NCBI RefSeq assembly: GCF_041146795.1
Contig: NC_135177.1
Coordinates: 21,312,560 to 21,376,559 of the forward strand
Direction: 5' to 3'
DNA: 64,000 nucleotides
From: Maylandia zebra
Taxonomy: Eukaryota; Chordata; Actinopteri; Cichliformes; Cichlidae
Below, piece after piece: positions 1 through 64,000 of this stretch; the first letter of the stretch is position 1; the number at the start of each line of letters is the position of its first letter. A model generated the notes under the pieces. That model searched no databases. It was given only the letters and a program-made list of their open reading frames with translations, and had not been told where the DNA came from. The position numbers and the translations under genes are program-made.

Positions 1-699
1 ACTTTAGTGAACACAGTAAGTGTCGCGCTGACCTGGGAGGTGTGGCTGTTATACATAAAACATTACACTAATCAGTAGTTCAAAAATGTTGTCACTTGGA
101 ATTTTATGTCAACCAGTCTTTATTATTAGAACTGTGAAGGTAATGAAGTAAACTTTTGCAGTTTTGTTTGATAAACTCACCACTAGGGCGAGCAGTGGTG
201 TCATTTAATCAAAAGGTTCACTTTAGACAGCTTTTGCTGTTAGATCTGAGTCAATCCAATCACTTGGTTTTGTTTATATTTTTGCAAGCAGAAAATAGAT
301 GAATACTTCCTGTTTATCAAGAATAATAAGTAATGAAAATCTGGGTTGCTGAAAACATTTTTGGGTTTTGTTCTGTTTACCACGATGACCTGTTTTTGAG
401 AAGCAATTTCGTCAGTGCGACTACACTTCAAAGGGTCTGGCTTATAGAGAGCAGGATAACATTTGTTGGGGATGGGGATCCAGTCTTCTGTGGAGTAAAC
501 CACAGAAGAATGTAAAATAGCTGTCTGGTTAGGTTGTGACTGTAAAAATATGTTATTAAAAATACCTTCCTCTGACAGAATATTCAAAAGATGACATAGA
601 GGCTGTTTATCACAGATATGAATACAAGTGTGCTTTGAAAGTTTGGCTTGCCATTTGGGGTACTTTGGTTAGGGCTGGCACTTATATAGCACTTTTTAA
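1..699. other. Left flank, presumed msh5 intron 3
   Basis: No exon was recognised here. The minus-strand msh5 gene is interrupted after its third coding exon and the next expected exon was not found, so this stretch is most simply the far part of intron 3. A 115-codon open frame on the minus strand at 240-587 shows no family signature and I do not call it a gene. Confidence 0.4.
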
Positions 700-1733
700 C
701 TGTATTTGTGGCCCATAGCCCATTGCTACAGGCCATTCGATCCCTATACAACCGTTACAAGAGCTTGGTTCGCATTGCCGGCAATAAGTCGGACTTGTTC
801 CCGGTGGGTGATGGGCTCCGCCAGGGCTGCCCTTTGTCACCGATTCTGTTCAGAATTTTTATGGACAGGATTTCTAGGCGCAGCCAAGTGGCGGAGGGCT
901 TTCACTTCGGTGGCCTCAGAATCTCATCTCTGCTTTTCGCAGATGATGTGGTTCTGTTGGCTTCACTGGGTGATGGCCTCCAGCTCGTGATGGCCTCCAG
1001 CTCGCACTGGAACGGTTCGCAGCCGAGTGTGAAGCATCGGGAATGAAGATCAGCACCTCCAAATCTGAGGCCATGGTTCTCAGCCGGAAAAGGGAGGAGT
1101 GCCCACTCTGGGTCGGGGATGAGTTCAAGTATCTCGGGGTCTTGTTCGCGAGTGATGGGAGAAGGGAGCCGGAGATCGACAGACGGATTGGTGCTGCGGC
1201 CGCAGTGATGCAGACGCTGCACCGGTCCGTCGTGGTGTAGAGAGAGCTGAATGTAAAAGCAAAGCTCTCAATTTACCGGTCGATCTACGTCCCTACCCTC
1301 ACCTATGGCCACGAGCTGTGGGTAGTGACCGAAAGAACAAGATCGCGGATACAAGCGGCGGAAATTAGCTTCCTCCGAAGGGTGGCTGGCCTCTCCCTTA
1401 GAGATAGGGTGAGAAGTTCAGCTCAGAGTAGAGCCACTGCTCTTCCACATCAAAAGGAGCCAGCTGAGGTGGTTCGGACATCTGACAAGGATGCCCCCCG
1501 GGCGCCTCCTGGGTGAGGTGTTCCAGGCATGTCCCACCGGGAGGAGGCCCCGGGGCAGACCCAGGACACGCTGGAGATTATATCTCTCGGCTGGCCTGGG
1601 AACGCCTTGGTGTTCCCCCGGATAAGCTAGAGGAGGTGGCTGGGGAGAGGGAGGTCTGGGTTTCTCTGCTTAGGCTGCTGCCCCTGCGACCCGGGCCCGG
1701 ATAAAGTGGAAGAAGATAGATGGATGGATGAAC
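700..1733 (+). mobile_element. Rex3 LINE (RTE clade), 5'-truncated
   Basis: This is the 3' part of a non-LTR retrotransposon. The reverse-transcriptase core is readable: a GDGLRQGCPLSP block at about 785-840 and the catalytic FADDVVLL block at about 935-960, followed by conserved C-terminal segments (KISTSKSEAMVLSRK, KYLGVLF, ELWVVTERTRSRIQAAE) and the LAWERLGVPPDKLEEVAGERE end. The bases at 821-841 match the complement of the Rex3 PCR primer site used widely in fish cytogenetics, as I remember it. The copy ends at about 1690-1733 in a TGGATGGATG tail, as expected for target-primed insertion. The reading frame changes several times (708-1046, 1043-1240, 1325-1516, 1513-1704) and a short segment near 975-1010 is duplicated, so it is an old dead copy. 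It sits in msh5 intron 3, in the opposite orientation. Confidence 0.88.
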
Positions 1734-1735
1734 TT

Positions 1736-1925
1736 TATTTGAGCACTCAAAGTATTTTCTTAGTGCAAACCTCACAACACTCACATTGTAATGGGTTCGG
1801 TGTCTTGCCCAAAGATACTTCGACATACATACTGGAGGAGCCAGGGATCAAACCACGACCTTCCAACTGGTAGAGCCACAGGCACCCCGGGATCAGGATG
1901 TTTAAAAACTGCACCACTGACTTAC
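1736..1925. repeat. Degenerate dispersed repeat, class unresolved
   Basis: The run from TTTATTTGAGCACTC to the AACTGGTAGAGCCACA block resembles a dispersed fish repeat with a GTGTCTTGCCCAAAGA core and a GGGATCAAACCACGACC block. A related stretch lies at 27,650-27,830. I cannot assign a superfamily from one degraded copy. Confidence 0.4.
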
Positions 1926-2077
1926 CACACGGGCTGGTTTCAGTGTCAGACATACCTCAACCTCATTCCTCTGACCCAGACCACATGTACCACACCACGT
2001 CTTAAAAGAAACTGTCTAAAAGGTCTTTCTGTTTTCCCTCTTTCGTGGTAAGATAAGTATCATCTCCCAAAGCTCAC

Positions 2078-2643
2078 CTAACTGTTGCAAAAAGAGAGTC
2101 ATGGAGCGCTCCTGCTTTGCACTGGTGATAATTACATGGGGACTAACCTCCTGAATGACTGTAAAACAGAGAAAAAGAGAGTTTATGGCAACGCAAGTGT
2201 TTTTGGGTTTTTTTTAACACATACTGTAAGTCTCCCTGAGGGTTTTACAATTTACCATTGTGTGGAGATAAGTGTATCGATTCTACAATACCTGCCTCAT
2301 ACAGGTGCATTGCTTACCTCTGACCAGTAGGTGGAGCTCTTGGTTGTCGGGCGTGTCCGGCATGTAGTGTAAAGATGAGTCCTGACTGTCATAGAAGCAG
2401 AGGCCAACCTGCCCATGCTGGACCAAAACACTCAGTAAAACCTGGAAAACAGACATGCAAACGTGTAAGTTGGACTGCCCTCAAACTCTCATATAACTCC
2501 CATATAACATTAAATGAGTGCTGCTGGTGAATGTGAAAATCAGAGCTTACTGCAGGAGAGTCCTCCTCATCTTCTTCTTCAAAACTGCCAGAAGGTCCAA
2601 AAACCACACCTCCTCCTCTAAGGTTATCAAGAGCTGCTGCCAT
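2078..2643 (-). CDS. msh5: msh5, MutS homologue 5, first three coding exons (partial)
   Basis: MSH5 pairs with MSH4 in a clamp that stabilises crossover intermediates in meiotic prophase. Three exons read leftwards: 2551-2643 (31 codons from ATG, acidic EEEDEEDSP stretch), 2318-2441 and 2078-2158. All are bounded by AG acceptors and GTAAG/GTGAG donors, with consistent phases (0, 1, 1). The joined product has GLCFYDSQDSSLHYMPDTPD followed by LLVRVIQEVSPHVIITSAKQ, which lines up with the N-terminal domain of vertebrate MSH5 (YYDTSDSTIHFMPDAPD and SVVTSAKQDENMTRFL in human). The open frame 2389-2643 runs past the exon 1 donor and is not the true exon. The connector, clamp and ATPase exons must lie left of base 1. 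The next gene, the SPSB-family gene, is on the same strand 2.4 kb upstream. Confidence 0.9.
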
Positions 2644-5046
2644 GAATAATTAATTCTACAAGGACAAGTCAGATTAAAGTAATTTGGAGTCACCCGATAA
2701 ATCCAATATTCATTGTATTTTATGTTTTATGTTCTTCTCTGTCTTTTCTGCCTCCTTAGGGAAATATGGAGCCATTTAACTGCTAAATGAGTCACTCTCA
2801 TTAACAGGCTGTCCAAGGCTGTCTGCCTTGTACTTTAGTGCTGAGCAGGGAGTATAATGTGGGTTTTAGAGCTTTTTCACTTTAAATAGCTTACTACTAC
2901 TGATGCTTAAAGAAAACCATGGCTTCCTAAAACAACTAAACTGCAAGTCAGACAAAAATACCTTTTTGAAACTCGCTATGGGGTCCTTTAAAGATAAAAA
3001 CAAAACATGGAATTGATATTACAGACATTATTATGATAATAATTGAAATTATTGTAGCTCCAGTTAGCTTGTTGGGCTAACGATGTAAGCTAGCTCGTTT
3101 AAGTTAACTATAACTTATTTATATTTTTATTTAGAAACCGGCTATAGAATTAAATGTCTGTTTTAGAGTACTGCCACGTCAATAAATCTTTTATATAACT
3201 GATAGAGTCCAGCTTATAACAGAAATGAGGCTGATAAAATAACTTTAACAACTTTTAACAGTGCTTGTTTTCCACAAACTCACCTTCAAGTGCTCAAAGG
3301 TGCCTTCCCGGTTGCCATAACAACCACATCTCTCTCGCTATTAGTTCTGTACAATTAATCAGTTCAGAAAGCTCTTTCAACATATGAAACCTTTTTGTTT
3401 GTCTGTCTAGCTATCTGTCCTCTATGTAGCATAGGTGTGGGGTGGTTGATGGTTGGAGTGTACAGCTGATGGGATTACTGCATCCACTCCTGGTAGGACT
3501 CCAAACACGACTTTTTTGTGGATTACGTCGATGGAGAGGAGGTGCCTGTATGAAGGATTTAAACATGTCCTGCATGCAAGCATCGATCAGCAGGATTAGC
3601 AAACTTCAAGTAATTTGTCTGCCACCTGCAGAGGGAGCATCTGGTTCTTAGCAGGTGAGCAACAACACACAACACATCACACTGTGTGATTATTTATTCA
3701 ACAAAAACGAAGGCAAAATAAAGAGGTGTGTGAAAAAATAAGTACAAAGCAGCCAGGTGACTGATTAACTGATCATCAGTAAGTGTGAGAACCTCTATAA
3801 AAACGTAACTTTTGACAGTTTGTTGGCATCCAGCGTTACAGTGTGTGTTAACACAATATCAAGGAGGAAAAACATCAGCAATCATCTTAAAGAAGCAACT
3901 GGTGCTGCCTATCAATGTGGGGCGGTTTATAAAGTCATTTCCAAACAATCTAAACTCCATTATTCTATAGTGAGGAAGATAATTCACAAATGGAAAACAC
4001 TGAAAGTAGTTGCCAATCTTCACAGAACTTGATTTCCCAGGAAATTAACCCCAAGATCAGATCAAAAAACCCAAGAGCTACCTTTCAAACTCTACATGCC
4101 TCCGCATGTTAAATGGTAATGTTTATGACAGCACAATTAGAAACCTGATTCAAATTCTGTGCTGGGACCTTAGGGGAGCTGAGCTGTGATGCAACGCTGT
4201 AAGTTCCCGCATTCCTCCAGAATGATGCGAGAGACTGATGAAGTAATATAGAAAACCATTACTTCAAGTTATTGCTGCTAAAGGTGGTTTTATAAGCAAC
4301 TGAATCGTGGGCTGTGCTTAGTTTTTCATACACTGCTTCTGCATTGTGGTCTAGTTTTTGTTACGTAATGACATGTTATAAAATCTTATGTGCTGTTGTT
4401 TTTAAGGTCGTATTTAAATAATATTAGAATCTGGTATGTCCTGATTGATAAAACCTTAGAATTAAAGAGGGTGTATTATTGCTAATGTCACAAAATAACC
4501 TAAATTACAACTACAAACAAATGTGTGGAAGTATGGGCATGTTACAGTATACAGGAATAATATGAGTACACCTGTATATGAGACAGGCTTTCAGTCACAT
4601 AAACAAATGTAAGTATATATCTATCCTGCCACTGTACTTGGCTTCTTATGCTGGTTGAAAACATTACATCAGTATTTCCATACAAATAATTTTATATTCC
4701 TTATTGGATCTGAGCTTTATTGTCAAAACCAAACATTGTGGTTTGTGAAAGGACAGGAAAAGAATAAAAATCACTTGAAACAGCTCATTTATTAGATACA
4801 CAAAAGAAGAAACCAGACCTGTACCACACAGAACTGCCTCTAAATCCCCCAAATTTCTTTTAAAAATATTACAAAACATCTATAAACATACACATTTGTA
4901 ATAAATAAGATAAAAAAATAATTATACTAGTGCATATAATGTAAGATTTACAGAATTTACGTCAGTATTTCATAGAAAAGGGAATGGATCCTTGGTAAAC
5001 TGCAGTAATTGATAAAAATATCCATCTTGTCAGTTTGCGTGGAAGA
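2644..5046. other. Intergenic: msh5 5' flank to SPSB-gene 3' end
   Basis: This holds the msh5 upstream region and the SPSB-gene downstream region. Apart from the Tc1-like fragment at about 3690-4160 it is AT-rich sequence with no supported gene. Open frames at 3411-3651 and 4664-4879 have no recognisable family. Confidence 0.5.
3690..4160 (+). mobile_element. Tc1-like transposon fragment
   Basis: The plus-strand translation has SNHLKEATGAAYQCGAVYKV, then VRKIIHKWKTLKVVANLHRT and TPRSDQKTQE. These correspond to the N-terminal DNA-binding region of Tc1-family transposases (a VRKIIHKWK...VANLPRSGRP style block). Only the N-terminal third is present, with an in-frame stop after the HRT block, so this is a dead remnant. 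The catalytic DDE part is not seen. Confidence 0.75.
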
Positions 5047-7707
5047 TTAATGACTGGAAGCCAGGCAGCGCTGGAGAAAAGGGGGTAGAGGCAATTTGTC
5101 CATATGTTTTAACCTTTTCTGTCCTAAATTCTGACGAATCGACAGTCCGCATAAAGCCATGAGGGATGGCGGATCTCCTGAGAACAAGCCAGAAACAACA
5201 TAGTTTAGTATAAGGCTGTGTTTTATCTTAATATTTCTGCGTACAAAGACAAATAAATAAATGAGGCACTCACGTGTAGAACCATTCATGTAGCGCAGTC
5301 GAATGCAGGCTCCTCCTCTCACACTGCTCACTGTTGGGAACAGCTCCACATCTCGAGGGAGGTCCTTAAAAGCTACGCCAAGGAAGCTGCCATTGACAAC
5401 AAAACCCAGAGTCCCGGCATCGGCATCCAGAACCAGCAGGACACGCTCAGGAATGAGGAGAGGTGTTTGTGCCATCTTTGCACTTGATGAAGAGGAGGAC
5501 TGTGACTTTGAATCAGCTGCCATCTCAGAGTGACACCTCTTACTCCCATTTTCTGGGTAAAGCTTCAGAGTTTGCCCACCATGCCAGAGCTGATTGGTTT
5601 TGAGCTCCCATCCCCAGGACTGTGAATCTGCCCCCACCAGCACATTGTACCCTGAAGACTGCAGGGGACAGTCCTGCCTCGAAATGCCCACGACGGCATG
5701 AGTCCCTCTGTGTTCGGGCCTCCACACCACCTCCCAGACATGAAGTCCACTCTTCACTCCTATCTCCGCCCTCACGCCATCGCTGCTAAGCTCAGCGGGT
5801 GAGCGGGTCGCTTCCTGTTTGCAGGGGGACAGCAGGAAGTGAAGAGAACGGTGGACTGTGCTCCAGTGTGAACGACTGTCTCCTGGGGAAACTGGAGGGG
5901 AGTTCAGCGTAACTGCAAGGCGAGAGGAGGTTGGGACGGCCAGTGGGAGGAATGGTGATGATGAAAAGGGAGGCCTGTCGGCTGTCCTGCTGCAAAACCA
6001 ACGTGACAGACTCAGACCCATCAGTGCAAACGGCAGGGTCACTCCTATGTGTTGTCAGAGGAGAACTATGGAGAACAACAAAAAAACAAAATGCGACTTA
6101 TTAAACCTTAGATATGCAGTCATTAGAGAAAGAAAGTTTGAAAAACGAATTGGACGCTTAATGCTTCCATAGAAATTAAGAGTGTAAGTAGCAGCCAGGT
6201 CCTGCTCATCAAATGTACTTAATTAACTGATCATCAGCAAGCATGAGCACGTCTATAAAAGCAAAAGGTTTTCAGTTTGCTGGTCTGGAGCATTCACAGT
6301 GTGGAGGTTAAAAATCCTCATTCAGACTCAGAAGGCAGGCAGGATTAAACAAACAATGAGCCTTAGTCCATGAAACAAAGTCCAAAAGGCAAGGCAAAGC
6401 AAAAAGTCAGTCCACATAAACATCACAAGCGAACAAAAATGACATCTAAAACAGGCAGAACCAAAGACTTGACAAGTACAGGATGACCCAAGAAAGGCGA
6501 ACATTTCTCTGTTGTTGAAAATGTCAACTGCGAAAATAAAGCTGCCAGATAAATGGACAGAGGAGCAGAAGTCCAAAGCAGTTTGGCATGAAAATATACA
6601 AATAGTTCAAATGTGTCCTTAAGTACAGTCCTTGAGTATAGGACTAAGTGCAAAGGTGTCGTATATTTAGAACTCATAACATTACTCAGTGAGAAATGCC
6701 TCCGTCAACGGTGGGTCTATTTAATTTAAAAACCATGAAATATGTGGTAAAAGTAATTATCTCAGGCACACAGTGTTCTCAGTTTGCAGCAGGATAAAAG
6801 GAGGAGGTGGTTTGATATGAGAATATATATTCCAGAAAATGAACAAAGTTCTGAGCCCCTGGATAGTGTTGTTTGGTTTTTAGCAATATTTTTGCTAACT
6901 AATCCTGAGTTTCAGTTACACAGCTGAGAAGATTGCCTAAGTTTATCTTACAACAGCGATGCATATATGTGTTAGAAAAAATTTAGTGCTTCTATCATGG
7001 ATTTCTCTGTCTTAATCTACTTTCCTGGCAACTTTGTATAGTTTTTACAGGAATTGGAACATTGGTGTAGCAGGGGATACTAGGAAGCTCTATTTCAACA
7101 TTATACACTTGGATTTTTTGTTGAAAATTATTTGATAATTATTTATGACAGTTACAGTTTTTATATTTAAATATCGTATTTAAACACGTTTAAATAGCTT
7201 AAAGCATATTTTTAGCAATAATGAAACAAATACAATGTTAAGGAACAGACAAGGGTGGCCAATTAAGCTAAAAAGAAAAGGGGGGGGGGGGTTAGCATAA
7301 AAATTGTTGAATTTTTTTTTGTTAACTACATGAAATATAAAGGAAACAAATAGTTTTATAAATAAATACAGATTTGTTAAAGGTTAAGAAGGGTACTTCT
7401 CCGAACATGATACAAATGCTCTATAATAAAATTCACCAGAATTGAGGAGATCGGGTGTTAGATGCACAAACTTTTGGGGGAAGGATCCTCAGACCTCTTC
7501 ATGATATCCTCCCAATAAAGTCAGACCTACTCCCGTGTATTTATTTAACGTCACCTGTTAAGGTGGAGCAGAATAAAGTGAACTAGAAGAATACAGTAGT
7601 TAAAAAAAAAAAAAAAAAGACAAAGTCTCCATCGAGCTAAGCAAACAGTGTAGACAGGGACTTCTATCAGCCTTACCCGCTGGTGTGGCTCCTTCTCTGG
7701 TGCTCAT
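5047..7707 (-). CDS. SPRY domain-containing SOCS box protein (SPSB family), complete
   Basis: SPSB proteins are substrate receptors of Elongin B/C-Cullin 5 ubiquitin ligases. Coding exons, minus strand: 7677-7707 (MSTREGATPA plus one base), 5274-6044 and 5047-5177, with consistent phases, giving 310 residues. The SPRY core shows GLHVWEVVW, RGTHAVVGIS, SWGWEL, VLLVLDADAGTLGFVVNG and CIRLRYMNG. The C-terminal SOCS box has a BC box (SLMALCGLSIRQNL) and a Cul5-type LPLPPFL. Compared with SPSB1/2/4 there is a serine-rich insertion (SKSQSSSSSSAK) before the late strands, and the pocket tryptophan of the family's AVWGHC motif reads SVRGGAC. The start in exon 1 rests on a matching donor (GTAAGG) and acceptor (ACACATAG); an alternative start is the MGLSLS methionine at 6019-6021, which resembles the family N-terminus MGQ. 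The best guess is an SPSB2-like paralogue; the exact orthology is unresolved. Confidence 0.85.
6185..6310 (+). repeat. Tc1-like remnant in SPSB-gene intron 1
   Basis: The stretch with AACTGATCATCAGCAAGCA and TTCAGTTTGCTGGTCTGGAG resembles bases 3765-3845 of the larger Tc1-like fragment (GATCATCAGTAAGTGTGAGA, AGTTTGTTGGCATCCAG). It is a short 5' remnant of the same family. The rest of this intron (6311-7676) holds a G homopolymer near 7279 and AT-rich sequence only. Confidence 0.5.
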
Positions 7708-9230
7708 GAGGAGATTTCCTTCACAAACCCTCCGCCTGGTTCCCTATCTGAGCTTATATGAGGCTCTTATCAAGCATCTCCTGCGTCTTATCGCCGCTCG
7801 GTAACGTAACCGCTCCGGTGTTTTGGTGATGCTTCTCGACTCGACCTCCGGAACGGGAACAGCACAGTCCTGTCACTCAATGACAAGGACGAGAGAGCCG
7901 TGACGCTGTTTGTTGTTTATCTGCAGCCCTCATCACTTTCCGTCTTTATTTCTCCCTCCACTTCTTTTTTTTTTTTTTTTTATCGCGTCCGGTAGTGGAT
8001 GTAAACATAAATGGCGAAACATAGGAAGAGAATCAGACTCGGACATTTAATCAACAAGAAGAGAAAAATAAAATAAAACCCGAAGCGGCTCATCGTTTGA
8101 CAGAGCGCAGGCGCATCAGGGGACTGTGGGTCCTGAAGCCCTCTGTGCTGTCTTACAGACATGTGACGCACTAGAGCGCACTTTGGACAGAAGCTTCGAG
8201 CAAATAAAGATATATACTGATATATCTGCGTCCACAGACAACAGATTATAGATATATACTGCGTTTAGAGACAACACTTCTGACACTAAGATAGAATATT
8301 TATTTATCACAGGGCTATGAAACTCCTCTGTTACAGCAGTTAGATTAGCTACAGTACTTAAACTTAAATTAGCAGAATATTATGTAACTCATCAGAATAC
8401 AATGCAATACTACATGTTTCATATTTAATTAAAGTTGGTGTGTGTGTCCGTGTGTAAGAATGAGTTGTGTGGTTATGTGGATGTGAATTATGTGGATACG
8501 TGGGACTCTATTCAGTCCAAACAGAGAGAACTAAATAAATAAGGGTGTAGGGTTAAAATAAATTGTTAACATGTGAGAACAGTTGATACCTCCATGGACA
8601 GATGTGTTGCTCTCAGGCTGTTGTGATATTTGATACCACAAGTTACTACATGTGAAAAATGTGAAAGATGTATCTGTGATTATCTGTGATTATCCGTGAT
8701 CGATAACGGTTTGTTGAGTGATCAGCCGATCACAGAGCCGACTTTCCTGATCAGTTTATTCAGTCTGTTGGGTCTATCAGCTCTGACGCTGCTCCCCCAG
8801 CAGACCACAGTAAAGTACACCGCACTCACCACAACAGAGGAACAGAAAATCTCAGAAAACTCATATCAAAGATCTCAGCTTAATTATGAAATAGAGCCTG
8901 CTCATCCCCTTTGTCGGTCTTTCAGTTTAGCGTCTTTGGATCACCACCAATAAAATTTTGTGTTACTGATGTTTTTAATACTTGTTTTATGAATTTTTTT
9001 TTTTGTCAAATTAGAGATTTAGAGATTTAGAGATTAATAATATAAAATTTGCTGCAAGAAAGTGACCATTATTCCAGCAAATTGAAATAATAATGAATGA
9101 AGTATTCACATGCTCCCATTTGTTGGCCTTCCTAAGACCTTTAGAAATATGATCCTAGCTGTGAATCTCTGAATGCAACTCCCTGATGTATTTATAACCC
9201 TAAAACCCTGCAGACCATATTAACACAGTA
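7708..9230. other. SPSB-gene 5' flank and intergenic sequence
   Basis: The first 250 bases, with CG dinucleotides around 7780-7900, are the likely promoter and 5' leader of the SPSB gene. Further out there is a T-tract near 7966-7981, an 11-base repeat (TATCTGTGATT, about three copies, near 8670-8700) and no supported gene. The 85-codon open frame at 8696 has no family features. Confidence 0.4.
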
Positions 9231-10100
9231 ATTCAATTCTCTCTTATTTATATAGTGCCAAATCACAACAGTCGCTTCAAGGTGCTTTATATTGTAAGGT
9301 AAAGGCCATTCAGTATTCTGGAGAAAACCTCAACAATCAAACAACACCCTACCAGCACGCACTTTGTGATGGCAGGAAGGAAAAGCTCCCTTTTTGTCAA
9401 GGTAGCGCTGTGTGGTAGGCAGGAGTAGGACCCAAACCCAGGACTCATAACACAGAGGGATAAAGAAAAGATTTTATTTGCTGTAAAATTCAAACACTAA
9501 ATACAAGGAAACAAAAACCTAAAACTGGAAACTAGGAATTACAAGGAATCCGAGAAGCACAGAGGAAACACAGCGATGTGGGACAACACAACAACAAGCA
9601 GAGGACGACAGAGGACATAAATACAGAGAAGACAATTAGAGGATGGGAAACAGGAGGGATCACAGCTGGAAGTAATCAGACACAATGAGACACAGGGGAA
9701 GAAAAACTGAACACACTGAACAGCAACACAGCTGTCCCCCAACACAGCTGTCCCAAACCATCAACACGGCAACACACTGAACACAGGATGGGAGACTGTC
9801 AAAATAAAAAAGGAAACACAGAGAGGGTGAAAAGGATGACGAACTGGGGAGAACACAGATGAGACCAAGACAACCAGAGCACAAAAGAGAACAGGCTAAA
9901 TGAACAAGAACCTAAGAATTAGAAATACAAATGATTAAACTAGGAAGAACAAGGAAACTGAAACATGATTAAAACTAATTCAAAGAATATAAATTAAACC
10001 AGAAAACACACACACTGAGTCACACACCCAGGACCGTGACACTATTAACAGAAAGAAACGTTCAGCAGAACCAGGCTCAGGGAAGCCCATCAGCTCATCG
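9231..10100 (-). mobile_element. L2/Maui-type LINE 3' end, split by an LTR insertion
   Basis: Read on the minus strand, the sequence ends in the fish L2 3' terminus: a tail complementary to AATTCAATT, TATATAGTGCCAAATCACAACAG and the AAGGTGCTTTATATTGTAAGG block at 9231-9394, resuming at 10,042-10,100 with the GCAGAACCAGGCTCAGG block. The same 3' UTR is seen intact in plus orientation at 44.1-44.7 kb. An LTR-type element sits between the halves. Only the 3' UTR is present. Confidence 0.7.
9395..10041. mobile_element. Solo LTR-like relic inside an L2 LINE
   Basis: A 647-bp block begins TGTCAAGG and ends CCGTGACA, so it has TG...CA ends, and is flanked by near-identical 5-bp sequences CTTTT and CTATT. 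It interrupts an L2 3' UTR whose sequence continues on both sides. The 634-bp block at 47,524 has the same end sequences and a perfect duplication. It has no coding capacity and is best described as a solo LTR fossil; the family is not resolved. Confidence 0.55.
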
Positions 10101-10165
10101 TGGGGCTTCCCTGAGCCTGGTTCTGCTCGAGGTTTCGAAGAAAGAGAAGATAAAAAGGGCAAGTA
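10064..10165. repeat. Head-to-head L2 3' UTR pieces forming a 25-bp hairpin
   Basis: The arms 10,064-10,088 and 10,103-10,127 are perfect reverse complements around a 14-base loop. Each arm is the L2 block carrying CCTGAGCCTGGTTCTG, one in minus and one in plus orientation; the plus copy continues as TCGAGGTTTCGAAGAAAG. This indicates an inverted junction of two L2 pieces. Confidence 0.7.
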
Positions 10166-10544
10166 AAGCACAGGAAGATGGCACAAAACAAAGCCTGTTG
10201 CTTTTGTTTGAGCCTTTAGGAGTTGCCATCCTATCTTCTGTACTTAAACAACTAATCAGCATGGCCAGCAGTCTCATCTATAAGACAGTACTGAGGGCTT
10301 CTTTAACCCATAGATTACCAAAAATACCCAAAGGAGAGCAGGAGAGAGGCACATAGCTTTGTTTACCACAGGAAAGAAAATGGAAAAACAAAAACTGCTG
10401 AGCTTCATAAATGATAAATGATTTCAGGTTTTTGGAATGAAGATAAAGTAGATAAATCAGACTTCTCGCAGATTTCTCTAAATTCAGCTTTGAAACCTGT
10501 GGGAATGTCGATATATGAATTGAGAGAGAAAAATTAGCACAGAT

Positions 10545-10582
10545 AACTCAGCGGAGTTCTGTTCGTAAACAGAACTCTGCTG

Positions 10583-10651
<69 letters not shown>

Positions 10652-10692
10652 AAATTATTTATGATATATATATATATCATAAATAATTTTAT
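10545..10692. repeat. TA microsatellite with flanking palindromes
   Basis: A hairpin with 10-base arms (GAGTTCTGTT / AACAGAACTC) at about 10,554-10,576 leads into a TA dinucleotide run to about 10,648. A perfect AT-rich palindrome of 44 bases follows at 10,649-10,692, centred on the TATATATATATA core. The run encodes only low-complexity open frames. Confidence 0.85.
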
Positions 10693-10744
10693 GTATTTCA
10701 ATCTGAGTGTAAAAGTCTGATTTAATCTCCATCCTTCCATCACT

Positions 10745-10855
10745 TAACTACTTCAGGGTGGTGGTGGTGGGGCTGGAGCCCAGGTGTCACAGGGTGAGAG
10801 GTGGGTGACCTGGAGAGGTCACCAGTCTGTTGCAGGGCATTTAATCCACCTTAAA
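10745..10855. repeat. Degenerate dispersed fish repeat
   Basis: The GGGGCTGGAGCCCAGGTGTC block, followed by GGGTGAGAGGTGGGTGACC and GTCACCAGTCTGTTGCAGGG, matches a very common teleost dispersed motif (GGAGCC...GGGCGAGAGGCGGGGTACACC...CAGGTCGCCAGTC). The parent element is not resolved. It abuts the 3' end of MHC class II beta-1. Confidence 0.5.
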
Positions 10856-10869
10856 CCTCATTTTTCCCA

Positions 10870-12554
10870 CTATTTAGATCGGCCTGTAGAATAAATAAAA
10901 AACAACAGAGTTGAAATTTGTTCATTTTAGATTGCAGACATTTTGTGTTAATGTGTTAAAACGTTAAAGTAAAAACTGCAACTGCTACGGTAACCGTGAC
11001 AGAGTTAGAAGTGGGAATAATGACTGCTAGAGTGAAATGGGGAATAATCAGCACACTGCTTACATTAACTAATGCAATTACCCAACTTACAGTTTCAGAT
11101 TTTGTTGTTTGAGGTTTTTTTTGTTTATGTGTCTCACATGTGGCCTTCCTCTTGTAGAAAATAACTCCAATAATTGGAAACACCAAAGCCAGCAGCAGCC
11201 CTGCTGCACCAACAGCAATCTTATTCTTCCCTGCTTCAGTTATTGGCACTAAAAACACATTTATCACTGTGTTAGATATACACACTTATATAATATGTCT
11301 TATTTTAGAAGGATAACACCAATATGAGTTCTACTGATAAACTCTCCTCCAATCACTCTCTTACCCCAGTCATAAACCTTGGGCTCTGTGAGGCTGGCAT
11401 GCTCCACCATGCAGCTGATTTTCTCTCCAGGTTTCGATGAAATCTCGATGTAGGAGTGAATCTGGTAGAGCCAGTTTCCGTTGGGTAGTTCATCAGTGGA
11501 AGTCACATTAGATGTTGCCTCCTTTCCGTCCTTCAGCCACGTCAGTTTGATTTGTTTGGGATAAAAGTTGTACGCGCTGCACATGAACAAGCCTGGATGT
11601 TTGCTATCTGCTGACTCAACTAACCTCAGCCTGACAATGGGCTTCACTGGAGGAAAGAACAGACAGAGCTATTTAATATAAAATGAAATATCATCAGTTA
11701 ATACACTGATACTGGACTAATAACACTAAGTTTCTGTAATTATTTAGACTACAGTCAGACATGTGTAACAGTGGAACAGATGAAGAGTTTCAGGAGCTGC
11801 ATTTTGCCGCGTATGTTGTCCTGATTCTAAAAAAAAACATTGCAGGTGTTTCGACGATGATACATGAATGCTTTTCACTAAGGAAATGATCTGAACACTT
11901 CTTTCAGCCCACTTGATGAACAGATTCCTGCAATCATTCCCTCATAAAGTTCTTAAAACGTTTTCAGAAAAGCTGCTCTAAAGCATCAAGTTGTTTCTAA
12001 AGAGACCCCAGAGTGAGCAGGCTGCTGAACCCTAAAACATCATTAGTTTCAGCTGTGCTCACCTGGTCTTGAAAGAATGTCCAACACGAGTGGGATGTTG
12101 GTTCTGCACTTCTCTTTGTTCTTTTTCTCATGTTCCAGGAAACCTTTGTTTTTATTGAGATTGTCTGCAATTTCTTTAGTTTTCTTTGTGTAGCCGACAT
12201 ATTTCCCCAAAGTGCTGTTGTACTGGCCCAGAAGCATCTTATTCAAGTAGACTTGCGCCAGATAAACAACATCATCTTTAGAAGTAAACAGGCAACGGAT
12301 CACACCGTAACCAAAGTAAGCATCTGTAACACAAAGTCAACAATTAGCCAATATGGAAATGCTCATGTTTTTTTTATCTTCTCACACACAACAAAAGCAC
12401 CAGTTTAAGGTTTGCTTGTATTTTTATTTCTCTAATGATATCATTGTTGTATTGTTGTAACACAAACAATACAGTTTATATATTAAAGTTACTTACCCGC
12501 TGTTGAAAATATCAAGAGCACATGTGGCAGTATCACAAAGTTGTGAGTGTGCAT
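10870..12554 (-). CDS. MHC class II beta chain 1 (complete, 5 exons)
   Basis: This is the beta chain of the MHC class II heterodimer, which presents peptides to CD4 T cells. Exons, minus strand: 12497-12554 (signal peptide MHTHNFVILPHVLLIFSTA), 12063-12323 (beta-1), 11365-11646 (beta-2, one exon), 11138-11248 (connecting peptide and membrane segment), 10870-10883 (tail). All boundaries are GT-AG and phase 1. The product is 241 residues. Beta-1 has paired cysteines (VIRCLF and EKCRTN) and the N-glycan site GQYNSTLG. Beta-2 has the Ig-type cysteines MCSAYNFYP and SCMVEHASL. The membrane exon reads KIAVGAAGLLLALVF. I chose the donor at 11,137 (ACAT|GTGAGA) because beta-2, beta-3 and beta-4 use the same position; the tail is then only CRSK. 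An alternative donor at 11,090 would give a longer tail. It is sister to beta-2 and next to a dead alpha gene, so it may lack a local partner. Confidence 0.9.
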
Positions 12555-13144
12555 GGTGACGAACACGAAATCACGAATGAAAGTAGCAATCAATCTGATC
12601 TTCTCGCATAAGGAAGTGAATCTGCAGCTTGAGTAACAATAAACTTTTTAAAGAGTAGGCGTGGTGCTCTGTGTATGTATGTGGTGTGATTTATTTTCAC
12701 CCTAACTGCTGGATTTGTGCAGACTGTAAAAACTTGTGTAAAATTTCACCTGAAGCTGGTTTAAACTGTTTTTGAAACCATACAGGAAGGCCGTAACACA
12801 TCTGTTTGATATCCAAGCAGTGGTGCCTTCATCATGGAAAGAAAAAAGAAGGTTTTTGTAAGCGATAAAAGAAAGAACTGTGCTTGAGATGAATTAGTAT
12901 TCAAAATTTGCTTCATTTCCCCGCTATGGCAATTTATTACAGTGCAAACAAGGAATTTAGTTCCAAAATCAGAACTCTAGCATATGGTGTTATGTATTTC
13001 AAGTTGGAGTAAATTCTTAGCAGTAACGCCCTCTTTCAGTTTAAAATAACCTGAAGAAAAATTACTGCTGCAGGTCTGATATTTGTATCTTAATATTGTG
13101 CAGCGAATTGTGTGTATTTGTAGTTTCATGCCTATAATAGATTG
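12555..13144. other. Beta-1 promoter region and spacer
   Basis: The region just upstream of the beta-1 start shares blocks with the beta-2 upstream region (GAAGTGAATC, GTAGGCGTGGTGCTCTGTG), suggesting a conserved class II promoter. Unambiguous W, X and Y boxes cannot be assigned by eye. The remainder holds no supported gene. Confidence 0.45.
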
Positions 13145-13860
13145 AGATATTAGTTTCTTTTAAGTCCTTTGGCAATAAAAGAATATAAAAAAAAACATTT
13201 TTTTGGAACTTATAAAACTCATCGGTTTTACATTAACCTGAATACCTGCAATATTGTCATTACTGACAGAAGTAAAAACGTCTTTTTATTTTTGCTTTAT
13301 TCATAAGACTAAATATTTACCCCAGATTCCTGTTTAGGGTCTCTCCAGTGCTCCACGGTGCAGCTGTAAATGTCGCCCTCGCTCAGGCTAAACGTCAGAG
13401 TTGAGAACTGGTGGAAGGTTTGATCTTTATTGGGAACATACCGACTGAGCGACACCCTCTCAGACACTGGATGGCCGTTTTTGGTTTAGCTGAAATTGAT
13501 GGAAGGTGGGTTGAAATGATTCACAAAGCCGATCAGGCTATTTTCAACCCCCAGCTCAACTTCTTCAGCAAGACAGAGGATGCTCTCAGGGGGTCTGTGG
13601 TGGGTTTAAAAACAACTAAGATCCATCATATCTTACCAGTTATGTTACATCAAAGATAAATGAAGTAAACAGCAGTAAAACTCATGTACCTTTTTCCTCC
13701 AGTGGATTTTTCTGTAATGTATAACACATTTGTTTTCTGTGTTCTCAGATCTCCAGATATTTGACTTGGGTTAATCATAAGATAGGTGGGCACTGTGTAT
13801 ACAACCCCGTGTCTTTTATAATCAACATTAAAAAAGCTCTTCAGCCTTGAATTTACTTAA
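13145..13860 (-). pseudogene. MHC class II alpha pseudogene, sister of alpha-1
   Basis: The alpha-2 exon (about 13,320-13,594) still reads GVENSLIGFVN, HFNPP, TKNGHPVSE, PNKDQTFHQFSTLTF and GDIYSCTVEH on the minus strand, but the core WTK tryptophan codon is a stop, the first Ig cysteine (LICF in alpha-1) is glycine, and the frame is disturbed near the exon start. The alpha-1 exon remnant (about 13,690-13,860) keeps VVYTVPTYL and NPSQI, with the rest degraded. A scrap of the tail exon remains at 13,145-13,185. No leader exon was found. Upstream sequence near 14,230 matches the region upstream of the intact alpha-1 near 30,225, so this is the dead alpha of a duplicated alpha-beta pair. Confidence 0.88.
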
Positions 13861-14694
13861 CTTATATCATTGTCAAAACAGGTCACTATTGCAACTGAGA
13901 ATAAAAACTTAAATAATAAATACATTTAATCTCTGTCTGGTCAATGAAAATAACAGACTGATCACACCTTACTTCCTAGGTTCCTTCCTGTAACGGAGAC
14001 ATTCTGAATTTGTCAGTAATTACATAAACAGTTCTTGCATCATCAGCCAGAAATATGAGAAATTACACAAGGCTATGCGTAATACACCACATTCCTCGGT
14101 TTTTACCACAGTTTTAGTCCAAAACTTTCTAACTTCCTTGTAACACGTGTGATAAGAATGACTACACACAAGTAGCAGAAACCCAAAAAGCAGAAGTTGG
14201 TGTGTCAGGACCAAGGTGTTGCAATCACAGCTGCAGGGTTCGCAGGTCCCTGTGGATTTACTTTGGTAACGAAAGAAGTTACATCCAGTCCTTCCAGTCC
14301 TTCTCACTAAAATGCACAAAATACTTTGAAACATCCTCATAAACATCTGCAAAGAAGATTTGAATCACTATTTACCAAGTGATTCAAATCTTCTTTTCTG
14401 CCTTTGCTGGCATGTTACGGAGTTTGTTTTAACAACAACACATTAAATGCTTTGACAAGTCTCTTTTTACTTCACTAAAACCACTTAGTGAAGGAATTTA
14501 AGTTGTTCGGGTTAAACCAGATTGGTTTTTAAAGAGTCTGATGATAAGCTAAAGCAAAAAAATTAACTGTGCCTACGTGAGTAATATCAATAAGAAGATT
14601 GGTACTCAAGGTTTCTTAGCAGAATATTACAAAGCATCACACTGCCTCTGCAGGCCCAGCTTCTTACCAAAAGGTGTCCTCGCAGCTACCTTAC
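13861..14694. other. Spacer with 18-bp perfect hairpin
   Basis: There is no supported gene. The segment is related to 29.9-30.9 kb (GCAGGTCCCTGTGGATTT near 14,240 against CACAGGTCCCTGTGGATTT near 30,235; a GAATATTACA block near 14,622 and 30,839). A perfect inverted repeat lies at 14,351-14,368 and 14,379-14,396 with a 10-base loop. A large transposon begins at 14,695. Confidence 0.6.
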
Positions 14695-15079
14695 TATGGA
14701 ACTCCAAAGTGTTCAAAATTAAATAAATAAATAGGTCAAGATGAAATAAATAACTATGTGAATAAATAAGACACAGATATGTAATGTGAGAATGATATTG
14801 TGAAATAATGGAACACATTTTGAAAAAAATGCTCATTATTGTGAAATATATTGCATTCTGCTATATAAATTTACTTATTATTGTGAAATATTATTTCATG
14901 GTCATTATTTTTCACAATAACAGAGATTATTCCTGAGGCATTTTATTTATTTCCAGCCGTTTATATTCCAAAATGACCTTTTTTCAAAGTCAGTCTTTAT
15001 TTCAAAATCCCGTTTTTCCCGATGGTCTATTTATTTCATAATGCGACTTTTCAGCAGAATGACTTTGTCTGTCAATCAA
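14695..15079 (+). repeat. Left terminal inverted repeat of the 4.77-kb transposon
   Basis: This is the reverse complement of 19,079-19,464, running from TATGGAACTCCAAAGTG inward to GACTTTGTCTGTCAATCA. It is AT-rich, with repeated TTATTGTGAAATA motifs that could be subterminal protein-binding sites. Confidence 0.92.
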
Positions 15080-15289
15080 GAAAGACAGGGCGGAGCCAGT
15101 TGTGTGATTGGTTGCTCCTTTACTCAGACGTAAGTAATAGCACATGAATTGTCGATTTAGGTTTAATGGTGCAATGCATCTCCTATGCAGCTGGCGGCAG
15201 TATGCAGCTCAAAATAAACTTAAGGCACCGACAAATGCAAAACACTGGGCGCGAATAACGTTACAGGTGTATCAATTCTTGTGAAGGGC

Positions 15290-17122
15290 ATGGCTGCAGG
15301 AAACAAGTCCGTTTCTGAGTTACTCAGAGAACTTGTTAACCGCTTAGATTGAACGTCTTCACCTCAGTCTGCGTATTGCAGCAGTGTACTGGAGATGAAG
15401 TGGTCCCTGATCCAAGTTCTCATCACAACCGCACAGTGTTAACGTTAGCAAATGCTAACGCTATCACAGCTAGCTCCACTCCACGAAACGCTGTTCAGGG
15501 TAAGTAACGATATGTTATTATTGCTTGGTTAGTCTGTCTGTCTGGCAAAAATGAGCTTTTTAATCAGTTTAGTCACAGATTTTTTTTAATACTGTTTTTT
15601 ATCATAGCAAAGAATTCTATAAATTAGGTAAGAGAAAATAATTGTCTTCTGGGTTAATGTCTGTATTACTATTTACATTGTTGTAGGTAATAGTTATTCA
15701 TGACTGTTTTAAAGTGGCTTATCTTCTGTGCTAATATGGAAGACAAGTAATCTATGTGAAAGAAAAGAAAGCAATTTTAGTTCAACGTAGTGATTTTGTA
15801 AGTGGGTATAATTTGAAAATGCTTTTACTAGTACAGTGGATGTTCTTTAAATATTTAACATTTAAAGTGTGTGTCACTTTACAGACTCCAACTTCAGTTT
15901 TGGTTTGGTCTCACCGTTGTAGGTCATAACACAAACAAGTCGTCAAGTCAAGCAGCTGAGGAAAGGGCTTAAGGAAACCATGGTATGGCCGCTTCTGACA
16001 GAAAGATCAGACATCATTCCTCCTTTCTTACCAAGGGAATCAGAGACTGCTCCCTGTTGTGAGGTAAGGTCAGGTCACATCTTTTAACATCTGAATAGTA
16101 AAGCTATTTGGTTAATTTATGAAGGATGAACATTAATTGTTGACACAAAACACCAATATACTGTTTTGTATGCGTGGGTTAGTTGAACAGCTGGGTTACA
16201 TTTAATAAAAATACACCTAATGTTGCTGATGCTCTTAAGACTACAAGATAAGTAAAGCTATAAAATGACTGTGGCCTGCCACAGAAGATGAAGATGAGGA
16301 AGAAGAGGAATGCTCTCGAGGATAAATGCAGAGTGGCAGGTTACCTTCGGTCCTTCATTGAAAATGGTAAGTCTGCTGCGATAGGTATTTTGCCATTGGT
16401 TTTCTCTGATTATACTTTGGTAAATTACATACAGTCCAGTGATCTTGGGTCATTAACAAAGTACACTATAGTAGAGCTGGGCGATATGAGATTTTTTCAT
16501 ATCACGATATTTATTTTTATTTATTTTTTTATAAAAAGGACAAGAGCGGTGAGGTCTATCGCAATAGTTTAATTTTTCTATTGAGAAAAAGTTATTTCGC
16601 AATACATATCGTTATCGTTCTATCGCCCAGCTCTACACTATAGTATAATTTTGTTTTGTTATTTGCTCCATGCAATACATAAGAGTGGTGGCATTATCAG
16701 TTGCACTAGAATTGTATGTAGACTACTTTTAGCTTTGTTAACATAAAAATATCTATAAAAGCTACAACAGCAATTTGAGTGGGGCAAAAATGTCTGGTGC
16801 CCTGTATGTAAGTGGTCATCTTTTATGGTATTTCTCCATAAAAGATTCAAAATAATGAATATAGGATGTCATTATAGTTTAAAACAATCTTCTGTTGCAG
16901 CATCTTGTGCACAACAAAAAGCCCTCATCAAGTTTTGGACAGGATGGGAAGTCTTGCCGAGAAATGACTGTGGAAGTGGTCAACAGCAATCTTCCAAAGT
17001 CTTCCACCGGTTTTGAAGTACTACGTCTTCCTGCACACTACTGTACCTATGAGTCATTTCTAATGGACATTCAGGTGTGTCTCAACTCTACTGACTCAGG
17101 TTTTGGTCTGGTTTACGATTGA
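15290..17122 (+). pseudogene. HECT-type E3 ligase remnant carried by the transposon
   Basis: Segments with splice-like borders read on the plus strand: an N-terminal piece from 15,290 (MAAGNKSVSELLRELV), 15,923-16,063 (RQVKQLRKGLKETMVWPLL and SDIIPPFLPRE), 16,285-16,366 (EDKCRVAGYLRSFIEN) and 16,901-17,122 (ALIKFWTGWEVLP, then STGFEVLRLPAHY and SGFGLV at the end). This order matches, from memory, the C-terminal half of fish proteins labelled G2/M phase-specific E3 ubiquitin ligase-like, whose HECT lobe has a catalytic cysteine in STCF. Here that position is glycine (ACC GGT TTT). There are early stops and frame changes within the first, third and fourth segments, and no N-lobe of the HECT domain was found. 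As it stands it cannot be an active ligase. Confidence 0.75.
16472..16635. mobile_element. hAT-type MITE nested in the transposon
   Basis: This is a 164-bp element with terminal inverted repeats TAGAGCTGGGCGAT / ATCGCCCAGCTCTA and a perfect 8-bp target duplication CACTATAG at 16,464-16,471 and 16,636-16,643. The GAGCTGGGCGATAT terminus is typical of a common fish hAT MITE. It has no coding capacity and is younger than its host element. Confidence 0.93.
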
Positions 17123-17660
17123 TTTCATAACCACATGGTAAAATTAGACCATTTCTTCTTTCTTGCATCACATTACTGTACTCTGTGTTCAAAGAAACGG
17201 ACAATCTAGTGAGTTCTAGTTCTTTTTAATACACTTGACAGTGAAAAATACAGAGTACAGGTGTGCATTTATGGCTTTTTTAATATAAACTGATGAAGAG
17301 TTCAGATATCAAAATCAGTTGTTCACTGTACATTATAAATTACACAATATGTTTTGTTTATACTCGCTACCGATACAAAAAAAATTTCTAGAAAAAATTA
17401 TTTGAATTAAGATGTTACACTACTCTGTGTTCATTGTATTAAATCTGCTCAGAGTTGACATGTACTGTATATCCAACCAAGAAATGAATATCATTAAAGT
17501 GACAGCTGTATAAAACAAATCCTGTTTTATAGCCACTCACTGTTTTGTTGAAAATGAAATTGGTTATGCTGTTTTGAGTCAGTATTAGCTACAAAGCTGT
17601 AGAAATTAAAAAAAAAAAATCCTCCTGACATAGAAACTGATTAAATGTAATAATGTCTTT

Positions 17661-18892
17661 CTACAAGTGATTTTGAAGTATTGGTAGCACAGCAGGGTCT
17701 TGTTCATTCAGTGCATCTGGGAGCTGAATCTCAGGAATGGTGATCTCATTTGATGGGCAGCGATTATGTTGTCCTGTCCAGTCCACACCATAATCCTCAT
17801 CAACCTGAAAGAGCATGCACATGTTTTAAATCTAAACTGAAGAGGTGTTTCCTGCAGCTGTTCCTAGATGGACTTATTGAGTCTGCCAGGGCCTATGTGA
17901 GTTGCTTAGGCATTGGCTACCAACTAATTATTCATTCACCCATTCTAGGTCAGGATTGGTTCTCTTCAGGTATAACAAATTTAACTTTGTTTAAAGTATT
18001 GCCATCTATACCTGACAGGTGGGATAAAAGAGAATGGCTTGGGAGGCGCACAGCAAATCTCAAAGTTTTCCAATTAATGCTGAAAGAACCAAGGATGTAA
18101 ATGTATTCTTGTTTTAGCTTTACCGAAGACACCAGAGAAAGTATATCTATAATGCTGCTGAAATAGACAAAACCATTTCAATAAACTCGCTATTTAACAT
18201 CAACCTTGTTATGCGTTATCAGAGAACAATCAACTGCAAACAGCAATGAAACATTCAACTATGTACTATTTAAAGCACTAATGACCCTGTTGTCTAACAA
18301 GATGTGATAAGTAAGTAGACTGTGGAAAGCTGGTGGGTCTACTCTCTGTGTAAAAGGTTCCTACAGGCTCCACTGACCCCAGTCTCCGAGTTAACACACT
18401 AACAGCTAACACTGCTAAACGTGTCTCGGCGCCGATAGCTTTAGCCGTAGCTGCCCCACTTAGTTTAGACAGTAACAAAAAAAAGTAAGCGATAATAATT
18501 CATTGTCAAACGTCATAATTAAGGTCAACACCTAAACAATGCTGTGTACAGAATCACACAGGTGCTCAATTACAGCATAAACTTACCTTAGACCATCCTC
18601 CGTCATTTTCCTCCTAATTGTGCTCGGAGACACAGAAAATGTATCGGCAATTACCCCGACGGTTATCCCGGACAGCACTAAAGTCCTGAGTGCTGCACCG
18701 GGATTTCTAGACGTGGACGGCCAACATTTGAAGACTGTTCTTCCTCGGCGTATTCCAAACGAACACGGTGCTGAATTGATCTTAAACCTTTGACAATGCT
18801 GTCATCGATGCGAACATCTTGAAGAGCAATTATCATCCCAAGCATTTCAGAAACATCTAAACGACTCAAAACAGTATCTACAGGTAAATGAT
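17661..18892 (-). pseudogene. Helix-turn-helix (integrase-like) gene remnant of the transposon
   Basis: On the minus strand the first segment (about 18,587-18,892) reads LDVSEMLGMIIALQDVRI, VGRPRLEIPVQ and, after a one-base frame change, LVLSGITVGVIADTFSVSPS and TIRRKMTEDGL. It ends at a GTAAG donor. The GRPRLEIP block followed by a resolvase-like helix-turn-helix is the N-terminal signature, as I recall it, of fish proteins with an integrase core domain. The last segment (17,661 to about 17,803) reads VDEDYGVDWTGQ and EITIPEIQLPDALNE before a stop, an acidic tail like the C-terminus of those proteins. The catalytic DDE core that should lie between was not found. Function as the element's recombinase is an inference. 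Confidence 0.6.
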
Positions 18893-19078
18893 CCCTCTCT
18901 ATCTGATTTGCTTAAATGAGCAGAACTGACTGAAGTTCACACCAGTCCGCCATCCTCCGTGACTTTTGACCTAGCACGCTGTTGCTAGCTGCAGTAGCCG
19001 TCCGCGGAGCCGGTATCCAGGAAAACTAGTCGATGGTAAACGATAAGCCAATAGGTGCAAAGGTCCAGCCCACTTACA

Positions 19079-19464
19079 TTGATTGACAGACAAAGTCATT
19101 CTGCTGAAAAGTCGCATTATGAAATAAATAGACCATCGGGAAAAACGGGATTTTGAAATAAAGACTGACTTTGAAAAAAGGTCATTTTGGACTAAAAACG
19201 GCTGGAAATAAATAAAATGCCTCAGGAATAATCTCTGTTATTGTGAAAAATAATGACCATGAAATAATATTTCACAATAATAAGTAAATTTATATAGCAG
19301 AATGCAATATATTTCACAATAATGAGCATTTTTTTTCAAAATGTGTTCCATTATTTCACAATATCATTCTCACATTACATATCTGTGTCTTATTTATTCA
19401 CATAGTTATTTATTTCATCTTGACCTATTTATTTATTTAATTTTGAACACTTTGGAGTTCCATA
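19079..19464 (-). repeat. Right terminal inverted repeat of the 4.77-kb transposon
   Basis: This is the inverted partner of 14,695-15,079. One visible difference is GGACTAAAAACGG here against the complement of CCGTTTATATTCC on the left; most of the rest matches base for base. Confidence 0.92.
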
Positions 19465-19470
19465 CCTTAC

Positions 19471-20409
19471 TGGCTCTGTCTGTCTGGTAATATTCTGGTT
19501 GTAAGGTTGTAAATATTTTTGCAACAGGACTCAGCTCTCTTACTGTGTTATTGAAGAGCATACAGTGAGATTTAATTCAACTAGATAAACGATAACTAGA
19601 AAAACTAACATCCGTTTAAATATAAGATTAGTTTTTAGTACTTGGATGATTCCTTTGCAGTCAGTAAAGGCCTGAAGTCTAGAATCAATAGACACCAAAT
19701 GGATTTTCTTTCATTTGAGATGCTCATCCAGGCCTTTACTGTAGCTGTTCTCAGTATTGCTTGCTTGGGGGTCTCTCTGCCTTAAGTCTTGTCTTCAAAA
19801 ACTAAAATTCTACTACAATTATACAGAATTTCCTGGAGGAACCCACCCGAGGGATTAATAGCTTTATCTAATCTAATCTAAAAAGCATGCTCTGTTGGGT
19901 TGAGATCAGATGACTGAATTGATGAAGCTGTTTTCCTGCAGTCTGAGAGCAATGGGCCTTTTGTTAAAATAATATGGTACTGTGAGGTCTGTAAATTTAC
20001 ACAATGTGTAACAAGCGGGAACCACTAGATGTCAGCAGATAGCTGTCAGTTCTGCTTTCTTATCCTAACTATAGTGGCCAATGTAGGACAAACATGTTTT
20101 AGTCAGGCAAGAGATCAAAAACACAAAATTTAGAATGCCCCCCACAACAGCTGCAGCTGACCAACGTATTTCCACTACTGTTTAAAAAAAAAACAAAAAA
20201 CAAATGCAATCAAGTAATGGTCAGTTAGATAGTTTTCAGTACTTTATGTTTTAATCCCAGAGTCACTTCAAAAACTCTGGCCACCTACCATCTGTAGTGA
20301 GTGTATTCAGATATGAAAGTGACTCTGGACCAGATTCACCCCAGAGCTTTTTTGCTATCTCTGAAAGGCTGTCAGTTCACTGTTTATCTCAGTTGTCAAT
20401 GCCAGGTGA
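19471..20409. other. Spacer with Tc1-like remnants
   Basis: The stretch at about 19,635-19,950 has CAGTCAGTAAAGGCCTGAAG and ATGCTCTGTTGGGTTGAGAT blocks. Read on the minus strand these give SDLNPTEHAF, the Tc1-family SPDLNPTEHAF motif of the DDE domain. It is a short transposase remnant. Nothing else is supported. Confidence 0.55.
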
Positions 20410-22730
20410 GAAGCATCCACCTGGCATTTACAGTTCAGTACAGAAACAACTTTAGTGAAGGTGACAAATGATCTTATGGCGCTCTGACAGTGGACTCATC
20501 TCTGTGCTCGTTTTGCTAGACCATAATATTCTATTACAGCGATTAGAGCATGCTGTAGGTATTACAGATAGTGCTGTGATAGTGTTGTATCATATCTAAT
20601 GCACTCCAGTTTATTCATGTAAATGGAGAGTCTTCTTCACACACTGAGAGTAATTATGGAGTTCCACAGGTTTCCGTGCTGGGACCAATTGTCTTTACAT
20701 TATACATGCTTCCCTTTAGGTAGCTCTATCAGAAGGCATAGCATACATTTTCACTGCTATGTGGATGACACCCAGCTTTATCTATCCATGAAGCCAGGAA
20801 ACACACACCAATTAGTTAAACTGCAGGAATATCTTAAAGACAAAAAGATCTGGATGACCTCTAATTTTCTGTTTCTAATTTCAGATAAAACCAAGGTTAT
20901 TATACTCTGCCCTGAAAATCTTAGAAATATGGTATCTAACCAGATTCTTACACTTGATGGCATTACCTTGGCCTCCAGTTACACTGTGAGGAACCTTGGA
21001 GTCATTTTAGACCAGGAAATGTCCTTCAGTGCACGTATTAAAAAATATGTAGGACTGCTTTGTTCCATTTGCACAACATCTCTAAAATTAGAAATATCCT
21101 GTCTCAGAGTGATGCTGAAAAACTAGTTCATGCATTTATTACTTCTAGGCTGGACTACTGTAATCGTTATCCGGTTGTTCAGTGATGACGCGACGAATCC
21201 TACTTCCGGGTCTAAAGTAGTCTGCGTTTAATATGGCTTTTGTGTTGTTAACATGTTTAATGTTTTGTATTTTCTTCTATTTGATCTCAAAAAGCTCCTA
21301 AAACAGTCAGTGATCCCTGTTGACCTCCCTCGGCTTTTATTACCGCTAATCATTTATTTAAGCTCAGTTTTTAAAACCTTAGGATGTAACTACAGCCCAG
21401 CCCATGAATGACTAACCTCGTATTGAGGATGGATTATCTCAGTTGTTCTCCTGGCTGAAGTTTGGTCCTTTTACAGCATCCTGCCATGCGATTACATTTG
21501 TTCCTGACCACCGAGAACACTCACGTTAACTTTTATCGAGTGGGAAAAAAGTTAGCTTGTTTATATTATGCTAACATAGCTGTGTTGCTAGCGGTCACGT
21601 AGCACATCATTATATACCAGCTAGCCCAACTTCAGTAACCCTACAAACGTCACTGCTGTTTAGTTTTCTGTCTTCATTTATGCTGGAAGTGATAACAGAG
21701 CTGTACGTTTTAATTTGTTTCCAAAACCCCGCAGTCAGGACATGCTATATTGTATTTAGATAGAAGCTAGCGAGCTAACTCCCTGCTAACTTCTAACTCC
21801 GTTAAATGTCATAAATTCCGTTTTCATGGATGCCTGGATGTTAAACTCAATTGTTACACCTGGTAGAGCAGAACACTGATCATTTTATTAAAGATGAAAG
21901 ACTTTAGACAGTTTTTCAACTCTCAGTAATGCCATAGTGATCGTTTGATATATGGACCTGCAGCGGAGTTTAGACCCAGACACGGCTAGTGACGTCAGAC
22001 TGAACAACCGGATTATCAGGATACCCTAAAAACTCCCTGAAAAACCTTCTGTTAATCCAAAATGCTGCAGTACGAGAAAGAGAGAGCATATTTCTCCTGT
22101 ATTGGCTTCCCTTCATTGGCTCCCTGTTAAATCCAGAATTTAATTCAAAATACTGCTCCTCACATACAAGGTCTTAAATAATCAGGCCCCATCTTATCTT
22201 AATGAACCCACATTTCACTCTCGGACTGCGGGCTTGCTTGTGGTTCCTAGAGTATTTAAAAGTAGAGTGTGAGGCAGAGCTTTTAGCTTTCAGGCCTCTG
22301 ATATTTGGAATCAGTTTCCAATATCTCCAATATTTCCAATAGTTTGTATTCGGGAGACAGATACTATCTATGCTTTTAAGATTAGGTTTAAAACTTTCCT
22401 TGTTGCCGAGCATATAGTTAGGCCTGGATCCGGTGTAGACTGCTAGGGGGATTCCCATGATGCATTGAATTGATTGATTGACTGATTAATTAATGTCTTT
22501 TGTCCTGTCTTCCTCCCCTCACCCTGGTCGCAGCAGATGGCTGCCCCTTCCTGAGCCTGGTTCTGTTGGAGGTTTCTTCCTGACAAAAGGGAGTTCTTTC
22601 TTCCCACTATCCCCAAAAGTGCTTGCTCATAAGGGGTCATATGATTGTTGGGTTGTTCTCTGTATGTGTTATTGTATGGTTTAGCTTTTCATATAAAGCG
22701 CCTTGAGGTCACTGCTGTGTCTACTGTAAA
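20410..22730 (+). mobile_element. L2/Maui-type LINE fragment (RT to 3' UTR), split by a MITE
   Basis: The plus-strand RT region reads YVDDTQLYLSMKPGN, ILTLDGITLASSYTVRNLGV, then RLDYCN just before an insertion at 21,170. After it come QNAAVRER, HWLPVKSRI and CRVFKSRV-like segments. The 3' UTR has GGGATTCCCATGATGCATTG and ATAAAGCGCCTTGAGG. The frame is broken at several points, so the copy is dead. It is truncated at the 5' end within the RT domain, and the usual AATTGAATTG tail is lost at about 22,730. Confidence 0.85.
21170..22012. mobile_element. PIF/Harbinger-like non-autonomous element in the L2 LINE
   Basis: An 843-bp block starts TCCGGTTGTTCAGT and ends ACTGAACAACCGGA, a perfect 14-bp terminal inverted repeat, flanked by TTA on both sides (21,167-21,169 and 22,013-22,015). 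A 3-bp TWA duplication is the PIF/Harbinger signature. The L2 sequence reads on across the junction (TGTAATCGTTA to TTATCAGGATACCC). No transposase is encoded. Confidence 0.85.
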
Positions 22731-23869
22731 AACTTCAGCCTCTGCTGTTGAGACGGACTACACCATGATGCTACTGCCACCATGCTTCACAAACACGAAC
22801 ATCTCTGATTGCTTTTGTGCAGCAACACATGTTCTGCACTGTTTGTCTTTACTGCGACGGGCCCGACTTACTAAACTAAAAAATGACCAGCAGATGGCAA
22901 CAAAAATTAATATCATATGCATAGATTTAAGTTTTTAATGATTTTACTATTACCTACTGTGATTACTTTTAAAATTCTTAATTCATAACCTTTTTTAGTT
23001 AACGTTAACGTGATGACTTCACCACACAACTCAGTTTATCATATATTTTATATATTTAAAACTTATGAAGAAGGCATCATCAATACAATTATGTAGGGTA
23101 ATATATTTTATTTTATAAATATACCACTTAATACAAAATGTAAAAATAGTGGTGAAAAAAACTTAGTATACCAGTTCTATTTTTCTTTTCCTTTTGAGTT
23201 TTTGTTTCATTTTTCCTTTGTAGTCCAGACCAAATTCAGCCCCCTGCTGGGATCAGGTTAATTTTGATATTTCACATCAAATAATCCTTATCCTGCCACA
23301 TTGCTTTTGAACAACTGGGCCCTACGAACCCAACGGTATCCAGTTCACACTTGACAAAGAAAAGCATGAAATCTTTAAGTTAAAACAGCTGGAACAAGAA
23401 AATGAAGAACATATTGCACGATGCAGTTTCACATTAAGTCTATAAATAAATCAGCTTGTTAGAATAACTGAATGACTAGATTAATAAAATATATCTCTTT
23501 TATCCAAGCCCCAGATATATATTTTTAACATTTTCAGTAATATTAATAAAACATTTCACAATCAAGTAGACCTTCAAAACAGCAGCATCTCTGTCAACAT
23601 GAACATTTACAGCCCACACTCTGAGAAATCTAAATAAATTAATTAAATCATTAGTTACATTGTTAATTTAGTTGTGATGTTTTATAAACAAAAGTCTTAA
23701 GTCATATGTTTTTTTTCCTTTTTTTGCTGAATATTTCTGAATTCTCCAGTCTAAATGCACAAATTATAAGTGTCTTCCCAGTTGGCAAACTCAAAATTGA
23801 CTTTTTTCCATTTGCTGCCATCGTTTCTTAGATGATTCCACCTTCGGACAGTACCTCCAAACAGGTAGA
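22731..23869. other. Spacer and beta-2 3' UTR, with Tc1-like scrap
   Basis: A CCATGATGCTACTGCCACCATGCTTCAC segment near 22,760-22,790 is a Tc1-type transposase scrap. The part nearest 23,869 is the 3' UTR of beta-2. A spurious open frame runs through that UTR on the minus strand. Nothing else is supported. Confidence 0.5.
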
Positions 23870-26800
23870 TTAACTTGTTGGCACCAATATCCGGCCTATA
23901 CAATAATAACAAGAAGACAGAGTTAAAATGTATTGGTTTTAAATAACAATAATTTTGTGTTAATGTGTTAAAATTGCAGCTGCTACAAAGTGCGGTAGAG
24001 TTAGATGTGGAAATAATGACTGTTAGAGTGAACAGCTTGTTACCTACAGAGCAAGTAAAAGTTATTCCTTAAATGTACTTATATAATTGCTCAGGTTACA
24101 GATAGAGACATTAAGGAGGTCACGTTTGTCATGTTTCTCACTTGTAGTGTTCCGCTTGTAGAAAACAGCTCCACCGAGTACAAACACCAAACCCAGCAGC
24201 AGCCCTGCTACACCTATAGCAATCTTATTCTTCTCTGCCTCGGATGTTGGATCTGAAAACACATGTATCACTATATTACATTTCTAAACTGTGAATTTAA
24301 TAAGTCTTATTTAATAACATCATAAACCAGGATGAGGTCCAAGAATAAGCTTCCTTTCACTGTCTTACCCCAGTCATAAAATTTGGGCTCCATGAGGCTG
24401 GCATGCTCCACCATGCAACTAATGTTCTCTCCAGGTTTGGGTATAATCTCCAGGTAGGAGTGAATCTGGTAGAGCCAGTTTCCGTTGGGTAGTTCATCAG
24501 TGGAAGTCACATTAGATGTTGCCTCCTTTCCGTCCCTCAGCCATGTCAGTTTGATTTGTTTGGGATAAAAGTTGTACGCGCTGCACATCAACATGCCTGG
24601 ATGTTCACTTTCTGGTGACTCAGCTAACCTCAGCTTGACTGTGGGCTCAACTTGTGGAAAGAACAGACAGTCAGAACGATTTGGTATAAAATTAAATACC
24701 ATCAATTAACACTGATTAGGCATTGCAGCAATAACACAGTTTCTGTAATGAGCCTTATATCCTTCTCTGGAGCTTCAGTTTTCCTGTAATCCTCTATTCC
24801 GATAGAAGATGGCGTGTTACCAGTCGGGCAAAAAGCAAAGCAAACCAATCAGATTTAAATGAAAAAAATTCACAAAGAAAGCACAACAAAGCACCCTCAA
24901 GTGCACTAAAGAGTAAACAGTTAAATATGTAGTATTAAAAATTAGGTCTCTGTCTTCTAAGCCCCTGTGAGTAAATTATTTGATAATTGACAAACATATT
25001 GATTTGCTCCTATTACAAAGACTTGGTTCCAGCAGATAGTTGAAATTAATCAAACCCCTGAGCAATACTAACTGTGAGAATCCTCAAAGCACAGACCAAA
25101 GAGGAGGAGTGGCAGCAATCTTCCACTAAAGCTTTGAATAGATCCAGATTTACAACTTCTTAGATTTCATTTGAAAGCAGAACTCTTAGCATTGTAAACT
25201 CTAATCGGAAAACTCAGTTTTATTTGCTGTTAACTATCATTCATATGGCCCTTACTCACAGTTCCTAGGTGAATTCTTAGACTTTCTAATTTAGTCCTCA
25301 GCTCTAATAAAATAATTATAGTAGGTCATTTTAATATCCATGTATATGCTGATAATGACCGTCTCAAAATTGCATTTAACCTGTTAGTAGACTCAATTCT
25401 CTCAAAATGTAAAAGACCCCACCCACCACATTAATCTGGATCGTGTGGGAAAGGTGGCATTAAACATTTAACAGTATTCCCAGTAAAACCCTCTGTTTGA
25501 TTAAGCTTATAATTTGGGCTGGATCTTTTCACTCGGAACATTCCCTTATTTAATAAACTACGCTGCATCATTGCTTTCAGATCTTCAGGTTTATCTCTGG
25601 CTCTCTTCCACATTGTGTCTTTTGTCCTGGCTCTCTTCCCTCACCCCTGACTGTTCAGTGGTTGTCTGTTTTTTGGTATGTTTTTTCGAATTTTTGCTGA
25701 TATTCCTCGCCATTCTGTCTCCTTGTTTCCTGGTCATGAATTCTGTTAGCTCTGTTGTTTCGACTAACTGTTTTATTTCGGGAACTGCTTTTTCTTTCGT
25801 GTCCTCTGAGCTGTTTACTTTCAGTCTAGGGTTTTCTCATTTCTCTAATTTGTCCATCCGTCTTCCTGCTCGTGACCAGGGTTAACAGAGGGACATCTTA
25901 ATTCCTAAAATGCATCAAGAGGGCTGAAGAGCAGTAACTAAGCACGCAGGGTTGTTTCCTTTATGGAAGTGTTTTCACTTTCAACATTTAAAAGAGATGG
26001 CGCACAAATCAGGAGAGATTTTCATTCATCAGTAATTCATCAGTTTGGAGTGTATAAGGAAGTTGAACACAGGGAGGTAATGATAACTCCACACAAATCC
26101 ACAGGTTGGGTTAAAACTAGGAACCTTCTTTCTGTGAGGCGACAGTGCAAAACACCGCAGCACTGTTAGTAATTTTCAAAAACTTACCAGTCACAGGATT
26201 CAGTCACTGATTCAGTCACCAGCAATCTTTTTCTCACGTACTTAAAAAACATTTTAGGGAAAGTCCCTGTAGAGCACCAAGCTGTTACCTAGTGCTTTAT
26301 TGATATCACAGAAATAAGAAGTGTAACTATCAATGGCTGCTGGAATCTAAAATATCATTAGAGTTTCAGAGTTTTTCTATGCTCACCTGGTCTTGAAAGC
26401 ACATCAAACACTAGCGGGACGTTGGTTCTGCACTTCTGTTCGTTCTTTTTTTCTTGTTCTAAGAAACGTTGGTTTTTGTTGAGTTCATCTGCAATTTCTT
26501 TCATTTTCTCTGTGTAGCCGACATATTTCCCCAAAGTGCTGTTGTACTGACCCTGAAGCACCTTATTAAAGTAGAGCTGTGCCAGATAAACAACATCATC
26601 TTTGGAAGTAAACAGGCAACGGACCACACCGTAACCAAAGTAAGCATCTGTAACACAAAGTCAACAATTAGCTGATGCTGAAATGCTCATGTGTGTTGTC
26701 TTCTCACACACAACGCAAGTGCCAGTTCGACAATCTTAAACGTTAGCTTGTGTTTACTAAATAACACAAATGAATCAAACGTCTTTTTTATTTTTACTGT

Positions 26801-26895
26801 AAGACCGATAAACAGCTATTATCTTGAAGTTACCTACCTGCTCTTGAAAATAAGAGGAACACACTTGTTAGCAGTAAAGTGCAGCGAATATGCAT
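23870..26895 (-). CDS. MHC class II beta chain 2 (complete, 5 exons)
   Basis: Exons, minus strand: 26838-26895 (signal peptide MHIRCTLLLTSVFLLFSRA), 26387-26647 (beta-1), 24369-24650 (beta-2, one exon), 24142-24252 (membrane), 23870-23895 (tail ending RILVPTS). The product is 245 residues and all introns are phase 1. Beta-1 has VVRCLFTSKDD, GQYNSTLGKYVGYT and QKCRTNVPLV; beta-2 has MCSAYNFYPKQIKLTW and ISCMVEHASLMEP. The membrane exon is KIAIGVAGLLLGLVFVLGG. The donor at 24,141 (ACAA|GTGAGA) was chosen because joining it to 23,895 gives a natural short tail, whereas reading through it yields an unspliced frame to 24,062. It lies 1.2 kb downstream of alpha-1 on the same strand, forming a natural alpha-beta pair. 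Intron 2 (1.7 kb) carries an L2 fragment. Confidence 0.93.
24985..25470 (+). mobile_element. L2-type LINE endonuclease fragment in beta-2 intron 2
   Basis: Degenerate plus-strand reading gives GPYSQFLGEFLDFL, IIIVGHFNIHVYADNDRL and LLVDSI, matching the endonuclease domain of fish L2 elements (IIVGDFNIHVD). The catalytic GDFN is GHFN and the frame is broken. The rest of the intron (25,470-26,386) has an unassigned pyrimidine-rich part and a short dispersed repeat ending TGTGAGGCGACAGTGC near 26,150. Confidence 0.65.
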
Positions 26896-28093
26896 GGTGA
26901 AAAAATAGGAATCACGAATGAAAATAGGAAGAAGTCTGATCTTGTTGCAGAAGGAAGTGAATCGCCAGATTGAGCAACAGTATTGTTATGCAGGCTTTTA
27001 GTAGGCGTGGTGCTCTGTGGGACATGATTTACTTCTATTGTCGGATTTGTGCAGACAGTAAAGCTTTTTTTAAACACAGACAAGCCGTAATTTTTATGTA
27101 ATATCCACAGTTAACCCTGATTTGTTTGAATTACTAAACACAACCCAAAACAAGTATTTCTCCAGTCTGAAGTTACTAAAAAGATTTATATTTGATTTTA
27201 TTAAACTTATTGGTTTTGCATTTATCTGAACACTAGCAGGCTAGCAGCTTATATCTATATCTATAGCATATCAGGAAATATGTTTTTATTTATTTGTAAT
27301 AATACTGATTTTAATGGCCGAGCTTTACGGGTTTTGGAACCAAAGATAAAGAGCTGAAAGACAACAGTCATTTTTTTCAACAAAGATTTCTTTATTTTGC
27401 TGGTATAGAAAAGAAGATTAAATAACAATCAAAGTTACATAAACAATAAAGGTGGTGTTTGGTTACAGACAAAAATTAGCTTCATTGCCCAGCTATGGCA
27501 AACTATATTTATTGTGCATATAATGCAAACATATTAATCCAGTCTTCACTACTTGAGAAAACCTTGTTGCATTTTACTGCTGCCTCCTAGAGACTCTGTT
27601 TTAGCACATTTTATTTAAAATTCATAATAACAAGCTACTTCTCACTGCTTTTGTGTCTGAAGCACAGCCAGCAACTCCATATCTCTTACTTGGCAAACTT
27701 TTCTGCCCTTCCTGACACAACCCCCAAGGGATTTGTGTCTCATGCCAGGATCAAACCAGAGATCTTCTGCTTGTTAGAAGAATGTGCAAACCACTACACT
27801 GCAGAGCTACTACTGCAGAAAATGACTACATGTTAACTAAAAGTGCTGCAACACCCCAAGCAAACAGCAGCAATTTAAATAAGGAAATAAAAAGTCAAAT
27901 GGCCTTTTGAATTTCCTGTGTGAATCTGAAACACTTCTCACAATAAAGACTGGATGTGATTAGTGGATACTGTTTCATTACAGTTAATTTTAAACCTTTG
28001 GACTGACCTAATTGTTGAATTGTTTATTGAATGAACCATGACTTTGTGCCCCACTTTTGTTGTTTATTTGTGTGATTTTCATGTGTGGAATCT
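26896..28093. other. Beta-2 promoter side, alpha-1 3' side and a dispersed repeat
   Basis: The first 150 bases share blocks with the beta-1 promoter (GTAGGCGTGGTGCTCTGTG near 27,000). The stretch 27,650-27,830 resembles the dispersed repeat at 1736-1925 (CCAGGATCAAACCAGAGATC, then GTGCAAACCACTACACTGCAG). No gene is supported. Confidence 0.5.
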
Positions 28094-29520
28094 CTAAGAT
28101 AGATATTGTTTTTTGTTTTCAAGTCCTTTTACAATTAAAAATGTTCCCGTTGCCACTCCCAGCAGGCCCAGAGTCAGGCCCACTGCACAGAAAACATCCA
28201 GTCCATGACTTTCATGGCTTTTCATTATTTCTGTTTCTGCAGAAGAAGAAAAAAAAGAACATAATTACTGACTACAGTAAACAAATCTTTTCATTTTATT
28301 TTTATTCATTAGGGCAAATATTTACCCCAGATTCTTGTTTGGGGTGTCTCCAGTGCCGAGTGCTCCACGGTGCAGCTGTAAATGTCGCCCTCGCTTGGAG
28401 TGAACACCAGAGTTGAGAACTGGTGGAAGGTTTGATCTTTATTGGGAAAATACCGACTGAGCAACACCCCCTCAGACACTGGATGACCATTTTTGGTCCA
28501 AGTAACATTGATGTCAGGTGGATAGAAATAATTCACAAAGCAGATCAGGCTGTTTTCAACTCCCAGCTCGACTTCATCTGCAGGGTAAAGAATGCTTGCG
28601 GGTGGGTCTGTGGTAGGATCAAACACAATTAACATCATCAGATCTTATCAGCAATGTTACAACATGAAGTTAACACAAGAATAAAAATCCTTTACCTTTA
28701 TCTTCAGGTGGATTTTTTTCCTCTACTGTCCAGTATGACAGAAGTGCTGGACATGCTCTCTTGGCTTTTTGTGCATTGTTATATACATTCAAATTCTGAA
28801 ATGTTTCACTTGGGTTAAATATAAAATACCGGGGCACCGTGTATACAACTTCATGTCTTTCGAAATCTGTATACATAAGCTCCTCAGCATCAAATTCAAA
28901 CTGTGCCTCAGTTCTCCCATCAACAAAGCAGGCCACGACATAGGTAATTTCATGTGAAACTGAGAAAAAAGACAAAAAAATGCAAACAAGAGAATAACAA
29001 TAAATGTATTAGTATGAACAGAATAGAACAGAATAGCCCTTTATTTTCACTGTACATAAAATATAAAGAGTAAGACAGGAGTATTAAATAACAAACTAAA
29101 GGAAAATAAAGGAAACATGTAACACATTTCATAACATCAAATCATGTGTTTCCAGAGTGTCCGGCTTGTAATGCAGGTTAACGCATGAATGAACCCAGGT
29201 GGAAGCACAATCCTAACCTCATGCAGTGCAGTTAATGATCTAATATAATACTACACAGAAAAATAGGACTGCATCACGAAGAGCAGTGATGAAATACATG
29301 CCAGTGAAGCTGGGGTGTTATTGTTAACCTCACAGTAGTATTAGTGAACAAGAAAATTCAAGTTACCAGATGACTTGAGAAGGAGACAAATTGAGAAAAT
29401 TCAAACATACATTGAATAGTATGAGTTTATAGTAAAGGAGTAAATTAGAAATTCATCCTTACTTTGAGAGAAGACGCAGAAGCTGTTGAGCAGCAGGATA
29501 ACGAGAGCAGAGCGCCTCAT
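28094..29520 (-). CDS. MHC class II alpha chain 1 (complete, 4 exons)
   Basis: This is the alpha partner of the class II heterodimer. Exons, minus strand: 29463-29520 (signal MRRSALVILLLNSFCVFSQ), 28696-28959 (alpha-1), 28326-28607 (alpha-2), 28094-28236 (connecting peptide, membrane segment, tail). The product is 248 residues, phases all 1. Alpha-1 has VVACFVDGR, QFEFDAEELMYTDF and RACPAL, so the fish-type cysteine pair is present. Alpha-2 has LICFVNYFYPP, INVTWTKNGHP, FHQFSTLVF and YSCTVEHSAL. The membrane exon shows VGLTLGLLGVATGTF before a KGLENKK tail. I chose the start by matching alpha-2; an in-frame MMATCSSH extension upstream is possible. It stands 1.2 kb upstream of beta-2 on the same strand, so these two are the likely cognate pair. 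Confidence 0.93.
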
Positions 29521-31036
29521 GTGTGAGCTGCAGGTGGCCATCATTGGAAATTCCCCCACTGGTCCAAACTGAACAAAATGCAAACTACGATCTCTTTCAG
29601 GGTCAGTTAACAATAAAGCCCAGCTACACCTTCTTAACACATGACCACTGATGGTAATGCAGCAGTCTAACCGGTTGAACAGGCGAGATACCTCAGAGAG
29701 ATCGTTTGCCAGTAGCTACATAACTTTCGTGCATTCACCGTCATACAGAAAAGTTGCCTCCGAAATTCACATGATGTTATGAAAGTTTTTACACCATCTT
29801 TTCGGCTTTACCGCAGTTCTGCTCCACATTTCAATACTTTCCGGCTTCCTTATCCTGCTGTTGAAGCTCATTCTGAGGTTTTTGTTCTAAGATGGGTCAC
29901 ATGTTTAGTTTCCTCAAAAAAGAGGAACCGTAAAAAAAAAGGAAACAAAACTGCACTATAAGCTGAAGACCTTGCTTATAAACACACACACACATGCGCG
30001 CACACACATATGGGTATAAAATCCTTTCCCTCTTGTAGTTTAGAGAGAAAAATCTGTGTCTCCTATACTCCTAAATTGTGGTTCTCATTTAATAATAATG
30101 AAACGATGATGGTTTTATCCACGTTAAGCCACAGAAATCTGTACGTTTGAATTTTTTAAGTATACAGAAGTAGTAAAAACCCTGAAAGCAGAAGTGGTGT
30201 ATAATGAATGAAGTGAGTGTCCACAGTTGCAGGGTTCACAGGTCCCTGTGGATTTCTCATGTTCTCACTAAAATGCCCTGTGTACTTTCAGACACACTGG
30301 AGGCATTTCCATTTTTCTTAAATATTTCCAAAGGAGATCTGTAGTGAACTTTCCTTTCACTGCAGTGTTACGTCATGGTTTCTGGCTGCTTCTTCTCTGC
30401 CTTTGTCGGTTTTTTGTTGACTTTGATGGAACAGCTGATCCAGTGATTACTGACAAACCTGACTGCAATTAGCCTAAAGTCTGTTCCTTTTTTAAAAAAG
30501 TTGACTTCCTTGAAAACATTTCCAAGCAACAGCAGAGTTACGTTTTTAAGTTTAACCAGCTTACAGTGTTTTATAGTGAATAGTAATAAGTTAAAGCAAA
30601 AGAAATTCTTATTGGAGCTCTTCATTGAATTTTTTTCTTTATTTTTGGACTTGCTGTTTCAGAACAAAGACATCAAACAAATCATTCCCGAACTATATTT
30701 TCGGTGTGGCAGGGTGTGTCATCCTGGACAGAATTCACTGCCAACAGCGAATGTTATTGACTGACAGTAAATGCTTTGCATCAATGTTTAATCTACATTA
30801 AGGATCAAAGTAACATCCACATGACTGGTTTTCTGGCTGAATATTACATTGTATCACTGCCCCTGTTGGCTAGTCTTCCTACTATAACGTATCAAGTTTT
30901 TACAATAAGGAAATTTGTATTTATGTATGAATTATTTGTATATTTTCTAACTGGGGACAGCTTGTTTTATTTGCAAAAAGCACATTATTTTTCACTCAGC
31001 AGCCTTTTTATAAGGTATAACTTACTAGTATCACAT
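29521..31036. other. Alpha-1 upstream region
   Basis: It contains the alpha-1 promoter and sequence shared with 13.9-14.7 kb. A short CA run lies at 29,983-30,010. Sequence at 29,016-29,060 within alpha-1 intron 1 (GAACAGAATAGAACAGAATAG then CCTTTATT) looks like a LINE/SINE tail. No gene is supported; open frames at 30,368-30,764 lack family features. Confidence 0.5.
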
Positions 31037-31840
31037 CGCCTTCAGAGCTGCTTTAATGTTTGATGGCACAGATGCCTCAGAGAATTTCCTGATCCACCAC
31101 ATACCAAAGGTTCTCTTTTGGATTGACATCTATTCACTTGGAGGCCATTTGAGGACAGTGAACTAAATTTTGTGTTCAAGAAAACAGTTTGAGATGATCT
31201 CAGCTTTGTGACATGGTGTGTTATCCTGGTGGAAGCAGCCAGCAGAAGGTACACCGTGGTTATACTGTTGGAAAAATATCACAAGCATTGTTACACCACC
31301 AGCAGGCTGAACTGTTGATACAAGGTAGGGTGGATCCAGGCTTTCATGTTTTTTACACCACGGTCTGACTCTACCATCTGAATTTTGCAGCAGAAATCAA
31401 CTCATCAGACCAGGCAGCAGTTTTCAAATCTTCTATTGTCCACTTTTGAGCCTGTAAGAACTGTTCCTGTTCTTAACTGACAGGTGTGGTACTCGGTGTG
31501 GGCTTCTGCTGCTGCAGTGCTTTTTGTTTTGCAAACCTCGGTTGTATCGAGTGGTTATTTTAGTTACTGAGGCCTTCCTATGAGCCCAAAGCCATTCTGT
31601 TCTCAACCTCTAACATCTACAAAACATTTAAACCCAAAGAACTGGCGCTGATTGGATATTTTCTCTTTTTCAGACCATCCTCTGTAAAACCCCAGAGACA
31701 GTTGGAAAAATCTCAGTACATCAATAGTTTTTGAAGTACTCAAGTTGGTTAAATCACCTGTCTCCCTTTTGATTTAACCATGTTTACATGCCTAAGTGCA
31801 TTAAGATGCTGCCATGTGATTAGTGATTATTATGCCCTTA
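31037..31840 (-). mobile_element. Tc1-like transposon remnant A
   Basis: Minus-strand reading recovers HQDNTPCHKAEIISN, FTVLKWPP and other blocks of the Tc1 DDE domain (QQDNAPCHKA...VLKWPPQSPDLNPIEH in intact members). The frame has several stops, and the far end (GTGTACCTAATAAAGTGGCC type) is missing. A sister copy lies at 34,770-35,590 and is part of the same tandem duplication. Confidence 0.8.
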
Positions 31841-32208
31841 CAATGGGCAGTTACAGCTGCCATTTTCGACATGTGCTGAAGGTTTACCTGCATTAACTGA
31901 TTCTTGGCCACTTGAGGGCGGTAGAGTAAGGTAAAAAAAACAAAACATCATATTACATTCACTTTTTAAATTCTTCTTTCCAAAGTGAAGCAGACAGGAA
32001 ACAGTACACAGCTGTTTGCTGGTGGAAGCTCAGCTGATGTGATTCAGAGTTTGGATCAAGTTTACAGTGTGAGGAGAAAATGTGGATGATGTGAGTCTCT
32101 GTGCCTCTGTGAAAAGCTCAGACGGCAGTTTAAGGACAAGCAAGTCGACCACAACGTTTTACATAATCAGAACCAAAATCTCAGTGAAATCCAAAAGGCT
32201 GCTCCGAC

Positions 32209-34323
32209 TCAAAGTGTGTCATCGGGGTATAAAACCTGCAGAAAAAAGAAAAAGAGATTTATTATAGTCTGGTAGATGTTTCCACATCTGTTTCAAAGTG
32301 ATGGAAAAATAACTGTTAAATATAAACATCTACCTCGGTTGTTGACACCATGACCCGCCCTGCAGAAAGGTTCAACGTTTTTATCATTAAATCTTATCAC
32401 AAGTATTGTTTTATGTTTATTAGAAAGAATCTCTCACCACTGGATTTCTTCTTGTAGTAAATGAGCCCAGCAACTGAAAACACCAAACCCAGCAGCAGCC
32501 CTGCTGCACCAACAGCAATCTTATCTCTCCCTGAGTCAGGCGATGGTTCTGAAAACACATTTATCAGCAGCAGCAGATTACATCTACATATTTTAGACTG
32601 ATATATATCAAATATATGAATCATGAGTCAATCAGATGACAATACTTTTACTTTATTAATAACTCTAAAGTGCATTAGACTACAATGTGTTGTACATTCA
32701 TGCAGTATTTTATTAATCTTCCTCATGTGGATGGCCAGTTTAGAAGTACCAGCTGACCTAGAGTAACATGCTTGTCTTTGGACTTGAAGAGGAAGCTGGA
32801 GTAACTAGAGGAAGCCCACACACGCACAGGGAGAAACTGCATACAGAAAGGCCTGGCCAACCAGGAGTTTCAAACCAGGAACCTGCTTGCTGTGAGGTGA
32901 CAGTGTTAACCACATCACTGCTATGTCGCTAAATCCTCTCGGCCGTTTTTAATGTGTGGCAAAATCAGCCTTCTACTCTGTGAATTCCTCGTTGATGTTT
33001 TCTCATAAAATGTCAAATTGAATACATGCTGAAAAATGTTGATTGTATAGATCCAAGAATAACGCAAAGTCACATTTGAATGATTATCAATTTGACTTGA
33101 CTGAAAATACCGGTAGAAAAATGTATTTAAATCATTTGGAGTAAATGTAAGTGGAATTTACTTATTATTAAGTAAATTTGCTTTAAGATAACATGTCCAA
33201 AATAGCATGAAACACCTTTTATAACATCTCTTGTCTTAAGCTGACAAGTTTCTTGTTTTACGCAAACAAAAAGCAGAAAATTTGCATTTGGTTCAGTTGT
33301 ATTTAGTATCAGCTAACTATATTTTATGTTTAAGCTCTCACTGAGTTGATTTAGATGTGCAAACCTGTAAAATGAAGTAACTAATGAAATACTGTGTAAT
33401 TTTCAAATCTAAAGCTCAGATACAGGTGGCATTAAATACTCTCTTACCCCAGTCATATATCAGGGGCTTCATGAGGCTTGCATGCTCCACCATGCATGAG
33501 ATTTTTTCCTCAGGTGTGGGTGTATACTCCAAGTAGGAATGGATCTGGTAGAGCCAGTTTCCATTTGGCAGCTCCTCAGTGGAAGTCACATCAGTTGTTG
33601 TCTGCTTTCCGTCTCTGAGCCACGTTAGTTTGATTTGTTTTGGGTAAAAGTTGTACGCGCTGCAGACGAGCATGCTTGGATGTCTGCTGTCTGCTGCATC
33701 CACAGACCTCAGCCAAACGTAGGGCTCGACTAGAGGAAACATACAAGTCATTAAAACAAAACTTGACTTTGTTTGTAGACAGAAAGAAAGAGAGACAGTT
33801 TTGAGATAATTGCTGTGATGTTTTGTGAAAATTACCTGAATTCTGGAGCTCATCATAAATCAGTGGGACATTTCTTTTGCAAAGGTTTGATTTCCATACC
33901 TCATGTTTCATAAAGCCCTGGTCACCGTTGAGCTTATCTGCAACTTTTATTCCGTTCTTTGTGTAACCGACTACTTTCCCCACACTGCTGTTGTATTGGC
34001 ATTCTAGCACCTTATTAAAGTAAAACTGCTCCACGTACATGGCATCGTGGCCGTCAGGGGAAGTAAACTGGCAATGAGCCACATAATATCCAAAGAGAGC
34101 GCCTGAAAAATGTTTTCCAACAAACAGTAGTTAATATGGCTAGTTAAATGTATATCCTATCATCACACATCACATGCTACAGCTAAACAGATAGCTGCTA
34201 AGTAGCTATTTGAGTCTGTTGTATCACTTTGATCAGCAGTATAAATAAAAAGTCTAACTTACCTTCTGTGGAAAAGACGAGCAAAAGCACAAAGAAAGGA
34301 AGAAAACTGTGAGTATGAGACAT
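32209..34323 (-). CDS. MHC class II beta chain 3 (complete, 6 exons)
   Basis: Exons, minus strand: 34263-34323 (signal MSHTHSFLPFFVLLLVFSTE), 33836-34102 (beta-1), 33448-33729 (beta-2, one exon), 32438-32548 (membrane), 32334-32359 (GRVMVSTTE), 32209-32235 (VLYPDDTL, stop). The product is 257 residues. Beta-1 has YYVAHCQFTSPDGHD, ECQYNSSVGKVVGYT and NLCKRNVPL; an extra cysteine (ECQY) sits just before the N-glycan site. Beta-2 has VCSAYNFYPKQIKLTW and SCMVEHASLMKP. The membrane exon is KIAVGAAGLLLGLVFSVAG. Unlike beta-1 and beta-2 it has two cytoplasmic exons. It differs from beta-4 at four coding bases, all changing an amino acid. Intron 3 is 0.9 kb and holds a dispersed repeat absent from beta-4. 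Confidence 0.94.
32640..32960. repeat. Dispersed repeat in beta-3 intron 3
   Basis: The block CACACACGCACAGGGAGAAAC, then GAAAGGCCTGGCCAACCAGG and TGCTGTGAGGTGACAGTG is a common fish dispersed motif also seen near 26,090-26,160. It lies in the part of intron 3 that beta-4 lacks, so it was either lost from or gained after the tandem duplication. Confidence 0.5.
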
Positions 34324-34769
34324 GCTGTCTGGTAAATAAGAGTAGAGTGACTGAATCATCACACCTAGACAGCAGTGGTTAAAGTTGGCACTGAGTTGTA
34401 AAAATCAGGAAGTTGAGTTCCTGAAATGTATTGTTTTGATTTCAGTGCTCATAATGTCAGTGGGTCTCATATTCCCTCCTCAGTTATTTTGCATAAAGAT
34501 TACCGATGGGGAAAAAGAAGTAAAAAATACATTTGGTTAAAAATCCAGAAGTAATGGTGCCACTTCAGTCAAATGGAGAACTCAGGATTTATATCTTTTC
34601 TAAGTGTAATTCATAAAACAAAACAATACACATTGCTAGTAAAGCAAATTTTGTATTGGTAGATTACAGTACTTATGTAAAACACAAAGAGAAACACACA
34701 GAAAGCTTTGAATCACTTTATCATCGTTTTTGTATAAAATTTAGTGTTGGCTAAACAATCATGATGTGA

Positions 34770-35590
34770 ATTTCCTGATCCACTACATCCTACAGGTGCT
34801 CTGTTGGATTGACATCTATTTACTTGGAGGCCATTTGAGGACAGCGAACTAAATTTAGTGTTCAAGAAACCAGTTTGAGATGATCTCAGCTTTGTGACAA
34901 TGTTGTATTATCCTGGTGGAAGCAGCCAGCAGAAGATGGTACACCATGGTCATAATGTTAAGAAAACATCACAAGCATTGTTACACCACCAGCAGGCTGA
35001 ACTGTTGATACAAGGTAGGGTGGATCCAGGCTTTCATGTTTTTTACACCACGTTCTGACTCTACCATCTGAATTTTGCAGCAGAAATCAACTCATCAGAC
35101 CAGGCTGCAGTTTTCAAATCTTCTATTGTCCACTTTTGAGTCTGTAACAACTGTTCTCGTTCTTAGCTGACAGGTGTGGTACTCAGTGTGGGCTTCTGCT
35201 GCTGCAGTGCTTTTTCTTTTTTCTTTACTTTTTTTTTGCAAACCTCGGTTGTAACGAGTGGTTATTTTAATTACTGTGGCCTTCCTATGAACCCAAAACT
35301 GTTCTGCTAACCGCTGAAATCAGTAAGACATTTAAACCCAAAGAACTACCACTGATGGGATATTTTCTCTTTTTCATACAATTCTCTGTGGAAGAATCAG
35401 TAGTTCTGGAAACACTCCAGTCTGGCACCAACAACCATGTCATGTTCAAGTTGGTTAAATCACCTGCCTCCCTTTGGATTTGACCATGTTTACATGCCTA
35501 AGTACATTAAGATGCTGCCATGTGATTAGCTAATTAAATATTTCTGTTACCAAGCAGTTAAATGGATGTACCTAAAGAAATGGCCTGTGA
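34770..35590 (-). mobile_element. Tc1-like transposon remnant B
   Basis: This is a copy of remnant A, also reading HKAEIIS and VLKWPPSK blocks on the minus strand. It keeps a right end (AAATGGATGTACCTAAAGAA then ATGGCCTGTGAATG) like the ACCTAATAAAGTGGCCGGTGAGTG termini of this family. Stops and small deletions make it inactive. Confidence 0.8.
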
Positions 35591-36217
35591 ATGTATGTCC
35601 TCAACCACACATGGATGGAATGTTTAAGCAAACACAAGTGTTATATTTATTATCAGTAGTTGATTGTAGTTGATATCTGTAGTGAAATTGATTTACCATC
35701 CACACCAGGGTAGCTGGGATAGAAAGACAGGATGACACATGTTTGTTACACAGACTAGATAAACATGAATTTGAATAATTACTATTTTCTCTGCAATGTC
35801 CAAATATTATGCCCTTACTGCCCATTTCCTGTTTTCACCCCGCAGTGCTTTACAGCTGCCATTTTCGACATGTGCTGAAGGTTTACCTGCATTAACTGAT
35901 TTTTGGCCACTTGAGGGCGGTAGAGTAAGGTAAAAAAAAAACCCCAAAACAAAACATCATATTACATTCACTTTTTAAATTCTTCTTTCCAAAATGAAGC
36001 AGACAGGAAACAGTACACAGCTGTTTGCTGGTGGAAGCTCAGCTGATGTGATTCAGAGTTTGGATCAAGTTTACAGTGTGAGGAGAAAATGTGGATGATG
36101 TGAGTCTCTGTGCGTCTGTGAAAAGCTCAGACGGCAGTTTAAGGACAAGCAAGTCGACCACAACGTTTTACATAATCAGAACCAAAATCTCAGTGAAATC
36201 CAAAAGGCTGCTCCGAC

Positions 36218-37838
36218 TCAAAGTGTGTCATCGGGGTATAAAACCTGCAGAAAAAAGAAAAAGAGATTTATTATAGTCTGGTAGATGTTTCCACATCTGT
36301 TTCAAAGTGATGGAAAAATAACTGTTAAATATAAACATCTACCTCGGTTGTTGACACCATGACCCGCCCTGCAGAAAGGTTCAACATTTTTATCAATAAA
36401 TCTTATCAGTAGATGCTGTCATGACAAAAACATTCTTTTATGTTTATTAGAAAGAATCTCTCACCACTGGATTTCTTCTTGTAGTAAATGAGCCCAGCAA
36501 ATGAAAACACCAAACCCAGCAGCAGCCCTGCTGCACCAACAGCAATCTTATCTCTCCCTGAGTCAGGCGATGGTTCTGAAAACACATTTATCAGCAGCAG
36601 CAGATTACATCTACATATCTTTCACTTTTCTGATCACTTTTCTCTTGGTGGTTTTTAATGTGTGGCAGCATGGGCCTTTTACTCTGTGAATTCTGTGTTG
36701 GAGTTCTCTCATAAAATTTCAAAGGAATGCATGCTGGGAAATGTGGATATATCCACAAAGAAAGCAAAGTCGCATTTGAATGATAATCAGTTACAAAATA
36801 CAGAAATACAGGCAGAAAAATGTACTTTAATGATTTGGATTAAATGTAACTACTTATTATTAAGTTAACTGGCTTTAGCTAAACATGTCCAAAATAGTAT
36901 GAAATGTTGTGTAATTGTCTAATCTAAAGCTCAGATACAGGTGGCATTAAATACTCTCTTACCCCAGTCATATATCAGGGGCTTCATGAGGCTTGCATGC
37001 TCCACCATGCATGAGATTTTTTCCTCAGGTGTGGGTGTATACTCCAAGTAGGAATGGATCTGGTAGAGCCAGTTTCCATTTGGCAGCTCCTCAATGGAAG
37101 TCACATCAGTTGTTGTCTGCTTTCCGTCTCTGAGCCACGTTAGTTTGATTTGTTTTGGGTAAAAGTTGTACGCGCTGCAGACGAGCATGCTTGGATGTCT
37201 GCTGTCTGCTGCATCCACAGACCTCAGCCAAACGTAGGGCTCGACTAGAGGAAACATACAAGTCATTAAAACAAAACTTGACTTTCTTTGTAGACAGAAA
37301 GAAAGAGAGACAGTTTTGAGATAATTGCTGTGATGTTTTGTGAAAATTACCTGAATTCTGGAGCTCATCATAAATCAGTGGGACATTTCTTTTGCAAAGG
37401 TTTGATTTCCATACCTCATGTTTCATAAAGCCCTGGTCACCGTTGAGCTTATCTGCAAATTCTATTCCGTTCTTTGTGTAACCGACTACTTTCCCCACAC
37501 TGCTGTTGTATTGGCATTCTAGCACCTTATTAAAGTAAAACTGCTCCACGTACATGGCATCGTGGCCGTCAGGGGAAGTAAACTGGCAATGAGCCACATA
37601 ATATCCAAAGAGAGCGCCTGAAAAATGTTTTCCAACAAACAGTAGTTAATATGGCTAGTTAAATGTATATCCTATCATCACACATCACATGCTACAGCTA
37701 AACAGATAGCTGCTAAGTAGCTATTTGAGTCTGTTGTATCACTTTGATCAGCAGTATAAATAAAAAGTCTAACTTACCTTCTGTGGAAAAGACGAGCAAA
37801 AGCACAAAGAAAGGAAGAAAACTGTGAGTATGAGACAT
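36218..37838 (-). CDS. MHC class II beta chain 4 (complete, 6 exons; near-twin of beta-3)
   Basis: Exons, minus strand: 37778-37838, 37351-37617, 36963-37244, 36465-36575, 36343-36368, 36218-36244, giving 257 residues with the same architecture as beta-3. By direct comparison only four coding bases differ: two in beta-1 (NGIKVADK in beta-3, NGIEFADK here), one in beta-2 (TSTEEL, TSIEEL) and one in the membrane segment (FSVAG, FSFAG). Intron 2 differs at one base. Intron 3 is 387 bp against 899 bp in beta-3. It is the gene next downstream of alpha-2, 0.8 kb away on the same strand, so it is the likely partner of alpha-2. Confidence 0.94.
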
Positions 37839-38620
37839 GCTGTCTGGTAAATAAGAGTAGAGTGACTGAATCATCACACCTAGACAGCAGTGGTTAAAGT
37901 TGGCACTGAGTTGTAAAAATCAGGAAGTTGAGTTCCTGAAATGTATTGTTTTGATTTCAGTGCTCTTGTTGTTACTGGGTACCTCCCCAGTTATTTTGCA
38001 AAAAATCTCAGATTACCAATGAAAAAAAAAAAGAAGAAGTAAAAAACAACAACATTTGGTTAAAAATCAGGGAAGTAAAGATTTTGAACCAGCATTTTTT
38101 TCATGGTGCCACTTCAGTCAAATTGAGTGCTCAGAATTTTTTGTGGATCATGACTATACAGTCATTACACAAACAAAACAGAACATTACACATTACTAGT
38201 AAAGCAAGTTTTGTATTGGTAGAATATAGTATTTATGTAAAACACAAAAAGAAACACACAGAATACAAAAAGCTTTGAATCACTTTATCATGTTTTTGTA
38301 TAAAAAATGTAATTAAATATATGTATATGCAAAGTATAAACAAAAATAACAGTTATAGTTTTATAAGAACCACAATCTCTACAAGTTATGTGGTTAATAT
38401 ATCAAAGAAGACAAAATCAAAAATACAACTGATTTACATGATGTACATCGAAGTTTATTAAACACTGTATACATTGTACAAACTCACATTTAGTCTCTAT
38501 CACATCTTGAGTTACTGGATTTGTTTTGTGTGTGTTAACTTTATTGGCTTTAAATGGTACTGTGCAGAAATAATATAGTATTTGTTTATCATATGCTGAC
38601 TATATTTAACCTCACAGAAG

Positions 38621-39741
38621 TTACTGTCGTTGGTGTCCCTTTACAAAGAAAAATACTCCGACTGTGACTCCCAGTAAGCCCAGACTCAATCCCACTCCAC
38701 AGAAAATAGCTGGTCCAAGACTTTGATCACTGTTCATGACCTCAGCTTCTGTAGAGAAAGTTAAAGACAATATAAGTCATTACAGACACAATGAAATTTC
38801 TGTTTTTAGTGACTTCATAAGGTCAAATATTTACCCCAGATTCTTGTTTTGGGTGTCTCCAGTGCCGAGTGCTCCACAGTGCAGCTGTAAAAGTCTCCTT
38901 CACTTGGTGTGAATGTCAGAGTGGAAAACTGGTGGAAGGTTTGATCTTTATTAGGGAAATATCGACTGAGTGACACCCCCGTGGCCGGATGGCCATTTTT
39001 GGTCCAAGTAACATTGATGGAAGGTGGGTAGAAGTGATTCACAAAGCAGATCAGGCTGTTTTCTACTCCCAGCTCAACTTTGTCAGAAGAGAAGAGGACG
39101 ATCTCTGGAGGGTCTAGAAGAGGTAAAAACACAAGTAAAACTTTCTTCAGCATTTTCTCAATCATGTCTGTACAGAGATTAATGCAGAGGTTGATTTACC
39201 TTTTTCTTCTGGCACATACTTCTCTTCCATTTCAGCAATTTTTGTAATTAGTAAACACCATTTCCTGTTGTCCAAAGCATCTTCAAGGATACTCAAACCC
39301 ACCAAAACATGACTCGGATCGGGAAAAATAAAATTGGGAACGGTGTAGACAATCTCTTTTTTTGGGAAATCGGCATATAAAAACTCTTCGCCATCAAACT
39401 CAAACTGAACCTCTGTCAGGCCTTGGACGAAACAGCCCACTACGTAGGTCATTTCATGGGGAACTGAAAAAAAAAAACTGTGGTTACAACTTAAAAGTAT
39501 AGATGTCAAGTCATATGACTGCTAATATGTACAGTTTATGTCTAATAATGTCTTTTCAGGCATTTGCATTCTTGAGTAACAGAAACAAAAAATGACTATG
39601 GGTGCTTAACATGTCTCAACACATGAACTGCATGCTCCAGAACAAACAAGTTGCAATAGATTGTTAGCTTAAAACTTACTTACTCTGTGAGAAGACACAG
39701 AAGTTGTTGAGTATGAGGATTAAGAGAGGAGCGTGCTTCAT
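38621..39741 (-). CDS. MHC class II alpha chain 2 (complete, 4 exons)
   Basis: Exons, minus strand: 39684-39741 (signal MKHAPLLILILNNFCVFSQ), 39200-39463 (alpha-1), 38835-39113 (alpha-2), 38621-38748 (connecting peptide, membrane, tail). The product is 242 residues. Alpha-1 has VVGCFVQGLTEVQFEFDGEE, FLYADF and KWCLLI. Alpha-2 has LICFVNHFYPP, INVTWTKNGHP and YSCTVEHSALE and is one codon shorter than in alpha-1 (HPATGVSLS against HPVSEGVLLS). The membrane segment is GVGLSLGLLGVTVGVFFFVK with a tail GHQRQ. The alpha-2 domain is close to that of alpha-1 while the peptide-binding alpha-1 domain is much more diverged, as expected for class II genes under diversifying pressure. It is the most upstream gene of the cluster. 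Confidence 0.94.
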
Positions 39742-39787
39742 ATCTGTTGTGTGATGTGACATCAGTGACAGCAGACTGAGTGGTTCA

Positions 39788-39798
39788 GTATTGGTTTT
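39788..39798 (-). promoter_or_regulatory. Candidate inverted CCAAT (Y-box-like) of alpha-2
   Basis: The minus strand reads AAAACCAATAC about 50 bases upstream of the alpha-2 start codon. Class II promoters carry a CCAAT-type Y box (NF-Y site) at about this distance. A matching X box was not clearly seen, so this is tentative. Confidence 0.35.
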
Positions 39799-42689
39799 AA
39801 CTTTACCACTGCTGCCAACAGGGAACTTCACAGTGAGTCATATGACCAGACCAGGTCCTGGGGTGGAGTAAAACAAAGGAGTAACTGGAGAAAATTCCAA
39901 TTAAATTTGTTCTGTGAGCTGTTCTTTGTGGATTTAACCAACTGAATTCAAGAAGATATCAGCAGAACCCTATGGCTGATTTCCTGCCACTACACACTAT
40001 AAAACCAATATAATAGGTAGAATTTAGTGAGTGTAAATAAGACCCTAGATGTGATCAATCCTTTGAATAACAAAAAGTTAGCATACTTTAATTTGTTTTG
40101 CAAGACATTTCACGTTAAACATAGTCAACACATCATGTATGGATCCAACATCTAATTTTAAAAAATCTAAAAAAAGTTTTGATTAACCTACTTAATCAAA
40201 TTTCACTTGTGAACCTGGGCTTTTTTTTTTATAATCTCTCACCTTCTTCTTTTATCCTCCCCTTCCTACATGTTTCTCCATCTCTGAACACGACACATTG
40301 GCATTTTTGACTCCTTGGGAAATACAGCAACTGTGACAAACTGCAAAGAAACAGTTTGTTTGTTCGCTCATATTTGTTGAAGTCTTTGAAAATTTGCATT
40401 TGAAATTACATGACAAAATGTGACTCCATTTATGCTGACATACCAATGCAACTTTATATAAAGATAGCTAGACAGAAAAAGGGGGGGGGGGGGGGGGGGG
40501 GATTCTTATTACATAAACGTGGCAAGAAAGCAAAGGCAACTACAAGTTTCTCGGGAAAACAACAGCTACATTTATCCTCTGTTTAATTTCCTTATACTAG
40601 ACTTCCTCTACTATACTAAGATTTCAAAAAATTATTTTCGTTTCAGACTGGTTCAACTGCTTTATTTATCAGAATTACCGAGGGTGTGTCTGTCTGGAGT
40701 CTGTTGCGATCTGGGTAACTGATCTAACCAGGTGTCCCAACCGTTTCTCCACATTTGATCTTTACTTTTTGTTTCCTACAGTTTGTCCTGTCAAGTTTCG
40801 GCTGAATAATTACCTAAGCTTTGGAATAATCTTCCTCTTCACAATAGGCAATCGACATCAGTGATGGTTTTTAAATCCAGATTGAAAACGCATTTTTAAT
40901 CACTGGCTTTTGACTCAGTGGTTGACTGACTTGCACTTACTTATATTTTATTGTTTTCACTATGTTTGTTATTTTATCGTATTTATTATTCTTATGGTAT
41001 CTATTATGTTTCTATTGTTCAGCACTTTGGTCGGCCTTGTGTGTTTTTAAAGTGCTATATAAATAAACGATGATGATGATGATGAATAATTAGCTATAAA
41101 ATCAAATGTAAAGTTAGGATACAGCTTTATCTGATCAAAGTTCTTACTGGCAAAACGAACACTGACAAAATGTATAGATTTAATTTCAAACTTTATTCTT
41201 TCTTTGATGTGATGATGCCAAAGTGGCACAAACTGATCAAATTGCTCTGTTTTTCTTCCTGTTTTTATATGTAAAGATGTTACGATGGTGACTTACTCTC
41301 TTAACTCAGAATGAACATACTCACAAGTTGATTGAATTTACTCCAATCACTGTTCTGGACCAGGAAACTCAGAGTTCCCATTTGTTGAACAGGTGATATG
41401 ACCAATCTGTTGCCATGTCATCAGACCTGCAGCTAAATACTTTGTACACCTGAGTGAAGAGGAGCAGAGCTGTCAGCTTATCACCACCTGGTGGAGAGTT
41501 TGATCTGCCTTTGAACTCCAAATGACAAAAAAATTCTCCTGCATGCTCGCGGACATGAAGCCGAGAAAGCCATAACTAAACATAATCTGTGATCAGGGTG
41601 TCCCAGGGCAATGTTTTGAAGGACACTGTAAGAGTGTTTGTGTCCACCTGACGTAGCACCAAGTATTTCAACTGGGCTTTGCATGTTAAAAGAATATTAA
41701 ATTGAGTCAGTTACTAGAGGCTATTGGCACAAAAAGCAAATATGCAGCATGAGGACTTTGACTATTTTGGCTCAAATACAGTAGTACTTAATCTATTCAA
41801 CTATGTACATGTTTTATATTTTCTACAGAAAAACTGGGCACTAAATAGTGATTAGATGGTGAGGAAACCTCTAGATCTTAATATACTGGCTGTTGAGCAA
41901 AAGGCTAATGCACTGATAACAGCTCAGCCCCATACTATTCAGTGTCCCAGTGTGTCATGACAAACTGACAGAGTCTGCAACACAAACAAAGTGAAATATG
42001 ATTAATGCAAATATATATTTTTATTCATAGCTGTGACATGATTCAGTCCACCAGCAATATATATCAGATTTCCAGTAAAAACATACGAAGGGTCACTGTT
42101 GGATGTGGAATTTGGATATTTACAGAAAGGTCTTGAGTCACCCTATGTTTCTTCATATTTCGCTGGAAAAATGCATTTATTGAAACATGCAAACATGAAT
42201 GAAAACATTGTACATAAAATTACTTAAAGTAGTCTTCCAGGTGTCTTGTATTTCACTCTTCTGTTGATGTTGGCTGTCTCTTGTTTTGTTGTATGCCTAT
42301 AATACCATATAATCGTTTGCATTTTTTCATGAAAAAGAAAGAAAAAAAGACGAAATTTAATTTTTATAACAGGCTGGTTATGACAAAGTGCCCAAAGATG
42401 GAGGAGTATTACTCAAGTCTGGGTACATGGAAGCAAAATAAAGAAATGAAACACTGAAAATGTTTGCACAGTGCTGTGCATAAGGTGAAGACTAGATGTT
42501 AGGGTCAAAGTGCACAGAAAATCTATTTTCCGAATATTTTAATATTGAAACTGTATTTCTAGAGTCACTGTTACATTTAGTTATTGAATTTAAACTGCTA
42601 GAAATTTATATTTCTTTCCATCCCCCCCCCATAAAATTAAAAAAAAAATAAATTCATTGTTGCCCCTTGTAAGCTTTTTTCTGTTCCTA
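39799..42689. other. Spacer between the MHC cluster and fam171a1
   Basis: No gene is supported. Contents are a run of 21 G at 40,481-40,501, a LINE 3' end at about 40,650-41,085, and a degenerate stretch near 42,240-42,480 whose TTTGCACAGTGCTGTGCATA end resembles a Tc1 terminus. The strand of coding changes from minus to plus across this gap. Confidence 0.5.
40650..41085 (+). mobile_element. LINE 3' end, family unresolved
   Basis: The stretch ends AAGTGCTATATAAATAAACG followed by a (GATGAT)n tail, the typical 3' end of a non-LTR element. Upstream, AAATCCAGATTGAAAACGCA and GCACTTTGGTCGGCCTTGTG are motifs seen in 3' UTRs of fish LINEs. It is too short to place in Rex1, L2 or another clade. Confidence 0.5.
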
Positions 42690-42699
42690 GAAAGTAAAA

Positions 42700-43068
42700 G
42701 TTGTAAAAACTTTGGCTGGCAGGTGGAGGCGCTGGAGGTCCGTGGACGGTGGTGGTGCTGCGTGTGAGAGAAGCCGCCTGTTGGTGCCGTTCTGGGGCAT
42801 GTGGCTCAGAGGAATGGGGCCGTCTTCCACCCTGACCCATCGATGAGAAAAAAAGAAAAAAGGCGACCGAGAGGGGGATGCACAGCGGGGCAGGAGAAAG
42901 GCAGCTTTACAGGCGGAAAATCGTGGCTGCTGAAGCTGCTGAACATGGAGAGTCGCCTGGTTTGTGGGATAAGCGGTGCCGTAGGGGAACAGTGAGTTTT
43001 TAGCAGACACGGGTTTGATTTCCACTTTGTTCCTCGAGCCGTTTGCGTTGTTAAACACATCTGCAACG
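42700..43068 (+). promoter_or_regulatory. fam171a1 5' leader and CpG-rich promoter
   Basis: GC content and CG dinucleotides rise from about 42,700 and stay high to about 43,330, spanning the first coding exon and the start of intron 1, in contrast with the AT-rich surroundings. This is the pattern of a CpG-island promoter. The transcription start is not visible. Long minus-strand open frames here (42,687-43,166) are antisense shadows. Confidence 0.5.

Positions 43069-64000
<20,932 letters not shown>

Follow-up and report, generated by a model that had tools for sequence, protein, structure and literature searches.

A young, apparently non-autonomous transposon of the IS3EU type in Maylandia zebra, with remnants of a HECT ubiquitin ligase gene and of its transposase gene

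Positions 14695-19464 of the 64,000-nucleotide stretch of Maylandia zebra contig NC_135177.1 analysed here, called the window throughout, are occupied by a DNA transposon of 4,770 bp. This element is very probably a non-autonomous, recently amplified member of the IS3EU type, whose ancestor would have carried both a HECT ubiquitin ligase gene and a transposase gene, and which was shortened by two internal deletions and inserted with a 6-bp target-site duplication (TSD).

The element starts, with TATGG, in a left terminal inverted repeat (TIR) of 385 bp (14695-15079, plus strand) and finishes, with CCATA, in a right TIR of 386 bp (19079-19464, minus strand), and the alignment of the two, 386 columns long, shows 2 mismatches and a single one-base gap. 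The hexamer CCTTAC abuts both ends on the outside (14689-14694 and 19465-19470), and two random 6-mers drawn from the window match with a frequency of 0.0004. As the left-hand CCTTAC is preceded by TA, the window copy can also be read as having an 8-bp duplication (TACCTTAC, with the right end at ..CCA), but this reading fits that copy alone, the other copies favoring 6 bp and TA..TA ends. No empty site for the insertion was found elsewhere within the window searched.

A search of the same genome gave 40 scored TIR matches, and all but 8 of them (C21:31592322 plus seven matches, each about 348 bp long, on C2 and C33) were read. Both ends are present in 12 copies, which represent 11 independent sites, as L009 and L010 are one duplicated locus. 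The 6-bp duplication adjoins the element exactly at 5 of the 11 sites (the window, L015, L018, L019, and the C17 copy), carries one extra base at one end at three others (L009/L010, L021, and L024), matches at 5 of 6 bases at one (L014), and is absent from two (L013 and L022), so that the duplication reported in the preliminary description recurs across copies. The termini TATGG..CCATA occur in 12/12 of these copies, and among 8 further copies read at one end, 3 are clipped there (L020, L025, and L028).

In the consulted parts of PMC10045372 and PMC12730594, IS3EU elements are defined by TAYGG..CCRTA ends, a 6-bp TSD, TIRs longer than 30 bp, and a DDE transposase akin to those of IS3/IS481 and lacking an upstream HHCC motif. 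The window family has TA..TA ends, the 6-bp TSD, and TIRs of 385/386 bp, and its first transposase exon matches helix-turn-helix models and no zinc finger. The element is accordingly classed as very probably IS3EU on its termini, its TSD, and its Pfam matches rather than on a tree, and the preliminary view that its layout lies outside the known superfamilies is not supported, since both its ends and its TSD fit the IS3EU definition. It is improbable that the family belongs instead to another superfamily with duplications of about 6 bp, such as Dada, which has duplications of about this length, or Polinton, which is unlike the window family in size and gene content. A 6-bp duplication is indeed not unique to IS3EU, being given for Polinton as well in the consulted part of PMC10045372, but here it is combined with TA..TA and TAYGG..CCRTA ends, and the transposase core of the family matches Pfam rva_4. 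The IS3EU elements of Repbase and of the consulted parts of PMC10045372 and PMC12730594 share with the window element the ends, the TSD, TIRs above 30 bp, and the existence of non-autonomous derivatives, whereas the 385-bp TIR and the HECT ligase as a second gene set the latter apart; the main text of either paper has 0 occurrences of the word HECT. GingerRoot elements, which the consulted part of PMC10045372 does not separate from IS3EU, are described there with a 6-bp TSD and mostly TA..TA ends, and are similar in both respects.

Nine aligned copies, including the one in the window, are 4.75-5.3 kb long, lie at eight independent sites, and are 0.13-1.6% apart; the window element is therefore young, as already proposed in the preliminary description, and recently amplified. 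Another copy, L018, reaches 8.1 kb because a 3.3-kb insert interrupts one of its TIRs, and at L021, L023, L028, and L047 the TIR is present with none of the eight exon peptides searched, a set to which the rva_4 core did not belong.

Of a HECT ubiquitin ligase, the plus-strand gene of the window copy retains the start and the C-terminal part. Its exon 1 remnant (15290-15501, plus strand) has an in-frame stop and a frameshift, and is open in the relatives L025, L046, and L049. The probable junction of the first internal deletion follows at 15811-15820, as placed by blastn coordinates against L046 and L049; at this point L046 is 3.6 kb longer, containing HECT exons 2-3 and further exons, and L049 is 1.2 kb longer, while the flanks of the deletion overlap by 10-11 bp. 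Downstream, on the same strand, are an exon (VKQLRKGLKETMVWPLLTERSD...) at 15947-16063, present also in L046 and L049, an exon (..EDEDEEEEECS / LEDKCRVAGYLRSFIEN) at 16270-16368, with a broken frame and approximate ends set by eye, and the last exon, encoding the C-lobe, at 16895-17122. The C-lobe piece matches Pfam PF00632 with E=0.002 and 18.2 bits, under the curated cut-off of 23.9, and had no match among PDB sequences. It reads STGFEV, with Gly, against STCFEV, with Cys, in the C19 relative, and the same Gly was found in the 7 other copies read at this point, so that it is present in each of the 8 copies, out of 9 aligned, that were read at the position assigned, by the TCF motif, to the catalytic Cys. 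Since this copy lacks the exons that join exon 1 to the C-terminal part, is frameshifted, and has Gly in place of that Cys, the earlier suggestion that the HECT protein may act on host factors is not supported for it.

The minus-strand gene comprises the first and the last exon of a transposase, with the core absent. The first exon (18586-18953, minus strand) contains the helix-turn-helix; it is frameshifted here and lies inside a 148-aa open frame in L039. It matches Pfam PF02796 with E=6e-5 and 23.5 bits, just below the cut-off of 23.8, and the helix-turn-helix match of the intact L039 exon scores 19.7 bits. The last exon (17664-17804, minus strand) shares 80% identity with the L049 exon that lies behind the rva_4 core. 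Between them, at 18041-18050, the alignments to L039 and L049 stop and the relatives have their core exons, which places the presumed junction of the second internal deletion there. What had been read as a separate host-like gene is in fact the first exon of the element's own transposase, whereas the description of this copy as an internal-deletion derivative was correct, the middles of both genes being missing relative to fuller copies. Judged by its sequence, the window copy is non-autonomous and should be unable to move itself, because the core exons are absent and the first exon is frameshifted.

No intact copy of the window's family was found in its own genome, and the relatives L046, L025, and L039 are half elements. 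L025 retains HECT exons 1-3, as does L046 together with further exons; the pieces of upstream HECT exons in L046, single or joined, matched no Pfam family, and by their position and by the make-up of related fish proteins they are presumably the HECT N-lobe. The fuller but decayed C19 copy holds the transposase core and a HECT gene with the Cys, tail to tail, within the same kind of TIRs, which agrees with the preliminary description. Its rva_4 match has E-values of 5.3e-23 and 2.9e-16 for the unjoined exons, and another search gave 4.5e-30, with two exons joined, and 3e-26; the core contains pieces of putative D, D, and E motifs, and the only match of the transposase core among PDB sequences was a weak one, to an integrase (E 0.68). 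The HECT gene, on the strand opposite to rva_4, matches PF00632 with E=1.3e-7 and 32 bits, above the cut-off of 23.9, when joined exons are read past a frameshift. The left TIR of this copy is 96.6% identical, and HECT exons 2-3, the outer right TIR, and a readable TSD are missing.

The C19 copy is broken up by nested inserts, and it is true of the fuller copies in general that they contain much nested sequence; hence the HECT and integrase genes might be neighbors through chance nesting of unrelated elements, which we consider highly improbable. When placed on the coordinates of the element, the pieces of C19 adjoin one another (1-444 then 443-1126; 4658-4255 then 4260-4093), as expected for one insertion broken by nested inserts. 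Moreover, in L025 and L026, as in the form seen in the window, HECT exon 1 comes directly after the TIR, and it follows an insert of 2.4 kb in L046 and of 9.7 kb in C19.

A further argument against chance nesting, and for an ancestor with both genes, comes from the whole genome, where, of 95 HECT loci listed, 19 have a listed rva_4 locus no more than 10 kb away, and all 19 pairs are convergent; random placement gives a mean of 0.34 pairs, with a maximum of 3 in 2,000 placements. These pairs are loci outside the window's family, known here from gene placement. The gaps between their members (8 near 1.1 kb, 5 near 1.6, 4 at 2.2-2.3, one at 3.5, and one at 6.2) suggest several families. With 19 convergent pairs against 0.34 by chance, HECT seems to be a gene with which these transposons are repeatedly partnered, and not a one-off capture, and any capture from a host would probably be old, because the pairing recurs in the same genome. 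At L051 and L052, which have HECT exons, neither a transposase match nor a TIR of the window's family was found in the stretch read, and in viral contigs 10 stretches fit a pattern and 0 were confirmed.

According to the explanation that we favor, two convergent genes would have been enclosed by long TIRs (TATGG..CCATA) in the ancestral element, a layout reconstructed from several decayed copies, with the HECT ligase beside the left TIR and the DDE transposase, its helix-turn-helix exon followed by the rva_4 core, beside the right one. Two internal deletions, each taking the middle of one gene, would have led to the 4.77-kb form, which kept both TIRs and spread, presumably mobilized in trans by transposase from other copies, and each insertion, by what would be cut-and-paste chemistry, produced the 6-bp duplication. 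The HECT protein may have helped the element, a silencing factor and the transposase being conceivable targets. That the convergent HECT and rva_4 genes form a two-gene module conserved among animal IS3EU elements, which would bring an E3 ligase of their own that selection has kept over several families and that tunes the transposase or removes a host silencing factor, we judge to be as likely as not. A doubtful, though serious, alternative is that HECT is a passenger, an old gene hitch-hiking between the TIRs with no part in transposition. The amplified 4.77-kb copies did spread without a working HECT gene, although such deleted copies could draw on HECT made by others; and the pairs cover just 19 of the 135 listed rva_4 loci, most of which have no listed HECT neighbor, an undercount given that weak HECT exons are missed. 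Against a passenger, the pairing recurs at differing gaps and always in one orientation, and a useless gene would be expected to be lost. If the two-gene module is real, it would be a testable example of a mobile element equipped with a handle of its own on host protein modification, and some fish HECT gene models might be transposon genes.

A parallel to the proposed module is offered by fungal IS3EU elements, which carry kinases and TET dioxygenases. In the consulted part of PMC12730594, the fungal TET+ IS3EU families likewise have a second gene oriented opposite to the transposase, but there it codes for an alpha-kinase, and a TET/JBP gene lies between the two, whereas in the fish elements the second gene is HECT. 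Styx of Zymoseptoria, as presented in the consulted part of PMC10853768, is similar in being IS3EU-related, in its 6-bp TSDs and extra genes, and in that copies with a degenerate transposase still move; it differs in being fungal, in its 36-bp TIR, and in its other extra genes, with 0 occurrences of HECT. No paper describing a HECT/rva_4 transposase pair was found in the literature searched.

The C17 copy, with its 12.2 kb, was considered as an autonomous parent and rejected, as it has the same 4.77-kb form and the additional 7.4 kb consist of nested elements with a 4-bp overlap at the borders of each. In two of these nested elements there are long open reading frames that, read by eye, look like those of LINE reverse transcriptases.

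The 4,770-bp element at window positions 14695-19464 has the borders given to it by the preliminary description, i.e., long terminal inverted repeats (TIRs) with CCTTAC adjoining the element on both sides. The TIRs measure 385 and 386 bp and, besides this one-base difference, have two substitutions between them; the termini read TATGG at the start and CCATA at the end. In two published accounts, TA..TA termini are constant among complete IS3EU families, whose target-site duplications (TSDs) are usually of 6 bp (PMC10045372), and fungal IS3EU elements have TAYGG..CCRTA ends and TIRs that exceed 30 bp (PMC12730594). Therefore, a 6-bp TSD is not outside the known kinds. At 11 independent sites, the TSD is exact (5/11), has one extra base (3/11), matches at five of six positions (1/11), or is not present (2/11). 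The extra base, at L009/L010, L021, and L024, separates the TIR from one copy of the TSD and is each time a C before TATGG on the strand read inwards; it could have been brought along from the donor site.

A TIR search of the Maylandia zebra assembly (962 Mb in 63 contigs, with the window at C11:21312560-21376559) gave 40 scored matches at 94-100% identity among 99 candidates, a count that is a lower bound, and 32 of the 40 were examined in sequence, at 22 places with the window included. Nine copies that retain both ends, 4.75-5.3 kb long and including that of the window, differ pairwise by 0.13-1.6%. The 0.13% pair, L009 and L010, has common flanks and represents one duplicated locus, and the least difference is 0.19% once this pair is left out; L011 and L012 also have one flank in common. 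Collectively, the TIRs, the TSDs, and the low divergence show that this family has transposed recently. The transposase core is absent from all nine aligned copies (0/9), which makes movement in trans the likely way in which they would have spread.

The window copy carries remnants of two genes oriented tail-to-tail. Four exons of a HECT gene (Pfam PF00632) follow one another on the plus strand: a broken exon 1, a middle exon, a broken acidic exon, and lastly the C-lobe exon, whose stop is at 17122. The minus strand has the broken exon 1 of the transposase, which includes a helix-turn-helix, and the last exon of that gene. The view of this copy as an internal-deletion derivative holds, as two deletions have each removed the middle of one gene. 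The first junction, at window 15811-15820 with an overlap of 10-11 bp, emerges from alignment to L046 and L049, and the second, near 18041-18050, from alignments to L039 and L049; both could be leftovers of abortive gap repair after excision. Gly occupies the HECT catalytic Cys position, which we assign by the presumed TCF motif, in the window copy and in seven more of the nine that were aligned, and the pattern searched around this position was not found in the ninth, L015. Such a non-working HECT in amplified copies does not decide the putative function of this protein because other copies could supply it.

Fuller relatives were found at several places. L025 (C47) has a TIR at 97.6%, clipped at its outer end, followed by open HECT exons 1-3 and then other sequence. 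In L046 (C5), a 2.4-kb insert separates the TIR (96%) from HECT exon 1, and exons 1-3 and further exons follow, correctly ordered, as far as the middle exon; a Tc1-like element, identified by eye, lies downstream. L039 (C10) has transposase exon 1 within a 148-aa open frame, then exon 2, and beyond it other sequence, a LINE by eye.

The test set beforehand, whether both genes lie inside the same TIRs, is answered by a decayed copy on contig C19 (L027, L049, L044, L050), which holds HECT and transposase within TIRs of the window element's family. Its left TIR (96.6%) is followed by a 9.7-kb insert, past which HECT exons lie on one strand and transposase exons with the rva_4 integrase core (PF24764) on the opposite strand; the copy then continues with exon 2 and exon 1 of the transposase and finishes with the inner portion of the right TIR. 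The core matched its profile with E values of 5.3e-23 and 2.9e-16 for unjoined exons, 4.5e-30 for two joined exons, and 3e-26 for a third. In element coordinates, the pieces adjoin one another (1-444 with 443-1126; 4658-4255 with 4260-4093), as expected for one insertion split by nested inserts. The transposase contains HIDGN, SDKGGEN, and IERLWRD, which we take to be the three acidic motifs of a DDE enzyme, and the HECT, without exons 2-3, retains Cys at the catalytic position. Another rva_4 match, at C21:31597878, is placed by coordinates only at 5.6 kb inward from one of the family's TIRs and behind the family's transposase exon 1.

Across the assembly, PF24764 gave 161 matches (150 of 323 candidates scored), of which the 150 listed were used, and PF00632 gave 141 (129 of 366 scored), with 141 used; merging those listed left 135 rva_4 and 95 HECT loci. 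Neither profile matched in 14 control genomes, which says little, the underlying collection being prokaryotic. Among the matches listed, 19 of the 95 HECT loci have an rva_4 locus no more than 10 kb away, and all 19 pairs, known from match coordinates and strands alone, are convergent. Random placement, with each contig taken to end at the largest coordinate seen, gave a mean of 0.34 pairs and never more than 3 over 2,000 trials. The gaps within pairs differ (eight near 1.1 kb, five near 1.6 kb, four at 2.2-2.3 kb, one of 3.5 kb, and one of 6.2 kb), from which we infer several families. Loci of one gap group probably represent copies from a single family or duplications of a locus, and thus the pairs are not 19 independent events. 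The paired rva_4 loci are 19 of 135, the remainder having no listed HECT neighbor. At C17:19156265 (+), a divergent HECT exon (44%) faces the rva_4 locus C17:19163074-19163660 (-). In the literature searched, no description of a HECT gene in IS3EU-type elements was found; most subscription journals and Repbase reports lay outside this search and may record one.

Two clusters were also seen: some 40 HECT-exon matches packed closely on both strands at C6:11.90-13.10 Mb, mostly with open frames of about 100-120 aa and perhaps representing a HECT gene, or a family of elements, that has been amplified, and five near-equal rva_4 matches within 0.4 Mb at C9:15.15-15.55 Mb, perhaps a segmental array. 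A near-perfect palindrome with two 211-nt arms and 3 nt between them occupies L052:4303-4727. The window element itself sits inside a minus-strand gene cluster (window 11300-39195) with C1-set exons at 11.3, 24.3, 28.3, 33.4, and 38.8 kb, MHC class II-like by eye and with tandem duplications, and an open frame of 335 aa at 5047-6054, also on the minus strand, has SPRY and SOCS-box domains.
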